Below are positions 1-64,000 of a DNA stretch of 64,000 nt, piece after piece. Origin of the DNA: Pseudomonadota bacterium (GTDB taxonomy: Bacteria; Pseudomonadota; Gammaproteobacteria; Xanthomonadales; Ahniellaceae). The position numbers and the translations under genes were made by a program. The stretch spans positions 1-64,000 of the forward strand of contig JALHNO010000024.1 in assembly GCA_022843465.1 (NCBI GenBank), read 5' to 3'. How positions within the stretch are numbered: position 1 is the stretch's first letter; each line of letters begins with the position of its first letter. The notes beneath the pieces were generated by a model, which saw nothing but the letters and a program-made list of their open reading frames with translations, had not been told where the DNA came from and ran no database searches.

Positions 1-314
1 TGAGATGCCATTTCGATGGCACGGGAACATCAAGCCGGCAAGTCACAGACTTGCCCTACAGGAAAGCGCCCTTCTGTACGGCATCTCTGTGAGATGCCAA
101 GCTCTCTGTAGGGCATCTCTGTGAGATGCCATTTCGATGGCACGGGAACATCAAGCCGGCAAGTCACAGACTTGCCCTACAGGAAAGTGCCCTTCTGTGC
201 AGCATCTCTGTGAGATGCCAGGCTCTCTGTAGGGCATCTCTGTGAGATGCCATTTCGATGGCACGGGAAAATCAAGACGGCATCTCGCAGAGATGCCCTA
301 CAGAAGACGGCGCG
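1..314. repeat. 121-bp tandem repeat with GGCATCTC/GAGATGCC palindromes (family R4)
   Basis: The unit starting TGAGATGCCATTTCGATGG recurs at 1, 122 and 243, so the period is 121 bp. Two copies are complete and the third runs into the end of the next gene. Each unit contains the inverted words GGCATCTC and GAGATGCC and the phrase CAGACTTGCCCTACAG. Related single copies lie at 28090-28160 and 44681-44754. The array continues off the left edge. No convincing gene lies in this stretch. Confidence 0.85.
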
Positions 315-788
315 CTACTGCTCAGGCCGCGCCGAGGAATGATGGCTGCTGATGAACCAGTCGCGACCATCAAAGCGATAGCTGTAGGTATAGCGGGCGC
401 GCACCGTCCGGTTTTCGGCGCGATACTCGAAACTGTACAGGCCGGTATCGACCGCGGTCCGGCAATCGATATCGATCGAGCGCCAGTTGATCGTGCCCAC
501 CGGTCGGTGCGCAAAGAAGGTGTTGAAGTAGGCCTCCTTGTCTTCGCGCTTGATGAGCGGACCATTCTTCAGGGTGGGCAACAGCACCGAACCCTCGGCA
601 TAACGATTCAGCACCGCCTCCATGTCCTCATCGCTGAGCGCCTTGTTCCAGCGATCAAACAACGCGGCGATTTCGGCGGGTGTGACCCGCACGCAGGCTT
701 CCGCCACGGGCGTTGCATCCCTGGGCGCATTGTGTGCGCAGGAAGCCAGCAGGACGATCAGCAAGGGCAGCAAGGGACGCACAGTCAT
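315..788 (-). CDS. Lipoprotein with a SnoaL-like / DUF4440 domain
   Basis: A 157-aa protein. The start at 788 is chosen because GAGGAG lies 7 nt upstream and because it opens directly into a signal peptide with a clear lipobox (L14-A-S-C17), so the mature protein is probably lipid-anchored at Cys17. Residues about 35-150 look like the NTF2-fold SnoaL/DUF4440 family (aspartate- and arginine-rich, ending in a WFISSHHSS-type strand). Members bind small molecules or associate with other proteins, and no substrate can be read from the sequence. The ORF extends upstream to 905 but that extension is low-complexity and overlaps the repeat-free gap. The neighbour at 877 is on the same strand with a ~90-bp gap and no obvious shared function. 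Confidence 0.75.
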   Translation of the reverse strand: MTVRPLLPLLIVLLASCAHNAPRDATPVAEACVRVTPAEIAALFDRWNKALSDEDMEAVLNRYAEGSVLLPTLKNGPLIKREDKEAYFNTFFAHRPVGTINWRSIDIDCRTAVDTGLYSFEYRAENRTVRARYTYSYRFDGRDWFISSHHSSARPEQ

Positions 789-876
789 GGCGGTACTCCT
801 CGGGGCGGGGATGCGCGATGCTAACGCGAATCCTGGGGCGGCGATCCATGGCCGGCGACCGCGGCCAGACCCGCGC

Positions 877-2631
877 TCAGCCGGTCGGGTCAGCCAGGTT
901 GGCAATCGCCTCCGGATTCTGCGACCACACCACCAGCGCGCAGCGGAACGCCGTCAGCGCGTCCTGATGCCGGCCTTCGCGCTGCCGCAGCACGCCGAGA
1001 TTGTTCCAGGCGCGACTGAGATTGCGCTGCACAGCTTCGTTGGGCATCGCCAGCGCGAGTACCTCCAGCGCCTGGACCGCCGCGCCCGGTTCGCCCGCCT
1101 GCAGGGCGGCATTGGCGCGGGTCACCAGCAGGCGCCGCAAGGCCGCCAGATCACTCCCATGCACCGTCCGCTCGAGTTCGCCGGCCTGATCCAGGTGACG
1201 CTGCCAGAGCTGACGGTAAAGCGCTTCCAGTGCGGCGACGAATCGTCGACCATCGCAGAGGCTGGACTGGCGCAGCCGCTCGCGCAATGCCATCCGCCAG
1301 GATGGCGCGCGGCGCAGGGGATTGGCGGCGAGCGCGATGCCGATCTGCACGAATTCTTCAGCGTCGGCGGCAATCCACTCGTTGAGCTGCAGCGTATGCA
1401 GGATGCTCGCGCTCGAGCGCGTGTGCGGCAGCAGGCCAGGCTCGGTGATCACCGGCACGCCGGCCCAGAGACAATCGAGCGTGCTGGTGGCGCCACTGAA
1501 CACCAGCGGATCGAGTGCGATATCGATGCCGGCCAGCAATTGCTGGAATTCTTCAGCGCTGACGCGACCGAGCAGCTCGACGCGCGCATGCAGGTGGGCC
1601 GGTAGCGCATCCAGCACACGGCGGCGCGCGCCCTCACCGGCAATGCCGATCAGCCGCAGGCGGGCTTCGGGCAGCGCTTCGAGCAGGCTGGCGGCGCGCG
1701 CCAGCAGCGCGTTGGACAACTTGCTGGCGACATTGACGATGCCAAACACCGTAGCGTCGGCGACCTGGGCAGCCACTGTCTGCCCTTCGGGTGGCAGCCA
1801 GCACCACTGCGCGAACGGCAGTCGCAGCACGGACTCGCTGCTCAGCACCGGCCAGTCCGCGTCGTCGGGATCGCTCACGGCATCGGCGATGCGGTAGTCG
1901 ATCGCGGCAACGCCGGTGGTCGCCAGGTAATCGAGCCAGGTCAGCTGCACCGGTGCCGGTCGAAACGTCAGTGCGCCCAGCACATGACCAACACCATGCC
2001 CGCAGAGATCGACTGCGATATCGATCTCGCACATCGCCAGCGTCCGCGCCAGCGCGCGATCATCGCTGCCGCTGGCATGCAAATGCTGCACCTGGGGCAG
2101 GGCGCGCGCCGCCGCTGCCACCTCCTCGCTGTCTGCGCAGCGGTAGACGAACAGCACATCGACGAGAGCAGGGTCATGCTGACGCGCCAGTACCGGCACG
2201 AAGCGCTGCAGCGCGGTATGCGCATCGACGCCGAGGTAGGCAATGCGCAGACGCCGGTCGGCACCGCCATCACGCAGGCGCCAGGCATGCAGCTGGCCAC
2301 GATCCGCGGCGAAGTCGCGGCCCCATTGCCGATGCAGATCGACAAAGTGCTGGGGGTCGGCGGGCTCGCGCAGTTTCTCCAGGATCAGCGCGTTCTGCCG
2401 GATGATGCTGTCCATCGGCGCCAGCCGCACGGCTTCCGCGATGCAGGCCAGTGCCTCATCGCCACGGCCTTCCAGCGCCAGGCTGACCGCCAGTTCGGTC
2501 AGTGCCCGGGGTCGCGCATGCGGATCGGAACACAGCCCGCGAAAGATCGCGGCGGCGGTGTCGAGTTGCCAGGCCGCGCGTGCGGCGACCCCCTCAGCAA
2601 ACCGCGCGGCGATGTCGGGGCGCGCGCTCAT
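877..2631 (-). CDS. SPINDLY-type O-GlcNAc transferase-like glycosyltransferase with TPRs
   Basis: A 584-aa protein resembling the C-terminal catalytic region of O-linked GlcNAc transferase (GT41). Residues about 10-100 are TPR-like helices. The catalytic part (about 120-480) shows LRIAYLG, VDLCGHGVGH, FRPAPVQLTWLDYLATTG, the FGIVN..SKLS nucleotide-sugar region and DPLVFSGATSTLDCLWAG. Residues about 490-584 form a second TPR block. The usual role of the family is transfer of a sugar from a UDP-sugar to Ser/Thr of proteins in the cytoplasm. The target is unknown. The start at 2631 leaves 12 nt after the ubiB stop, so it is probably the third gene of the ubiJ-ubiB operon. An upstream in-frame start (2703) would overlap ubiB and is less likely. 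Confidence 0.82.
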   Translation of the reverse strand: MSARPDIAARFAEGVAARAAWQLDTAAAIFRGLCSDPHARPRALTELAVSLALEGRGDEALACIAEAVRLAPMDSIIRQNALILEKLREPADPQHFVDLHRQWGRDFAADRGQLHAWRLRDGGADRRLRIAYLGVDAHTALQRFVPVLARQHDPALVDVLFVYRCADSEEVAAAARALPQVQHLHASGSDDRALARTLAMCEIDIAVDLCGHGVGHVLGALTFRPAPVQLTWLDYLATTGVAAIDYRIADAVSDPDDADWPVLSSESVLRLPFAQWCWLPPEGQTVAAQVADATVFGIVNVASKLSNALLARAASLLEALPEARLRLIGIAGEGARRRVLDALPAHLHARVELLGRVSAEEFQQLLAGIDIALDPLVFSGATSTLDCLWAGVPVITEPGLLPHTRSSASILHTLQLNEWIAADAEEFVQIGIALAANPLRRAPSWRMALRERLRQSSLCDGRRFVAALEALYRQLWQRHLDQAGELERTVHGSDLAALRRLLVTRANAALQAGEPGAAVQALEVLALAMPNEAVQRNLSRAWNNLGVLRQREGRHQDALTAFRCALVVWSQNPEAIANLADPTG

Positions 2632-2642
2632 CGCACGCTGCG

Positions 2643-4307
2643 CTAGACGCGCCGATGCAGGGCGGCGAGAAAGGCCGCCAGCGATCCAGCCAGTGCCACC
2701 CACAGCGGCAACGGCAGGCCGATCCAGCGCGGGCCTTCGGCATCGAGGGCATACAGCAGGGCCGCCGCCACCAGTAGACCAGCTCCGAGCACAGCAAACA
2801 CGGTGCGGCGCTGGCCCTCGCGTGACTCATCGACCAGGGCCTGCATCTCGCGCGAACGGATCTCCATCGAGGTCTGGCCGGTCGCCGCCTGACGCAGATA
2901 GGCATGCAGCAGGCGCGGCATGTCCGGGGCATGCCGCATCAATTCGGGCAGGCGATCGCTCATCGTCTGGCGCAGCGCAGCGACCGAATAGCGCTTCTGC
3001 ACGATCTCCTCAAGCACCGGCTGCGCCACCGCGAACAGATCGAGCTTTGGGTGCAAGAGCCGGCCGACGCCTTCGATATTGAGCAGGGTCTTCTGCAGCA
3101 GCATCAGCTGCGGCTGCACGGTCAGCTCGTAGCGCTGCGCCAGCCGGAAGATCTTGGCGAGCACTTCGCCGAGCGAAATCTCGGCGATCGGCTTGGTGAA
3201 GTAGGGTTCGCAGACACTGCGTACCGCGGCCTCGAGCTCATCGACGCGCAGATGCGCCGGCATCCAGCCGGCCTCGATATGCAGCTCGGCGATGCGCCGG
3301 TAATTGCTCGAAAACATCGCGCGAAAGTTCTCCGCGAGATAGTACTGATCGGCTTCCGGCAGAGCGCCCATGATGCCGAAATCGAGCGCGATGAAACGCG
3401 GTGTCTCACTCGGTTCGGTGTCCACCCAGATATTGCCGGGATGGGCATCGGCGTGGAAAAAGTTGTCGCGGAATACCTGCTGGTAGAACAGCCGCACGCC
3501 CTTCTCGGCGAGCGCGACGCGGTCGATGCCGGCGGCGTCGATGGCTTCCAGATCGTTCGACGGGATGCCGCGGATGCGCTCCTGCGTCAATACGCGTTCG
3601 CCGCTCCAGTCCCAGTAGACCTTGGGCACGCGCAAATCCAGCGAATTCGCAAAATTGCGCCGCAGCTGACTGGCATTGGCGCCCTCGCGCTGCAGGTCGA
3701 CCTCGTTTTTCAGGGTGCGCTCGATCTCGGCGACGATTTCGCGTGGCTGGATCTTGTCGGCATTCGGCAGATGCCGCTCGGCGATGCGCGCGACCAGCTT
3801 GAGCAGGCCGAGATCGTCGCTGATGCGCTTCTCGACATTCGGTCGCAGCACCTTGACCACCACCTCGGTGTCATCGGGCAGCAGAGCCAGATGCACCTGG
3901 GCAATCGACGCCGATGCCAGCGGCACCCGTTCAAAACTCTTGAACAATTGCGCGATCGGCGCACCCAGCGACAATTCGATTTCGCGCTCGGCCTCGATGC
4001 CCGGAAACGGCGCCACCCGATCCTGCAGCAGGGTCAGCTCATCGGCGATATCGGCCGGCAGCAGATCGCGCCGGGTCGACAGGATCTGACCGAACTTGAC
4101 GAACAACGGGCCGAGTGCCTGCAGGCACAGACGCAGTCTGGCACCGCGCGGCAGATTGCCGATGTCGCCGCGCGGCGCCGGCAGGATGCCGCGCAACCAG
4201 CGCAGCAGGCGCAGACCCGGCAGCAAGAGCAGCAGCTCATCGAGGCGATAGCGGGCCAGCGTCGCGCCGATGCTGATCAGCCGCGTCATCGGCCGGATGC
4301 CAAGCAT
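2643..4307 (-). CDS. ubiB: Ubiquinone biosynthesis accessory kinase-like protein UbiB
   Basis: A 554-aa member of the UbiB/ADCK (atypical kinase/ATPase) family, which supports the membrane-associated ubiquinone biosynthesis complex. Family hallmarks are visible: the KFGQ motif (K71), the ASASIAQVH alanine-rich loop near 135, [10 protein letters not shown] near 290 and DFGIMG near 310. Two transmembrane helices lie at the C-terminus (about 500-520 and 528-548). Length matches E. coli UbiB (about 546 aa). Its ATG shares one base with the stop of ubiJ (TGATG), indicating translational coupling. Met7 is an alternative start. Confidence is high on family and order of genes. Confidence 0.95.
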
Positions 4308-4942
4308 CAGCTGGCTCCCTGCTGGCGCGCCAGGCGTTGCAGGCGCACTTCGATCCGCTCGACATCATCGCGAAGCCGGTCGACATCCTCGGCGAACGTA
4401 TCGAGTTCATGGCCGGCGACCACATCGCGGCTCTCCTCCTGCACATACTCGGCACCCGATTCGGCGAGCCCAAGCGCGCTCTCGCGCAGCCACTGGAACC
4501 CCTGGCGCAGATGGCGGGCGACCTGCGGTCCGAAGATCGGGCCCAGGCGTGCAGCGAACGCGCTTTCCCAATCGGGATCGAACCGGCGACTCAGCTTTTC
4601 GATATGCCGCATCAATTCGGCATCACCGGAAATCTGCACGCGCCCGGCCGGCAGGCTGTCCGATGCTGCCGGTCGCAGCAGCCCGATCAGGCCACCCAGG
4701 GTAGTACGCAGACTGACATCACTGTCGCTGCCCGCGGCCGGACCGACGCGCAACTGCGCGCCCTCAACGCGGATGCGCAGCGCCCATTCCGGACCATTCC
4801 AGGTCAATGTGATCGAGCGCCCATCGAGCGCCTTCAACTCGCCAGGTAGATCCGGATCAAGCGCGATGGTCTGGTTCAGCAGGGCTTCCAGCAGGGCGCC
4901 CAGATAGGCCTTCGGTGATGTCGGTGCCGCAGCAGTGTTCAT
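4307..4942 (-). CDS. ubiJ: Ubiquinone biosynthesis accessory factor UbiJ
   Basis: A 211-aa protein. Residues about 15-115 form an SCP2-type lipid-binding domain ([30 protein letters not shown]). The rest is helical, with a coiled-coil tail rich in D, R and L (about 165-205). UbiJ is known to hold ubiquinone intermediates in the soluble Ubi complex together with UbiK. Length and direct coupling to ubiB support the assignment. ubiE, which often precedes ubiJ, is not upstream here. The region before the start is a repeat-bearing intergenic stretch. Confidence 0.9.
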
Positions 4943-5328
4943 CCGCGCAGTGTAACGTCCGCCCGCGCACTATGGGATGCAAGCCTTCGCCCAGTATCGC
5001 GGGCGTGCCCTCATCCGGCCCGCGGTCGGACCTGGGTTCCCTTCTCCCGCTTGCGGGATAGGGGACCAAGCCCTTGGTTCCCTTCTCCCGCTTTGCGGGA
5101 GAAGGTGTCCCGAAGGGACGGATGAGGGTAGTTGGGGCGGCGTCTACGTCGAACTTCGTGCGGGAGTGTCACCTGTCAGACCGGTTTACTTTGTTACCCA
5201 TCAGACCGGTTCATACAACGCGTTGCCACCCTCACCCTATCCCTCTCCCGCTAGCGGGAGAGGGGACTGGGCCCGCAATCGGCCGCGAAACTGCGACCCC
5301 CACCCAACCCCGCTAGAATGGCCGGATC
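4943..5328. repeat. Intergenic region with two R2 (CTTCTCCCGC-n-GCGGGAGAA) hairpin repeats
   Basis: This gap between divergent genes holds R2-type hairpins at about 5035-5130 and 5226-5268. The typical sequence is CCCTTCTCCCGC..GCGGGAGAAGG followed by GGATGAGGG. Between them, ACCTGTCAGACCGG and CCCATCAGACCGG form a short near-repeat (5170-5210). No gene is apparent. Confidence 0.6.
5314..5319 (+). promoter_or_regulatory. Possible -10 element (TAGAAT) for arfB, short leader
   Basis: TAGAAT lies 9 nt before the arfB ATG, so transcription would begin only a few bases before the start codon and give a nearly leaderless mRNA. No clear -35 box was seen. Inference from sequence only. Confidence 0.3.
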
Positions 5329-5754
5329 ATGCTGATCATCAACCCGCACATCCAGATCCCCGACGCCGAGTTGAGCGAGCGCTTCGTGCGCGCCTCAGGT
5401 CCCGGCGGGCAGAACGTCAACAAGGTGGCGACCGCGGTCGAGCTGCGCTTCGATGCGCAAAGCTCCGGCGCCCTGCCTGAGCCGGTGCGTGCGCGTCTGC
5501 TGGCGCGTGCCGATCGCCGGATCACCGACGACGGCGTGGTAGTGATCCAGGCCAGTCGCTTCCGCACCCAGGAACGCAACCGCGAGGACGCCCGCGAACG
5601 CCTCGCGGCCCTGATCCTGGCCGCTACCCTGGTGCCCAAGAAGCGCATCGCCACCAAGCCCTCGCGCTCGGCCAAGGAGCGCCGGATGGAAGGCAAGCGC
5701 GTGCGCGCCAACGTCAAGGTGACGCGCGGCAAGGGCAACTGGGACCAGGAATGA
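5329..5754 (+). CDS. arfB: Alternative ribosome-rescue factor ArfB (peptidyl-tRNA hydrolase)
   Basis: A 141-aa protein, the usual length for ArfB/YaeJ. It carries the class-I release-factor GGQ motif (G26-G27-Q28 within RASGPGGQNVNKV), which hydrolyses peptidyl-tRNA on stalled ribosomes. It also has the basic C-terminal tail (about 100-141, many K/R ending KVTRGKGNWDQE) that enters the empty mRNA channel. The missing codon-recognition domain separates it from RF1/RF2. Its stop overlaps the next gene's start by 4 nt (ATGA). Confidence 0.95.
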   Translation: MLIINPHIQIPDAELSERFVRASGPGGQNVNKVATAVELRFDAQSSGALPEPVRARLLARADRRITDDGVVVIQASRFRTQERNREDARERLAALILAATLVPKKRIATKPSRSAKERRMEGKRVRANVKVTRGKGNWDQE

Positions 5755-6347
5755 AAGCCAGCGTGATCGAACATGAGTTGCCGGCCTCGGCGCCGCGCAC
5801 CCGCCATCCGATCGTGCGCCGGATCGCCCGCTTCATTCTTCGCCTGGCCGGATGGGATCTGGTCGGCAAGTTTCCCGATGTGCCCAAGGTCCTGCTGGTC
5901 GCGGTCCCGCATTCCTCGGGATGGGATGCGATATGGGGCCTGCTGATCAAGGTCGCCATCGGGCTGGACATCGAGTTCATGGCGAAGAAGGAGATCTTCT
6001 TTTTTCCGCTCGGCCCGATCCTGCGTCTGCTCGGCGGGGTGCCGGTCGATCGCCATGCCGCGCGTGGGGTCGTCGGCGCCACGGTGCAGGCCTTCCAGTC
6101 CAAACCGGTGTGCTGGGTGGTGCTGGCGCCCGAAGGCACCCGCCGCAAGACCGACCGCTGGAAGACCGGCTTCTGGCATATCGCCCGCCAGGCCCAGGTG
6201 CCGGTCTGCGCGATCTGGATCCACTATCCGGACAAGCGCTTCGGCATCGGCCCGATGTTCGAGATGAGCGCCGACATGGACGCCGACATCGCCCGGTTGC
6301 GGGAATATTTCACACCCTTCCAGGGCAAGCACCGCAGCCGCAACTGA
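5751..6347 (+). CDS. Lysophospholipid acyltransferase family protein
   Basis: A 198-aa PlsC-like acyltransferase. The HX4D catalytic motif appears as H54-SSGW-D59. The acyl-acceptor motif appears as EGTRRK near residue 127, followed by KTGFWHIARQAQVPV. A hydrophobic stretch around 60-100 (WGLLIK...FFFPLGPILRLLGG) suggests peripheral membrane association. The family transfers acyl groups to lysophospholipids or related lipids, and the acceptor is not predictable. It overlaps arfB by 4 nt and is probably co-translated. Confidence 0.88.
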   Translation: MKASVIEHELPASAPRTRHPIVRRIARFILRLAGWDLVGKFPDVPKVLLVAVPHSSGWDAIWGLLIKVAIGLDIEFMAKKEIFFFPLGPILRLLGGVPVDRHAARGVVGATVQAFQSKPVCWVVLAPEGTRRKTDRWKTGFWHIARQAQVPVCAIWIHYPDKRFGIGPMFEMSADMDADIARLREYFTPFQGKHRSRN

Positions 6348-6440
6348 GGCGCACGTACTTCCTCAGCTGCTGCGATCCGCACTCCCAAGCCGGCCGGTTT
6401 GCCGCTACGCTCGGGCTTCGCATCCGGAACGTGCAGCGCA

Positions 6441-7229
6441 ATGAAGGGAAGCCTGGTCTGTGTCGGGGTGGGGATGACGCTCGGATCGCACATCACGCCG
6501 CTCAGCCGCAGCTACATCGAGAAAGCCGATGTGGTGTTCGCGCTGATGTCCGACGCCATCGTCGAACTCTGGGTGCAGGAAATGCATCCCGATGTGCGCA
6601 GTCTGCAGCCCTACTACAGCGAGGGCACCTCGCGGCTGACCAGCTACAAGGCGATGATCGAGGCCATGCTGGTCGAGGTTCGCGCCGGCAAGAAAGTCTG
6701 CGGCGCCTTTTACGGCCATCCCGGCGTATTCGCCTGGGTGCCGCACCGCGCCATCGAACTGGCCCGCCAGGAAGGCTACGCCGCGCATATGGAGCCCGGC
6801 GTCTCCGCCGAGGATTGTCTCTACGCCGATCTCGGCATCGACCCCGGCAAATACGGCTGCGCCCACTTTGAGGCCAGCCAGTTCATGTTCTACCAGCGCC
6901 GCATCGACCCCAGCGCCTACCTGATCCTCTGGCAGGTCGGCGTCGCCGGTGACCAGTCCCTCGCCCGCTTCTCCACCGGCGCCGCCTACCGCCAGGTCCT
7001 GGTCGATATCCTCGCCCAGGACTACCCCCTCGACCACGAAGTCATCATCTACCAGGCCGCCACACTGCCGATCCAGAAGGCGAGGATGGAGCGGGTGCGG
7101 TTGGCCGATTTGGTAGCTGCTGATATCGACATGCAGGTGACTTTGGTGGTGCCGCCCTGTCAGGCGCTGCAACCGAACTCGCTCGTGCAGTCTCTTCTTG
7201 CAGGGATAGACGGATTGGAGGCTGTCTGA
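6441..7229 (+). CDS. Split-borosin peptide backbone alpha-N-methyltransferase (SonM-like)
   Basis: A 262-aa SAM-dependent enzyme of the tetrapyrrole methylase fold. It resembles SonM of Shewanella oneidensis, which N-methylates the backbone of its partner peptide SonA, and the fungal fused enzyme OphMA. Visible hallmarks are GSLVCVGVGM (3-12), SRSYIEKADVVF (22-33), the candidate catalytic Tyr/Arg cluster (Y58, Y59, R65, Y69), YGHPGVFAWV (91-100, SAM site), MEPGVSAEDCLYADLGIDP (117-135), FEASQFMFY and PLDHEVIIYQAATLPIQ (196-212). The start at 6441 is chosen because homologues begin at this GSLVCVG strand; the ORF is open back to 6399. A GNAT gene follows by 3 nt and a SonA-like precursor lies 0.9 kb downstream. 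Enzyme family is firm; the product is unknown. Confidence 0.9.
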   Translation: MKGSLVCVGVGMTLGSHITPLSRSYIEKADVVFALMSDAIVELWVQEMHPDVRSLQPYYSEGTSRLTSYKAMIEAMLVEVRAGKKVCGAFYGHPGVFAWVPHRAIELARQEGYAAHMEPGVSAEDCLYADLGIDPGKYGCAHFEASQFMFYQRRIDPSAYLILWQVGVAGDQSLARFSTGAAYRQVLVDILAQDYPLDHEVIIYQAATLPIQKARMERVRLADLVAADIDMQVTLVVPPCQALQPNSLVQSLLAGIDGLEAV

Positions 7230-7232
7230 TCG

Positions 7233-7835
7233 ATGCGTAGTGGACACTTTCTGGCTGGCGAGTTGGCCTGCGAATCGACGGGTATCCTGCTTAGACCCTT
7301 GTCCCTGGAGGACCGCGAACTCTTTGTCGCAATTTATTCCGATGCGAACCTGATGCGCGAGGTCGAGCCCGCGCTGTCGCCAGCGGACGCGAGCACCACC
7401 TTTGATCGAACACTGCGCCTGTGCGAGAAGACCAATCCACGTTCTGCATACATGGTGGCGGTCGCCAAGCGCTCACGCAAGCCAATAGGGATCTGTGCCG
7501 CTTCCCGGATCGACCTGCGTGCTGGCAGCGCAGAGGTAGGCATCATGCTGCTGGCCACCGCGACCGAACGAAGTCTGGGGACGCCGGCTCTCGCGCTGCT
7601 GATGGGTCAACTATTCACGGTACTGGAGCTTGAAGAGATCTGGGCACAGCATGCGCCCACGAATCGGCTCGCGCACATTGTGGGTCTTGGTGCCGGCATG
7701 AAATCCTGCGCACCAAAGGAGTGCTGGGGAGGAAGAGCCGGGATGCACTTCGTTTCGGTGCAACGCGACACCTGGTTTGGCTTGCCGAAGAATCCGATTC
7801 GCCTGCCGATCGCGGAGATTGTCGCGCCGCGCTGA
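7233..7835 (+). CDS. GNAT-family N-acetyltransferase in the borosin locus
   Basis: A 200-aa GNAT protein: ILLRPLSLEDRELF (beta1-alpha1, about 18-31), KPIGICAASRID (beta4), GSAEVGIMLL and ERSLGTPALALLM in place of the pyrophosphate-binding R-x-x-G-x-G/A loop, then LELEEIWAQHAPTNRLAHIVGLGAG. GNATs acetylate amines or protein N-termini. It starts 3 nt after the methyltransferase stop, with GGAGG 11 nt upstream of its ATG, so the two are almost certainly cotranscribed. A tailoring or self-protection role for the borosin is inference from position only. The last ~30 residues look unusual for GNATs. Confidence 0.8.
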   Translation: MRSGHFLAGELACESTGILLRPLSLEDRELFVAIYSDANLMREVEPALSPADASTTFDRTLRLCEKTNPRSAYMVAVAKRSRKPIGICAASRIDLRAGSAEVGIMLLATATERSLGTPALALLMGQLFTVLELEEIWAQHAPTNRLAHIVGLGAGMKSCAPKECWGGRAGMHFVSVQRDTWFGLPKNPIRLPIAEIVAPR

Positions 7836-8145
7836 TGCGTCTGGCCTGTGTTCAGAGGAGGAAACAAGATCAGCCGAATCAGCGAAAAGGGCATGCTTAT
7901 TCATTGCTGTTCAACAGGGAGCAAGCCGCTACACTTTGCGGACGAAGGGTACGCCAGCCGACGAAGTATATGGAGGTTCTGGCGCCTGCGAATCCGCATG
8001 CTGGGGTCGACCAATCGATGTGATGGGCAGTAGACATGGAGGAGGCAATCCAGGAAGGACAGTAGAGTTGATTTTCCACGTCTCGGGACGTCCCGGTTTG
8101 GGGGCGCTTGCGGGACACCGTTACTTCAATCGCAAGGGGGACAAG
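7836..8145 (+). promoter_or_regulatory. Borosin precursor leader region with a 12-bp perfect palindrome
   Basis: About 310 nt without a convincing gene. TACACT at 7930-7935 could be a -10 box but no well-spaced -35 is clear. At 8084-8095 there is a perfect 12-bp palindrome (CGGGACGTCCCG), 50 nt before the precursor start; it could be an operator or an RNA hairpin. AAGGGGG at about 8134-8140, 5 nt before the precursor ATG at 8146, is a good ribosome-binding site. Confidence 0.4.
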
Positions 8146-8463
8146 ATGAGCAATGTCATTCGCATACTGGAAGCGCTGGGCTCGGAAGCGCCTGCCGAAG
8201 CCTGGAATCGAGAGGTCAGCGACCGTCTTCAGGAGACCGCAGCACTGTCGCCGGAAATTGCCGCCGCCTTGATATCCGGCGATCAGGCTAGCCTGGTAGA
8301 GCTGCTGGGTGCCCGCTGCAATGTTTTCTGCGGGGTGTTCCCTGCAAAAAATGACGAGGAAGAAGAAGAGAAGGCGCCAGCGAAAGAGGAAGACGACGAC
8401 TCGAAAGACGACGGCGAAAAAAATTCAGCAGATTCCGTCAGAATCACCGCCCTTGCCTCCTAG
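8146..8463 (+). CDS. SonA-like borosin precursor peptide
   Basis: A 105-aa protein. Residues 1-55 are helical and resemble the borosin-binding domain of SonA: an opening MSNVIRILEALG, then LSPEIAAALISGDQASLVELLG, where SPE..ALISGD..SL parallels the TDE..AVMTGD..KL segment of SonA. The probable core follows (about 56-70: ARCNVFCGVFPAKND, small and hydrophobic residues with two Cys and one Pro). After it comes a strongly acidic tail (71-92, mostly E and D with K) and a short end NSADSVRITALAS. The start is fixed by AAGGGGG just upstream and by the precursor alignment; the ORF stays open upstream to 7777. The methyltransferase is expected to bind residues 1-55 and methylate backbone amides in the core. 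The extent of methylation and any later cleavage are unknown. Confidence 0.82.
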   Translation: MSNVIRILEALGSEAPAEAWNREVSDRLQETAALSPEIAAALISGDQASLVELLGARCNVFCGVFPAKNDEEEEEKAPAKEEDDDSKDDGEKNSADSVRITALAS

Positions 8464-10273
8464 TTCCGGCCAGCGCGCAGCACGAACCGCTCGCCCAGGT
8501 TTCTGGGCGGGCGTTCTGTTGTGTCTGCTCTTCTTTTCTTGCGCGATCGCAGGTGTTGCTGATTCCACACAAGCTGATCGGTTGCTTGCCAAGGCCGAAC
8601 TCCTCAAGCGAACGGATTTCAAAGCGTTTGGCGAGGCGCTTGAACAGATCGAGTTGAAAGTTGCAGGACTGACCCCGGCTCAGCGCGATCATCTGTTTTA
8701 TTTGCGTGCCTGGCAGAAGACTTACGCCGGCGAAATAGAACAGGCCATCGTGGACTTCAAGTCGCTGATATCGAGGCCCATCGACGCGACGCTAAAGGCG
8801 CGCGCCACCGGCACCTTGATCAATGCGCTGACGATCGGGCGCCAGTATGACGACAGCTTTCGATACCTGGCCGAATTGCTCGAGTTGCTGCCAAGCGTCG
8901 ATGATGCAGGAGCACGCTCGCAGGCCCATGCCGTCGCTGCGCTTCTGTTCAATCAAGTGGGACGTTACGACCAAAGTCTGACGCATTCGGCGCAAATGGC
9001 AAAAGAGAACGCGGAGCCTTGGGTCAGTTGCATCGCAAATCAGCTGAGAGTCGAATCCTTGTTCAAGAGCGGTCAGATGACCGCCGTCACCGCGGAGGCA
9101 GAGACCTGGTTACGACGTTGTCTGGATGCGAAGGAATACGTATTTGCCAGCTTTATCCGAAGCTACTTTGCTCGAATCCATCTACAGAATGGCGAGTCCA
9201 AGCGGGCTACCCAGTTGCTGCTCGCCAGCCGGGAAGACGCCGACAGAACCCAGTATCGCGTGGTGATCTCTTCGTTCAACTCCCTGCTGGCAAGGGCCTA
9301 CCTTGCGCAAGGCGAGTTGGCCAACGCAAGGAAGTACGCGCTGGCCGCGATCGACGGTGGGCCCCAGGAGGAATTCATCGAACCGCTGGTGGACGCCTAT
9401 CGCGTGCTCTACGAAGTTTCCGTCAAGCAAGGTGATACCGCTGTTGCATTGGCCTATCACGAGAAATACATGGCCGCCGACAAGGCCTACCTGAACGACG
9501 TCAGCGCCCGCCAGCTCGCCTTCCAGATGGCCCAGCATCAGGCCATTGCCAACAAGCTGCAGATCGAGACCTTGAATCAGCAGAACCAGGTGCTGCAGAT
9601 GCAGGGCCAGCTGGCGGACAAGGCGGCGGAGAATACGCGGCTGTATCTGGCCTTGCTGCTGACGGTATTGGCGTCGATCGCCCTGTGGGCGTACAAGACC
9701 AAGCGTTCGCAGCTGCACTTCATGCGTCAGGCCCAGCATGATGGCCTGACCGGCATCTGCAATCGGGTCTATTTCATGCAGCAGGCCGAGGCCGCGCTGG
9801 AGCATGCCCGACGCAACAATGGGCGCGCCAGCATCCTGATCATCGATCTCGATCATTTCAAGATCATCAACGATGCCCACGGTCATGCCGCCGGCGATAC
9901 CGTGCTGAAGACTTCGGTGACGGCCTGCCGACGCCTGCTCGGCAAGCACGATATCTTCGGCCGGCTCGGTGGTGAGGAGTTCGGCGTCTTCCTGCCGGAT
10001 CGCGATGCCGTGCTGGCGGCCCAGGTCGCGGAGCAATTGCGTGTCGCGATTGCCCAGACCGATACCGGCGATGGCCGCGATGAGTTTCCGATCTCGGCGA
10101 GCTTCGGTGTCAGCAGCAGCGAGATCTCAGGCTTCAAGTTGCAGCAGATGCTGGCCCACGCCGACTCCGCGCTCTACCAGGCCAAACGTCATGGTCGCAA
10201 TCGCGTGGAGATCTACAAGCCGCCACCGGGATCGACAACGGCCACCCCGGCATTTTCGGCAGTCAACAAATAG
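8351..10273 (+). CDS. Membrane-anchored TPR diguanylate cyclase (GGDEF)
   Basis: A 640-aa protein from the ATG at 8351. GTG 8309, ATG 8321 and TTG 8519 are alternatives, and none has a clear ribosome-binding site. Layout: a very basic N-terminus encoded in antiphase to the borosin acidic tail, a signal/TM segment (about 50-70), periplasmic TPR-like repeats (80-400), a short coiled coil, one TM helix (about 430-449), then a GGDEF domain (about 463-625) with IDLDHFKIINDAHGHAAGD and GGEEF (539-543). It should make cyclic di-GMP in the cytoplasm in response to a periplasmic signal. The inhibitory RxxD site is replaced by GKHD, so product inhibition is probably lost. Whether it belongs to the borosin unit is unclear. 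Confidence 0.85.
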   Translation: MTRKKKRRRQRKRKTTTRKTTAKKIQQIPSESPPLPPSSGQRAARTARPGFWAGVLLCLLFFSCAIAGVADSTQADRLLAKAELLKRTDFKAFGEALEQIELKVAGLTPAQRDHLFYLRAWQKTYAGEIEQAIVDFKSLISRPIDATLKARATGTLINALTIGRQYDDSFRYLAELLELLPSVDDAGARSQAHAVAALLFNQVGRYDQSLTHSAQMAKENAEPWVSCIANQLRVESLFKSGQMTAVTAEAETWLRRCLDAKEYVFASFIRSYFARIHLQNGESKRATQLLLASREDADRTQYRVVISSFNSLLARAYLAQGELANARKYALAAIDGGPQEEFIEPLVDAYRVLYEVSVKQGDTAVALAYHEKYMAADKAYLNDVSARQLAFQMAQHQAIANKLQIETLNQQNQVLQMQGQLADKAAENTRLYLALLLTVLASIALWAYKTKRSQLHFMRQAQHDGLTGICNRVYFMQQAEAALEHARRNNGRASILIIDLDHFKIINDAHGHAAGDTVLKTSVTACRRLLGKHDIFGRLGGEEFGVFLPDRDAVLAAQVAEQLRVAIAQTDTGDGRDEFPISASFGVSSSEISGFKLQQMLAHADSALYQAKRHGRNRVEIYKPPPGSTTATPAFSAVNK

Positions 10274-10435
10274 CCGCCGGCGCCGCAACGGCGCCGACGC
10301 ATGACTTCCGTCGCGTAGCGCGCGACCGCGGATGCACCTAGAGTCGCTGCCTCAAGCATCAGGGTGCCGTGCCAAACGTATGCGCCTGGCCCGGCACACT
10401 GATGCAACGGTCCCGACCAATCCTGGGGTATTGCC

Positions 10436-11191
10436 ATGCGCTTTCTCAGAACCTCCTCGGCCTTGCTGCTGCTGGCAGCAACGTCGCTCGCGTCCGCCCA
10501 AACGGTGGACGAACTGATTGCCAAGAACATCGAAACCAAGGGCGGCATGGCCGCGATCAAGGCGATCAATACGCTGAAGCTTGAGGGCAGCATGCGCGTC
10601 GGTGGCGGCGGATTCTCGCTCGACCTCGGCTTCGTGCAGATGACCAAGCGCGGCGGCAAGACGCGCGGCGAGGCGTCTTTGCAGGGCCTGACCGCGGTCA
10701 GTGCCTACGATGGCAAGGATGCCTGGCAGATCCAGCCGTTCCAGGGCCGCAAGGACCCGGAGAAACTCGCGGCCGACCAGGCCAAGGGCCTGGCCCAGCA
10801 GGCCGAGATCGATGGTCCGCTGGTCGACTATCGCGCCAAGGGCCACAAGATCGAATACCTCGGCATGGAAGACGTCGATGGCACGCCGGCGCACAAATTG
10901 CAGGTGCTGCGCGCCGATGGCGACACCCAGTACATCTATCTCGATCCCGATTATTTTCTGGAGATCCGCATCATCACCCGCACCTCGGTGCGTGGCGTCG
11001 AGTTCGAACAGGAGACCGATGTCGGCAACTACGAAAAAGTGGCCGGTGTCTACATTCCGTTCTCGATGGAATCCGGTGCCAAGGGTCAGCCCAAGGGCCA
11101 GAACATCACGGTGACCAAGGCCGAAGCCAATGTCGAAATCGATGACGCCCTGTTCGCCTTTCCGGTGAGCGGGCAGGGAGGCAAGCCATGA
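10436..11191 (+). CDS. Exported LolA-like / outer-membrane lipoprotein-sorting-like protein
   Basis: A 251-aa protein with a signal peptide (MRFLRTSSALLLLAATSLASA, cleavage about residue 21). The mature part starts VDELIAKNIETKGGMAAIKA and continues as alternating beta strands (LKLEGSMRVG, YIYLDPDYFLEIRIITRT, YIPFSMESG). This fold is typical of LolA/LolB-like proteins annotated as lipoprotein-sorting or as unknown. It probably binds a lipid or lipidated ligand in the periplasm; the true ligand is not known. Its stop overlaps the next gene (ATGA at 11188), so the two form an operon and may act together. Confidence 0.7.
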   Translation: MRFLRTSSALLLLAATSLASAQTVDELIAKNIETKGGMAAIKAINTLKLEGSMRVGGGGFSLDLGFVQMTKRGGKTRGEASLQGLTAVSAYDGKDAWQIQPFQGRKDPEKLAADQAKGLAQQAEIDGPLVDYRAKGHKIEYLGMEDVDGTPAHKLQVLRADGDTQYIYLDPDYFLEIRIITRTSVRGVEFEQETDVGNYEKVAGVYIPFSMESGAKGQPKGQNITVTKAEANVEIDDALFAFPVSGQGGKP

Positions 11192-14100
11192 AGTACGCAC
11201 TGACAATCGCCATCGCACTGCTGCCCGTCACCGCGGGCGCGGTCGAGGTCCATTTCGATTCCGGCACGGTGTCCGGGCTTGGCGCCCGCAATATCGGATC
11301 GGCCGCGATGAGCGGACGCATTGCCGCCATCGCGGCGCACAACAGCGAGGATGGCAAGGTCACTATCTACGTCGGCGCCGCCAGCGGTGGCGTCTGGAAA
11401 TCCATCGACAGCGGCACCACCTTCAAGCCGGTCTTCGACGATCAGCCGGTACAGGCGATCGGCGCGATCGCGATCGATCCGCTGCAGCCGAAGACGATCT
11501 GGGTCGGCACCGGCGAGACCTGGACACGCAACTCGGTCTCGCTCGGCAATGGCATCTACAAGTCCAGCGATGGCGGCGAGACCTGGGCCTACAAGGGCCT
11601 GCCGGAATCCGAGCGTATCAATGACATCCTGGTGCATCCGAAGGATTCCAACACCGTGTTCGCCTGCGTGCCGGGCAAACTCTGGAGCGACTCCGCCGAG
11701 CGCGGCCTCTATCGCAGCCGGGATGGTGGCGACAACTGGACCCTGGTGCTCAAGGGCAGCAATCTTTCCACCGGTTGCTCGGGCATCACCATCGACCCGG
11801 TCAATCCGGATCGCATCTACGCCGGCCTCTGGGACTTTCGCCGCAAGGGCTGGACCTTCCGCTCCGGTGGCGAAGGCCCGACCGCGAAGAGCGGCAGCGG
11901 ACTGTTCCGCAGTGATGACGCCGGTGGCCGCTGGACCGAACTGACCGCCGAAAACACCGCGGGTCTGCCGGCCAAGCCCTGGGGTCGCATCGAGACCGAG
12001 ATCGCGCCGAGCAATCCCGATCGCGTCTACACCTTCATCGAGAGCGTCGAGCCCGCGCTCTATGTATCCGATGACGCCGGCAAGTCCTTCGAGAAGCGCG
12101 ACCAGAGCCAGATGATGGTCTGGCGTCCGTTCTATTTTGCCAAGCTCGTGGTCGATCCGACCAATGCCGATCGCGTCTTCAAGACCAATCTGTTCGCAAT
12201 CGTTTCCGACGATGCCGGCCGCAGCTTCTCGCAGACTTCAGGCGCCACCCATGCCGACTCGCACGCGATCTGGATCAATCCGAAGAATCCCAAGCATGTG
12301 CTGATGGGTGACGATGGCGGACTCTGGCATTCCTACGACGGCGGCAATCGCTGGTGGAAGAGCGAGAACCTGCCGATCTCGCAGTTCTACCATGTCAGTG
12401 TCGACAACGCCGATCCGTATCAGGTCTATGGCGGCCTGCAGGACAACAGCTCCTGGGTCGGCGATTCGCAGTTCCCCGGTGGCATCACCAATGACCGCTG
12501 GGAAAATCTCTACGGCGGCGATGGCTTCTGGACCTTTCCCGATCCGGCCGATCCCGACTACGTGTATGCCGAATACCAGGGCGGCAATCTGGCGCGGATC
12601 AATCGCAAGACCCGCGCCGCGCGCAGCATCCAGCCGCTGGCCCGGGCGGGAGAAAAGCTGCGCTACAACTGGAATGCACCGGTGCACATGAGCCCGAACG
12701 AGAAGGGCACGATCTATCTCGGCGCCCAGTATCTGTTCCGCTCGCGTGATCATGGCCAGAACTGGGAGCGTATCTCGCCCGACCTGACCAGCAACGATCC
12801 GGCCAAGCAGCAGCAGGAACTGTCCGGCGGCATCACCGTCGACAACAGTTCGGCCGAAATGCATACGACGATCTATTCGATCAGCGAATCGCCGCTCGAT
12901 GGCAAGACCATCTGGGTCGGCACCGATGATGGCCAGTTGCAGCTCACCCGTGATGGCGGCGGCAAGTGGAGCAATACCGTCGGCAATGTCAAAGGCCTGG
13001 CGCCGGCATCCTGGGTGTCCTGGGTCGAAGCCAGCCGGCACGATGCCGGCACCGCCTACGCGGCGTTCGATCGCCACAGCTTCGGCGACATGAATCCGTA
13101 TCTCTATCGCACCCGCGACTACGGCCGCAGCTGGACCCGGATCGCCAGTCCCGAACAGGGCCTGCGCGGCTTCATCCATGTCATCAAGGAGGATGCCGTG
13201 AATCCGGACCTGCTGTACGCAGGCACCGAGTTCGGCCTGTGGATCAGCATCGATGGCGGCGGACGCTGGGCCGAGTTCAAGGGCGGCAAGTTCCCCAGTG
13301 TGCCGGTGCGGGATATCGCCCTGCAGGAGCGCGACCATGATCTGGTGCTCGGAACCCACGGCCGCGGTATCTGGATCATCGATGACGTAACGCCGCTGCG
13401 CACACTCACGGCCGAGACGATGGCCAGCGATGCCGCCTTCCTCGATTCGCGACCGGTGCAGCAGCGCTTCGGTGGCATCGGCGGCTGGAGCGAAGGCGAT
13501 GCCAAGTTCAGCGGCCAGAATCCGCAGGGCGGCGCGGTGATCAGCTACTACCAGCGCACCCGTCATCTGTTCGGATCGATCAAGCTCGAAGTCTTCGATC
13601 CGCAGGGCAATCTCGTCGATACCCTGCCGGCGAGCAAGCGCCGCGGTCTCAATCGCGTCAGCTGGTCGATGCGGGTTGCGCCGCCGCGCACGCCCAAGGC
13701 GGCCCAGGTCGCCGGCAATGCGATCCAGGGTCCACGCGTCGTGCCCGGCCGCTACAGCGTGCGGCTGACCAAGGGCGACAAGACCTATGAGACCCACGTC
13801 GACATCGGACTCGATCGTCGCGCGACCTATACGATTGCCGATCGTCAGGCGCAGTTCGATGCGGTCATGCAGGTGCATGCCCTGTTCGGCCGGATGACCG
13901 ATCTGGCCGAAGGCATCGGCGCCGCGCGCGCGCAGATCACGGCGGCTGCCGCGGGCTTGCCCGAACAAGGCAATCTGCGCAAGGACGCGACCGCGCTCGC
14001 CGACAAGGCCGAGTCATTGCGCAAGCTGATCGTAGCCACCAAGGAAGGCGGTGCCATCACCGGTGAGGAGCGTCTGCGCGAACACGCCGATACCCTCTAC

Positions 14101-14409
14101 GGTGCCCTGATGTCCTATGAGGGCCGGCCCGCGCCGTATCAGCTCGAGCGCTATGTGGCGCTCGACAAGGAACTGCAGGGTGTTGCCGGCAAGTTCAACG
14201 ACCTGATCCACAAGAGCCTGCCCGAGTTCAATCGCAAGCTCAAGGCCAAGGGTCTGAACGAGATCGTGCTGGCGCAATCGGCAGCACCGAAACAGGCAGC
14301 AGTTTCGAGCGCGAACATCGAAGACGGCATGCCCGGCCTGATGAGCGCGGGCTGGAGTCTCAACACACCGAGCCAGCGTCGCACCGGCAAGCCCAAGCTG
14401 CGGGATTGA
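11188..14409 (+). CDS. Exported BNR/Asp-box beta-propeller protein (sortilin/VPS10-like)
   Basis: A 1073-aa protein with a signal peptide (1-18). Residues about 25-730 contain many Asp-box repeats (SSDGGETW, SRDGGDNW, SYDGGNRWW, SRDHGQNWE, TRDGGGKW, TRDYGRSW, SIDGGGRW) spaced as in sortilin-type ten-bladed or double BNR propellers, with HGRGIWIIDDVTPLR closing the propeller. The C-terminal ~330 residues hold a beta-sandwich-like part (FGSIKLEVFDPQGNLVDTL) and a helical part. Proteins of this type are secreted; some are glycosidases, but the Asp-box alone does not show catalysis. It overlaps the LolA-like gene by 4 nt. Confidence 0.85.
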   Translation: MKYALTIAIALLPVTAGAVEVHFDSGTVSGLGARNIGSAAMSGRIAAIAAHNSEDGKVTIYVGAASGGVWKSIDSGTTFKPVFDDQPVQAIGAIAIDPLQPKTIWVGTGETWTRNSVSLGNGIYKSSDGGETWAYKGLPESERINDILVHPKDSNTVFACVPGKLWSDSAERGLYRSRDGGDNWTLVLKGSNLSTGCSGITIDPVNPDRIYAGLWDFRRKGWTFRSGGEGPTAKSGSGLFRSDDAGGRWTELTAENTAGLPAKPWGRIETEIAPSNPDRVYTFIESVEPALYVSDDAGKSFEKRDQSQMMVWRPFYFAKLVVDPTNADRVFKTNLFAIVSDDAGRSFSQTSGATHADSHAIWINPKNPKHVLMGDDGGLWHSYDGGNRWWKSENLPISQFYHVSVDNADPYQVYGGLQDNSSWVGDSQFPGGITNDRWENLYGGDGFWTFPDPADPDYVYAEYQGGNLARINRKTRAARSIQPLARAGEKLRYNWNAPVHMSPNEKGTIYLGAQYLFRSRDHGQNWERISPDLTSNDPAKQQQELSGGITVDNSSAEMHTTIYSISESPLDGKTIWVGTDDGQLQLTRDGGGKWSNTVGNVKGLAPASWVSWVEASRHDAGTAYAAFDRHSFGDMNPYLYRTRDYGRSWTRIASPEQGLRGFIHVIKEDAVNPDLLYAGTEFGLWISIDGGGRWAEFKGGKFPSVPVRDIALQERDHDLVLGTHGRGIWIIDDVTPLRTLTAETMASDAAFLDSRPVQQRFGGIGGWSEGDAKFSGQNPQGGAVISYYQRTRHLFGSIKLEVFDPQGNLVDTLPASKRRGLNRVSWSMRVAPPRTPKAAQVAGNAIQGPRVVPGRYSVRLTKGDKTYETHVDIGLDRRATYTIADRQAQFDAVMQVHALFGRMTDLAEGIGAARAQITAAAAGLPEQGNLRKDATALADKAESLRKLIVATKEGGAITGEERLREHADTLYGALMSYEGRPAPYQLERYVALDKELQGVAGKFNDLIHKSLPEFNRKLKAKGLNEIVLAQSAAPKQAAVSSANIEDGMPGLMSAGWSLNTPSQRRTGKPKLRD

Positions 14410-14454
14410 TCTGATGATCCGGACAGGCGGGTCGTTTCGGCCCGCCTGACGAAA

Positions 14455-14544
14455 ATCAATAGCCCGCACCCTGCGGGCGCATCGTGCCTGCGGCACGACA
14501 AAGAGCTTTCTCGCTCACGCGCGAGTAACTTTCTCTTGAATGCC
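14455..14544. repeat. Repeat R1, left copy
   Basis: Begins ATCAATAGCCCGCACC and runs through the CGCGCGAGTAACTTTCTCTTG end. The same sequence, diverged, lies at 15082-15183 on the other side of the 88-bp array, and an inverted copy lies at about 17275-17408. Confidence 0.6.
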
Positions 14545-14555
14545 ACCGAATTCAT

Positions 14556-15087
14556 GAAGTTCCCTTCTCCCGCTTGCGGGAGAAGGTGGCGCGCAGCGCC
14601 GGATGAGGGAAACGCGCGACACAATCGCATCGTGCCCGAACAACAAGTCCCCTTCTCCCGCTTGCGGGAGAAGGTGGCGCGCAGCGCCGGATGAGGGAGT
14701 CCCGCGACACCATCGCGTCGTGGCCGAACATCAAGTCCCCTTCTCCCGCCTGCGGGAGAAGGTGGCGCACAGCGCCGGATGAGGGAATCGCGCGACACTC
14801 TCGCGTCGTGCCCGAACATCAAGTTCCCTTCTCCCGCCTGCGGGAGAAGGTGGCGCGCAGCGCCGCATGAGGGAAACGCGCGACACAATCGCATCGTGCC
14901 CGAACAACAAGTTCCCTTCTCCCGCCTGCGGGAGAAGGTGGCGCGCAGCGCCGGATGAGGGAATCGCGCGACACAATCGCATCGTGCCCGAACAACAAGT
15001 TCCCTTCTCCCGCCTGCGGGAGAAGGTGGCGCGCAGCGCCGGATGAGGGAAACGCGCGACACAATCGCGTCGTGGCCGAACATCAAT
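14556..15087. repeat. Six tandem copies of an exact 88-bp unit
   Basis: The word TTCTCCCGC starts at 14565, 14653, 14741, 14829, 14917 and 15005, always 88 bp apart. Each unit has the hairpin TTCTCCCGC-n-GCGGGAGAA, then GGTGGCGCGCAGCGCCGGAT, then GAGGGA and a segment CGCGACACNNTCGCNTCGTG. Units differ by scattered substitutions and no indels, and no spacers of variable sequence are present, so this is not a CRISPR array. The antisense reading frames across it are repeat translations. Confidence 0.9.
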
Positions 15088-15154
15088 AGCAGGCGCCCAG
15101 CGGGCGCGTCATTGCTACGCAACGACAACGAGCTTTCGCGCTCTCGCGCGAGTA

Positions 15155-15180
15155 ACTTTCTCTTGAGTGCAAGAGAAAGT
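15155..15180 (-). terminator. Hairpin just downstream of the DUF1294 gene
   Basis: ACTTTCTCTTG and CAAGAGAAAGT form a perfect 11-bp stem with a 4-nt loop, 17 nt beyond the stop codon at 15198. It is the end of repeat R1 (15082-15183). There is no U-tract on either strand, so termination by this hairpin is only possible. Confidence 0.4.
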
Positions 15181-15197
15181 CACCAAAGAACGCCACC

Positions 15198-15824
15198 CTA
15201 TAGCGACGCCCTCCACGCATCCAACAGCAAGCTTGTCAGCGCGCCTGCTATCCCGCTGTGCAGCAGCCAAACGACCGCGGCAATATTGAACAGCACCGTC
15301 ATCCAGAAAATGACTTGAAATGAAGTCTTCACCGTCTTGTGGCGTGCCTGCTGCTGCGCGATCAGTGCGCCCGGCCAGCCGCCAAGCAGATCCAGTGTAT
15401 GCAGCGTAATCTCCGGCGTACGCTGCCAACCCTTGCCAGCGGCCGTCTTGTCCAGCGTGTACATCAGGTAGGACAGTGTGCTGAGAATTAGATAGGCGAG
15501 TGTAATCACGGCGGGAACCATCCCGAACAGCGAACCGGCCGTGCTCGCCAACAGAACGCTGACGCCGATTGCCAATCTCGGCATCGGCTTGTGTGGCGTG
15601 CGCTTTTCAACCACCTGACCGGGAAAGCGCACCTCGGTAGCATTTGCGCGGCCTCGGCTGTCGGTTGAGACCGAGTAGGAAATGAGTTCGCCGTTGACCG
15701 GTCTGCGTGATCGGATCTGGAATGCCTTGATATGAACAAAGGTCCGAACGCCGTCAGCCTGCGAGGTCACAAAGCCATAGCCCTTCGCTTCGTTCCAGTC
15801 TGAAATTCGCCCAACAAGTCTCAT
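15198..15824 (-). CDS. Cold-shock domain plus DUF1294 membrane protein
   Basis: A 208-aa protein. Residues 1-68 form a CspA-like OB fold (GRISDWNEAKGYGFVTSQ, TFVHIKAFQ) that binds single-stranded nucleic acid. The remainder has about three to four transmembrane helices with the DUF1294 signature (YTLDKTAAGKGWQRTPE, HTLDLLGGWPGALIAQQQARHKT). This fusion is common in Proteobacteria and its role is unknown. The start at 15824 is chosen because the cold-shock strand begins there. No clear ribosome-binding site is visible, and the ORF is open to 15911. Confidence 0.8.
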   Translation of the reverse strand: MRLVGRISDWNEAKGYGFVTSQADGVRTFVHIKAFQIRSRRPVNGELISYSVSTDSRGRANATEVRFPGQVVEKRTPHKPMPRLAIGVSVLLASTAGSLFGMVPAVITLAYLILSTLSYLMYTLDKTAAGKGWQRTPEITLHTLDLLGGWPGALIAQQQARHKTVKTSFQVIFWMTVLFNIAAVVWLLHSGIAGALTSLLLDAWRASL

Positions 15825-16554
15825 GAATGTTCGATCGTCGGCCGACGTGGCAGTGGAGAGCGCAGGCACAATCTTGCGTTCTCCCCGGAGCCAGCGCAAG
15901 GGTGCAAGCAATGCAATTCAGGCTGCATGCCGCCCCGATCGCCACCGTCGATGGTTGATCGCAGTCGGATCAACGCGGTGCGTCGGCTGGGAAAGTTCGG
16001 AATTGTGGGTGTCCGGGATTGCTTGGTGTCCGGGATTGCTGGTGCGGGATTGCTCACATCCCTGTGCGATCGCCGACAGGCCGCATCCATGCGGCCTCCC
16101 TGCGGGCTGATCGCGCCCACCGATCACCGTCGCAGAGGGGCCCCGGTAAAGCAACGGAAGCGCGCTCTCGGCGCGCAGAAGCCACAGCAACAGCTACCGC
16201 GCCAGCGCGCATCGATCGGCTAGGCCATGCAAAAATGCAGCAGGCTGCTACCGTCGTTCGCGTTCGACCCGAAGCGGAAGTTCGCACTGGCCTAGCGAGC
16301 TACATAAGCGGACGTTCGGCTGGATCCTTTTGATCGCTCCATAAGTGTCTAAGCGGCCTCTATCGCACGCCGTCGGCTGATCGAACTGTCATGATGCATC
16401 TCGACCGATGTATGAACATGCGGCAATGCGTTCAGGGCGCACCGGCAGCAGGATTTCGAAAGTGCACTCTGACCCCTGTCTTCACGGCTATCGCACAGAC
16501 TGCCGGAAGTGCGCGTTTGAACTTCCTATGCCCACACCACAGTGAGTAGCCACC
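15825..16554. other. Intergenic region with no gene other than R5
   Basis: Around 15990-16060 the phrase GTCCGGGATTGC occurs twice in close succession (short local duplication). Repeat R5 occupies the middle. The rest, to 16554, shows nothing recognisable; short ORFs here are shadows. Confidence 0.4.
16072..16220 (+). repeat. Repeat R5, left arm of a long inverted pair
   Basis: About 125 nt (core CACCGATCACCGTCGCAGAG, GGGGCCCCGGTAAAGCAACG, CAGAAGCCACAGCAACAGCT) matches the reverse complement of 17047-17190 with only scattered differences. The pair encloses the acidic secreted protein gene. Confidence 0.75.
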
Positions 16555-16950
16555 ATGCAAATCCACGTCAACCCGCTCAAACCCTTGGCTGCCTTATCCC
16601 TGTTCTTGCTGTTGGCAGCCGCGCCCCTGCAACAGGCGCAAGCCGAACTGGGCCAGGCCGTGATCACCGGAGGCGAAAGCAAGGGTGGAACGTTGCGCGA
16701 CGCGCGTGACGAAGATGGGCAACCTGCTGAAGACGCGCCGCAGAACCAAGACGGCGCCAGCGGCGACCCGACAGCCGAAAAGCCCGTCGAGGCCGAGCCC
16801 GAAGCAGCAAGCGATGAAGCCAGCGAACCCGCCGATGAAAGCGCCGATTCTGCAGACGACAGCGAAGATTCGGCCGAGGAAAGCGGGGATTCTGATGAAG
16901 AAGATGCGGACGAAGACGAAAGCGAAGATTCAGATGACGGAGACGAATAA
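16555..16950 (+). CDS. Small secreted, highly acidic protein of unknown function
   Basis: A 131-aa protein with a signal peptide (basic start, hydrophobic LAALSLFLLLAAAPL, cleavage after QAQA near residue 30). The mature part is short, LGQAVITGGESKGGTL, followed by about 80 residues that are almost all D, E, S, A and P. The charge pattern is typical of secreted Ca-binding or surface linker proteins, but no domain is recognised. It lies alone between the arms of inverted repeat R5, which suggests a mobile or recently inserted segment. It could be a low-complexity ORF, but the signal peptide supports a real gene. Confidence 0.55.
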   Translation: MQIHVNPLKPLAALSLFLLLAAAPLQQAQAELGQAVITGGESKGGTLRDARDEDGQPAEDAPQNQDGASGDPTAEKPVEAEPEAASDEASEPADESADSADDSEDSAEESGDSDEEDADEDESEDSDDGDE

Positions 16951-17046
16951 AAACCGGGGTCAGTGTACTAATACTATGGACCGCGCTTGGCCGGAAGCGG
17001 CCACTCAGTTGGTGTCAGCAATCACTTCTTGGCATCACATTGGCGA

Positions 17047-17190
17047 TCCATGTGCGCTGGCGCGGTAGCTGTTGCTGTGGCTTCTGCGCGCCTGGAGCGC
17101 GCTTCCGTTGCTTTACCGGGGCCCCTCTGCGGCGGTGATCGGTGGTCGCGGAAAGCCCGCAGGGAGGCCGACAGGAGGTCGGCCTGTCTA
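17047..17190 (-). repeat. Repeat R5, right arm (inverted)
   Basis: Reverse complement of the 16072-16220 arm over about 125 nt. It is followed by R1 (17275-17408). No gene lies between 16951 and 17578. Confidence 0.75.
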
Positions 17191-17274
17191 CGCTTGTACA
17201 AGGACGTACAATCGTAGACCAGCGGCCGCCGAGCACGAACCCGAAAGGCAGGATGCCTGAAGGGCGTCGCTGTG

Positions 17275-17408
17275 GGGTGGCGTTCTCCGTTGGTGACTTT
17301 CTCTGGCGCCATTACCAGAGAAAGTTACTCGCGCGAGAGCGCGAGACATCTTTGTCGTGCCGAAGACACGATGCGCCCGAAGGGTGCGGGCTTTTGATCT
17401 TCGTGACG
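17275..17408 (-). repeat. Repeat R1, inverted copy with 11-bp hairpin
   Basis: Reverse-complement copy of the R1 repeat seen at 14455-14544 and 15082-15183. It contains ACTTTCTCTGG (17296-17306) and CCAGAGAAAGT (17315-17325), an 11-bp perfect stem. Confidence 0.6.
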
Positions 17409-17578
17409 AAGGACGAGCCAACTCCCGCAAGTCCCGGACGAAGTCCCGGACACCCATCGAATGCGCATGGCCGGATCAGCCCACGCCCTGATTGGTTTGC
17501 GAAATGATGGGTGTCCCCGAATTCTCCCGGGTGGCTCCTTCCTTGAATAGTCGGCGTCTGGGCTGGTACTGCTGACCG

Positions 17579-18298
17579 CTACTGCTCGGCCAACCACGCG
17601 CGATAGCGCGCGTCGTCTTTGAGGTCGTGGAAATCGGCGAAATCCGGTAGCTCCTTCAGTACCTGATTGACAATTTTCCATGCGTCTTCATCGCGCTTGA
17701 GCGCGAGCAGGATGCGGACCTCGGTGTCGTGTGCCCAGTATTGCGATGGGTTGTTGACTCGGTCAGTGGCTTTCCTGGCCAGAGTCAGTGCTTCCTCGAG
17801 CGGCGCCTCGTCGCCCTTTGCGTCTTCGTACAGGTACCAGGCCAGGCCGCCGGCGGCAGTAACGTAGGCATCGAGATAGAACTGGCCTTCGTCTGTGAAC
17901 ACCCATTGGCCGACCCGGCCGCTTGCATCGAGCACTTCGATCAGTCTCCGGGCCACGCGGACATAGTCCTCGCGTGTTCCGGGGCCGAAAGTAGACGAGC
18001 CAGGCCCGTCATAGCAATTCTTCAGCAGCAAATACAACGCATAGGCATGGTCGTACACTGCAATGGGCTTGCCATGAGCAACGAGATCGAGTGCCTCGAC
18101 GGTGATCGGGCGCGACTTCTCTGGCTCGTCATAGCTCATCGCAGCACTTTGCTGGATTAGTTTGCGAAGCTCCGCATCCGTTTCTTCGGCGTATTGAATT
18201 TTAGCGAAAACGGTTTCTGGCAGGGAATGGGTCGGCGCTGCAACCACGGACGTCGCCTGCATCCAGGTCAGCGTGAGCAGGAAGGCAAGTTTACGCAT
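17579..18298 (-). CDS. Exported protein, possibly TPR-like, unknown function
   Basis: A 239-aa protein whose start (18298) opens into a signal peptide (MRKLAFLLTLTWMQATSVVAA, cleavage about 21). GAGGAT lies about 10 nt upstream. The mature protein is mostly helical with repeated aromatic and alanine positions (YALYLLLKNCYDG, YVRVARRLIEVLDASG, EALTLARKATDRV, EDAWKIVNQVLKELPDF), consistent with TPR-like repeats but not diagnostic. No enzyme motif. Likely periplasmic. Confidence 0.6.
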   Translation of the reverse strand: MRKLAFLLTLTWMQATSVVAAPTHSLPETVFAKIQYAEETDAELRKLIQQSAAMSYDEPEKSRPITVEALDLVAHGKPIAVYDHAYALYLLLKNCYDGPGSSTFGPGTREDYVRVARRLIEVLDASGRVGQWVFTDEGQFYLDAYVTAAGGLAWYLYEDAKGDEAPLEEALTLARKATDRVNNPSQYWAHDTEVRILLALKRDEDAWKIVNQVLKELPDFADFHDLKDDARYRAWLAEQ

Positions 18299-18596
18299 TG
18301 CAGCATCCTCATGGTGTGGACTTCTTGTCGGTTTATGCTTCCGGGACGGTGTCAACTTGAAGCTTGGTGACGGCCGTCCCTGACTCAAGGAACGAGAAGT
18401 CGCGCGCTACCTGGACATGCGGCCGGCGTCGCGAACGACTGGAACAGCGGGTTGCGGATGGCACTGCTGGTGACGTTTGCGCCACTGCATTCGGTATTGG
18501 GCAATGGCAAGCACGCTCATTCGCCCTCGGCGGTCTCGCCTACGCGGGAGAAGGATTCAGGTGACTGCGCTCCATGCCAGGCGGAGACAACAACGA
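18299..18596. other. Intergenic gap with a partial R2-like word
   Basis: Between the three-gene SPFH operon and the exported protein. GCGGGAGAAGGATT at about 18545 resembles half of repeat R2. Nothing else is recognised. Confidence 0.3.
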
Positions 18597-18869
18597 CTAC
18601 GTATCGCCTGGCTTTGGATTGTCCCGAACCCGCTGTACGCGCGTGCGATAGGCATGCACATTGTCGCCACCGATGCGGGTCTCGCGGGTGCCTTTCACGT
18701 CGCCGATCTTGGTGTCCGAGCCGGTCACCGGCTTGGCCTCGACCGCGGTTTCGTGTTCGAAGCCATGCGACTTGTCGGTGTTGCGGTAGTACCGGTACAG
18801 CATCCAGTACAGCCCGGTTGCACTCGCCGGTCCGGCCAGCAGCAGCCATAGTCCACTGTCTTCGCTCAT
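18597..18869 (-). CDS. Small membrane protein of the SPFH / zinc-ribbon operon
   Basis: A 90-aa protein with one N-terminal transmembrane helix (about 7-27, LWLLLAGPASATGLYWMLY) followed by a charged, soluble tail (YRNTDKSHGFEHETAVEAKPV, split for reading; DTKIGDVKGTRETRIGGDNV). The ATG overlaps the zinc-ribbon stop by 4 nt, which sets the start and makes cotranslation likely. Function unknown; it should sit at the inner membrane with its partners. A longer in-frame ORF back to 19052 is a shadow of the neighbouring gene. Confidence 0.7.
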   Translation of the reverse strand: MSEDSGLWLLLAGPASATGLYWMLYRYYRNTDKSHGFEHETAVEAKPVTGSDTKIGDVKGTRETRIGGDNVHAYRTRVQRVRDNPKPGDT

Positions 18870-20173
18870 GCCGTGCTCCCCAGAATCCACAGTGCAATCG
18901 CTTCCACAAACGTGCCGACACCAAGTGCGGCCATCAGCAGTTTCCATTGCTGCACCGGCACGCTGCCCATGGTCTCGCCGGTGCGGCCATTCACTGCGAT
19001 GTAGTGCAGCAGGCCGCCCTTGCTGCCCGGCTGATGATACGAATACAGCCACACCGGCAAGTACATCGACACCCAGCGCGTGCCGTGCACATCGAGGCGC
19101 TCGCGCTCCCAGCGTACGCCGCGGTCATAGCGGCTTACCGAGGACTCGACCTGGGCGCGCGCGATCGACAGCAACTGGTCTTCCAGGCGCGGCCGCAGAT
19201 GCTCGACGTCGCGGTCGCGCTTCTCCGAAGTGACCCCGTTCAGGTACGAAGCATTCCACTTCACCGCGTTCTTGGTATCGAACGGCAGGATGGTATTGAT
19301 GATGTTGTTGGTGTTCGCGCGCGTGTCCAGATTGCCGCGTTCACCGGAGGACTCCAGCGGCAGATCGTCGACGGTAAAATCGACATGGCGTGCCACGCTG
19401 TAGACATCGGCGTCATAGTAAGTCTTCTGCTTGTCGCCGCTGCCACGGGTATAACGGGCCGTCTCGATCTCGCCCTGGCCGGCGACATCGACGCTGGCCT
19501 TGCCATCGATGATCATGTACGGCAGATACACCGCAATCACGTTCTCGGGGGTGAACTCTTCCTTGAACGCCTTCAGCGCAAACAGGCGCCGCTTGTCGAC
19601 GAACTGACGGATGCGCGCCACCGCGTCGGCCTTCTTGATATGGAAGGGCAGCACCGCATCGGGCACCGCTCCATTGGCCACCTGCTCGTTGACGCCGAAC
19701 ACATGCCGGCACCAATGACAGCGCGCCGTCATCTGGCTTTCGGTATTCACCGTCACCTCGGCGCCGCAGCCGCCGCATTTGAAACTCATCAGATGGGCGG
19801 CATCGGCCTGAATGTCCCCGGCACCGGAAGCGACGATGGTCCCGCTGAGTTCGTCGAGCCCGACGCCCAGGCCGAACTCCTCCTCGACGCGGGCGCCCAG
19901 CCATTCGTTGCGACAGTAGACACAGACCAGCAGATCGCTGCCGAGCTTGTGGCGGATATCGGTGGCACCGCATTTCGGGCAACGGTTGGCGCCGTCCTTC
20001 AGTTCCGCCGCGGCGGTGTCGATGGCGACCGGATCGGGCGCCAGCAATTCATCGCGGATGGGCTTGGGCAGGGACTCCGGGTCAATTGGAAAACTGCCCG
20101 GTGATGGCGGCACGTCCTGCGGCGACCCGGGGCCGGTGTACGGCAGCTGTGGTGGCTTACTGGCGTTCGACAT
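18866..20173 (-). CDS. TFIIB-type zinc-ribbon membrane protein
   Basis: A 435-aa protein. Two zinc ribbons lie at the N-terminus: CPKCG..(about 22 residues)..CVYC near 65-92, and CGGCG..CHWC near 133-157. They are followed by an unknown alpha/beta part (PFHIKKADAVARIRQFVDKR, YLPYMIIDGKASVDVAGQG), then WVSMYLPVWLYSYHQPG and a C-terminal TM helix (LLMAALGVGTFVEAIALWIL). Genes of this type are regularly found beside SPFH proteins. It lies 20 nt after the SPFH stop and overlaps the small membrane gene. The function is unknown; the zinc ribbons suggest a protein or nucleic-acid contact role. Confidence 0.8.
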   Translation of the reverse strand: MSNASKPPQLPYTGPGSPQDVPPSPGSFPIDPESLPKPIRDELLAPDPVAIDTAAAELKDGANRCPKCGATDIRHKLGSDLLVCVYCRNEWLGARVEEEFGLGVGLDELSGTIVASGAGDIQADAAHLMSFKCGGCGAEVTVNTESQMTARCHWCRHVFGVNEQVANGAVPDAVLPFHIKKADAVARIRQFVDKRRLFALKAFKEEFTPENVIAVYLPYMIIDGKASVDVAGQGEIETARYTRGSGDKQKTYYDADVYSVARHVDFTVDDLPLESSGERGNLDTRANTNNIINTILPFDTKNAVKWNASYLNGVTSEKRDRDVEHLRPRLEDQLLSIARAQVESSVSRYDRGVRWERERLDVHGTRWVSMYLPVWLYSYHQPGSKGGLLHYIAVNGRTGETMGSVPVQQWKLLMAALGVGTFVEAIALWILGSTA

Positions 20174-20193
20174 GATGGTTCCGTAGTCGGCGG

Positions 20194-21345
20194 TTACAGA
20201 CCGAGGGCCTTGGCCTTGGCCGCGTCGTAGTCGGCCTGGGAAATCAGGCCGAGATCGAGCATTTCCTTGGCCTTCTTCAGTTTCGCGATCGGATCATCGG
20301 CCGCTGCTGCTGGCGGCGCCACCGGCTGCTGCAAGCTGCCAATGCCGCCCATCATGCCCGAGGCCATGCCCAGGCCCATGATGCCGGCGGCACCGGTGTT
20401 CTCGCCGGCCGACTGCATGCCCTGGGCAATGCTGGCCTGCAGATTGGAATTGCCGCGCGCGCCTGCCAGCGCATCGGCGCGCTGCACGGTTTTCAGCAAT
20501 TCCCTGGTGTTGGCATCGTATTCGATCGAGACGATGGCGGTCTTGGCGATCACCAGGCCGCGATCGGATTTCCACTGATAGGCATTCTCCACCGCTGCCG
20601 ACAGGCTCTTGGCAAACCCGACCGAATCCTGCTGCAGCTTGGTGATGCGATTTCCCTTGCCTGGATCGTTGGTGTAAAGGCTGAAGGCCGGCGCCAGCGA
20701 GCCCACCACTTCGTTGAACAACTGGCTGGCAGCGGCATTGTCCATATCGGTGAAATCGAACACTTCGCCGACTTGCAGATAGCGCGCCGGCACGAAGTTC
20801 TTCACGAACAGGATCGGATCGACGATCTTCAGCGTGTACGAGCCGCGCGTCACCGCGCCGACCTGGGTACCGAGGAAACCATCGTCCCAATAAATTTCGG
20901 ATTGCGTACCGAAACGGTTGTCCGCCAGTTCCTTCAGCGAGACAAAGAACGCTGCCTGCTGCGAACCCGGCTGGCCGCCAAACTTGAAGCGCTCCCAGCT
21001 CTGCTTGACCAGTGCATCGACGATGCCATCGCCGGAGAAGATCGATTTGGAGTTCAGATCGTCCGAGCGCCATTCATAACCACCCGGCTCCGCGGCAAAT
21101 CCGGTAATCGCGCCATCCTGGAACAGCAGCAGACCATAACCTTCCGGCACCACGATCTTCGAACCATTGGTGATGATGTTCGACGAGCCCCTGGTATTCG
21201 ATCCGCGGCCCGCGTTCGTGCCACGCGGCACCGCCGCAAACAACGCCGCCGTCGCCGGCAAGCCATCCGGAACCGTGTAGAAGTCCTTCCACTGGTCCGC
21301 CAGCGCACCCCCAATCGAACCCGTCACCGCCTGTATGAGACCCAT
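20194..21345 (-). CDS. SPFH-domain protein with C-terminal SHOCT domain
   Basis: A 383-aa protein. Residues about 60-270 form an SPFH/band-7-like core (GSKIVVPEGYGLLLFQDGAI, GAVTRGSYTLKIVDPILFVK, RGLVIAKTAIVSIEYDANTR). A Gly/Met-rich linker (GMASGMMGGIG) follows, then a SHOCT domain (about 350-383: DPIAKLKKAKEMLDLGLISQ). The family is often annotated as a virion core-like protein and is thought to assemble on membranes. The start at 21345 has GGAG upstream and fits the usual N-terminus. It heads the operon with the zinc-ribbon and small membrane proteins. Confidence 0.85.
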   Translation of the reverse strand: MGLIQAVTGSIGGALADQWKDFYTVPDGLPATAALFAAVPRGTNAGRGSNTRGSSNIITNGSKIVVPEGYGLLLFQDGAITGFAAEPGGYEWRSDDLNSKSIFSGDGIVDALVKQSWERFKFGGQPGSQQAAFFVSLKELADNRFGTQSEIYWDDGFLGTQVGAVTRGSYTLKIVDPILFVKNFVPARYLQVGEVFDFTDMDNAAASQLFNEVVGSLAPAFSLYTNDPGKGNRITKLQQDSVGFAKSLSAAVENAYQWKSDRGLVIAKTAIVSIEYDANTRELLKTVQRADALAGARGNSNLQASIAQGMQSAGENTGAAGIMGLGMASGMMGGIGSLQQPVAPPAAAADDPIAKLKKAKEMLDLGLISQADYDAAKAKALGL

Positions 21346-21532
21346 AGCATCACTCCGTGATTCGCGCCCGGGCACCGTGCCCGGCATGCCGGTCAACTAT
21401 ACATTCCTGCAAAGCGGTGGGGATCAAAATCGGGATGAGGTGATGCGCCTCGGACGAGCAGCCGTTGTCGGCGCAGGGCGACCACGCCGCAGACCGAGCG
21501 CTGCCTGGCAACGGTGCCCGCTGCGCAGCCGC

Positions 21533-21538
21533 TACACT
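21533..21538 (+). promoter_or_regulatory. Possible -10 (TACACT) for the 7TM-DISM diguanylate cyclase
   Basis: GCCGCTACACTCTGCG here resembles GCCGCTACACTTTGCG at 7925-7940. The TACACT word is a plausible sigma-70 -10. It lies 40 nt before the chosen ATG. No convincing -35 was found. Confidence 0.3.
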
Positions 21539-21578
21539 CTGCGACTCAGACGGAACAGCGACGGGGGCTGATATCCAG

Positions 21579-23411
21579 ATGAGGTTCATACGAAATGGCG
21601 GCCGCACGCCGATGACGCCGGCCACCTGGGCGCAGCGGCTGGGGCTGTGGTACTTGCTGTCGCTGCTGCTCGCGGCGCAGGCGGTTGCCGCGCCGCTGCT
21701 GCTGGACGACGCCGCGCGCAGGCACGACGCCTGGCCGCATGTGCGTGTGCTCAGCGATCCCGCTCGAAATATCGACGCGGCCGAGGCCCTGCGACGGCTG
21801 GCGGAATTCTCGCCACCGGCTTCGCCGCATGCCGGCATGGGATTTCGCGACGAAGCGCTGTGGTTTCATGTCCCCTTGGCGGTCGCAGCCGATTCTGACG
21901 GCCGCTGGGTTCTGGAAATCGACTACGCGCTGTTGAACCGGATCGAGGTGTTCATCGCCCGTGCCGGCCGTGCCGAGAAAATTGCCACGATGGGCAGCCT
22001 GATGCCGTTCCGGGATCGCCCGCTGGGTTCACGCACACCGGCGGTCATCGTTGATTTTCAGCCAGGCCTGGCCGCAGACGTGTTGTTCCACGTCGATACC
22101 CGCAGCTCGGTGATCGTGCCGGTGAAGTTCCTGAAGCCGGCCGAATTCCACGCGCTTGCCAATCACGAGTTTCTGCTGCAGGGCATCCTGATTGCCATCG
22201 GCCTGTGCCTGCTGGTCTTCAGCGTGCAGCAGTGGATCAGTCTGCGCGACGCGGTGTACGCCAAGTATGCGGCGGTCATAGTCTGCCATCTGTTGTTCAG
22301 CATGCATCTGTTCGGTCTCGGCGCCATCTACCTGTGGACCGATCAGGCGTGGATCGAAGTGCACATGGCGGGGCTGTCCCTGCTGATGGTCTCCGCCACG
22401 CTGGCGCTATTCGTCGAAGCGGTGCTCGCGGATGATCTGCATCCGCGCGCACGCCTGGCACTGAAGGCGCTGGCTGCTGCACTGGCCTTGTTTGCGCTGC
22501 TGTTCGCGCTGGATCTGATGAACAACCGCTGGTTGGGCGTCGTCTCGGCAGTGTTTGGCCTGATGCCTGCCTTGATCGGCCTGCGCGGTGCGCTCGCACG
22601 GGTACGCCGTGGCGACAGCGTCGGTACCTATTTCATCGTGGCCTGGACGGGCTATTTCCTGACCGGAGTGGTTCTGTCGCTGACCATCAACGGTCACATC
22701 GGTGTCAATTTCTGGACCCTGCATGCGCTGCAATTTGGCGCCACCTTCGACATGCTGCTGTTCATGCGCATCGTCATCCTGCGCACCGCGGCCGAGCATC
22801 GCGTAGCGCAACACGCGAAGCACGAGCGCGACATCATGAAGTCGCTCGCGCATTCCGATTCGCTGACGGCGCTTAAGAACCGGCGCGGATTGAACGAGGC
22901 GCTCGCCGCCCTGGTGCCGCAGGCGAGCCCGGAGCGACTGCTGGCGCTCTACATGCTGGATCTGGACGGTTTCAAGCCAGTCAACGACCAGTACGGGCAT
23001 GATGTCGGCGACGAGTTGCTGGTAGCCATCGGCAGCCGGCTCACCGCCACCGTAGGGCCGCAGGACATCGTGGCACGCGTCGGCGGCGACGAGTTCGTGA
23101 TCGTGGCCAGCAACCTGCCCAGCGCGGCAGAAGCCACCGCGCTCGGCTCCCGATTACTCGCGGCGTTCCGGGCGCCTTTCAGACAGGGCGTGCTCGACTG
23201 CCAGGTCGGCGTGACGATTGGCTATGTACTGGTGCCGCTGGACGGCAGCCACATCGCCAGTCTGCTGAAGGCGGCGGATGCCGCGATGTATGCCGGCAAG
23301 CAACTGGGCAAGGGGGTGATGGTGCGCGGCGACCCCCAGCCAGCGGACGCCGGGCAGGACGCAGGAATCGCAGCGCATTTGCAGCAGGCCGTTCCGCCCG
23401 CCCCGCGCTGA
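21579..23411 (+). CDS. 7TM-DISM diguanylate cyclase (GGDEF)
   Basis: A 610-aa protein with a signal/TM start and an extracellular 7TMR-DISMED2-like domain (about 50-190, WFHVPLAVAADSDGRWVLEI). It continues with seven hydrophobic helices (about 195-400, starting LLQGILIAIGLCLLVFSV) and a cytoplasmic GGDEF domain (about 430-590). The active-site GGDEF is intact (V-G-G-D-E-F near 502) with LDLDGFKPVNDQYGHDVGDE before it. The I-site RxxD is GPQD, so feedback inhibition by c-di-GMP is unlikely. It should couple an external ligand to c-di-GMP synthesis. The start at 21579 is preceded by GGGGG; Met12 (21612) is an alternative. Confidence 0.88.
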   Translation: MRFIRNGGRTPMTPATWAQRLGLWYLLSLLLAAQAVAAPLLLDDAARRHDAWPHVRVLSDPARNIDAAEALRRLAEFSPPASPHAGMGFRDEALWFHVPLAVAADSDGRWVLEIDYALLNRIEVFIARAGRAEKIATMGSLMPFRDRPLGSRTPAVIVDFQPGLAADVLFHVDTRSSVIVPVKFLKPAEFHALANHEFLLQGILIAIGLCLLVFSVQQWISLRDAVYAKYAAVIVCHLLFSMHLFGLGAIYLWTDQAWIEVHMAGLSLLMVSATLALFVEAVLADDLHPRARLALKALAAALALFALLFALDLMNNRWLGVVSAVFGLMPALIGLRGALARVRRGDSVGTYFIVAWTGYFLTGVVLSLTINGHIGVNFWTLHALQFGATFDMLLFMRIVILRTAAEHRVAQHAKHERDIMKSLAHSDSLTALKNRRGLNEALAALVPQASPERLLALYMLDLDGFKPVNDQYGHDVGDELLVAIGSRLTATVGPQDIVARVGGDEFVIVASNLPSAAEATALGSRLLAAFRAPFRQGVLDCQVGVTIGYVLVPLDGSHIASLLKAADAAMYAGKQLGKGVMVRGDPQPADAGQDAGIAAHLQQAVPPAPR

Positions 23412-23461
23412 CCCGGGAGACAAGGATTGCCTGAGCCCGATGCAGGGTTCATCATGGCGCC

Positions 23462-24223
23462 ATGAAATCCTCCGTCCGATGCTCTGGCATTGCCGCACTG
23501 ATCCTGTCCGCGCTGGTCACCGCGCCGGCCGTGCAGGCCCAGCAATTCATTGCCACGGTGGCAGCGGCTTGTGGCAGTCCGGCCGTGGGCGGCCAGTTGA
23601 CGGTACCGGCTTCAGCGGCAGTGACGGTGGGCGATACCATCGTGGTGGCGGTGGCCAGCAGTTCGGACGCGGTGACCGAGCTTCGGCTCAGTGACAGCCG
23701 CGGCAATGTCTATCGACCGTTTGGCGCCGAGCGCGCCGATGTTCGCCGCTTTGCCGCCGTCAATTTCGTCGCGCCAGCGGCGACTGCCCTTGCCACCAGC
23801 GACAGCTTCACCTTGCAGGTCGGGCATCCGGCACCAGCGCAGGAAGTCTGTTTCCGTGTCGCGATCTTCCGCGGCGTGGTCAGCAGCAGCGGCGCGCTCG
23901 ACACCTTCGGCGGGAGTGAAGACTCCGGCACTGCGCTCAGCGTCAGCGCGCCCGCCGGGCACTTTGCCGGCATGCTGAATTTTGCCAGCTTCGCCTATGC
24001 CGGCGATGCCGGCACGCTCAGCACCAGCGGCAGCAATGTCGCCCTGCCGCGCATCTGCAGTGCGGGCAACGCGCTCTGTCTGGTCGCCGCCTATGCCGTC
24101 GGCGCCGCCGCAGGTACGCAGACGGTCGCGGTGAGCAGCAGCAATGCGGTGCCCTGGGCGGGCAGTGTGTCCAGCCTGTATGCGTTGGCCAATCTGGACG
24201 TCTTCAAGAACGGCTTCGAATAA
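23462..24223 (+). CDS. Exported protein of unknown function with C-terminal NGFE motif
   Basis: A 253-aa protein with a signal peptide (cleavage near AVQA-QQF, residue 26). The rest is beta-rich, with many A, S, V and G (TVGDTIVVAVASSS, SVSAPAGHFAGMLNFAS) and two Cys pairs. The last residues are VFKNGFE, the motif shared with three other exported proteins in this window. No enzyme motif. Probably a secreted or surface beta-sandwich protein. Confidence 0.7.
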   Translation: MKSSVRCSGIAALILSALVTAPAVQAQQFIATVAAACGSPAVGGQLTVPASAAVTVGDTIVVAVASSSDAVTELRLSDSRGNVYRPFGAERADVRRFAAVNFVAPAATALATSDSFTLQVGHPAPAQEVCFRVAIFRGVVSSSGALDTFGGSEDSGTALSVSAPAGHFAGMLNFASFAYAGDAGTLSTSGSNVALPRICSAGNALCLVAAYAVGAAAGTQTVAVSSSNAVPWAGSVSSLYALANLDVFKNGFE

Positions 24224-24226
24224 GGC

Positions 24227-25186
24227 TCACTGCTGGCTGACCGTACTGGTCGGGCTGCCATTGGCGACATTGCCGGCGATCACATTGCTGCCGTAGGAAA
24301 TGATCTGGCCGCCGGCCGCGGTCAACAGGCCCTGGGCATTGCCGCTGATGACACTGCGATGCAGCCGCACGGCGGCGCCGGCGCCGGTGGCGAAGATGCC
24401 ATTGACCGAGTTCTCGACCAGGCTGGAATTGTCGACCAGCACCTGGGCGGCGCCGGAACTGCCATCGAGCTGCAAGGCACTGCCGGTAACGCCAGAAATC
24501 ACGCTGTCACGCAGCACAACACGGACATCACCGACCGCATTGATGCCGAACTGATTGAGGCCATGCAGGCGCACCCGATCGAAATGCGCGCGCACCGAGC
24601 CGCCAGCACCGGGCACCAGGGCGATGCCGGCATCGCTGGCGCTGACCGAGCCACCTGCGATCGTGTTCTCGATGACGGTGTCCCGCACGGAAAGCTTCAG
24701 CGCCGAGGTATTGGCCACTTCAATCGCGCTCTCGCCAAAACTCTGGATATCGCAGTTCTCGATGCGTACGGCGCCGGCCTGCAGGATGCGCACGCCATTG
24801 AGCCCGGTGATGCCGGAGATCCCGCCCGAGCCATTGATCGCCAGACCACGCAATACAACGGTATCGCCGACTCCGGCATTGATGATGATGCCATTGGTTG
24901 CGCTGGCCAGCACCCCGGCGAAGCTTTCATCGGCCTGCAGCGTGATCGACTTGGTGACGGTGACCGCGCCGACCGCGGCCGGGTCCAGCACATTGATGAT
25001 GCCATTGGCCGAGGTCTTGCTGATGGCGCCGGCGAAGGTCCGGCACGGCGCGGTGCGACTGCAGGGATTGGCATCATCGCCGACCCCGGACACCCAGGTG
25101 CGTGTCGCCTGGGCATGGCCGATCAGGGGCAGGGCGAGCAGGGCGATCAGCAGGATCAGGGCTTGGGACAGGTGGCGATGGCGCAT
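24227..25186 (-). CDS. Exported right-handed beta-helix repeat protein
   Basis: A 319-aa protein with a signal peptide (MRHRHLSQALILLIALLALP, cleavage near AQA at residue 27). It opens with TWVSGVGDDANPCSRTAPCR, a common start of this family. It then has repeated short beta turns (GVRILQAGAVRIENCDIQSF, AIEVANTSALKLSVRDTVIE, HRSVISGNAQGLL), as in pectate-lyase-like parallel beta-helices. No catalytic residues can be pointed to, so it may bind rather than cut polysaccharide. It converges with the NGFE protein, with stops 3 nt apart. Confidence 0.75.
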   Translation of the reverse strand: MRHRHLSQALILLIALLALPLIGHAQATRTWVSGVGDDANPCSRTAPCRTFAGAISKTSANGIINVLDPAAVGAVTVTKSITLQADESFAGVLASATNGIIINAGVGDTVVLRGLAINGSGGISGITGLNGVRILQAGAVRIENCDIQSFGESAIEVANTSALKLSVRDTVIENTIAGGSVSASDAGIALVPGAGGSVRAHFDRVRLHGLNQFGINAVGDVRVVLRDSVISGVTGSALQLDGSSGAAQVLVDNSSLVENSVNGIFATGAGAAVRLHRSVISGNAQGLLTAAGGQIISYGSNVIAGNVANGSPTSTVSQQ

Positions 25187-25259
25187 GGCGGACTCCCGGG
25201 CTAGGCGCGAAGCGTACTACTGGCCCCGCGGCGGCCCAAGTGTCGGCGCCGTCGCGGCA

Positions 25260-26204
25260 TCAAAGCAAGTCAATACCCTCGGCGATGTCGCGGCAGTGCT
25301 GTTCCCACCAGGGGGCGAGCGCGACGTGCGGGAAGGCGGCCGGGAAGGCGGGATCGGCCCAGCGTTCAGCGATCCAGCCGGCGTAATGGATCTGGCGCAT
25401 CAAACGCAGCGGTTCGATCAGGGACAACTCGTTGCGATCAAAGGGACGGAACTGTTCGTAGCCCTCGATGACGGCCTCGCGCTGCGCCTCGCCGCCACTC
25501 ATCAGCATCCACAGATCCTGGATCGCGGGGCCGCTACGGCAATCATCGAGATCGACAAAGTGTGGTCCGGCATCGGTCCACAGTACATTGCCGGGATGGC
25601 AGTCGCCATGCAGGCGCAGAGTCGTCGGCTGAACGCGCTCAAAGGCGTCGTCGATGGCATCGGCGGCATCGCCGACCAGATCCTCATAGCGATCGCGGAT
25701 CGCATCGGGCATCAGTTCGGAATCTCGTGCCGCCAGATGCGGCGTCCACACCAGGGTATCGGCGTCGATGCGCTGGCGATGCGCGAACGCCTGGCGGGCA
25801 CCGACCAGATGGATGCGCGCCAGCAGACGGCCGAGCCACTGGGATACTTCGATGCCTTCAAGATCGGGCGCGCGGCCGCCCTTGCGCGGAAACAGGGCGA
25901 AGCGAAATCCATCATGCAGGAACAGCGTCTGGCCATCGCACACGATGGGCGCGACCACGGGCAACTCGGCCTCCATCAACTCCATCGAAAACGCGTGTTC
26001 CTCCATAATTGCGGCGTCGTTCCAGCGCGCCGGTCGATAGAACTTGGCAATCAGCGGCGCGCTGTCCTCGATGCCGACCTGATAGACGCGATTCTCGAAA
26101 CTGTTCAGCGCCAGCAGGCGGCCATCGGGTACGAAGCCGGCGCGCTCGACTGCGTCGAGCACGGTATCCGGCGAAAGCCCCGCATACGGCTGCGCCGCGC
26201 TCAC
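25260..26204 (-). CDS. srkA: Stress-response Ser/Thr kinase SrkA (YihE)
   Basis: A 314-aa protein of the APH-type kinase fold. Visible features are LNSFENRVYQVG (glycine loop), LIAKFYRP with the ATP-lysine, RLHGDCHPGNVLW with the catalytic Asp (HGD) and FVDLDDCRSGPAIQDLWM as the metal-binding motif. Length fits SrkA (about 328 aa). The start is GTG (26204) and overlaps the upstream thioesterase stop by 4 nt. SrkA is linked to stress response and cell-death protection in E. coli. Confidence 0.92.
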   Translation of the reverse strand: MSAAQPYAGLSPDTVLDAVERAGFVPDGRLLALNSFENRVYQVGIEDSAPLIAKFYRPARWNDAAIMEEHAFSMELMEAELPVVAPIVCDGQTLFLHDGFRFALFPRKGGRAPDLEGIEVSQWLGRLLARIHLVGARQAFAHRQRIDADTLVWTPHLAARDSELMPDAIRDRYEDLVGDAADAIDDAFERVQPTTLRLHGDCHPGNVLWTDAGPHFVDLDDCRSGPAIQDLWMLMSGGEAQREAVIEGYEQFRPFDRNELSLIEPLRLMRQIHYAGWIAERWADPAFPAAFPHVALAPWWEQHCRDIAEGIDLL

Positions 26205-26629
26205 CGGCGCGTCACCACCGCCAGGGTCAGCCGCGATATGCAGACCAGGGCGCCCTCGGCATTCTCGATGCGGATTTCCCAGACCTGGGTCGAACCACCG
26301 ATATGCAGGGGCCGCGCGGTGCCGGTGACCTCGCCGTCGCGGATGCCACGCAGATGGTTGGCATTGATTTCGATACCGACCACGTTGGAGCCATCATCGG
26401 GCCGACACAGCCAGCCGGCCAGCGAGCCCAGGGTCTCGGCGAGCGCCACCGAGGCGCCACCATGCAGCAGTCCGAATGGTTGCCGGGTGCGGGTGTCGAC
26501 CGGCATCGTGCCGCGCAGAAAATCGTCGCCGGCTTCAATGATGCGGATGCCGAGCGTACCGACCATGCAGCCCGCGTTGCGACTGTTGAGAGACTCGATA
26601 TCGAATGACTTCTGGAAGATGCGGCTCAT
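26201..26629 (-). CDS. Hotdog-fold acyl-CoA thioesterase (PaaI / MenI type)
   Basis: A 142-aa single hotdog domain. The signature GTMPVDTRTRQPFGLLHGGA (40-59) carries the HGG motif, with the helix ASVALAETLGSLAG and VVGIEINANHLRGI after it. Enzymes of this kind hydrolyse acyl-CoA thioesters (aryl or dihydroxynaphthoyl-CoA). The substrate is not decided. The start at 26629 is chosen at the typical N-terminus. It is coupled to srkA (stop/start overlap 26201-26204). Confidence 0.88.
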   Translation of the reverse strand: MSRIFQKSFDIESLNSRNAGCMVGTLGIRIIEAGDDFLRGTMPVDTRTRQPFGLLHGGASVALAETLGSLAGWLCRPDDGSNVVGIEINANHLRGIRDGEVTGTARPLHIGGSTQVWEIRIENAEGALVCISRLTLAVVTRR

Positions 26630-26956
26630 GACGGATTCCTGACAGGGATTGCGGCAGTCTACGGCAACTGCACTGGCGGCTCGCGACTGCCACGCGGAGC
26701 GGAGGAGTGCGCGTGCCAACCATCGCAGGAGCGTGCAAGCGCTTGATCCCCTTTCCCGCTTGCGGGGCTCACGACTTGGTCCCCTCTCCCGCTTGCGGGA
26801 GAGGGCAGGGTGAGGGCAAACACGCGAATTCGTCCGGTCTGCGCCATGAGCACCGCGAACCGGCCAGCATTTTCGTAGATCTCGCTCTTCCGGCCCGCGG
26901 CCTGTCTCCCGCAAGCGCGAATAGAGGCCACCACCTGCCTCGCTCGCAGTCACCCC
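26630..26956. repeat. Divergent intergenic region with R2 repeat
   Basis: Between the thioesterase and the ferredoxin reductase, about 330 nt. R2 words (TCCCCTCTCCCGC..GCGGGAGAGGG) lie at about 26750-26815. No gene was seen. Confidence 0.5.
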
Positions 26957-26977
26957 TTGCCTCCACGCCGCCTGGCA

Positions 26978-28078
26978 ATGGGATACTGCGGGCTCTCCTG
27001 TGCCGAGTTTCCGACCTTGCCGTATCGCATAGACATCGTTCCCGGTAACAAATCCTTCAGCGTCGAAGCCGGTGAAACCGTGCTTGATGCCGCGCGCCGT
27101 GCCGGTCTGGCGCTGCCGTATTCCTGTCTCGGTGGCGTCTGCGGCAGCTGCAAGGCCAGCCTGATCAGCGGCAGCTGCGACTATCCGAAGCAGCCACCGC
27201 AGGCACTGACCGCCGCCGAGCGCGCCCATGGCGACGTGCTGCTCTGTCAGGCGGTACCAGCCTGCGATCTGGTGATCAGTGCGCGCGAAGTGCCCAGCGT
27301 CGCCGAACTGCCGCGCCGGATATTGCCCGCCAAGGTCATCGAAAAATCCCTGCTCGCCGAAGACGTGATGCGAATCGTCCTGCAGACGCCAACGAGCCAG
27401 CCGCTGCGCTGGCTGGCCGGACAGTACATTGATGTGCTGCTCGCCGAGGGCAAGCGACGCGCGTTCTCGATTGCCAATGCGCCGCACCAGGGCGATCACA
27501 TCGAACTGCATGTACGCCGCGTGCCCGGTGGTGGTTTCACCCAGACCCTGTTCGATGCCACGCCGGTCGGCACACTGTGGCGCATCGAGGGACCGCTCGG
27601 CACCTTCGTTCCGCGCGAAGACTCCGAGCGGCCGATCATCTTCATGGCCGGCGGCACCGGATTTGCGCCGGTCAAGGCGCTGATCGAACATTTCCTGCAC
27701 CTGGGCTCCACCCGACCGATGCAGTTGTACTGGGGCGCGCGTCGGCAATCGGATCTGTACATGGCCGATCTGCCGCAGAGCTGGCAGCGTCAGCACAGCG
27801 GCTTCCGCTTCGATGCCGTGCTGTCGGAGCCCGATCCCGGAACCCAGGGCGTATGGCGTGCCGGTCAGGTGCATCTGGCCGTGCTCGATGATCACGCCGA
27901 TCTCGGTGGCTACGATCTCTACATGAGCGGGCCGCCCGCGATGATCGAGGTCGCGCGCCATCGCTTCGTCGAGCGCGGCCTGCCCGAACATCGCCTGCAC
28001 TACGACAGCTTTGAATACGCTCCCGACGTGATCGCCGCGATTCTTGCCGCGCGTGCCGGATTGCGTGCCGGGCCCTGA
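26978..28078 (+). CDS. Ferredoxin-linked NAD(P)H:acceptor reductase (AscD / CDP-glucoseen-reductase-like)
   Basis: A 366-aa protein fusing an N-terminal 2Fe-2S ferredoxin (Cys pattern C-x4-C-x2-C then C, from CLGGVCGSC to LLCQA) to an FNR-like FAD domain (RRAFSIANAPHQGD, the RxxS FAD motif) and an NAD(P) domain (IFMAGGTGFAPVKALIEH). Members include CDP-6-deoxy-3,4-glucoseen reductase and other flavin-iron-sulfur reductases. The exact partner is unknown. The start is not secure: TTG at 26957, ATG at 26978 and TTG at 27017 (just before YRIDIV) are all possible. Confidence 0.82.
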   Translation: MGYCGLSCAEFPTLPYRIDIVPGNKSFSVEAGETVLDAARRAGLALPYSCLGGVCGSCKASLISGSCDYPKQPPQALTAAERAHGDVLLCQAVPACDLVISAREVPSVAELPRRILPAKVIEKSLLAEDVMRIVLQTPTSQPLRWLAGQYIDVLLAEGKRRAFSIANAPHQGDHIELHVRRVPGGGFTQTLFDATPVGTLWRIEGPLGTFVPREDSERPIIFMAGGTGFAPVKALIEHFLHLGSTRPMQLYWGARRQSDLYMADLPQSWQRQHSGFRFDAVLSEPDPGTQGVWRAGQVHLAVLDDHADLGGYDLYMSGPPAMIEVARHRFVERGLPEHRLHYDSFEYAPDVIAAILAARAGLRAGP

Positions 28079-28089
28079 GGTCCGTGCCG

Positions 28090-28160
28090 GGCATTTCCGC
28101 GAGATGCCATCCCAAATCCTCGGCGGCGTTGCGATGGCATCTCACAGAGATGCCCTACAG
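28090..28160. repeat. Repeat R4, single copy
   Basis: The GAGATGCC/GGCATCTC pair and CACAGAGATGCCCTACAG, as in the left-edge array. Confidence 0.55.
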
Positions 28161-28189
28161 AAGCCTGATTGCCCGGCATCCTGGCCCAC

Positions 28190-28798
28190 TCAACAATTCA
28201 TGTACTTCCAATTGCGCTGCTTGCCCTCGGCAATCCACGCGATCGCCTGTTCGAGCCGGCGCTGGCGTGTCTCGGCGCGCTTGGCCGCGGCAATCCACTC
28301 GATGTATTCGCGGCGCTGGCCGTCAGTGAATGCGGCAAACACCTGGGCAGCCTTGCGCTGCTTCTTCAAGGCCCGATCCAGGTCGTCCGGCACTGCCAGC
28401 GGCGGCTTGGGCGCGGGTCGTGACGCGCGCAGAGACTTGGGCACAGCCTCACGCTCCACATTCAACTTCATGGCCTGGCGAATGTAAGCGGTCAGTACCT
28501 TCTTCGTTGGCAGATCACGGCAATGCGTGATCCGTCCGAACTGACCCATCGCAGCGCCATCCTGCGCCGCGTCAATCATCACCGTGTTCTTCCAGAACCC
28601 GAACGTCGCATGCTGCTTGAACGCCGCCATCGAACACAGAATGCCGTGATACATGAAGGTGGGCATGCCCCACTTCAGAGTCTCCTCGACCTCCGGGCAA
28701 GCAGCATGCACCGTCTCCCGCAGGAATCGTAGTATCGGCTGTGCAAACTCCGCCGAGCGTCCGATATAGGCATCCACACGCGCATCGCACTTGGGCAT
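28190..28798 (-). CDS. YdeI/OmpD-associated family protein (DUF1801 + OmdA-type tail)
   Basis: A 202-aa protein. Residues about 15-115 are DUF1801 (SAEFAQPILRFLRETVHAACP, KWGMPTFMYHG, FGFWKNTVMI). The C-terminus (about 140-200) carries the bacteriocin-protection YdeI-like signature (LDRALKKQRKAAQVF, YIEWIAAAKRAETRQRRLEQ). The biochemical role is unknown. The start at 28798 opens as MPKCDARVD; the ORF is open to 28810. A pair of REP-like elements follows. Confidence 0.82.
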   Translation of the reverse strand: MPKCDARVDAYIGRSAEFAQPILRFLRETVHAACPEVEETLKWGMPTFMYHGILCSMAAFKQHATFGFWKNTVMIDAAQDGAAMGQFGRITHCRDLPTKKVLTAYIRQAMKLNVEREAVPKSLRASRPAPKPPLAVPDDLDRALKKQRKAAQVFAAFTDGQRREYIEWIAAAKRAETRQRRLEQAIAWIAEGKQRNWKYMNC

Positions 28799-28813
28799 GG
28801 CGTACTCCAATCA

Positions 28814-28870
28814 AAATGGTGCCAGGGACAATTACCGGCCAGAGCATCCAAATTGTCCCTGGCACCATTT
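28814..28870. repeat. REP-like 20-mers, convergent pair (28814-28833, 28851-28870)
   Basis: AAATGGTGCCAGGGACAATT at 28814-28833 and its reverse complement at 28851-28870, both intact. The second ends 1 nt before the VOC gene's stop. Confidence 0.85.
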
Positions 28871-28871
28871 C

Positions 28872-29231
28872 TCAGGAGCCGACCTCGCTCCACACTGCCA
28901 GCTCGTTGCCGCTCGGTTCCAGGAAATGAAATCGGCGGCCACCGGGGAAGGAAAAAATCGGCTTCACGATCTGCCCGCCCGCAGCCGTGACTCTGGCCTG
29001 CGCTTCCTCAAGCGTGTCGGAGCGCAGCACGATGAGCGCGCTGCCACGATCGGTGGTCGCTTTCAGCTCCGATCTGTAGAAGCCACCATCGAGTCCTTCA
29101 TCGGAGAATGCCGTGTAGTCTGGCCCGTAATCGACAAACGACCAGCCGAATGCCGCAACAAAAAACGCCTTGGTGCCCTCAAGATCATGGGCCGGAAATT
29201 CCACGTAGTTGATTTTCTCGTGCTTGCTCAT
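28872..29231 (-). CDS. VOC (glyoxalase / bleomycin resistance) family protein
   Basis: A 119-aa protein made of one VOC domain. It starts INYVEFPAHDLEGTKAFFVA, shows YTAFSDEGLDGGFYR and ends FHFLEPSGNELAVW, where the final Glu and the early His-like position would bind a metal. Function is undetermined. REP-like repeats abut the stop. Confidence 0.88.
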   Translation of the reverse strand: MSKHEKINYVEFPAHDLEGTKAFFVAAFGWSFVDYGPDYTAFSDEGLDGGFYRSELKATTDRGSALIVLRSDTLEEAQARVTAAGGQIVKPIFSFPGGRRFHFLEPSGNELAVWSEVGS

Positions 29232-29407
29232 CGCGATTACCTCGCCCCGGTTTCGTGTACCTGATCGTAGCGGGATGGCGCCAGGGGCAGGAAGGATGTC
29301 GCCCCCAGCAGCTTGCCGCTGTCCTGGCCAACGCCCAGCGAGGCGCAGTGTGCCTGGTGTATTCCCGAGCTACTCAGGGATTGGTGCCGAGTTGCACCCA
29401 ACGGCCT

Positions 29408-30109
29408 CTACTTCTCCGCATCGGGACGGGCGCGCGTCGGTGGTCGTCCGTACAGTCCGGTCAGCCTTGCGATAAGGATCGCCACGAACATGACGCCGAT
29501 CCATTGCTGCAGCATGGCCAGCGCCCGGGCCGCTGGACTGACCGGGGTGATTTCACCATAGCCGGTGCTGGTCAGCGTAGTCATCGAGAAATACACGAGG
29601 TCAGGGTAGCTGACCGTGCCCTTGGGGTTGTTGCTGGCATTGATCAGGATCGCCGCCGGGTCAACGTGTACCACCAGCGCATAGGCACTGGCCCAGAACA
29701 GGGCGAGCAGCACATAAATCCCGGCAATGGCAAACATCTCGTCCAGCGTGATCACTTCATCGCGCAGTACATAGCTGAGTAAGGCGATGACCGCATAGCT
29801 GTGAAACAGCACCTGCGCGCCGAGCATGGCGAGCTCCAGCTGCTCGTGCGCGTAGACCAGATGCAGCAGCTGGAAGGCGATGGTCGGCACCGCAATCACC
29901 CAACCGCTGCTCCATAGCGCAGGTTGCGCACGCAGCAGGCGCACCACCATCAGTACGACAGCGACATCAATCAGTTGCGCCAGTTGCCGTAGCCAACGGG
30001 TCTCGTCGGCAAACGGATAGATCGCGAGGCTCAGCCCCAGACTCAGTACCATCGAAACCGAGGGCTGCTGCCACCAGGGTCGCCTGTTGAGTTCATCCGA
30101 TAGCGTCAT
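29408..30109 (-). CDS. Two-TM-type K+ channel-like membrane protein
   Basis: A 233-aa protein with about five hydrophobic segments. The pore helix and filter are FSMTTLTSTGYGEITPVSPA (about 180), where T-x-G-Y-G is the potassium filter, followed by a final TM helix (MLQQWIGVMFVAILIARLTG). This is the Ion_trans_2 family. The start 30109 is chosen as the ATG in MTLSDELNRR. The N-terminal extension open to 30436 overlaps the REP copy and is not taken. Confidence 0.82.
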   Translation of the reverse strand: MTLSDELNRRPWWQQPSVSMVLSLGLSLAIYPFADETRWLRQLAQLIDVAVVLMVVRLLRAQPALWSSGWVIAVPTIAFQLLHLVYAHEQLELAMLGAQVLFHSYAVIALLSYVLRDEVITLDEMFAIAGIYVLLALFWASAYALVVHVDPAAILINASNNPKGTVSYPDLVYFSMTTLTSTGYGEITPVSPAARALAMLQQWIGVMFVAILIARLTGLYGRPPTRARPDAEK

Positions 30110-30183
30110 CGACCGTATCCCGCAGTTCAGGCGCGCACTGTAGCCGACTTCTTCCCCGGAAAATGATCGCCCCTGTCCTGCCA

Positions 30184-30203
30184 AAATGGTGCCAGGGACA
30201 ATT
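30184..30203. repeat. REP-like 20-mer
   Basis: Intact AAATGGTGCCAGGGACAATT, about 170 nt upstream of the transposase. Confidence 0.85.
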
Positions 30204-30371
30204 ACTGCCGGAACACTCACAAAGCCGGGACCGCTGGAGGCGTCACCAACTCGATCTGCCTTTGGCACCATATGCGTCGGACATTTCTCACGCATTCCCG
30301 CGCAGATTTCGCAGCCCAGAACGGTATCGTTTGCCAGCGACACCACGCCCTCGCGCCGGTGACACTTGGCC

Positions 30372-31070
30372 ATGGCCCGCCAACCCCGACTCGACTTCGC
30401 AAACATTCCGCAGCACGTCGTGCAGCGCGGCAACAACCGAATGCCGTGCTTTCTCGACGATGACGACCGCCAGTACTACCTGCAGTTCCTGCGGCAGGGG
30501 CTATCAAGGTACGACTGCCGCCTGCACGCCTACGTTCTGATGAACAACCACGTCCACCTCTTGTTGACACCTGCGACTGCCGGCGCGGTATCCCGCCTGA
30601 TGCACACGTTCGGCCGCAACTACGCCGGCTTTTTCAATTGGCGTCATGGCCGCACCGGAACCTTGTGGGAGGGGCGATTCAAGGCATGCGTGGTGGATAC
30701 CAGCGCGTACTTTCTGGCCTGCAGTCGCTATATCGAGCTCAACCCGGTGCGCGCGTGGATGACGGCGCGGCCAGAGGACTTCCCCTGGTCGAGTCACGGC
30801 GCGAACGCCGGCTATCGGGCGGATCCGCTGCTGGCACCACATCCGGAGTATCTGGCGCTCGGCGTGGACCAACCGGCCCGGGCCGCTGCCTACCGGGCGC
30901 TGTTTGCCGACGCCTTGAACGATGAATTGATCGCAGAAATCCGCGGGAACCTGCGGCAGGGCAGGGCACTGGGTTCAGACCGGTTCCAGGCCTGGGTGCA
31001 TGCGCAGACCGGCCGTTTTGCCAGGCTGCGCCGAGCGGGGCGACCGCCGATGGCGGGAAACTGTCTCTGA
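30372..31070 (+). CDS. REP-associated tyrosine transposase (RAYT)
   Basis: A 232-aa Y1/HUH-type transposase. The N-terminus (ARQPRLDFANIPQHVVQRGN) is typical of RAYT. The HUH motif is YVLMNNHVHLLLTP (about 56-69), and the catalytic Tyr follows in YFLACSRYIELNPVRA. RAYTs are known to act on nearby REP sequences, usually without moving. Here the likely partner is the 20-bp element that flanks the gene and recurs about 22 times in 28-55 kb. An earlier TTG at 30366 is possible. The ATG at 30372 is used. Confidence 0.92.
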   Translation: MARQPRLDFANIPQHVVQRGNNRMPCFLDDDDRQYYLQFLRQGLSRYDCRLHAYVLMNNHVHLLLTPATAGAVSRLMHTFGRNYAGFFNWRHGRTGTLWEGRFKACVVDTSAYFLACSRYIELNPVRAWMTARPEDFPWSSHGANAGYRADPLLAPHPEYLALGVDQPARAAAYRALFADALNDELIAEIRGNLRQGRALGSDRFQAWVHAQTGRFARLRRAGRPPMAGNCL

Positions 31071-31136
31071 CACCACGTCAGGGCTGACAGCATCGCCGCC
31101 ATGGCGTGCGTTACGCATCGATCATCACGTCCAGCC

Positions 31137-31180
31137 AATTGTCCCTGGCACCATTTCCCTAATTGTCCCTGGCACCATTT
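31137..31180. repeat. REP-like 20-mers, two direct copies (31137-31156, 31161-31180)
   Basis: Both read AATTGTCCCTGGCACCATTT on the plus strand. The second ends 2 nt before the stop of the minus-strand gene at 31183. Confidence 0.85.
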
Positions 31181-31182
31181 CT

Positions 31183-33588
31183 TTAGCGCACGGTCCACCG
31201 GGTCAGCTGCGGCGGCAGGGTTCGTTCTCCGGCCAGTGTGCGGGCGCGTTCGAGTGCGCGCGCCCAGCTGCGTTGGTCGCCGCTGCGCAGATGCAGGCGC
31301 AGCAGCAGCAGCGCAAACTCGTAGTCGTATTCGGCGAGTCCGGAACGCCGGCCGATCAGGGCGCGGGCGTCATCGATGCGATCGGCTGGCAACAGGATAT
31401 CGGCCAGCAGCTGACTGATGGTCAGCACCGACTCGAAATCGTTGCGTGCCTCGGCCTCACGCAGCGCTTCCCGCAGGCTCTGCTCGGCCTCGGCCGCTTG
31501 ACCGTGGCGCAATTGCCAGAGTGCATGGGCCGCGCGCGTGGCGGGAGTGTGCGAGTCCTGCAGCCAGGGTTCCCAGGACTCCGGCCAGTAGTCCTCCACC
31601 GCGACGCCGGCGTCCTGCAGCTGGACGCTTGCCTGGATCTTCAACAGCAGGGCACGATCGCGCAGGCCCTGGGAAAAGCCTTGCTCGGGGACCTGCAATA
31701 CCGAATCGACGGCTTCAATCACCGCCGGCAGGTCGCCGCGTTGCCAGAGCAGCTGGGCGCGCAGCAGCCGTGCGCGCACACATTCGCCGCAGTCGCTGGG
31801 AAGCTGCCCCAGTTCCACCTCCGAAAGCAATTGCTCCGACTCGCGCAGCCGGCCCAGGCCGAGCATGACGCTGGCGCGACTGACGCGCACCCCGGCCTGC
31901 ATCTGCGGATCGATCAGGCGCGGCATCAAAGCCAGCGCGCGATCGCTTTGCTTGAGGGCATCGGGCCAACGCAGCAAGCCGGATTGCAGATCGACCAGGC
32001 CGCTCAGGCTCTTGCTGAGTTCGTTGACCGCGCCGTAGTTCTCGAAGCTGCGCGCGGCCGATTCCATCACCGGAATAGCCTGCAGGATCTGGCCGCGACG
32101 ACTGTCCAGCGCGGCAAAATTGTAAGCGGCGCGCGCCACGCCGAGGTCATCGCCGGCGCTCTCCAGCAGCATCCGTGCCCGTCCCAGTTCGGAAAGGGCC
32201 AGCTCGTCATCGCGCAGGCGCATCGCGACGATGCCACGCCCCATCAAGGCGCGGCCAAGGTCGCGTGGTGTTGCACCGCCTTCGAGCAGGGCGCAGGCCT
32301 TCAGAAAATCCTCGTCACTGGCGGCGTAGTCGCCCAGGCGCAGGGACACCGATCCGCGCGCCACCAGCACCCGACCGCGAAAGACCGGGTCGGATTCCGT
32401 GTTCGGGTCCAACAGCAACTGATCGAGTGCGGCCCGCGATTCGGCATGACGACCGGCGCGAAAATCCAGTTCGGCGCTCAGATAGCGGGCCTCGCGGGTG
32501 TCGCGTTCGGCGTCCGGCAATTCGGTGAGCAGGCGGCGCGCAAGATCGAGTTCGTTGCCGAGCAGGGCGGCGCGAACTTCCTGTTGCGCGACGCTGGGAT
32601 GTGCATCTCCCAATTGCGGACGTCGATCCAGCGCAATCAACAGGGCATCGCTGGCACGCACGCCGGCTTCGATCAGGTCGGCGTGCTGGCCCTCGACCTG
32701 GAGACCCAGACCGCTGCTGCGCTGCCCGTCGAGCTGTACCTGCCAGCCCGAGCTCAGCCGGCGCACCTTGGCCTGCACCACCAGTCCCGCTTGCGCAAGC
32801 CCGCGCACCCGCTCAAGCTCCGCGACAGGATCTGTCTTGCCGCTACCGAGCAGACTGAGCACGCTCTCGCTGGGCGGCACCGCGATGCCACTCTCGCGCA
32901 ATCGGCCCGCGATCAGGTCCATCAGGCCGAGTCGGGCCCAGTCGATATGATCGGAAGCCTGCACCTGCGCCGGCAGCACCAGAGCGCGCAGGGGCGCGCC
33001 GGAGTCGGCAATATCGATCGGCGCCGGCGTCCCGGCTGACCAGCGCGACCATAGCGCCCAGCCCAGCAGCAGGACCGCCGGGACCAGCAGCGCCAGTCGC
33101 CAACGCATCTGATGATCAGCGCGGCTCGGTTGCGCGTCGGCGCCCGATCCTTCTCGTTCCGCTGCCGGCCGTTCGACCTCGGGCCCTGACTGCGGAACCG
33201 GTTCCCAAAGCGCCTGGGTATCCGCGGCCGGCTCAGTCGCTGGCGCGGTCGTGCCAGCTGCAGGCGTTGCCTCTGCGCCCTGCGCCTCGATGCTGCCGAT
33301 CCAGTGATAGCCAAACCCCGCCACCGTGCGAATCACTTTCTGTTCGGCACCGTCATCATGGACCAGCCGTCGCGCCCGCAGCACGATCTGCGCGAGTTGG
33401 GTATCGGAAACGTTTTCGCGGCCCCAGACGTGACGAATCAACTCATCACGGCCGACCGCCCGGCTGCGGTTTTCGACCAGATAGCACAGGCAGTCGAACA
33501 CGCGACGCGGCACGTCGATCGCGCCCTGCGCGTTGCTGAGCAGGCGCGAGGCGGGGTCCAGCGTCAGGCCTGCGAAGCGATAGATCAT
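31183..33588 (-). CDS. CadC-like winged-helix membrane regulator with TPR domain
   Basis: An 801-aa protein. Residues 1-100 form an OmpR/CadC-type winged helix (VPRRVFDCLCYLVENRSRAV, DELIRHVWGRENVSDTQLAQ, VIRTVAGFGYHWIG). After a low-complexity linker comes one transmembrane helix (about 162-182). The long extracytoplasmic part (about 260-800) is rich in TPR-like helices (LRLGDYAASDEDFLKACALL). It is a membrane-bound transcription activator of the CadC type. Target genes are unknown. The start at 33588 (MIYRFAGLTLD) is the natural beginning of the DNA-binding domain. Confidence 0.85.
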   Translation of the reverse strand: MIYRFAGLTLDPASRLLSNAQGAIDVPRRVFDCLCYLVENRSRAVGRDELIRHVWGRENVSDTQLAQIVLRARRLVHDDGAEQKVIRTVAGFGYHWIGSIEAQGAEATPAAGTTAPATEPAADTQALWEPVPQSGPEVERPAAEREGSGADAQPSRADHQMRWRLALLVPAVLLLGWALWSRWSAGTPAPIDIADSGAPLRALVLPAQVQASDHIDWARLGLMDLIAGRLRESGIAVPPSESVLSLLGSGKTDPVAELERVRGLAQAGLVVQAKVRRLSSGWQVQLDGQRSSGLGLQVEGQHADLIEAGVRASDALLIALDRRPQLGDAHPSVAQQEVRAALLGNELDLARRLLTELPDAERDTREARYLSAELDFRAGRHAESRAALDQLLLDPNTESDPVFRGRVLVARGSVSLRLGDYAASDEDFLKACALLEGGATPRDLGRALMGRGIVAMRLRDDELALSELGRARMLLESAGDDLGVARAAYNFAALDSRRGQILQAIPVMESAARSFENYGAVNELSKSLSGLVDLQSGLLRWPDALKQSDRALALMPRLIDPQMQAGVRVSRASVMLGLGRLRESEQLLSEVELGQLPSDCGECVRARLLRAQLLWQRGDLPAVIEAVDSVLQVPEQGFSQGLRDRALLLKIQASVQLQDAGVAVEDYWPESWEPWLQDSHTPATRAAHALWQLRHGQAAEAEQSLREALREAEARNDFESVLTISQLLADILLPADRIDDARALIGRRSGLAEYDYEFALLLLRLHLRSGDQRSWARALERARTLAGERTLPPQLTRWTVR

Positions 33589-33903
33589 CGACTCAATGCT
33601 CCCACCGGATCGAATCCGCGCAATTCCCGGGCGAACTGCCCAAGGCCGAGTCGGAATCCATGGGGCTGAGGCTACAACAGGAAACTGAAACAATTCACCG
33701 TGGCAGTGCAATCCTGTCGCCAGTTGGCGTGGGCCCACCCGATTGCCGGCGGACGCGTCAGTGGAGCGGACCGACTGCGATTGGATTCAGAACGGGAAAG
33801 GGGCCGATCCGATCCGGATCGACCCCTCGAACACCTGGCTGCCGCAGCAGATCAGGCGTGTCTGCCATTCAGCACCGGGCAATCCCGGCGCGTCCAGGCA
33901 GCA
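33589..33903. other. Intergenic gap, convergent to the secreted protein gene
   Basis: About 315 nt with no convincing ORF. Only the hairpin at 33800-33826 stands out. Confidence 0.4.
33800..33826 (-). terminator. Hairpin downstream of the 33904 gene
   Basis: GGGG-C-CGATCC (33800-33810) pairs with GGATCG-A-CCCC (33816-33826) with one internal mismatch and a 5-nt loop. Reading minus, TTTCCCGTT follows, so a weak rho-independent terminator is possible. Confidence 0.4.
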
Positions 33904-34914
33904 TCAGAAGTAACCGCAGGTATCCACGTAGGCGCCACCGTTCTGATGCACACTGCCAGTCGAGTCGATCTGCACGTCGACGCCGAGGCCAACACCCTTG
34001 GCGGTGGCGTTGAACTTGGCGCCGAGCACGAACCGGTGCGAGCAGCCGGTCTTGCCGATGTACTTGCCGCTACGACCCGAGGTGCCCTGGGCATGGGCGA
34101 AGTCGCATTGCACGCTGTTCGGGAAGATGATGCTGGCCGAGGAGTTGTTGCTGTAGCCATAGGGGGCCGGATAGCAGGACGTGTTGCAACGCAGGCCGGC
34201 CTGGGCGCTGCCGATGTTCTTGTGACCGATCTCGATGCCATAAATATTTCTCAGCGATACCCGGTAGGAGCCCCAGGTGATCTGCGCGGCCTTCCAGGTC
34301 GGGTGGCTGGCGAGGCCGCAGGTGCCGGCCTTCTCCAGTCCTTGCGCCGAAGCCAGCTCGCCGCGCACGGTTGGTGCCCAGCCCTGGGCACGGCGCTCAC
34401 GCTGGCCATTGATCAGCGAGTCCAGGAACTCGATGCTCGGATCAAACACCGTGCAATGACCCTGATCGGCCCAGCAGAACTCGGCTGCCGTGTGCGTGCG
34501 CTGGTCCTTGCCCATGGTGACCTGGACCTCGAGTTGCCGGAAGTTGCCCTTTTCGAGCGGAAAGCCGGCCTCGGCAAAACCATTCACTTCGGCATCGAGA
34601 CCTTCCAGATAAAGGCTCTTCATATTGGCATCGTCGAATTTCGCCGAATCGATCTCCAATGCATTGCTGACGGTAGTCAGCGTGTAGGTCGGCGTACCCG
34701 TCAGCGCGACCAGCTTGTAGCCGGCCAGATCCTGCACCGCCCCCGAGCGCAGGGTCTGAATATTGAACTTGACCTGGCCCTTGCTGGCCGCCTCGAAATC
34801 CGAATACAGCGACTCGGCGTAGCCAGACTCGGCCGCCTGAGCCGAACCCACGGCTGCCAGACCCAGGGCCAGAGCCAGACGCTGCAGCGTGTTGTAACGT
34901 GAAATATGAGTCAT
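33904..34914 (-). CDS. Exported protein of unknown function
   Basis: A 336-aa protein with a clear signal peptide (MTHISRYNTLQRLALALGLA.., cleavage near AQA, residue 27) and GGGAG 9 nt upstream of its ATG. The mature part begins ESGYAESLYSDFEAASKGQV. It has a cysteine-rich C-terminal third (AGLRCNTSCYPAPYGY, SVQCDFAHAQGT, GKTGCSHRFVLG, YVDTCGYF) that could form disulfides. No known domain is recognised. The upstream ORF extension to 35235 translates REP-like repeats and is not coding. Confidence 0.72.
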   Translation of the reverse strand: MTHISRYNTLQRLALALGLAAVGSAQAAESGYAESLYSDFEAASKGQVKFNIQTLRSGAVQDLAGYKLVALTGTPTYTLTTVSNALEIDSAKFDDANMKSLYLEGLDAEVNGFAEAGFPLEKGNFRQLEVQVTMGKDQRTHTAAEFCWADQGHCTVFDPSIEFLDSLINGQRERRAQGWAPTVRGELASAQGLEKAGTCGLASHPTWKAAQITWGSYRVSLRNIYGIEIGHKNIGSAQAGLRCNTSCYPAPYGYSNNSSASIIFPNSVQCDFAHAQGTSGRSGKYIGKTGCSHRFVLGAKFNATAKGVGLGVDVQIDSTGSVHQNGGAYVDTCGYF

Positions 34915-35093
34915 TGCCAATCTCCCAATGCAATATGCTGATTGTTCGCCGCAACGATGTGCCGCCGCGACGTGCCTCCCCGTAACGACGCCTGTTGAGC
35001 CGACGCCGTGCAATCGAGGCTTGCAGTACTTGCGGGAATGCGCTTTCCGGGCGCATGCGATCTTGCTTCCAAACACGTTCCAAACCGCCCCGA

Positions 35094-35296
35094 AAATGGT
35101 GCCAGGGACAATTGACGCGCGAAGCTCGGCGAGGGAGAAATGGTGCCAGGGACAATTGTCGCGCGAAGCTTGGCGAGGGGGCCCTGGCCCGCCCCGGCAA
35201 GAGCGCCCGACTGAGCGCGGTGGCCCTGGGTTCATGGCGGGCTGGATTGCGAAAATGGTGCCGGGGACAATTAAGGAACGGGTGCCAGGGACAATT
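35094..35296. repeat. Four REP-like elements upstream of the 33904 gene
   Basis: Plus-orientation copies at 35094-35113, 35138-35157, 35253-35272 (one A to G difference) and a truncated copy at 35281-35296. The phrase CGCGAAGCT[CT]GGCGAGGG is also duplicated nearby. About 500 nt (34915-35409) hold no gene. Confidence 0.8.
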
Positions 35297-35409
35297 AGCG
35301 GGCAAGGCTTGGTGCCGACATCCCGGTCCCGCCCGGGAATGGGCGCCCGAGCGGGCGCGCTGTCCCTGAGTTCATGGCGGGCTCGACCGTCAGGCGCAGC
35401 GCCAGCGGC

Positions 35410-36768
35410 TCAGTCCGTCTGCGGCAGCAAGCGGGGATCGTCGAGCCGCAAGCGATACATCACCTGGTTGTACTGGTAGCGCGGAGTCTTCTCGGTCGCG
35501 TCGCTGAAGGCATCGGTGTAGGTGCCCTCCAGGTAGATCACGCGGCCGCCTTCCTGGTTGAAAAACGCGTGCGTCGCCACGTTGTAGAAATTGTACTGGT
35601 CGTGGTGGATGATCTTTACTGCTTCGCTGTACGGCCCTTCGGGCTGTGTGGCCTCGGCGTAGTAGACAGCGCCGGTATCCTCGAGCAGCAGGATCCAGCG
35701 TTGACGATATTCGTTCCAGACCACACAGGAAGGCCGCCCGGCATGGGACGGCAACTGGACTTCGCGCTGCTGCCACTGGGCTGGGTCCTGAATTGCCATC
35801 CAGTCGTTGCGCACGCGCAATGATGGATAGAAATACCAATAGCCAGCATGCAGGAAAGGGTGCGCGGAGCGGTGATCCTTCGTGCAGGGCATCTGCACCC
35901 AGGGCTTGAACAGGCGGGCGTGGTCGTCAAACAGCGCCAGCCCGCATTCGTCGGGAAACGTGAGTCCGTCCTGCCGCGTGTAGGTCGCGGCGAGGCGCTC
36001 TTCGCCCTCCGGGTCCTGCAGCGTGATCAGCCCTTCGATCCAGACCAGACCCTCGCCCTGCAGGGGCAGCATTTCCTTGGCGCGCCCCTGTTGGTCGACA
36101 AAGTAGTCGTAATTCACTGCCGCCGCCGGGTCATCGCTGAGGTCGCTGGTGGCGGCGGCGACGCTGAAGTTCCAGTACGCCGGGCCGACCGTGTCTCCCC
36201 AGATCCAGAAGATCTTTCCGCGATAGAGGGCAGCGGAGACCGTGTCCTGTCCCAGTACCTGGGCCGTGAGCGCGCGTGCATTCGTTGGCACCGGCAATCC
36301 GGCTCTCATGCTGTCGCGATAGATGCCTTCGCCGGTAAGGCGATACAGCCGTTCGGCGATCATCGTGCGACGGACGCGCAACTCCCGGGTCTTGCCAGGC
36401 TCGAACCTCACCATCGTACCGCGCCCCATCGGGGCTTCCTCCGGAAACTCGTAGCCGTGGCTGCGAATGCCGAGGAAGACTTCATGCAGGTCGAGCGCTG
36501 GCTCATCGAGCGCGGCGACGCCGGCGCTATCGGTCCAGTATTTCACCTCATTGGGCAACTTCAGTTCGACCAGCGGAACCCCGCGGCCGGTGTCGGCATC
36601 GACCACACGCACCACGAAGTATCTGGCGCTCGGGCCGCTGGCGCAGGAACATAGCAAGCTCGCTGCCAGGACAGCCGCCACGAACAGGAAATGGTGCCAG
36701 GGACAATTTCCAGTCGGCCGATTGGTGACCCGGTGCCGCTCCGGCTGCGACTGACGACCAAGCGTCAT
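35410..36768 (-). CDS. Lipoprotein of unknown function; REP-like repeat inside its N-terminal coding sequence
   Basis: A 452-aa protein. The likely ATG (36768) begins an unusually long leader, then a hydrophobic stretch (FLFVAAVLAASLLCSC) with a lipobox-like end at the second Cys. An intact REP-like element (36689-36708) is translated here as the peptide NCPWHHF just before the hydrophobic stretch. The mature part begins with a short Ig-like segment (YFVVRVVDADTGRGVPLVEL) and continues with a beta-propeller-like region rich in aromatic residues (FWIWGDTVGPAYWNF, WYFYPSLRVRNDW). The family is not recognised. A start closer to the hydrophobic core (a GTG) is possible. Confidence 0.65.
   Translation of the reverse strand: MTLGRQSQPERHRVTNRPTGNCPWHHFLFVAAVLAASLLCSCASGPSARYFVVRVVDADTGRGVPLVELKLPNEVKYWTDSAGVAALDEPALDLHEVFLGIRSHGYEFPEEAPMGRGTMVRFEPGKTRELRVRRTMIAERLYRLTGEGIYRDSMRAGLPVPTNARALTAQVLGQDTVSAALYRGKIFWIWGDTVGPAYWNFSVAAATSDLSDDPAAAVNYDYFVDQQGRAKEMLPLQGEGLVWIEGLITLQDPEGEERLAATYTRQDGLTFPDECGLALFDDHARLFKPWVQMPCTKDHRSAHPFLHAGYWYFYPSLRVRNDWMAIQDPAQWQQREVQLPSHAGRPSCVVWNEYRQRWILLLEDTGAVYYAEATQPEGPYSEAVKIIHHDQYNFYNVATHAFFNQEGGRVIYLEGTYTDAFSDATEKTPRYQYNQVMYRLRLDDPRLLPQTD
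36689..36708. repeat. REP-like 20-mer inside a coding region
   Basis: Intact AAATGGTGCCAGGGACAATT on the plus strand, read on the minus strand as Asn-Cys-Pro-Trp-His-His-Phe in the N-terminus of the lipoprotein. Confidence 0.85.
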
Positions 36769-36847
36769 GCAAGACGTCGATTTACCGATCGCCCCATCTG
36801 ATGGGCACTGTGGGCGGCTGGTCATCCGGCAGTCCTGGCGCAGAAAC

Positions 36848-38209
36848 CTATTCGAACCCGTTCGCAAACAGCGGCAACGGCACAAAATCGCGTACCCAGA
36901 CATCGGCCACGCCATTGCTGTCAGCCGGGTCGAGGTTGGTCGAAGAGGTGCGGAACACGTAGCAGTTGAAACTGCCGCAGTGCGAGTAGCCGAAACTGTC
37001 GCGGTCACCCTGGACGCCACCGGTTCCCAGGGTCAGCAGGCTGTTGCTGCCGGTCTGGCGGTCGTGCAGGAACATGTCGGCGATAGAGCCGTTGCCATCG
37101 ACGGCGACCAGGTTGCTGGCAAAGGAACTGAAATAGACGTAGCGCGGATCCGGCGCGAAGCGCGAAATGCCCGAACCCGAATTCGCCTGCACCCCACCTG
37201 GCCCAACGCTGATACGTACCGTTGTATTCGCCACGCGATCGTAGACGAAGAGGTCGTCCTGGGCATTGGTGTCCCCAGCGACGAGATTGCTGGCGCTGGA
37301 GGTAAAGGCGACATAGCGTACATCGCTGGACAGCGCGGCGGCCAGGCTGTCGCCATTGGTCGGGGCGCCGCCGAGCCCGGTCGAGATCCGGACCGTGGTG
37401 CCGAGCTGGCGATCGCGCAAGTAGATGTCGAAAGCCGCGTTGCTGTCGGGGGCAACCAGGTTGCTGGCCAGGCTGTCGAACACTACGTAACGGCCATCGC
37501 CGGAGACGAACGGGAAGCGGCTTGCCGCATTGGCCTCGGCGCCGCCGGTCGCCACGCTGACGCGCTCACTGCTACCGGTTTCCAGGTCATGAACGAATAC
37601 GTCCTGCGTGCCATTGAGGTCATTTGCGACCAGGTTGCTCGCCGCCGAGACGAAGCTCAGATAGCGGCCGTCGTCGGAGAACACTCCGGGAATGAAGTTG
37701 CCATTCGGCTCACTGCCACCCAGGCCCATCACCCGGGTCATCATGCCGGTCTGCATGTCGCGGAAGAACAGGTCGATGGTGCCATTGCCATCGCCGGTGA
37801 CGAGGTTGCTGGCGTCCGAGGTGATGGCGACGATGCGCCCGTCGCGGCTGATCTCGCTGCCATAGCTGGCGTTGTTGGCCTGGGTGCCGAGACTCGAGAC
37901 GCTGATGCGGGTAGTGGTGCCGGTCTGGCGATCGCGCAGAAAGATGTCATGCACATTATTGCTGTCGCCGGCGACCAGATTGCTGGCGAGCGACTGGAAC
38001 ACCACGTAGCGGCCGTCCGCGGAGATGCTGCCGCCATCGCTGCCGTTGTTTGCCAGTGCACCGGCGCTCGATACGCTGACGCGGGTCGTGGTCTGTGCCT
38101 GCGTCACCGCAGTCATCAGCACCAGCAGCAAGGCCGCCAGTGCGGCCGGGATCGCCTGGTCGCGAGCGCCGGAATGCGACGCGCTCCGAAGAAAACCGTC
38201 ACTCTGCAT
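36848..38209 (-). CDS. Exported PD40/WD40-like beta-propeller protein ending in NGFE
   Basis: A 453-aa protein. The start is fixed by AGGAGG 6 nt upstream of the ATG at 38209; the GTG at 38215 would have no spacing. A signal peptide (cleavage near TQA, residue 39) precedes about seven repeats of ~55 residues with ISADGRYVVFQSLASNLV, DIFLRDRQTGTTTRISVSS and related lines, a TolB/PD40 propeller pattern. It ends LPLFANGFE. Probably a secreted or periplasmic propeller; no activity is evident. Confidence 0.85.
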   Translation of the reverse strand: MQSDGFLRSASHSGARDQAIPAALAALLLVLMTAVTQAQTTTRVSVSSAGALANNGSDGGSISADGRYVVFQSLASNLVAGDSNNVHDIFLRDRQTGTTTRISVSSLGTQANNASYGSEISRDGRIVAITSDASNLVTGDGNGTIDLFFRDMQTGMMTRVMGLGGSEPNGNFIPGVFSDDGRYLSFVSAASNLVANDLNGTQDVFVHDLETGSSERVSVATGGAEANAASRFPFVSGDGRYVVFDSLASNLVAPDSNAAFDIYLRDRQLGTTVRISTGLGGAPTNGDSLAAALSSDVRYVAFTSSASNLVAGDTNAQDDLFVYDRVANTTVRISVGPGGVQANSGSGISRFAPDPRYVYFSSFASNLVAVDGNGSIADMFLHDRQTGSNSLLTLGTGGVQGDRDSFGYSHCGSFNCYVFRTSSTNLDPADSNGVADVWVRDFVPLPLFANGFE

Positions 38210-38447
38210 CGGCACCTCCTGGCGACTGCCGCAGCCGCGCCGGCAACTGTCCGGCAGTGTAGTGTCGATGGGGCGGTAGTAGACAAGCTGGCTTGAACTC
38301 CGCTACGGCGGACGCTGTGGCACGCTGACCAGACAGGCAAGGCGGCTTCGGCAGCAGGACCAGAACAAGCGGGGCACCGCGGGTGACCCTGGGTCAGGGG
38401 CGACAATCGGCATGTTCGTTGCAGGTTCGCAATCCGCTACCAGTTGG

Positions 38448-38472
38448 CGGAGGCGTCACGATGACGCCTCCG
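38448..38472. terminator. Strong 11-bp hairpin between the PD40 and PLA2-like genes
   Basis: CGGAGGCGTCA and TGACGCCTCCG are perfectly complementary with a 3-nt CGA loop. No U-tract follows on either strand. It lies 140 nt downstream of the PLA2-like gene's stop and could limit read-through. The rest of 38210-38612 shows no gene. Confidence 0.5.
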
Positions 38473-38612
38473 AAGGACTCCCAGGGAACCCCTTGATCGC
38501 TGCAAGCCGCAATAGCCCCCTGAGGTAGGGGGCGACAGACCGCAAATTTTTCGAGTTTTGACAAACAGCAAACTGGCCAGTGAGTCGTTGCGATGACCAG
38601 TCCAGCGACTCT

Positions 38613-39713
38613 CTAGTTGTTGCAGCCGAGAAAGCAGGTATTGGGCAGCAACAGATAATCATCGGAAGCATCGTTGAACTCGTCGCTGCAGGCGCCCAAC
38701 TGCGAGTTGTGGGCCTGATTGCAGACATCATGCTCCAGACAATCCTGGCCCCAGGCACCATAGCCCGAAGGCAGTACGCCCATCGTGCAACCGGGTCCGC
38801 AGCGGCCCTTGCAGTTGCTGGTTGCGCAGCCGTAGCCGTGGGTTTCACTGATATAGCCGTGGCTGGGACAGAAATCGTGACTGGCGGTGCGGGTCGCGGT
38901 TTTCCTGCGGTCGCAGACATCCTTGGAATTTTTCAGATTGGTCAACGTACTGCCGCCGCCATTGGTGCAGGCCTTCATGAGGAAATCATTGAGCACCGGC
39001 TGATCGTCAAACGCGCCGGGGTCGATCGTGCTGCCATCAGAAAACTTGGAAACGCGATCCTCGCTGATCACGACTGGCGCCCGCAGTGACACCGTCCGTT
39101 CACCGTCGAAGCGATAACCGTATGGCACTTCGGCGTACATCTCGGTGAGTTTCCAGAGGCGCAGTTCGGTTGCCGAGAGCTTGTTGGGATCGCGATGATG
39201 GAGGAACAGCTGGCGCTGGACTTCGGCGGCGAAGGTCTGCAGCAGTGCCTGGTGCCTGCGTTCGATGGTCAGCCCGGTGGCCTGACGAATCTGGACGCTC
39301 TGGCTTGCCTCGCTGAACTCGATATCGATCGGCGCTCCGTCCAGATCGATCACGATGCGGGTGACCGCCGGTGCCGCGAGGCCCGCCACCTTCTGCCCGC
39401 CAGCGGTCAATCCGACCGCGCGGAAGCGGACCACCCCGGCGCTGGACTCAACCGATCCGGCGAAATCCTGGGCGTCACGTCGCTCGAAGGTCAGCAGACC
39501 GCTCTCGGGCGTCAGGGCTTTTTCGAGGTCTGCATCGGCGATCGACCCGTGCTCCGGATGCAGCGCCGAGTTCCAGTCCGCCCGGGTCTCCGCGAACGCC
39601 CTACTCCCCCACATGGCGCAGCAGATCGCGGCCAGCAGCGCGGCCCGCCTGAAGGCCGAATGCCCGGTTCCCTTGCCAGCTTCCCCTTGATCGACACACG
39701 TGTTCAGTCTCAT
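38613..39713 (-). CDS. Secreted cysteine-rich phospholipase A2-like protein
   Basis: A 366-aa protein starting at 39713, with GGGGAG 9 nt upstream. It has a signal peptide (AALLAAICCAMWGSRAFA). The C-terminal ~100 residues are rich in Cys and contain HGYGCATSNCKGRCGPGC, resembling a Ca-binding loop, then DCLEHDVCNQAH, which matches the C-x-x-H-D-x-C active site of secreted phospholipase A2. SDEFNDASDDYLLL follows, with Asp residues suited to the catalytic pair. The N-terminal ~230 residues have no known domain. The PLA2 assignment rests on the motif and remains to be proven. Confidence 0.6.
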   Translation of the reverse strand: MRLNTCVDQGEAGKGTGHSAFRRAALLAAICCAMWGSRAFAETRADWNSALHPEHGSIADADLEKALTPESGLLTFERRDAQDFAGSVESSAGVVRFRAVGLTAGGQKVAGLAAPAVTRIVIDLDGAPIDIEFSEASQSVQIRQATGLTIERRHQALLQTFAAEVQRQLFLHHRDPNKLSATELRLWKLTEMYAEVPYGYRFDGERTVSLRAPVVISEDRVSKFSDGSTIDPGAFDDQPVLNDFLMKACTNGGGSTLTNLKNSKDVCDRRKTATRTASHDFCPSHGYISETHGYGCATSNCKGRCGPGCTMGVLPSGYGAWGQDCLEHDVCNQAHNSQLGACSDEFNDASDDYLLLPNTCFLGCNN

Positions 39714-40121
39714 TGCAGTGAACTCCCCGGTGATACGACAACGGCTGCGACGCGGCGTGCGTCGTGGGTCCGATGCTAGTGGGCTGAACCGGGCCCGGCA
39801 TTGTGCGCGGGTTCCAAAGCCATTCCGATCTGATTCCAAAACCGCAGCCAGGGAAAACTGGCCTGCACTGGAGTCTTTCTCCCGCGCCGGAAGCGCTCGT
39901 CAACCCGGCTCACGGCAAGGACGCGGCCCGACTGTCCGCGGTCCGTGATCCCAGGCTGGCGCGCACCTTTTCGCGAGGGAGCGTGTTCGTGTCCATACGA
40001 ATTGTCCCTGGCACCATTTCTTGAAATGGTGCCAGGGACAATTCTTGATGCCCAGCTTGCCGTGCAACGGCGGCTGTACTGCGGGCGCGCCGGCAAATTC
40101 AGTCGGGCACCGTCCCAAGGC
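39714..40121. other. Intergenic region with a perfect REP-like inverted pair
   Basis: About 400 nt without a gene, except for the inverted pair at 40000-40043. Confidence 0.5.
40000..40043. repeat. REP-like perfect inverted pair
   Basis: AATTGTCCCTGGCACCATTT (40000-40019), 4-nt spacer, AAATGGTGCCAGGGACAATT (40024-40043). The two are exact reverse complements and would form a 20-bp hairpin. Confidence 0.9.
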
Positions 40122-41311
40122 TCACTCGAAGCCGTGCTGGAACAGCACGCCACCCACAGTGAAATTCACCGAATCGGCGGTGCCGTTGAAGTGCTGTGCT
40201 TCGAATCGCCACAACCCTGGCATTGGGGATTCTCCGAGCCCTGCTGTGGTCTGTGCGATATTCCAGTTCCAGCAGGACGCGCTGTAGGCACCGGGACTGG
40301 TGAGCATCCAATCCGAATGCAGACTGCCATCCGGCCTGAACAGGCGGAGTGTCGTGACTTGAGCCTGTTCCTGGTCACTGGGGTACACCGCGGCCACAAT
40401 GGTTTCACCCACCAGAAAATCATGGTGTTCGTGGCGCGTCTCCTGGGTCGGGTTTGGACAACCGGAAACGAATTCCGGCACCGCGTTGTGGGTCAGCACG
40501 AGGTTGATCGGTGAATCCCGGTAGGGCCTGTGGTAGACCCAGTATGAAGGGCCGGCGCGACAACTGCCGCTTTGCGGGTCGCTGGAAGGCCCGGCCGGGC
40601 TGTCGTATTCGAAGTGCAGATGCGGATGCGTCGAGAAACCGGGACTGCCCACCAGCCCAAGGAACTCGCCGGCGATAACCATCTCACCGGCCTGCCTGGT
40701 GGAGAGCGACCCGTTTTCAGATGTCCGTACCAGGCACCGGAGCCATCGCCATGGCGGATGTAAAACATATTCCAATCGCCCTGCACAGCGCCTTGACAGC
40801 TGCGGTCCGGCTGGCCGCCGTTGCGCACGATCACCTGTCCCGCCTCGGCGGCGATCACTTCGATCACGGCCTGGTCCATCATCCACCAGGGGAATGGCCA
40901 TAGCGTGTAGTCGATGCCTTCGTGGCCATCGCAAGTGCGTCCACCACACTGGTAGTCGAGCGCCTGGCCAGCGGCGGAATCCAGCTCGACGTAATTGACC
41001 AGCTGAAAGAACCCCTGGCGCTGACCTTCCCAATGGGCGCGAGGACGCAGGGGAAAACCGGAAACGTCACCGTCGGCGTATTGGGCGTTCGTGCTGCGGC
41101 CGACAGCAGGCGTCGTTCGGCGCACAATTGTGCGAGGCCCCGTGCGAGATCGTGCCGCATCTGGTCGCGCTGCCACGGCGACATGATGTCTCCCGCCGGC
41201 AACGCCAGCGCGCCACCTCCGTCGGGCGCGCGCTCAGTCGGCAGCGACCGGGGCCGTCGACGGCGGCGTTGCCGCCAGCAAGGACAACATCAAAATGCAT
41301 GCGGCGGCCAT
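40122..41311 (-). pseudogene. M23-type metallopeptidase, disrupted by at least three frameshifts
   Basis: Reading in sequence gives one plausible secreted M23 (lysostaphin/LytM) peptidase across three frames. It starts at 41311 with a signal peptide (MAAACILMLSLLAATPPST) that hits a stop at 41234. It resumes in a second frame (SPWQRDQMRHDLARGLAQ), then a third frame with QLVNYVELD and the zinc motif HEGID. It then switches at an AAAA run near 40716 to a frame with HPHLHFEY (the HxH motif) and ends LFQHGFE. The switches occur at GACTGAG, a CCCC run (about 41055) and an AAAA run, each fixed by one base. It is a decayed gene or carries sequencing errors. The final QHGFE matches the NGFE family. 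Confidence 0.65.
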
Positions 41312-41510
41312 GGATTCCGCGCTAGACACGTGCGGTCAGCATGCGCGCTCAAGGACGGAAAGGAAAGGATGCAGTGAGCCCAGCAGGTGGCCGGAGACTC
41401 TGCAGAATCGGCAAGCCCGCCACTGCGATGGTCATCGGCGGCGAGAAAGCGCTCGCAAGCGCAGGCGGTGTCTCCACACCGCGGTCAGCGTCGGCAAGCA
41501 GATCAGGACG

Positions 41511-41792
41511 CTAGCTGAAAATGCCGACCGCGAGTTCAGCCCACACGGCGACCAGCAGGAACGCGATGACAAGAGCAGCCGCGATGCGTTGCATTCTGCG
41601 CGGCGCGCGGCGCGCGACCACGAGATAGCTCATCCCGGCACCAAAGAGCAGGGCACCGGCCAGCACAAAATCACCAGGCTTCCACGACACCTCGGCGGTG
41701 AACCGCATGGCCACGAGTGGAATCAACAACAGCAGCCCGACCGCCAGCGCGAGCCAGGCTGCAGACCTTCCGAGGGATGAATGCGTGAGCAT
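41511..41792 (-). CDS. Small membrane protein, unknown
   Basis: A 93-aa protein with three hydrophobic segments (AAWLALAVGLLLLIPLVAM, FVLAGALLFGAGMSYLVV, AAALVIAFLLVAVWAELAV). An RRAPRR-type charged turn lies between the last two. No known family. The ATG at 41792 is chosen over an upstream TTG (41804). Confidence 0.6.
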   Translation of the reverse strand: MLTHSSLGRSAAWLALAVGLLLLIPLVAMRFTAEVSWKPGDFVLAGALLFGAGMSYLVVARRAPRRMQRIAAALVIAFLLVAVWAELAVGIFS

Positions 41793-41802
41793 GGGCGTAG
41801 AC

Positions 41803-41946
41803 AAATAGTGTCAGCGACAAATGGTGTCAGGGACAATTACAGCCCCGAAGGCCTAACCGGTGCCGGTCGGGGCCCCACGCAAGGCGGGGTAAATGTCCCT
41901 GGCACCATTTTTCCTCAAAGCAGGATAAATGTCCCTGGCACCATTT
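41803..41946. repeat. REP-like cluster, partly degenerate
   Basis: Degenerate copies at 41803-41819 and 41819-41838 (plus orientation, T in place of C in the GCC block), and intact-core copies AAATGTCCCTGGCACCATTT at 41891-41910 and 41927-41946. The last ends 5 nt before the stop at 41952. Confidence 0.75.
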
Positions 41947-41951
41947 TCTTC

Positions 41952-42446
41952 TCAGGAGTTGGGACCCGGGGGAAGGGCCACGCGGCGGGGGCGGTTCTGT
42001 TCCAGGAAGCGGCGCGAATCCTCACTGGACTGGCGACGCTGGGCCACGGTCGCGCATTGCTTCACCGGACGATGACTGCCGACCGGGGTGACGCGCTCGC
42101 AGACCAGGCGATGGCCGTCGTTCTGGGTGAGGATGGCATTGGCGTGCTCCTGCGCATTGATCAGGCGCAGCCGATCGTGCTCGGCCAACTCATCGATCGA
42201 TGCGCGCCCTTCGAGAATCTTCTCCATCTCGCTGAGCTTGGTTTCCAGCAATGGGCGATCCTTGTCGGGGACGGTTTCCCAGCGCCCACCCGGCTCGATT
42301 TCCATACGAATCATCTCGATCAATTCGGGAAAATCGCTGGGCTTGGTCTTGGTGCCGAACACCGGCTTGGCGTCTTCGATCGTGGCTGCGAAGGTGCCCG
42401 CCGACACGGCAAACATTGCGAACATCAGAACTGCTTGCTTACGCAT
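41952..42446 (-). CDS. Exported protein of unknown function
   Basis: A 164-aa protein with AGGAG about 7 nt upstream of the ATG at 42446. A signal peptide (MRKQAVLMFAMFAVSAGTFA) precedes a soluble part ATIEDAKPVFGTKTKPSDFP that is helical (ELIEMIRMEIEPGG, PLLETKLSEMEKILEGRASI). The C-terminal ~35 residues are basic (QRRQSSEDSRRFLEQNRPRR). No family recognised. REP-like sequence follows its stop. Confidence 0.65.
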   Translation of the reverse strand: MRKQAVLMFAMFAVSAGTFAATIEDAKPVFGTKTKPSDFPELIEMIRMEIEPGGRWETVPDKDRPLLETKLSEMEKILEGRASIDELAEHDRLRLINAQEHANAILTQNDGHRLVCERVTPVGSHRPVKQCATVAQRRQSSEDSRRFLEQNRPRRVALPPGPNS

Positions 42447-42789
42447 ATGACAACTCCTGGAGGAATCGGACAGCCCCCCGATCATAGCCCAGCCCAATCC
42501 GCCAATGCGTGTCAAAAGTGCTCGAAAACAAGCGTGGAAACGCGATTTTCTAGCCGACAATACGCGTCACCGTCCAGCCATTAAGGCCCTGTTTAAAATT
42601 GCTGCGGTGCACCCTGAATTCTCCGGTGCGCGTGGAATGCATGCAGGCATCGGCGTCGGTACGACGCTCGTCGGCAGCCCCCGCAGCGCCGTGTCGGATA
42701 CATCGCTATCGGCGCCGGCAGGGTGCTGGCCAAACAAATGATCGCTGCGCGTCGTCGCGATGATGCGTTGATCGTCAGCTGCAGTTGAA
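42447..42789. other. Intergenic gap with no recognised feature
   Basis: About 340 nt. Short ORFs on both strands look like shadows. Confidence 0.4.
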
Positions 42790-44445
42790 TCAGCGCGACA
42801 CCGCGGCGCTTGCGACGCAAATACCATCTGGCTTGGGTGGCATCGCGCAGGTCAGCACCAGGACCGCATTGAACTCCGTAGTGGTGCCCAGGCGGGACGG
42901 GCCGTAGCCGGAGATCGAGACGCGAAACAATGGGCTTCCCTTGCGGATGTCAGCGAGCGCGCTGCGTGCTTCGGCTTCGCTGGGTGCTTCGGCCAGCAAC
43001 TTGTAGTGGTCACCATCGCGGCGCAGGTCGTGCAGCGTGATCGTGGGTCCGAGCAGCTGAAGCAGTGCTTCGCGCACTTGCGCTGTGCTGTAACTGCCGT
43101 TCGCAGCCGGGTCGCCAGGCGGACAGTTGCTGGTCTGGCCTGGTGTATTGCAGGCAAAGCGCATCTGCACAGAAATCGCATAGCCGCCATCGCGCGCCAC
43201 GGCGCCGCTGCCGCCGCTGACATGGGTGAACTCGCCGGACGCCGCGAGCCGACGGGTTACCTCACGGGCGGTGGCGGGGTCGGGCGCGATGCCCTCAAGG
43301 CGGCCGCCCTGCTTCCACAAGGCTACTTCGGTGATGCGCACTGACGCTGGCAGATGACGTGCGGCAATCTGTGCCACCCGTTCCCGTGCGTCCTTCGGCA
43401 GCGCAGCCGCAACGCTCGCTGCCATCAGCAAGCGCGGTTCAGCGGCGGGGAACTCAGGTGCCGGCCCGGCGCCAACGAGTACGTCGCTGCGCAGCGCCAG
43501 CGCCGCTTCTCGGGTGGCCGCGCGGATCGGCTGCGGGTCGACGCGGCCCAGGGCAATTTCGAGACGATCAATCGGTCCATCGATTTCAATCGGGTAGTGC
43601 TTCGCCAAGGCACCGGCGGCGCGCGCAGGCTGGTAGTAGCCGGCCTTCGTCTCGGCGCCAATGCGGATCGACCACTGCGTGTCTGCAGTCGTGGTCGACA
43701 CACCGACATGGCGCGCATGAATGTCATGCAGGTACATCACGCTTGCACTGTTGGAGCTTGCGACCTGCAGAAAGTCGGCCCTGCCGCTGCCACCGACGAG
43801 CGCCGGCGCATTCGCGCGAATCGACAGCAGTCCCAGGTCGGCCTGCTCCAGCCACAGACGCATGCGCGCACCCGGGTTGAACGCGATGCGCAGCACCGGT
43901 TGTTGCAGACGATCCACGAGCAGGGTGAGGCCATCGCCACCCAACAGAAGGTCGTGCGCGCTGGCAAGTTGCACGGTAAAACACACCTTGCCAGCCGCGC
44001 CAATACCAGGCGCAGGCGGAACCTCAGTGGTGGAAACACCGCAACTTCCGACACCGGGACAGGCCAGGCGGAGATCGCTGGACAAGAGGACATCGCGTGG
44101 CGCCGGCTGTTCGTCCGGGTCGCTGTCGAGCAGGCGTGATCGCTCGACAACAAGAACCCGGCCAGTACCTGGAAACACGCGATTCTCCGTGCCCGACACC
44201 AGTCGTACCACGCAGTCGCGCGCCGTGATCTGCAGATGCCGGAGATTGCCGAGCTGGCCGGCCGCGGGCGCCCAGGGTCGATCAACCGCCTGACGCACAT
44301 GCGCGGCCTGACCCAGATACGAACTGGGCGAGGACGGCAACGTCGTGCCCGTGCTCGCAACCGCAGATGCCGCCAGCGCCAGCAGAGCACACCCAGCCGC
44401 AAGGCTGCGGGGCAAGTCGATTCGGAACGGTCGCGTATGGGACAT
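42790..44445 (-). CDS. Exported protein of unknown function
   Basis: A 551-aa protein starting at 44445, with a signal peptide (PRSLAAGCALLALAASAVA). The N-terminal half is beta-rich (LRHLQITARDCVVRLVSG, VLLSSDLRLACPGV, RIAFNPGARMRLWLEQADLG) and may be a beta-helix, with VMYLHDIHARHVGVS. The C-terminal part (about 330-545) has two ferredoxin-like strand patterns (GRLEGIAPDPATAREVTRRL, YKLLAEAPSEAEARSALADI) reminiscent of PilN-type periplasmic domains, but this is weak. No function can be assigned. Confidence 0.6.
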   Translation of the reverse strand: MSHTRPFRIDLPRSLAAGCALLALAASAVASTGTTLPSSPSSYLGQAAHVRQAVDRPWAPAAGQLGNLRHLQITARDCVVRLVSGTENRVFPGTGRVLVVERSRLLDSDPDEQPAPRDVLLSSDLRLACPGVGSCGVSTTEVPPAPGIGAAGKVCFTVQLASAHDLLLGGDGLTLLVDRLQQPVLRIAFNPGARMRLWLEQADLGLLSIRANAPALVGGSGRADFLQVASSNSASVMYLHDIHARHVGVSTTTADTQWSIRIGAETKAGYYQPARAAGALAKHYPIEIDGPIDRLEIALGRVDPQPIRAATREAALALRSDVLVGAGPAPEFPAAEPRLLMAASVAAALPKDARERVAQIAARHLPASVRITEVALWKQGGRLEGIAPDPATAREVTRRLAASGEFTHVSGGSGAVARDGGYAISVQMRFACNTPGQTSNCPPGDPAANGSYSTAQVREALLQLLGPTITLHDLRRDGDHYKLLAEAPSEAEARSALADIRKGSPLFRVSISGYGPSRLGTTTEFNAVLVLTCAMPPKPDGICVASAAVSR

Positions 44446-44507
44446 TGATCGGCCTCGGTGGGCAACAAGACGCATGATCGCACCCCCGGCGCGCGCCAAA
44501 CGAGCCG

Positions 44508-44527
44508 AAATGGTGCCAGGGACAATT
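44508..44527. repeat. REP-like 20-mer
   Basis: Intact copy, plus orientation, about 60 nt upstream of the 42790 gene's start. Confidence 0.85.
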
Positions 44528-44680
44528 TGGGGACCGCGGGTTCGGAGCCTTGGGCAAGCCGCTGGAACTCCCGGGGGAGCGCGCCCCGCCGGGCCTCATA
44601 CGGTGCCGCGGGCAAGGGTGTACCGGTCGCCCCGATGGCGGCGGCAATCCGGGGCCAGGTCCGCTCCTTGTACGCTGCGC

Positions 44681-44754
44681 TCTGTAGGGCATCCCTGCGA
44701 GATGCCGTCATGAACGCGTCGCGGCGTTGAGATGGCACCTCACAGAGATGCCCT
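44681..44754. repeat. Repeat R4, single copy
   Basis: TAGGGCATCCCTGCGAGATGCC and CACAGAGATGCCCTCGAG, as in the left-edge family. No gene lies in 44446-44788. Confidence 0.55.
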
Positions 44755-44788
44755 CGAGGCCCAGGCAAGCAGTGGGGCAAGCCCCGCT

Positions 44789-45712
44789 CTACGGCACGCT
44801 GGTCTGCTGCAACGCGGCCAGCGCAAGGCGGTAGTGATCGGCCTGCGCGTCGTGACCCATTTCCGGTTCACTCCTGTGCCACTCGCTGTAGAGGTCGATC
44901 ACTGCCTGCGCGCACTCGATTGCGCTGACGGCGCCCGCGCCAAATCTCTGCGCGATTTCCCAGGCGTCGCGCAGGTCCTTCTGTGCCGCACTGAATTGCC
45001 TGAGCCCGAGACGGGCACGACCGGACAGGACCAGATACCGGACCCGCTCCGAATCAGCATCACGCTTGCGCATCAGTGTGTCGATACTTTTCAGCGTCAG
45101 CAGGGCGTCGTCGAAGCGGCCTTCGTCCACCTGCAGGCGGGCCGTGCGCATCGTCGTGCGCGTCTTGTCGTGGCGTTCGCGCGCGGTCAGTGACAGGTTG
45201 GGGTCGTCCGCCTGCCAGCCCTCGGGCAGTTGGGAGGGCAGGCCGAGCGCCTTGTTGCGTCGTTGCCAGGCAGCCAGCTCGCCCACAGTCTTCATGTCTT
45301 CCAGATAGCGTGCGGAGGAATAGTCAGCGCGCTGGCTCGACGTCAGGGTGTCATCGATGGCGGACAGATACTGGTAGAGCTGACGCTTGCGCAGGGCGGC
45401 CTCAGCTGCCGGCGTTCCGCTGGCGAGGTGCCGAACCAGGGCAACGCCGATCATCTGGGTGATGATCCCGCCCTGCGAGTGCACCATACGCTCGCCAATC
45501 GCAAGACAGTCGGCGTGCAGTAGCGGGTCGCTGACCGGCGTCGAGCCGGGCCGCACACCGCAGTATTCGACAAGCTTCTGCCAGCCGACCAGGGGAAGGT
45601 TGTAGGACTCCAGCAGCGCAACGCTGAACCCTGGCGCCTCGTCGCGCGCAAGCACGCGCGCGGGGCGCGTGGTCTCGAACATCATCGGCGCGCTTCTGAT
45701 CGCCGCGCGCAA
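44789..45712 (-). CDS. C-terminal part of the Ser/Thr kinase, out of frame after a duplication
   Basis: Read as one piece from 45712 this gives 307 aa. The start is doubtful because the first residues (to about 45672) fall in duplicated sequence. The sequence from RPARVLARDEAPGFS continues the kinase gene naturally: both contain RPARVLAR because of a 29-bp direct repeat. The helical remainder (ALLTLKSIDTLMRKRD, QFSAAQKDLRDAWEIAQRF) looks like the tail of a TPR-type sensor. In an undamaged gene it would be residues about 565-870 of the kinase. Confidence 0.6.
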   Translation of the reverse strand: MRAAIRSAPMMFETTRPARVLARDEAPGFSVALLESYNLPLVGWQKLVEYCGVRPGSTPVSDPLLHADCLAIGERMVHSQGGIITQMIGVALVRHLASGTPAAEAALRKRQLYQYLSAIDDTLTSSQRADYSSARYLEDMKTVGELAAWQRRNKALGLPSQLPEGWQADDPNLSLTARERHDKTRTTMRTARLQVDEGRFDDALLTLKSIDTLMRKRDADSERVRYLVLSGRARLGLRQFSAAQKDLRDAWEIAQRFGAGAVSAIECAQAVIDLYSEWHRSEPEMGHDAQADHYRLALAALQQTSVP

Positions 45713-47498
45713 GCACGCGCGCGGGGCGCGTGATCAGCAGCGGAGCCGGCACATTGGCCGATTCAATCGCGCTGGCATAGGCTGCCATGGTGGCACCGAA
45801 GTAGTCGTCGATCCTGCTGCGCCGGGCCGCCTCGTGCAACGCGGCCAAGGCGCGCTGCCGGTCGTTCGTGGTCGCCACCACCAGAAGCCAGGAATACTGG
45901 TTGTCAGGGTCCAGCCGTGTGAGCGTTTCGGCAGCCTGTGGGTACAGGCAACGGGCTTCGTACTGCGACCCCGGACAGTAAACCGCGGCAATCTGCCAGG
46001 TCAGCGGATCGTCCGGATGCTCGGCGATTGCAGCCGCGAGTTCGGTCGCAAAGGTCTTCGGGTCAGCCGCATCGTGCTCGTCAGCCCAGGCCAGCATCGC
46101 CGCGTGCAGATGTCGGCGTGGCGCGGACCCGGCCTGCAAGGCGCGGATCATGTCGCGGCGGTAGTCAACGCCAAGTACCTTGGTGATATCGAACAGCAGG
46201 CTGTCCAGGCCGGCGCGGCCCTCGGCATCGACCGAGGCGACGAAGGCAGCCAACGCGTCCGCCTGACTTTCGCCATCACCAGGTAGGCGATCGCGGAGCC
46301 AACCCAGCAGATGCTGCGCACGCTGCTCGTCCGCGCCCTCGAACGTGTACAGGCGGGCGCCAATCTCGCTGGCAATGCGCGCTCGCTCGTGCGCTGCAGA
46401 GGCCTGCCGCCACTGCCAGGTGGTGGCAATCGCGCCGACGGCCAGCGCCGTCACCGCCAGCACGACGGCAAGCGCGAGTCTGGGTTCGCGGCGGAACCAG
46501 CGTTGCATCCGCTCGATCGCGCCGACGTTGCGGACGCTGACCTGCAGCCCGTCGCGAATCCGCCGCAGGTCGTCGGCGAGGGCAGCGACACCGGCATAGC
46601 GATCGCGTGGCAGCAGTTCGAGACAGTGCATCGTGACCGCAGCAAGATCGGCAGAGACATCGCGTCTCACTTCGCGCAGCGGACGCACCCGACCGGCAAT
46701 CGCGCGTTGCGTCAGTTCGTCCGGCTGGCCTGCGCCGTGTGGCGAAATGCCGCTCAGACAGCGGTAGAGGATCGCGCCGAGCGCGTAGATATCGGTGGCA
46801 ACGGTGAGCCGGAACTGCTTGGTCAGGATCTGTTCCGGCGCCATGAAGCTCGGCGTGCCCGATACTTCCTGGGTGTCGACGCCGCCGTTGCCATCCATGT
46901 GCCGGGCCAGACCGAAGTCGGTGATCAGGGGCTCATTGCGCTCGTCGAGCAACACGTTCGCCGGCTTCAGGTCCAGGTGCAGCAGACCGAGACGGTGGGC
47001 ATAGTCGATGGCATCGCAGAGCTTCAGCAGCAGCAGGACCACGGCGGTTTCGGTCCAGGTACCGGACTCGAGCGCGTCCGCAAGCGTGCGTCCCTTGACC
47101 AGCGGCATCGAAAAATAATGCACGCCGTCAATCGAGCCGACTTCGTGCACCGGCACGATGTTCGGATGCATCAGGCGTGCTGCCGCGCGCGCCTCGCCGA
47201 GAAAGCGCGCGACGTTGAAACTGTCGGCGATCCCCGCGGCAATGAACTTGATCGCGACATCGCGATCCAGGCTGAGTTGACGCGCCCGGTACACAACGCC
47301 CATGCCACCGCGGCCGATCTCCTCCAGAAGTTCGTAGTCGCCGAATGCGCGTTGCGCCGGATCGTCGAGATCAAGCGTGGGCCAGCTGAGGTCGCCGGCG
47401 CCGACGCCTGGTGCCATGGCGGCACGCGCCAGGGTCATCAGGATCGAGTCGGAGGGATGGGTCGGCGGGCGGGTTGGCTGCGAAGGGGGCTGGTTCAT
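45402..47498 (-). CDS. PknB-like Ser/Thr kinase, reading frame broken at its 3' part
   Basis: The ORF is 698 aa. The kinase domain (about 50-330) has GRGGMG (glycine loop), AIKF with the ATP lysine, HLDLKPAN with the catalytic Asp and DFGLA. The Arg of the usual HRD is Leu, giving HLD, so this is a non-RD type. A TM helix follows (about 345-370), then a helical extracytoplasmic part. The last ~130 residues of this frame (after RPARVLARG) are frameshift noise; the proper continuation is the neighbouring frame (44789-45671). The ECF sigma gene lies 64 nt upstream in the same orientation, the typical partner in this pairing. Confidence 0.8.
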   Translation of the reverse strand: MNQPPSQPTRPPTHPSDSILMTLARAAMAPGVGAGDLSWPTLDLDDPAQRAFGDYELLEEIGRGGMGVVYRARQLSLDRDVAIKFIAAGIADSFNVARFLGEARAAARLMHPNIVPVHEVGSIDGVHYFSMPLVKGRTLADALESGTWTETAVVLLLLKLCDAIDYAHRLGLLHLDLKPANVLLDERNEPLITDFGLARHMDGNGGVDTQEVSGTPSFMAPEQILTKQFRLTVATDIYALGAILYRCLSGISPHGAGQPDELTQRAIAGRVRPLREVRRDVSADLAAVTMHCLELLPRDRYAGVAALADDLRRIRDGLQVSVRNVGAIERMQRWFRREPRLALAVVLAVTALAVGAIATTWQWRQASAAHERARIASEIGARLYTFEGADEQRAQHLLGWLRDRLPGDGESQADALAAFVASVDAEGRAGLDSLLFDITKVLGVDYRRDMIRALQAGSAPRRHLHAAMLAWADEHDAADPKTFATELAAAIAEHPDDPLTWQIAAVYCPGSQYEARCLYPQAAETLTRLDPDNQYSWLLVVATTNDRQRALAALHEAARRSRIDDYFGATMAAYASAIESANVPAPLLITRPARVLARGDQKRADDVRDHAPRARACARRGARVQRCAAGVLQPSPGRLAEACRILRCAARLDAGQRPATARRLSCDWRAYGALAGRDHHPDDRRCPGSAPRQRNAGS
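45643..45732. repeat. 29-bp direct repeat, 61 bp apart, within the kinase gene
   Basis: CGCGCGCAAGCACGCGCGCG and the following GGGCGCGTG occur at 45643-45671 and 45704-45732. The 61-bp offset adds one base to the reading frame and splits the kinase ORF. Confidence 0.85.
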
Positions 47499-47562
47499 GC
47501 GACTTCTCCTCTGGGTTCAGTACCGCACTACGCCCAGGGCAGCGATTGTGACAGCGCGGCGC

Positions 47563-48231
47563 TCAGTCGCCGTCAAGCAACTGTTGCAGTTGGGTCCAGT
47601 CGGCCTTGAAGGCAGCCTCGTCTGCGCACAGATCCATCAACTGCAGACGCATCTGCGCGCGCAGTCGGGCGCGCAAGCGCTTCAACTCGATCGTCAGCGT
47701 GTTCGCCGGCATGCCCATGCGTTCGGCGATGTGTTTGATCTCGCCGTGTTCCGGCGGCGCGCTCAACAGCGGCAACAGCTGTTCGAACAGCGCGCCGCGA
47801 GCCCGCTCGCGATAGCGCAGGCGCAAGGACTCGACCGCCTGCGCGGTCAGGATCAGCACAAAGCGCGTGTCGAACTGCCGCTCGGGGGAAGGCGACGGAT
47901 CGACCAGCGTGGCGATCGCGTCCATGTCCTGCTCCGGCTGGCCGGCAACGGCCCGCAGGTGGCCGAGATGGCGGTGCAGCAGCATCAACAGAAAGCCGCG
48001 AAAGCTGCCGATTTCGGCTTTCGCACGCGACCACCATGCGTGCTCGTAGCTCATCGACAGGAACGACTGGGTGGCGTCTTCGGCGTCGGCGGCGGTCAGA
48101 TGCGCGCGGAAGAAGCCAAGGATCGCGCGCCGATAATCGAGCGCCAGCTGTCCGAACGCCGCACAACGCTGGGTCGGCGAGTCACCGCTGCGCCGTATCA
48201 GGCTCCATTGCGTACTCGGGAAATTTGCCAT
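47563..48231 (-). CDS. ECF-like RNA polymerase sigma factor (kinase-linked type)
   Basis: A 222-aa protein. Region 2 features include PSTQWSLIRRSGDSPTQRCA, ALDYRRAILGFFRAHLTAADAEDATQ (2.1-2.3 area) and a C-terminal region-4-like helix-turn-helix (HIAERMGMPANTLTIELKRL). The opening T-Q-W-S-L resembles sigma factors found beside PknB-type kinases, in line with the neighbour. It may be controlled by phosphorylation, which the sequence cannot show. The start at 48231 is the probable first Met; 48243 is an alternative. Confidence 0.8.
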   Translation of the reverse strand: MANFPSTQWSLIRRSGDSPTQRCAAFGQLALDYRRAILGFFRAHLTAADAEDATQSFLSMSYEHAWWSRAKAEIGSFRGFLLMLLHRHLGHLRAVAGQPEQDMDAIATLVDPSPSPERQFDTRFVLILTAQAVESLRLRYRERARGALFEQLLPLLSAPPEHGEIKHIAERMGMPANTLTIELKRLRARLRAQMRLQLMDLCADEAAFKADWTQLQQLLDGD

Positions 48232-48402
48232 CGTCGCGGTCATTCCGGTCGCCGCAGGCATGCTAGCAAATTGCCGGGAGCGTACCCCGGCCAGGGCCGA
48301 CAGGGTCTTGCGGTGATCGAAGCGGCAACTACCGCCGTTCTCGAATCGGACGAGCAACAATGGCCCTGGGACGGTCACCTGCCAGCGCTATCGACTGCCG
48401 GT

Positions 48403-48834
48403 CTATTCCGTCGCAGTGGTGTCCTGACCTTTTACCGATCCCGTCAAGACGGCCCACTCACCCATCTTGTCCTTGTATACCCGGGCTTCCCTGACCCGGC
48501 GTACGGCCTGGGTGCCACTCGTGTAGTACGTCCTTACCGTGAAATCGACGATTGCAGGGGTGACCATCGAGTTGTCGGGTATCCCCTCTACCTGGACCTC
48601 CTGCAGTGTTGCTCTGGTTGCTGGGCCGAGTTTCAGTTCATTGAGCGTCAGCGTACTCTTTGCGTTCGTCGAGCTTGCTTCCTTGTCCCAACTACTCTTG
48701 AGGACTTTTTCCACGATGTCCCTGGAGACTTCCGGTGCCGCGCAGGCTGTGAACGATAGGCTCAGGACGAGAGCGAGAACAAAAGGACGCAGCGCGCCCG
48801 CGACGATGGGGCTGACAAATCGACCCGTGCGCAT
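48403..48834 (-). CDS. Exported lipoprotein-like protein, unknown
   Basis: A 143-aa protein starting at 48834, GGAG upstream. A signal peptide with TAC before Ala (LSLSFTACAAP) suggests lipidation at Cys, though the lipobox is unusual. The mature part is small alpha/beta (REARVYKDKMGEWAVLTGSV ends it). No family recognised. Confidence 0.6.
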   Translation of the reverse strand: MRTGRFVSPIVAGALRPFVLALVLSLSFTACAAPEVSRDIVEKVLKSSWDKEASSTNAKSTLTLNELKLGPATRATLQEVQVEGIPDNSMVTPAIVDFTVRTYYTSGTQAVRRVREARVYKDKMGEWAVLTGSVKGQDTTATE

Positions 48835-49411
48835 GCTGTCTCCATCGGAGTTGGGTATCGGGATCGCTGCCCCCATCCGGCCCGATCAGGCCGCGCCGAC
48901 GCTGCCTCGATCGTGCTGCGTTCCAATGGCCAGCGCAAGCCGCGTCACCGCAGCAGGATGTGAAGAAATGAAAGGGTCAGAGGGTCGGCGCAAATCAGGT
49001 ATGCCCATACATGCGGAACCCAAGTGGTAGTTCGATAGCAGCAGTTCAGTGCAGCAATGCAGTAGGCACCCGGCACTGTGCTGACGGCGCCTGCTGAATT
49101 TCTCGAGCTGGGTGTCCTGGACTCCCGCTGGACTCCCGCACCGACCCGCAGTGGATGGGGTCGGCGGCGGTGCCCGACGCGTAGTCAACCGTCGATTCAC
49201 CGGCGTCACGGCGCGCGTTTGCCGCGCAAGACCAGCAGGGAAATGGTGCCAGGGACGATAAGAAATGGTGCCAGGGACAATTCCGCCTCGGCAGGCAGGC
49301 AAGCCCACCGCAACCGGGCCGCTGCCGATCGCTGAAAAATGTCCCTGGCACCATTTCCGCTGGCACCGTCACCGTAATTGTCCCTGGCACCATTTTCGGG
49401 TTTGTGGTGGG
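48835..49411. repeat. REP-like cluster and gene-free region
   Basis: About 580 nt without a gene. REP-like copies: 49241-49260 (one mismatch at the end) and 49263-49282 in plus orientation, 49337-49356 and 49376-49395 inverted. The last ends 16 nt before the stop of the 49412 gene. Confidence 0.8.
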
Positions 49412-49951
49412 TTACCAGGTCAAGTCGTCCGGCACCTTGAACTTGCTGTAGTAGTCATCGTCGCCAGCATCCGATTCTGGTGGCGCTGCGCGCAGATGGT
49501 CGAGGGCGATCAGCGAGGCATCGCGCGCTGCGATTTTATCGGCGGCAAGGCGCGGGATGATGGCGTAGCCGTGGTCGTGACAGGCAATCACCAGGCTGCC
49601 CTTGGCCAACTGCTGGCGCACGGCGGTGGTGACCAGCACGCTGCGGATCGCGCCATCGTGGCTGAAGCGATAGTCGATCTCGCCTTCGGGCTTCAGCCGG
49701 TATTGCTCAACGATCTGGCGCACCTGCACACGTTGTTCCTGGGCGCGGGCCAGCGCGTTGCGTTCGGCGGACAGCGCACGATCGCGCTCCACCTTTTCCG
49801 CCCGTAGTCGCTCCACCTCGCTGTGCTCGTTGCCTGGCGCCGCGGCCGACTTGGCATGACGTTGCTTGGCCTGCTCGCGCGCGACTTGATCGATCTTCGA
49901 TTTCTTGGCCAGGCCGGCCTTCAGCAATTGTTCCTGCAGGGGATTGCGCAT
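49412..49951 (-). CDS. DUF2058 (YaiL-like) protein
   Basis: A 179-aa protein of the DUF2058 family: MRNPLQEQLLKAGLAKKSKI, a long coiled coil (about 18-80) and a C-terminal globular part (SVLVTTAVRQQLAKGSLVIA, HDHGYAIIPRLAADKI). This family is often annotated as nucleoprotein-associated; the function is not established. Length is typical. REP-like DNA follows the stop. Confidence 0.88.
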   Translation of the reverse strand: MRNPLQEQLLKAGLAKKSKIDQVAREQAKQRHAKSAAAPGNEHSEVERLRAEKVERDRALSAERNALARAQEQRVQVRQIVEQYRLKPEGEIDYRFSHDGAIRSVLVTTAVRQQLAKGSLVIACHDHGYAIIPRLAADKIAARDASLIALDHLRAAPPESDAGDDDYYSKFKVPDDLTW

Positions 49952-50131
49952 GCGATTGTTCTGGGCTGCGTGAGGGGCAAAAGAAAGGCAGAAGTCACTG
50001 GCGTTGCGCCACAGATGCGATGGGTTCCGACAGGCAAGGCAGCCGCCCCGTCACCCGGAATCCCGATCGCGACCATCATGAGCGCTCCCGGACTTTACTG
50101 CGCCCTGCAGCTCGGTGCTCCCACATTGCGG

Positions 50132-51883
50132 CTACTCGAAGCCATTGCCGAAGATCAGGACCGACAGACCGCTGCCTGAGCCAGTGCCACTGGACGGAGG
50201 CAGTACATAGGGAAAAGCGGTTCCAAATGCTGCCGGAGAGTTGGCCTCGACGCCCGTAGTGAACCCGAGGACACTCAGCAGATTCGGGGTGATCGGATTT
50301 CCCGAAGTGTAGTCGTCGTACCAGAAGCCGATGGCGGCGAGAAACACGCCGGACATCGCCTGCAGTTCGATGCGGACGACGTCGTCCTCCAGGCGTCGGC
50401 CGTTGGGGAACCCGTCCATGTTGGGAATGGTTTGCAACGCTGCTGTCTGATTGAAGCGGGGGTCGGTCAGACCAAGCACGGCCGCCTGAACCAGGCCAAG
50501 TGCGCTGAAATCGGCATCGCTGCGTGACGTCACCGGAACCGCCATGTTGAGGCGCAACATATCGCCAAAGGTGGGCATGAAGTTGTTGACGAAGGGTTTG
50601 CCGACTGCCAGCGGATTGCCGTTCTTTCCGGTGGCGAGCTGGTAAGGCGCCAGGTTGGGAAGTCCGGTATGGAACAGCGGCAGCACATCAACCGAGCGCG
50701 GCTTGCCCTCGCGCAGCAGATAGTTCCCGAAGAGGTTCTGGTCGAGCGCTGTGCCGGCACCGCCGTTCGATGCGAGGATCGGCCAAAGCCCATCTCTACT
50801 GTTCCCAAAGTCAAAGGACTGCAGACTATTTCTTTGAACCCGCAGAGGCGACCACGCGGGAATGGCGCCACCAAACAGGGAGTTGTCCATGTACAGGCCG
50901 AGCTCGGGACTGTCGAAGTAATTTTCCGAGGCAGGGTCTTCGGTGTACGGCGTCAATGCGTTCCATCGGTCCTTTGCCCCGATGGGCATGACCCACTCAT
51001 TGGTCAGCGGCATGCCCAGGCGGGATACCTGGACAAAATTCCCCGAGAACGATTGCGTGCCATCGCCGTTGAGTGTGCGCGTCTGTTGGCGACTGGCCGA
51101 GGCCCAGACGCCGATGGCGAAATTGGCGTCAAGGATGCTGGTTGCCGAAGCAACCGGCAGACCGTCCTTCTGCAGTGCCGAGATGTTGACCTGGATGGCA
51201 ATCGTGCTGACATTCAAGTTCGCCATGCCATCGCGCGGAGTGCCGCTCTGGCGCGGTGCATTGGCAAGATCGTAAAGTGCACCGATATCAGCGAAGTAGG
51301 GGTCGTCGGCGGGACCGCAGAACACCCGCTCACCCGTCGCTGCCGTTGCGATCGCGGCACTGCGCAGTGCATCGTAGGTCGTATTGAGGCCCAAGGCGCT
51401 GCCGATCGAACGCGGTCCGACGTTGTTCGGCGGCACCGTGCCATTGCTGACGATCGTGTTGAACGCGCCGCCATCTACGCTCTTTTCGAGCGTGTAGCTC
51501 AGTTTCTGATTCTGCAGTCCCTGGCGGATGTTGAAAATGGTGTTCGGGTTCTGATTGATCTTGCTGAAGACAAATCGATAGGTGATGTCGTCGCCCGCGA
51601 CACCGTCGTTTTCGATGTGGATCTCGTAGCGGATGTTCTCGCCGAAGGAATGGTAGTTGGGCCCACTCTGCGGCAACTGAATCGGGTGGTAGTTCGCGAT
51701 GATCGTTACCGTATCGGGTAGATCGGGACTCCTGAACGCATACAGGTCGGTGTTGTCGGCGGAGGGATCGGCGCCAATCAAGGGCGCTTCCCGGTGGCTC
51801 GACGCCCTCGCATCGAACGGAAGGGCGAGCGCGCTCACCAGCAGCAGCGTCACCGCGCCACGGCGCTCAGATACGGGATTCAT
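50132..51883 (-). CDS. Exported DUF4331 protein with NGFE end
   Basis: A 583-aa protein. GGAGGT lies just upstream of the ATG at 51883. A signal peptide (TLLLVSALALPFDARA) precedes the DUF4331 signature SSHREAPLIGADPSADNTDL and YAFRSP. The C-terminus reads LSVLIFGNGFE. Function unknown. Members are extracellular. Its ATG overlaps the stop of the other DUF4331 gene by 4 nt, so the two are cotranscribed and probably arose by duplication. Confidence 0.88.
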   Translation of the reverse strand: MNPVSERRGAVTLLLVSALALPFDARASSHREAPLIGADPSADNTDLYAFRSPDLPDTVTIIANYHPIQLPQSGPNYHSFGENIRYEIHIENDGVAGDDITYRFVFSKINQNPNTIFNIRQGLQNQKLSYTLEKSVDGGAFNTIVSNGTVPPNNVGPRSIGSALGLNTTYDALRSAAIATAATGERVFCGPADDPYFADIGALYDLANAPRQSGTPRDGMANLNVSTIAIQVNISALQKDGLPVASATSILDANFAIGVWASASRQQTRTLNGDGTQSFSGNFVQVSRLGMPLTNEWVMPIGAKDRWNALTPYTEDPASENYFDSPELGLYMDNSLFGGAIPAWSPLRVQRNSLQSFDFGNSRDGLWPILASNGGAGTALDQNLFGNYLLREGKPRSVDVLPLFHTGLPNLAPYQLATGKNGNPLAVGKPFVNNFMPTFGDMLRLNMAVPVTSRSDADFSALGLVQAAVLGLTDPRFNQTAALQTIPNMDGFPNGRRLEDDVVRIELQAMSGVFLAAIGFWYDDYTSGNPITPNLLSVLGFTTGVEANSPAAFGTAFPYVLPPSSGTGSGSGLSVLIFGNGFE

Positions 51884-53658
51884 TGGCCCACCTCCGTTCC
51901 ACGCCAGGGGGTCGCCAGATAAGGGAATGTCGAGCCGAATGAAATGTCGTTCGCTTCGACACCAGCGGAATAGTCCCAAACGTTGCGCAGCAGTTGGGTG
52001 AAGGTATTGGGACTGCCCGCCACGTAATCATCGTGCCAATAGCCGATCGACGTCAGCAAGACACCGCTTACCGCCTGCAGCTGGATTCGGGTGACATCGT
52101 CTTCGAGACGGCGGCCGTTGGGGAACCCGTCCATATTGGGTATGAACTGCATGGCCGCGGAGCCGTTGAAGCGGCTGTCGGTCAGGCCGAGCACCATGGC
52201 GCGCACCAGGCCCAGTGAGGAAAAATCCGGATCGTTCCGCGCTGTGGCCGGCACGGCCATGTTCAAGCGCAGCATGTCGCCGCCGTTGGGCAGAAAGTTG
52301 TCGACGAAGGGCTTGCCGACGCTGAGCGGATTGCCGGCGGTCTTGCCGGTCGCCAATTGATAGGGTCTGAGGTTGGGCAGGCCGGTATGGAACAGTGGCC
52401 ATAGATCGACCGAGCGCGGCTTGCCGGCACCGGGCAACAGAAGATTGCCGAACAGCGCATCATCGAGCGCGGTACCGGCCACGGCGGGCGCTCCCTTCAA
52501 GGCGAACAGACCATTGCCGCTATTGCCAAAATCAAAGCCGCTGCCCGGCGTCCCACTGTTCAAGGAGTTGCGCGGGACGCGAAGTCTGGCGAAGGCAGGC
52601 ACCGAGTTCGCGAGCTGGCCCACGTCCATGTAGAGCGCCAACTCGGGTGTGTAAAAGAACGCATCCAGGGAGGCGTCGGCAAGTTCGCTGTAGGGATTGA
52701 GCGCATTCCAGCGATCCTTGCTGCCGATCGGAATGATGACGGTGTTGGTCAGCGGCATGCCGAGGCGGGAAACCTGGATCCACGCGCCCGTGTCCACCGG
52801 AGGCGCGCCGCTGGTCTGCAGCGTTCGGATCGCGCGTCGGCTTGCCGAGGCCCATACCCCGATCACGAAATCCGGATCGAGAATATTGGCGGCAGCACTG
52901 GCCGGCTGTCCGTCTTTCTGCAGCGTCGTAATGGGTACCTGTATCGCAATGGTGTGGGTATTGAAGCGCGCCATGCCATCGCGCGCGCCGCCGCTGCCTT
53001 GGCGCGGCGCGTCGCCGAGATCGAACAGACCGCCGGAGTCCATGAAGAAAGGATCATCGACAGGGCCGCAAAAGACTTTTTCGCCGCTCACGGCCGTGAT
53101 GATTGCGCTGTTGATCAACGCCTGGTAGCTGCTGCCCAATCCGACCACCGGGTTCTCGATCGACCGCGGCCCGATATTGGCGGGCGGCACCGGACCATTA
53201 TTGACGATGGTGGTGAACGAAGATCCGCCATTGAGGCTTCGCTCCAGGGTATAAGTGGTCTTGAGGTTCTGCTGCCCGAGACGGATATTGAAGAAGGTAG
53301 TCGGATCTTCATTGACCTGAGAAAAGCTGAATCGATACACGATGTCGTCGCCTGCACTGGCGAGCGTGTTGTCGATGTGGATTTCGTAGCGGATGTTGTT
53401 CCCGAACGTATAGAAGTTCGGCCCGCTGTTCGGTAGTTCGGCGGGAATATAGTTCGCGATCAAGGTCACCGTATTCGCATCGTCGGGACTGCGAAAGGCA
53501 TAGAGATCAGTATTGTCGGCCTGTGGATCGTCCGCGATCAACGGCGCTTCGCGGTGACTGGATGCTTGGACAGACGCTGGCGTGGCGAAGGTCAGGCATG
53601 CCGCCGCGATCAGCAGCAGTGCCGGTACCGCGAGACTTCGCGTCGTTGACTCATTCAT
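51880..53658 (-). CDS. Exported DUF4331 protein
   Basis: A 592-aa homologue of the next gene, with the same opening SSHREAPLIADDPQADNTDL and the same order of conserved blocks (YEIHID, QVPITTLQKDGQP, LGMPLTNTVIIPIGSKDRWN, PNMDGFPNGRRLEDDV). It has a signal peptide and starts at 53658. It ends in TEVGQ and lacks the NGFE motif of its neighbour. Function unknown. Confidence 0.88.
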   Translation of the reverse strand: MNESTTRSLAVPALLLIAAACLTFATPASVQASSHREAPLIADDPQADNTDLYAFRSPDDANTVTLIANYIPAELPNSGPNFYTFGNNIRYEIHIDNTLASAGDDIVYRFSFSQVNEDPTTFFNIRLGQQNLKTTYTLERSLNGGSSFTTIVNNGPVPPANIGPRSIENPVVGLGSSYQALINSAIITAVSGEKVFCGPVDDPFFMDSGGLFDLGDAPRQGSGGARDGMARFNTHTIAIQVPITTLQKDGQPASAAANILDPDFVIGVWASASRRAIRTLQTSGAPPVDTGAWIQVSRLGMPLTNTVIIPIGSKDRWNALNPYSELADASLDAFFYTPELALYMDVGQLANSVPAFARLRVPRNSLNSGTPGSGFDFGNSGNGLFALKGAPAVAGTALDDALFGNLLLPGAGKPRSVDLWPLFHTGLPNLRPYQLATGKTAGNPLSVGKPFVDNFLPNGGDMLRLNMAVPATARNDPDFSSLGLVRAMVLGLTDSRFNGSAAMQFIPNMDGFPNGRRLEDDVTRIQLQAVSGVLLTSIGYWHDDYVAGSPNTFTQLLRNVWDYSAGVEANDISFGSTFPYLATPWRGTEVGQ

Positions 53659-53965
53659 GGTCGACCCCTTCCCACTCTGGATGCCGAACCTGGATGGGCA
53701 CTGATCCCCAGCCAGATCACCCGCGACTGACCGCATGTGTTGGGCGCTGGAAATGGATGGCAGTGTCGATTTCGAACTGACCGATCGGCCGCGCGGCGCT
53801 GTCGCAGACGGCCACCCATCAACGCACTTCTTCCCCCGGATGCCCCAGACATCCGGCAGCCTGTACTGGCACACTCGAAGCTCACATCTGTTCGCCATCT
53901 ACTCAACGCATTCGCCAGAGTCGGCGACGGCGGCAACGCGACAGGCAGCGAGGTCTCGTCCATGA

Positions 53966-54133
53966 ATGCTCGCAGCACGCTGGAGCCGTACCATTCGCAA
54001 AGACTTCATCGCCCCGGTGAAGTGGATTGCACGACCAAGAGCGTACCTGACAGGTACCGAGTCTCCCAGATTTGAAAGGCAGTACGTAGTCATCCAAGCG
54101 GTTTCACCTATCGGAGGCTGGAAATCTTTGTAA
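53966..54133 (+). CDS. Possible small ORF, 55 aa, unknown
   Basis: An ATG-to-TAA ORF of 55 codons. It reads MLAARWSRTIRKDFIAPVKW, ending TGTESPRFERQYVVIQ and WKSL. No clear ribosome-binding site. It is the only thing in 53659-54636 with a protein-like composition, but it may be chance. Confidence 0.25.
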   Translation: MLAARWSRTIRKDFIAPVKWIARPRAYLTGTESPRFERQYVVIQAVSPIGGWKSL

Positions 54134-54533
54134 CTTGCGCCGCGGCGAGGAAGGGGTCTGGTATCGACCAAGGGGAGGCAGGCAGACCTCCGCTCAGATT
54201 GATGAGCCCCCGCAGAACAGCATTGAACTTTCTTGTGCAACTCGTCGGAACCCAGCAAGATCAGGGCCGCATTTTTCGATGCTTGGCTGCGCGTGCTCCA
54301 GCTGACAGTCGGGTTGAATGGCCGGTGAGCATGCGCCGCTAGAACCAGGTCGTAGGGATGAAGTCTCCGCACTACTCAAGCACTTGAGTCCGGAAATGCT
54401 TGTCGGAGCGCCACACCGACCCTTTTTCCGAACCTCGGTGTTCAAGAGCTCTGACGAGCGCGAGCGTTGTTCGCAGGAGGAAGCCGATCGAGTTCCGCCG
54501 GTAGACGGTCATGGCTGGTAGGCTGGCCAAACG

Positions 54534-54628
54534 GGAATGGTGTCAAGGACAATGTGCTGTTGGGCGCTTCGGAACTAAGCCGCGGCCCAGCCGCCCTTGA
54601 TCGGGGAATATTGTCCCTGGCACCATTT
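54534..54628. repeat. REP-like copies, degenerate and intact
   Basis: GAATGGTGTCAAGGACAAT (degenerate, plus) and ATTGTCCCTGGCACCATTT (54610-54628), the latter ending 8 nt before the stop at 54637. Confidence 0.7.
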
Positions 54629-54636
54629 TCACGTGT

Positions 54637-55245
54637 CTATTGAAGTCGTCGGGCGCCCAGCACGCCGATCGCGAGCAGACTCAAGCCGAGCAGCAGGCCT
54701 GCGATATTGGACATGACCGGAATGGATTCGGGTACACCGCTCGCCACCCGCGGTCCCAGGAGTTGACGCACCTGAAAATATGCTACCGGTCCAGGCGCTG
54801 TACCACAGGGGTGGCTGCCATCCGGCCCGCCGCTGACCCAGACATAGGCCGCAGCTTCGTAGTTGCCCGAGATCGTGCCACCGATGAAGGCGGATGAGCG
54901 TGCAATGCCCAGCTCATCGGTGTGGGAGATGAGCTGGCCCTCTGCGAATTGACCATAGGTCTCGGGCGGCGGGAGTGGCGGCGCGCCGGGCTGCGGCGGT
55001 CCTATCGTAAGCAGTTGATTGACGAAGAACCAGACCTCCACTCCGGGCAGTGGATTGCCCTGGAGATCCGTCAGTCGGACTGCAAATCCTTCAGGATGTG
55101 CTTGCGCAGGCGTCCGCAGCGTAATGGCGTCGGCGCCGACCGTAGTCATCAGGCACAGTTGGCCGGGAGGCGGCACCTGCGCCGCGGCCGGCATTGCGCC
55201 CAGGCCGAACAATGCAATGGCGCAGATCAGGCATCGGAGCTTCAT
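54637..55245 (-). CDS. Exported protein with IPTL-like C-terminal anchor
   Basis: A 202-aa protein with a signal peptide (MKLRCLICAIALFGLGAMP, cleavage near AAAQ). An Ig-like middle (EGFAVRLTDLQGNPLPGVEV, ISHTDELGIARSSAFIGGTI) is followed by a C-terminal SIPVMSNIAGLLLGLSLLAI-GVLGARRLQ. This order, a Pro, a TM helix and an Arg cluster, resembles the IPTL-CTERM/PEP-CTERM class of sorting signals. Probably anchored to the membrane or cleaved by a sorting protease encoded elsewhere. Confidence 0.65.
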   Translation of the reverse strand: MKLRCLICAIALFGLGAMPAAAQVPPPGQLCLMTTVGADAITLRTPAQAHPEGFAVRLTDLQGNPLPGVEVWFFVNQLLTIGPPQPGAPPLPPPETYGQFAEGQLISHTDELGIARSSAFIGGTISGNYEAAAYVWVSGGPDGSHPCGTAPGPVAYFQVRQLLGPRVASGVPESIPVMSNIAGLLLGLSLLAIGVLGARRLQ

Positions 55246-55312
55246 GATCGACCCTCAGTCCAGTCCAGTCCAGTACGAAACGCGAGCGCGGCGCATGAGG
55301 TCGAGCGCCGCC

Positions 55313-55496
55313 CTAGCCCGGAAATTTCATACCCCTTCTACTGCGACCGCCGATACGCTCGCTGTAGAGCGGTGTGCTCATGAATTTGAACTCAACGTAG
55401 CGTCGGCTACGCCTTCGTCCAAATTCCTTCCGCGCACCGCTCCACAGCGGCGTCTCGACGGTCTCGCTACGAAGTAGTATGAAATTTCCGGGCTAG
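55313..55496. repeat. 184-bp palindromic, MITE-like element (family R6)
   Basis: The ends are perfect 20-bp inverted repeats, CTAGCCCGGAAATTTCATAC (55313-55332) and GTATGAAATTTCCGGGCTAG (55477-55496). The inside continues as an imperfect palindrome (GCTGTAGAGCGGTG against CACCGCTCCACAGC). No gene lies between 55246 and 55628. Confidence 0.85.
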
Positions 55497-55628
55497 ACGT
55501 CTTGCCCATAGGGCAAGCAAAGCATGATCGCAGCCTGGACTATATTCAAATACCTATCACCGCCGTTTCCGGCGCCCGTGACATATTCCATTTTCGGACA
55601 GCAACAAAACACGCCCGTCGCCGCTGCC

Positions 55629-56909
55629 TCAGCGCTCCACGATCGCCGCCACACCCATGCCACCGGCCGTGCAGATCGATATCAATCCGCGGCCTTTGCC
55701 CTTCTCGGCCAGCAATTTGGCCAAAGTCGCAACGATGCGGGCGCCGGTGGCGGCGAAGGGATGGCCGAAGGCGAGGCTGGAACCGACGACGTTCATCCTG
55801 GCGGGGTCGATGGCGCCCATGGCCTTGTCGAGGCCCAGACGTTCAGTGCAGTACTTTTCCGATTCCCACGCCCGCAGTGTGCACAGCACCTGGGCGGCAA
55901 AAGCTTCGTGGATTTCGTAGAAGTCGAAATCCTGCAATGTGAGCTTGTTGGCTTTGAGCAGTTCAGCGACGGCGACGGTGGGGGCCATCAGCAGACCTTC
56001 GCCGCCGACGAAATCGACTGCAGCGACGCGCGAATCGGTGAGGTAGGCAAGCGGCTGATGGCCATGATCGCTGGCCCATTGTTCGGACGACAGCAGCACC
56101 GATGAGGCGCCATCGGTCAGCGGCGTTGAATTGCCGGCAGTCAGGGTGCCCTTGCCCGAGCTGCGATCGAACGCAGGCTTGAGGCTGGCGAGTTTTTCAA
56201 TCGTGGTATCGGCGCGCAGGATATTGTCGCGCTCGAGGCCGCGGAACGGTGTGATCAGATCCTTGAAGAAGCCGCGCTCATAGGCAGCCGCAGCTTTCTG
56301 GTGCGATTCGAAGGCGAGCCGGTCCTGGTCTTCGCGGGCAATGCCCCATTCCTTGGCCATCGCCTCGCAATGTTCGCCCATCGACTTGCCGGTGCGCGGC
56401 TCGCCGACACCGGGGAAGCCCGGCTTCAATTCACCTGGGCCAAAGCCCTTCAAGGCCGCGCCGAGGCGGGCGCCGAAAGTCTTGGCACGATTGATATTGA
56501 GCAGGCGCCGGCGCAGTTTTTCACCGACCACGATCGGCACATCACTGGTGGTATCCGAGCCACCGGCGATGCCGACATCAATCTGGCCCATGGCGATCTT
56601 GTTGCCGATCAGGATCGACGTATCGAGACTGGTGCCGCAGGCGCGCTGCAGAGTGATGCCCGGCGTCAATGGCGAAAGCCCGCTGGAGAGCGCCACTTCG
56701 CGGCCGATGTTCCAGTCCGAGGAATGCTTGAGCACGGCGCCGAGTGCCACCTCGCCGACCTGCTTGCCGCTCAGGCCGAAGCGTTCAACCAGGCCGCCGA
56801 CGGCCTTGATCGACATGCCGCTGTTGCTGACATCGAAATACGCGGTGTTGTTGCGGCAGAACGGAATGCGGGATCCACCCAGGATGGCGACGCGCTTGAG
56901 TTGGCTCAT
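55629..56909 (-). CDS. FadI-like thiolase (acetyl-CoA C-acyltransferase)
   Basis: A 426-aa protein. Thiolase hallmarks are ACGTSLD with the nucleophilic Cys, GSDTTSD, NSTPLTDGASSVLL, YEIHEAFA with the catalytic His, and CTAGGMG with the second catalytic Cys. It fits the longer FadI subgroup (HSSDWNIGREVAL, KPGFPGVGEPRTGKSMGEHC) that cleaves 3-ketoacyl-CoA in beta-oxidation. The start at 56909 is the natural N-terminus. No FadJ-like gene is adjacent in the window. Confidence 0.9.
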   Translation of the reverse strand: MSQLKRVAILGGSRIPFCRNNTAYFDVSNSGMSIKAVGGLVERFGLSGKQVGEVALGAVLKHSSDWNIGREVALSSGLSPLTPGITLQRACGTSLDTSILIGNKIAMGQIDVGIAGGSDTTSDVPIVVGEKLRRRLLNINRAKTFGARLGAALKGFGPGELKPGFPGVGEPRTGKSMGEHCEAMAKEWGIAREDQDRLAFESHQKAAAAYERGFFKDLITPFRGLERDNILRADTTIEKLASLKPAFDRSSGKGTLTAGNSTPLTDGASSVLLSSEQWASDHGHQPLAYLTDSRVAAVDFVGGEGLLMAPTVAVAELLKANKLTLQDFDFYEIHEAFAAQVLCTLRAWESEKYCTERLGLDKAMGAIDPARMNVVGSSLAFGHPFAATGARIVATLAKLLAEKGKGRGLISICTAGGMGVAAIVER

Positions 56910-57823
56910 ATCGACCTCGTGACAGTGTTTGCCGATGCTACACGGGCCCGGCTGGAGTCTCCATTTGAACGTGATGGTGTAGGCCATGGCCGAGGCATGT
57001 GGTCCCCGCTCCCGCTTGCGGGAGGGGGGACCAAGCCGGGGTCGAGGCAGCAGGCTCTGGGTTCCCTTCTCCCGCTTGGCGGGAGACAGCCGAAGGCGGA
57101 TGAGGGCGGTGGGGTGGCGTGTACGTCGAGCTGCGTTGGCCATACATCGATTCCCTCACCCAATCCCTATCCCGCAAGCAAGCAAGCGGGAGAAGGGAAC
57201 CCAGAGGTGTCCGGTGTTCGCAGAGAACGGAAATTCTGACAGTGCCGAGTGTTTCCCTCATCCGGCCTTCAGCCACCTTCTCCCGCGCGCGGGAGAAGGG
57301 GACAATCAGATTTCCCTCAGTATCCCTCTCCCGCTTGCGGGAGGGGGGACCAAGCCGGGGTCGAGGCAGCAGGCTCTGGGTTCCCTTCTCCCGCTTGGCG
57401 GGAGAAGGTGCCGAAGGCGGATGAGGGCGGTGGGGTGGCGTGTACGTCGAGCTGCGTTGGCCATACATCGATTCCCTCACCCAATCCCTATCCCGCAAGC
57501 AAGCAAGCAAGCAAGCGGGAGAAGGGAACCCAGAGGTGTCCGGTGTTTGCGGAGAACGGAAATTCTGACAGTGCCGAGTGTTTCCCTCATCCGGCCTTCA
57601 GCCACCTTCTCCCGCTCGCGGGAGAAGGGGACCATCCGCTGCATTCGCACTGTTCGGCCAGCGCAGTTCGACGTACACGCTGCATCCCCAGCTTCATCCG
57701 GCCCTTCGGGCCAGTCTCCCGCAAGCGGGAGAAGGGGACGCGGGAGAACGTGACAATCCGCTGCATTCGCGTCGATGGTGGAAGTACCATGACCGGACTG
57801 GCCACAACTGCGATGACATTGCG
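56910..57823. repeat. Gene-free region with a ~320-bp tandem duplication of R2 repeats
   Basis: About 910 nt. Two nearly identical blocks of about 320 bp (about 57003-57322 and 57323-57640) follow each other; shared points include CCAAGCCGGGGTCGAGGC (57031, 57350) and GTACGTCGAGCTGCGTTGG (57121, 57442). The tetranucleotide GCAA is repeated 3 times in the first block and 5 times in the second. The blocks contain several R2 hairpins; a further R2-type run follows to about 57740. No convincing gene. Confidence 0.75.
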
Positions 57824-58585
57824 ATGCAAGATCTGTCCCTGTGTACCGGCCTGCTCGCAATCGAACTGGTGCCCGAGGGGCGGCCGTCGGGTTTGAGTCT
57901 GCCGGTGGAATCGGCGGGCATGCTCGGCGATGCGATCACGGCGGATCTGGGTCGCTTGCTGCCCGGTGTCGAGGCGATGGGGCTGGCGGTGGCGGCGGCG
58001 CTTTATGATCCGGCCCAGGTGATGCGGCCAGGTTGGCCGCTGTTTGCCGAGTTGGCGCGGCTGTATTCGCGTACCCAGCAGGGCGCCTGGACGGCATCGG
58101 TGAGCTGCTTTGGCGCGTCCGCCGGGCGCATGGCCGATCCCGCGCTGGAGCCCGACGCCAGCCTGATCGGCAGCAGTCTGCTGCTGATTCCCTGGGTGCT
58201 GGTCGGTGCCGATCACGATGCGGCGCGGATCAATGCCGAGATGGAAGAGCGCTTTGCCGAGACGGGTCTGGCCGAAGCGCGCACTTCCCTGCTGCTCAAC
58301 GAGGCGTTCTCGATCCGTGTCGAGCATGCGCGTTATCTCACGCGGCTGGATCTCTGCGCGATGACCGGCATGCAGTACGAGAACGCCGGTCTGGTCGAAC
58401 TCTGGTCGCTGCTGGAATGCGCCCTGCTGTCGCCGCAGCAGAACGAATCGGTGACGACCACCAGCGGCGGCCGCTACCGCTGGGAGAACGGAACCGTGCA
58501 AGTGGAAAAGCCTGGCGATCCGACCGAACAACGCCAGTTTGCCGCCGTGCTCGCCGCGCACGGCATCGCGCTCAACGCCCCATGA
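57824..58585 (+). CDS. Unknown cytoplasmic protein
   Basis: A 253-aa protein from the ATG at 57824. It is soluble, alpha/beta in appearance (LSLCTGLLAIELVPEGRPSG, ASLIGSSLLLIPWVLVGADH, EARTSLLLNEAFSIRVEHAR). No domain recognised. It precedes gltB by 165 nt on the same strand. Upstream DNA is repeat-rich, so other starts are unlikely. Confidence 0.55.
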   Translation: MQDLSLCTGLLAIELVPEGRPSGLSLPVESAGMLGDAITADLGRLLPGVEAMGLAVAAALYDPAQVMRPGWPLFAELARLYSRTQQGAWTASVSCFGASAGRMADPALEPDASLIGSSLLLIPWVLVGADHDAARINAEMEERFAETGLAEARTSLLLNEAFSIRVEHARYLTRLDLCAMTGMQYENAGLVELWSLLECALLSPQQNESVTTTSGGRYRWENGTVQVEKPGDPTEQRQFAAVLAAHGIALNAP

Positions 58586-58649
58586 GCACAGTGACGCGCC
58601 CAAGCCGCGTCTGCAGCCGGGACAAGATGGCGCTATCGTGATCGCCACA

Positions 58650-58665
58650 TAGAGCGAACGCTCTA
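58650..58665. promoter_or_regulatory. Inverted repeat upstream of gltB, possible operator
   Basis: TAGAGCG-AA-CGCTCTA has perfect 7-bp arms. ATACC-AAG-GGTAT (58679-58691) is another short inverted repeat nearby. They lie 60-100 nt before the gltB start and could be binding sites for a regulator of nitrogen assimilation. No consensus was matched. Confidence 0.35.
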
Positions 58666-58750
58666 GCCTGCACCGCTAATACCAAGGGTATCCCCTTTCG
58701 CCGTCATTGACGTCTGCACGTCGCTGCGCGGCTCCGTCGCGGTGACCATC

Positions 58751-64000
<5,250 letters not shown>

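Follow-up and report, generated by a model that had tools for sequence, protein, structure and literature searches.

In the Rap-Phr systems of the RRNPP group the genes for a peptide signal and its TPR receptor are paired, and the group is defined by a cytoplasmic receptor for a re-imported peptide. Among the split borosins, the SonM-SonA system (PMC8429565) comprises a methyltransferase and a separate, adjacent precursor; the discussion of that paper described type IV pathways as being, at that time, without an assigned final natural product, and its main text, taken apart from the supplement, mentions neither GGDEF nor diguanylate. A combination of TPR with a cyclase is described in the main text of PMC12282931 for RcbA-RcbB of Vibrio vulnificus, where RcbB is partnered by a further TPR protein and its own TPR domain represses its cyclase; the same text mentions, for V. 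parahaemolyticus, two cyclases whose TPR domains are predicted to be periplasmic, and the word methyltransferase is absent from it. Finally, Shewasin D is a cytoplasmic pepsin homolog of Shewanella denitrificans, and the main text on it (PMC4814920) contains neither "operon" nor "methyltransferase". Our literature search on borosins together with diguanylate cyclases, c-di-GMP or Shewanella biofilm, and on SO_1480, outside which Imani 2022, Cho 2022 and Lee 2024 lie, found no report.

A type IV split-borosin locus

The window, i.e. the whole 64,000-nucleotide stretch of a gammaproteobacterial contig (Xanthomonadales, Ahniellaceae) that was analysed, encodes four genes of interest here on one strand (Table 1). 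A sequence-only reading had proposed a split borosin locus made of a SonM-like enzyme, a GNAT and a SonA-like precursor, and had named a grouping of the enzyme with porphyrin or cobalamin methylases as one result that would speak against it. In a phmmer search of the PDB the best match of the enzyme is SonM itself (7ltc, E 4e-79), followed by the fused fungal enzymes of the OphMA type (E 2.7e-46 to 6.9e-50), and the top tetrapyrrole methylase, a precorrin-2 methylase, is reached at E 0.0076; thus, the enzyme falls with the borosins by a very wide margin. At the level of Pfam it is recognized as a TP_methylase (E 3.2e-21), and the tetrapyrrole/cobalamin methylase identity was discarded on the above difference in E-values. 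The enzyme is identical to SonM at 130 of 249 aligned positions, and the active-site residues Y58, R67, Y71 and Y93 of SonM correspond to its Y59, R65, Y69 and Y91, all four columns being invariant in the 36 sequences compared.

Table 1. Predicted features of the borosin locus and of the adjoining cyclase gene (window coordinates)
Feature	Position	Strand	Basis
Split-borosin alpha-N-methyltransferase, SonM-like, 262 aa	6441..7229	+	ATG 6441, stop 7229; PDB phmmer
GNAT acetyltransferase, 200 aa	7233..7835	+	Pfam PF13302 (Acetyltransf_3) E 2.3e-15; ATG 3 nt past methyltransferase stop
SonA-like precursor, 105 aa	8146..8463	+	SonA reached by profile; alignment A2 of 65 sequences
Precursor leader, borosin-binding-domain-like, four predicted helices	8146..8313	+	AlphaFold m3807746a13d8, block pLDDT 70-87; putative boundary
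Candidate core, residues 57-67 RCNVFCGVFPA	8314..8346	+	Alignments; near place of SonA L63 and I65; putative boundaries and methylation sites
C-terminal segment SADSVRITALAS past acidic tail, possible second conserved element	8425..8460	+	Judged by eye
Receptor-like diguanylate cyclase: signal peptide, TPR, membrane helix, GGDEF	8453..10273	+	Pfam GGDEF E 5.7e-40
TPR sensor, predicted to be periplasmic, approximately residues 36-328	8558..9436	+	Invariant C193 and C223 in 51 sequences
Predicted transmembrane segment LYLALLLTVLASIALWA	9641..9691	+	Hydropathy; inside 100-residue helix of AlphaFold model
GGDEF domain, intact GGEEF at residues 506-510	9722..10219	+	Pfam, alignment A1, VIA Z 26.4 to 3ign

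The precursor is less readily recognized by standard means: Pfam returns one match below its cut-off and NCBIfam none, a single-sequence search of the PDB gives no match, and in Foldseek the SonA chains stand among the best rows at non-significant E-values of 3.3-8, intermixed with homeodomains. A profile of 35 sister precursors from which the SonA-type member was left out nevertheless reaches SonA at E 6.8e-7, whereas none of 1000 shuffled sequences does better than 0.65; some other SonA-type precursors are recovered more weakly (L199 at 9e-4; L202 at 0.036 among 2412 ORFs), and the 36 seed precursors were chosen by eye. The AlphaFold model has four N-terminal helices and no regular structure beyond them. 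Hence, the proposal that this ORF is SonA-like, with a helical N-terminal part, is upheld as homology at the profile level. That it might be a chance ORF was ruled out by the SonA match and by counterpart precursors in the loci of relatives. Separately, the precursor of one relative (L084) repeats a unit similar to the C-terminal segment. A single borosin methyltransferase was found in the genome of the window, adjoining the only precursor-like gene found there.

On these grounds the sequences confirm that the three genes constitute a type IV split-borosin locus in which the backbone methylation itself is predicted. Like SonM-SonA, it has a separate adjacent precursor with a homologous leader and a TPR-GGDEF gene after the precursor; in the SonA locus (L188) that ORF begins 3 nt after the SonA stop, and all 16 of the long Shewanella loci that were fetched combine methyltransferase, precursor and TPR-GGDEF. 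Unlike SonM-SonA, the precursor of the window has a candidate core rich in Cys and Phe as well as a long acidic tail, and the locus includes a GNAT. The close spacing of the GNAT to the methyltransferase, as originally read, is borne out, and in one relative (L014) the two share one open frame; of 35 relatives, 25 have a GNAT no more than 1.5 kb from the methyltransferase, which makes the gene common without being obligatory.

Some relatives encode a pepsin-like peptidase within the operon. In all nine loci fetched from the second Shewanella clade, genes of the A1 pepsin-like type precede the GNAT and the methyltransferase and share their strand, and by description these are akin to Shewasin D (main text of PMC4814920). 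The genome of the window differs from them in having no match to PF00026. Scans of positions 6300-10600 returned one promoter-like site against 0.9 in shuffles, and six terminator-like sites against 3.8.

A TPR-GGDEF sensor paired with the precursor

The sequence-only reading had listed the GGDEF gene as a neighbor in a combination it did not recognize. The gene does adjoin the locus, but it is more than a neighbor, being a conserved and closely spaced partner: its putative TTG start at 8453 lies within the last codons of the precursor (an 11-nt overlap), and it is the most constant partner of the precursor among relatives. It belongs to the borosin system and is probably the point of that system. 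Its AlphaFold model has a mean pLDDT of 91.4. Judged by hydropathy and charge, the 118 complete homologs, that of the window included, have a signal-like start in 117 cases, a membrane segment in all and GGEEF in 112, and Lys/Arg are commoner after the membrane segment in 110, a topology consistent with a periplasmic TPR domain and a cytoplasmic GGDEF domain.

The TPR domain superposes on the Rap peptide-pheromone receptors over 305-312 residues at 6-8% sequence identity (8rsv, 8rst, 4i9c, 8rtc and 4gyo, Z 23.3-24.2), a likeness in the extent of the superhelix that unrelated TPR proteins such as APPBP2 (Z 24.5) and APC/C (23.4-23.9) match equally well. In contrast to Rap-Phr, the TPR domain of the window is predicted to be periplasmic and is joined to a cyclase, and its peptide would be backbone-methylated, as judged by homology; given the predicted periplasmic location we do not file this sensor as an RRNPP receptor. 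By description, the order of TPR before GGDEF resembles RcbB as presented in the main text of PMC12282931, where the partner is a TPR protein as against a RiPP precursor at the present locus.

Both the TPR sensor and the precursor are present at the locus in 34 of 35 relatives, a co-occurrence that exceeds chance. The exception (L026) lies on a contig that ends 70 nt past the match. A precursor is directly upstream of 102 of 118 distinct sensors of at least 500 residues; this count is used in place of 133 of 151 because 33 of the 151 sensors are truncated, and 29 of these come from loci that were cut off 1.5 kb past the methyltransferase and may duplicate others in the set. From the precursor stop to the nearest in-frame sensor start, a choice that favors small gaps, the median distance is 8 nt, with 97 of 99 pairs within 60 nt and 16 overlapping. 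Viewed from the methyltransferase, 104 of 125 cases among the matches listed have a sensor no more than 3 kb downstream in the same orientation, and none has one in the opposite orientation within 6 kb. These 125 are the 150 methyltransferases listed minus 25 from one family whose sensors were not among the matches listed; 11 of the 25 were fetched (L167-L177) and all have methyltransferase, precursor and TPR sensor adjacent. The remaining 21 of the 125 correspond to 20 loci, of which 16 have an adjacent TPR sensor detected by profile and four (L124, L125, L134 and L139) have no sensor next to the methyltransferase.

Such adjacency could arise if the genes were neighbors through common descent with no functional coupling, and the sampled genomes are indeed related and the co-occurrence counts uncorrected for phylogeny. 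We regard this as very improbable, since the link survives at 25-44% sensor identity in the order, in Shewanella and in a few further gammaproteobacteria, and is also seen in gene fusions and in pairs away from any methyltransferase. Among the matches listed, 33 sensors have no methyltransferase within 8 kb on their own strand; 22 of these have a precursor directly upstream, one further is the second sensor of a tandem, and ten stand alone with no precursor seen. Precursor and sensor have been duplicated together beside a single methyltransferase, giving two pairs in L030 and three in L165. Four genomes have TPR, GGDEF and methyltransferase domains combined in one ORF of 846-881 aa, retaining the four catalytic residues and GG(D/E)EF, with a precursor just upstream, and in two other lineages the precursor is followed by a TPR hybrid histidine kinase.

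Ten loci fetched for divergent methyltransferases of the order include six with TPR-GGDEF fused or adjacent (L212-L215, L218 and L219); L217, which has two methyltransferase domains within one ORF, and L220 have no TPR-GGDEF, L221 has a GGDEF match without a TPR match, and L216, whose contig ends just upstream, has no match downstream. Outside the order, nine genomes of the class sample had a match. Of the eight fetched, L227 and L228 carry a TPR sensor and L229-L234, at no more than 42% identity, have none, so that the TPR-sensor link is not universal for borosins.

What the sensor might read

The placement of a peptide gene directly before a membrane cyclase sensor in many relatives suggests that these peptides act as signals, each with a receptor of its own. 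We accordingly favor, at a probability of roughly 55%, the view that the locus is a signalling cassette in which the methylated peptide would be the ligand of the paired TPR receptor and would thereby set c-di-GMP. The homology, catalytic residues, predicted topology, precursor-receptor pairing, receptor-enzyme fusions and output-domain swaps that bear on this view are all established by computation. In such a pathway the SonM-like enzyme would bind the helical leader of the precursor and N-methylate amides of the backbone within the short core; acetylation or acylation of the peptide would probably fall to the GNAT, and a peptidase, pepsin-like in some relatives, would free it. The methylated peptide would then pass to the periplasm and dock on the TPR domain of the receptor with which it is paired; this binding might alter the activity of the cytoplasmic GGDEF domain, raising or lowering the level of c-di-GMP, a messenger that usually governs biofilm formation and motility.

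The same operon linkage would by itself also fit a cyclase that acts as a regulator, its TPR domain sensing some other envelope cue and c-di-GMP switching the production or release of a borosin that serves as a secreted effector or antibiotic; moreover, the sensors without a visible precursor must sense something else. We consider this unlikely, if worth keeping in sight: one sensor per precursor, with tandems beside a single methyltransferase, would be an excess for a shared regulator, and both the pairs distant from methyltransferases and the histidine kinase swap point to the TPR domain as the constant partner.

A role as a membrane assembly platform, with the precursor protein itself, as opposed to a released peptide, docking on the cyclase or the methyltransferase at the membrane and methylation tuning the complex, appears to us less probable again. 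The fused ORFs do put the enzyme in the cytoplasm together with the cyclase, the precursor shows no signal peptide, and clustering of 36 loci brought up no exporter family that we recognized, the last two observations also weighing against the favored view; yet the conserved partner domain is the TPR domain, which is predicted to be periplasmic and would not be needed for cytoplasmic docking.

Precursor distances correlate with sensor distances when the methyltransferase is controlled for (partial r 0.51, 0 of 500 permutations) and less well with methyltransferase distances when the sensor is controlled for (0.13, 6 of 500), and the value for GGDEF given the methyltransferase (0.47) is almost equal to that for the sensor; the correlation is therefore not specific to the sensing part. 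With a crude definition of the core, wrong for some rows, a comparison limited to the core lent the ligand view no support: the values are 0.03 with the sensor given GGDEF (30 of 300), 0.01 with the sensor given leader and GGDEF (102 of 300), and 0.08 with GGDEF given leader and sensor (0 of 300). These data may simply mean that precursor and sensor are inherited together.

Returning to the peptide as ligand, the neighborhood evidence gives the borosin a specific and testable role in controlling c-di-GMP through a paired TPR receptor, which could be addressed in S. oneidensis MR-1, the source of the crystallised enzyme-precursor complex. The loci also suggest a pathway for the bacterial pepsin homologs, and may be a place to look for matched sets of methylated peptide and receptor to use in engineering. 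More tentatively, at somewhat less than even odds, split borosins may be widespread backbone-N-methylated signals with their own periplasmic TPR receptors, the output being usually a cyclase, but a histidine kinase in some lineages and a methyltransferase-fused cyclase in some. If true, this would amount to a ribosomal, genetically encoded form of peptide signalling in Gram-negative bacteria that feeds into c-di-GMP.

The borosin enzyme and its precursor

The closest solved structure to the window methyltransferase is SonM, the enzyme of the SonM-SonA pair of Shewanella oneidensis, at E 4e-79, versus E 0.0076 or above for tetrapyrrole methylases; this bears out the sequence-only reading that the enzyme is SonM-like and places it with the borosin enzymes rather than the porphyrin or cobalamin methylases. 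Tyr, Arg, Tyr and Tyr occupy the positions of Y58, R67, Y71 and Y93, SonM residues studied in PMC8429565, in the window enzyme and in all 36 sequences aligned. By homology, the enzyme is a split-borosin alpha-N-methyltransferase and the locus a split borosin, type IV split borosins being already known (PMC8429565). A GNAT gene (Pfam E 2.3e-15) starts 3 nt past the methyltransferase stop.

The 105-aa ORF, likewise by homology, is the precursor. Its proposed likeness to SonA was upheld by a profile of 35 precursors containing no SonA-type member, which retrieved SonA at E 6.8e-7 (best of 1000 shuffles, 0.65); a fold comparison of the window precursor with SonA was not significant. It opens with a helical leader, continues through a short hydrophobic stretch that contains Cys (RCNVFCGVFPA) and a tail rich in Glu and Asp, and closes with a short C-terminal segment. 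In one relative (L084; L-numbers denote fetched loci) a tandem repeat within the precursor yields a repeated EEIR-hydrophobic-GGDKD unit, and such repeats may provide several C-terminal cores in some precursors. The precursors of L129, L132, L135 and L136 have tails in which His is abundant alongside Asp, with His runs of three to six, which suggests metal binding.

Coordinates of features in the window and in fetched loci of relatives
Sequence	Positions	Feature	Basis
Window	6441-7229	split-borosin alpha-N-methyltransferase	assigned by homology
Window	8146-8463	SonA-like precursor, 105-aa ORF	profile homology
Window	8453-10273	TPR-GGDEF sensor gene	TTG start by our reading
Window	1-303	121-bp tandem repeat, 2.5 copies	
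Window	14557-15086	88-bp tandem repeat, 6.0 copies	
L012	3867-5366	PF00026 pepsin-like gene adjoining borosin genes	
L084	1194-1360	45-bp tandem repeat	
L217	3829-5463	545-aa ORF, two tandem borosin methyltransferase domains	
L227	7477-10446	TPR histidine kinase, 990 aa	
L228	7871-11128	TPR hybrid histidine kinase, 1086 aa	
L231	4523-5764	distant borosin methyltransferase	
L232	7898-8812	distant borosin methyltransferase	

The TPR-GGDEF sensor

The sensor gene lies in a different frame from the precursor and, on our reading of its start, begins 11 nt inside the precursor ORF. Its product starts with a signal peptide, followed by a TPR domain, then by a helix of 100 residues that holds a membrane segment, and finally by a GGDEF domain whose GGEEF motif is intact. 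Among 118 complete homologues, a signal-like hydrophobic start is present in 117, a membrane segment ahead of the GGDEF domain in all, a greater frequency of Lys/Arg after that segment than before it in 110, and GGEEF in 112. Given the signal-like start, the membrane segment and the charge bias, the TPR domain is predicted to be periplasmic. Within it, C193 and C223 are invariant across the 51 sensors of alignment A1 and could possibly form a disulfide or redox switch. In the AlphaFold model (mean pLDDT 91.4), the TPR part (approximately residues 36-360) was matched by VIA-align to structures of Rap pheromone receptors determined with peptide (8rsv, 8rst, 4i9c, 8rtc and 4gyo; Z 23.3-24.2, rmsd 4.2-4.6, 305-312 aligned), and it also resembles APPBP2 (Z 24.5) and APC/C TPRs. 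Such a match allows peptide binding, without proving it.

Pairing of precursor and sensor

Like the window, SonM-SonA of S. oneidensis has a TPR-GGDEF gene right after the precursor. In genome G369, taken as S. oneidensis because a 252-aa SonM fragment is 100% identical, the ORF after SonM (locus L188) is SonA, with residues L63 and I65 fitting the published numbering, and a 596-codon ORF with TPR and GGDEF profile matches begins 3 nt past its stop. Of 97 Shewanella genomes searched, 83 had a match, and all 16 long loci fetched contain methyltransferase, precursor and TPR-GGDEF; the nine second-clade loci also have genes for an A1 peptidase of the pepsin type and for a GNAT, neither of which was found in the seven SonM-type loci.

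TPR sensor and precursor are present in the locus of 34 of 35 relatives drawn from named genomes, the exception being a contig end. Across 299 genomes of the window's order, the methyltransferase occurs in 147 (144 at E <1e-30), the TPR region in 156 and both in 137, counts uncorrected for kinship. Among the matches listed, 125 of 150 methyltransferase rows were used, the other 25 belonging to one family without listed sensor rows; a listed sensor lies within 3 kb downstream on the same strand in 104 (median 590 bp), and none of the 125 has a listed opposite-strand sensor within 6 kb. The remaining 21 rows represent 20 loci, in 16 of which a profile finds an adjoining TPR sensor, absent by the same profile from L124, L125, L134 and L139.

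A precursor is immediately upstream of 102 of 118 distinct sensors of at least 500 residues. The gap from precursor stop to nearest in-frame sensor start, a choice that favours small gaps, has a median of 8 nt in 99 measurable pairs, being at most 60 nt in 97 and an overlap in 16. For 33 sensors, none of the methyltransferase rows used lies within 8 kb on the same strand: 22 of them directly follow a precursor, another takes the second place in a sensor tandem, and ten have no visible upstream precursor. A quickly built tree of all 118 scatters the 16 precursor-less sensors (12 changes), a pattern that fits repeated loss. Two precursor-sensor pairs occur in L030 and three in L165; L168, L169 and L177 contain additional sensor copies separated by GNAT genes. 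Precursor and sensor form the unit, a pairing that also occurs away from the methyltransferase rows used.

In 75 triads, co-variation of precursor and sensor distances given the methyltransferase is 0.51, versus 0.13 for precursor and methyltransferase given the sensor; the GGDEF part, given the methyltransferase, reaches 0.47, almost as high as the sensor. With a crude core definition (97 pairs), there was no specific core-sensor link (0.03 given GGDEF), core and GGDEF given leader and sensor being slightly higher (0.08). The co-variation therefore speaks for joint inheritance of the precursor-sensor pair rather than for ligand specificity.

Peptidases, fusions and exchanged outputs

A1 pepsins (PF00026) are found in 24 of the 299 order genomes, 22 with the methyltransferase (Fisher p 5e-6, kinship uncorrected) and the other two with the sensor, and in none of 14 control genomes. 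Because of this distribution, they are candidates for peptide release in the species carrying them. Such genes also adjoin borosin genes in L191-L198 and L200.

In four genomes, one uninterrupted ORF joins TPR, GGDEF and methyltransferase (L212, 846 aa; L213, 863; L219, 881; L226, 849), each with a precursor match just upstream and with the four SonM active-site residues and GG(D/E)EF intact; Pfam confirms GGDEF and TP_methylase in the three scanned (L212, L213 and L226). L225, considered as a fifth, was dropped as two overlapping frames. A class sample gave methyltransferase matches in 11 of 369 genomes, and in two lineages outside the order a TPR hybrid histidine kinase follows the precursor. 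The L228 protein, with TPR, HisKA, HATPase, REC and (below cut-off) Hpt, adjoins a borosin methyltransferase, its SonA-like precursor being read by eye where the profile missed it; in L227 the profile finds the precursor, and a TPR-GGDEF lies on the methyltransferase's other side. Separately, the double-methyltransferase ORF of L217 has no TPR sensor in the fetched stretch, and the distant enzymes of L231 and L232 are followed by an MFS-transporter-like ORF (by eye).

Neither GGDEF nor diguanylate occurs in the main text of PMC8429565, and a literature search with coverage short of the key split-borosin papers found nothing linking borosins to diguanylate cyclases or c-di-GMP. The elements that most often stay constant are the SonA-like precursor and the TPR receptor; the position or presence of the methyltransferase, the GNAT, the peptidase and the output domain is variable. 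These observations are best explained by a putative peptide signal and its receptor: the peptide would act on the predicted TPR receptor, and the output would usually be c-di-GMP.
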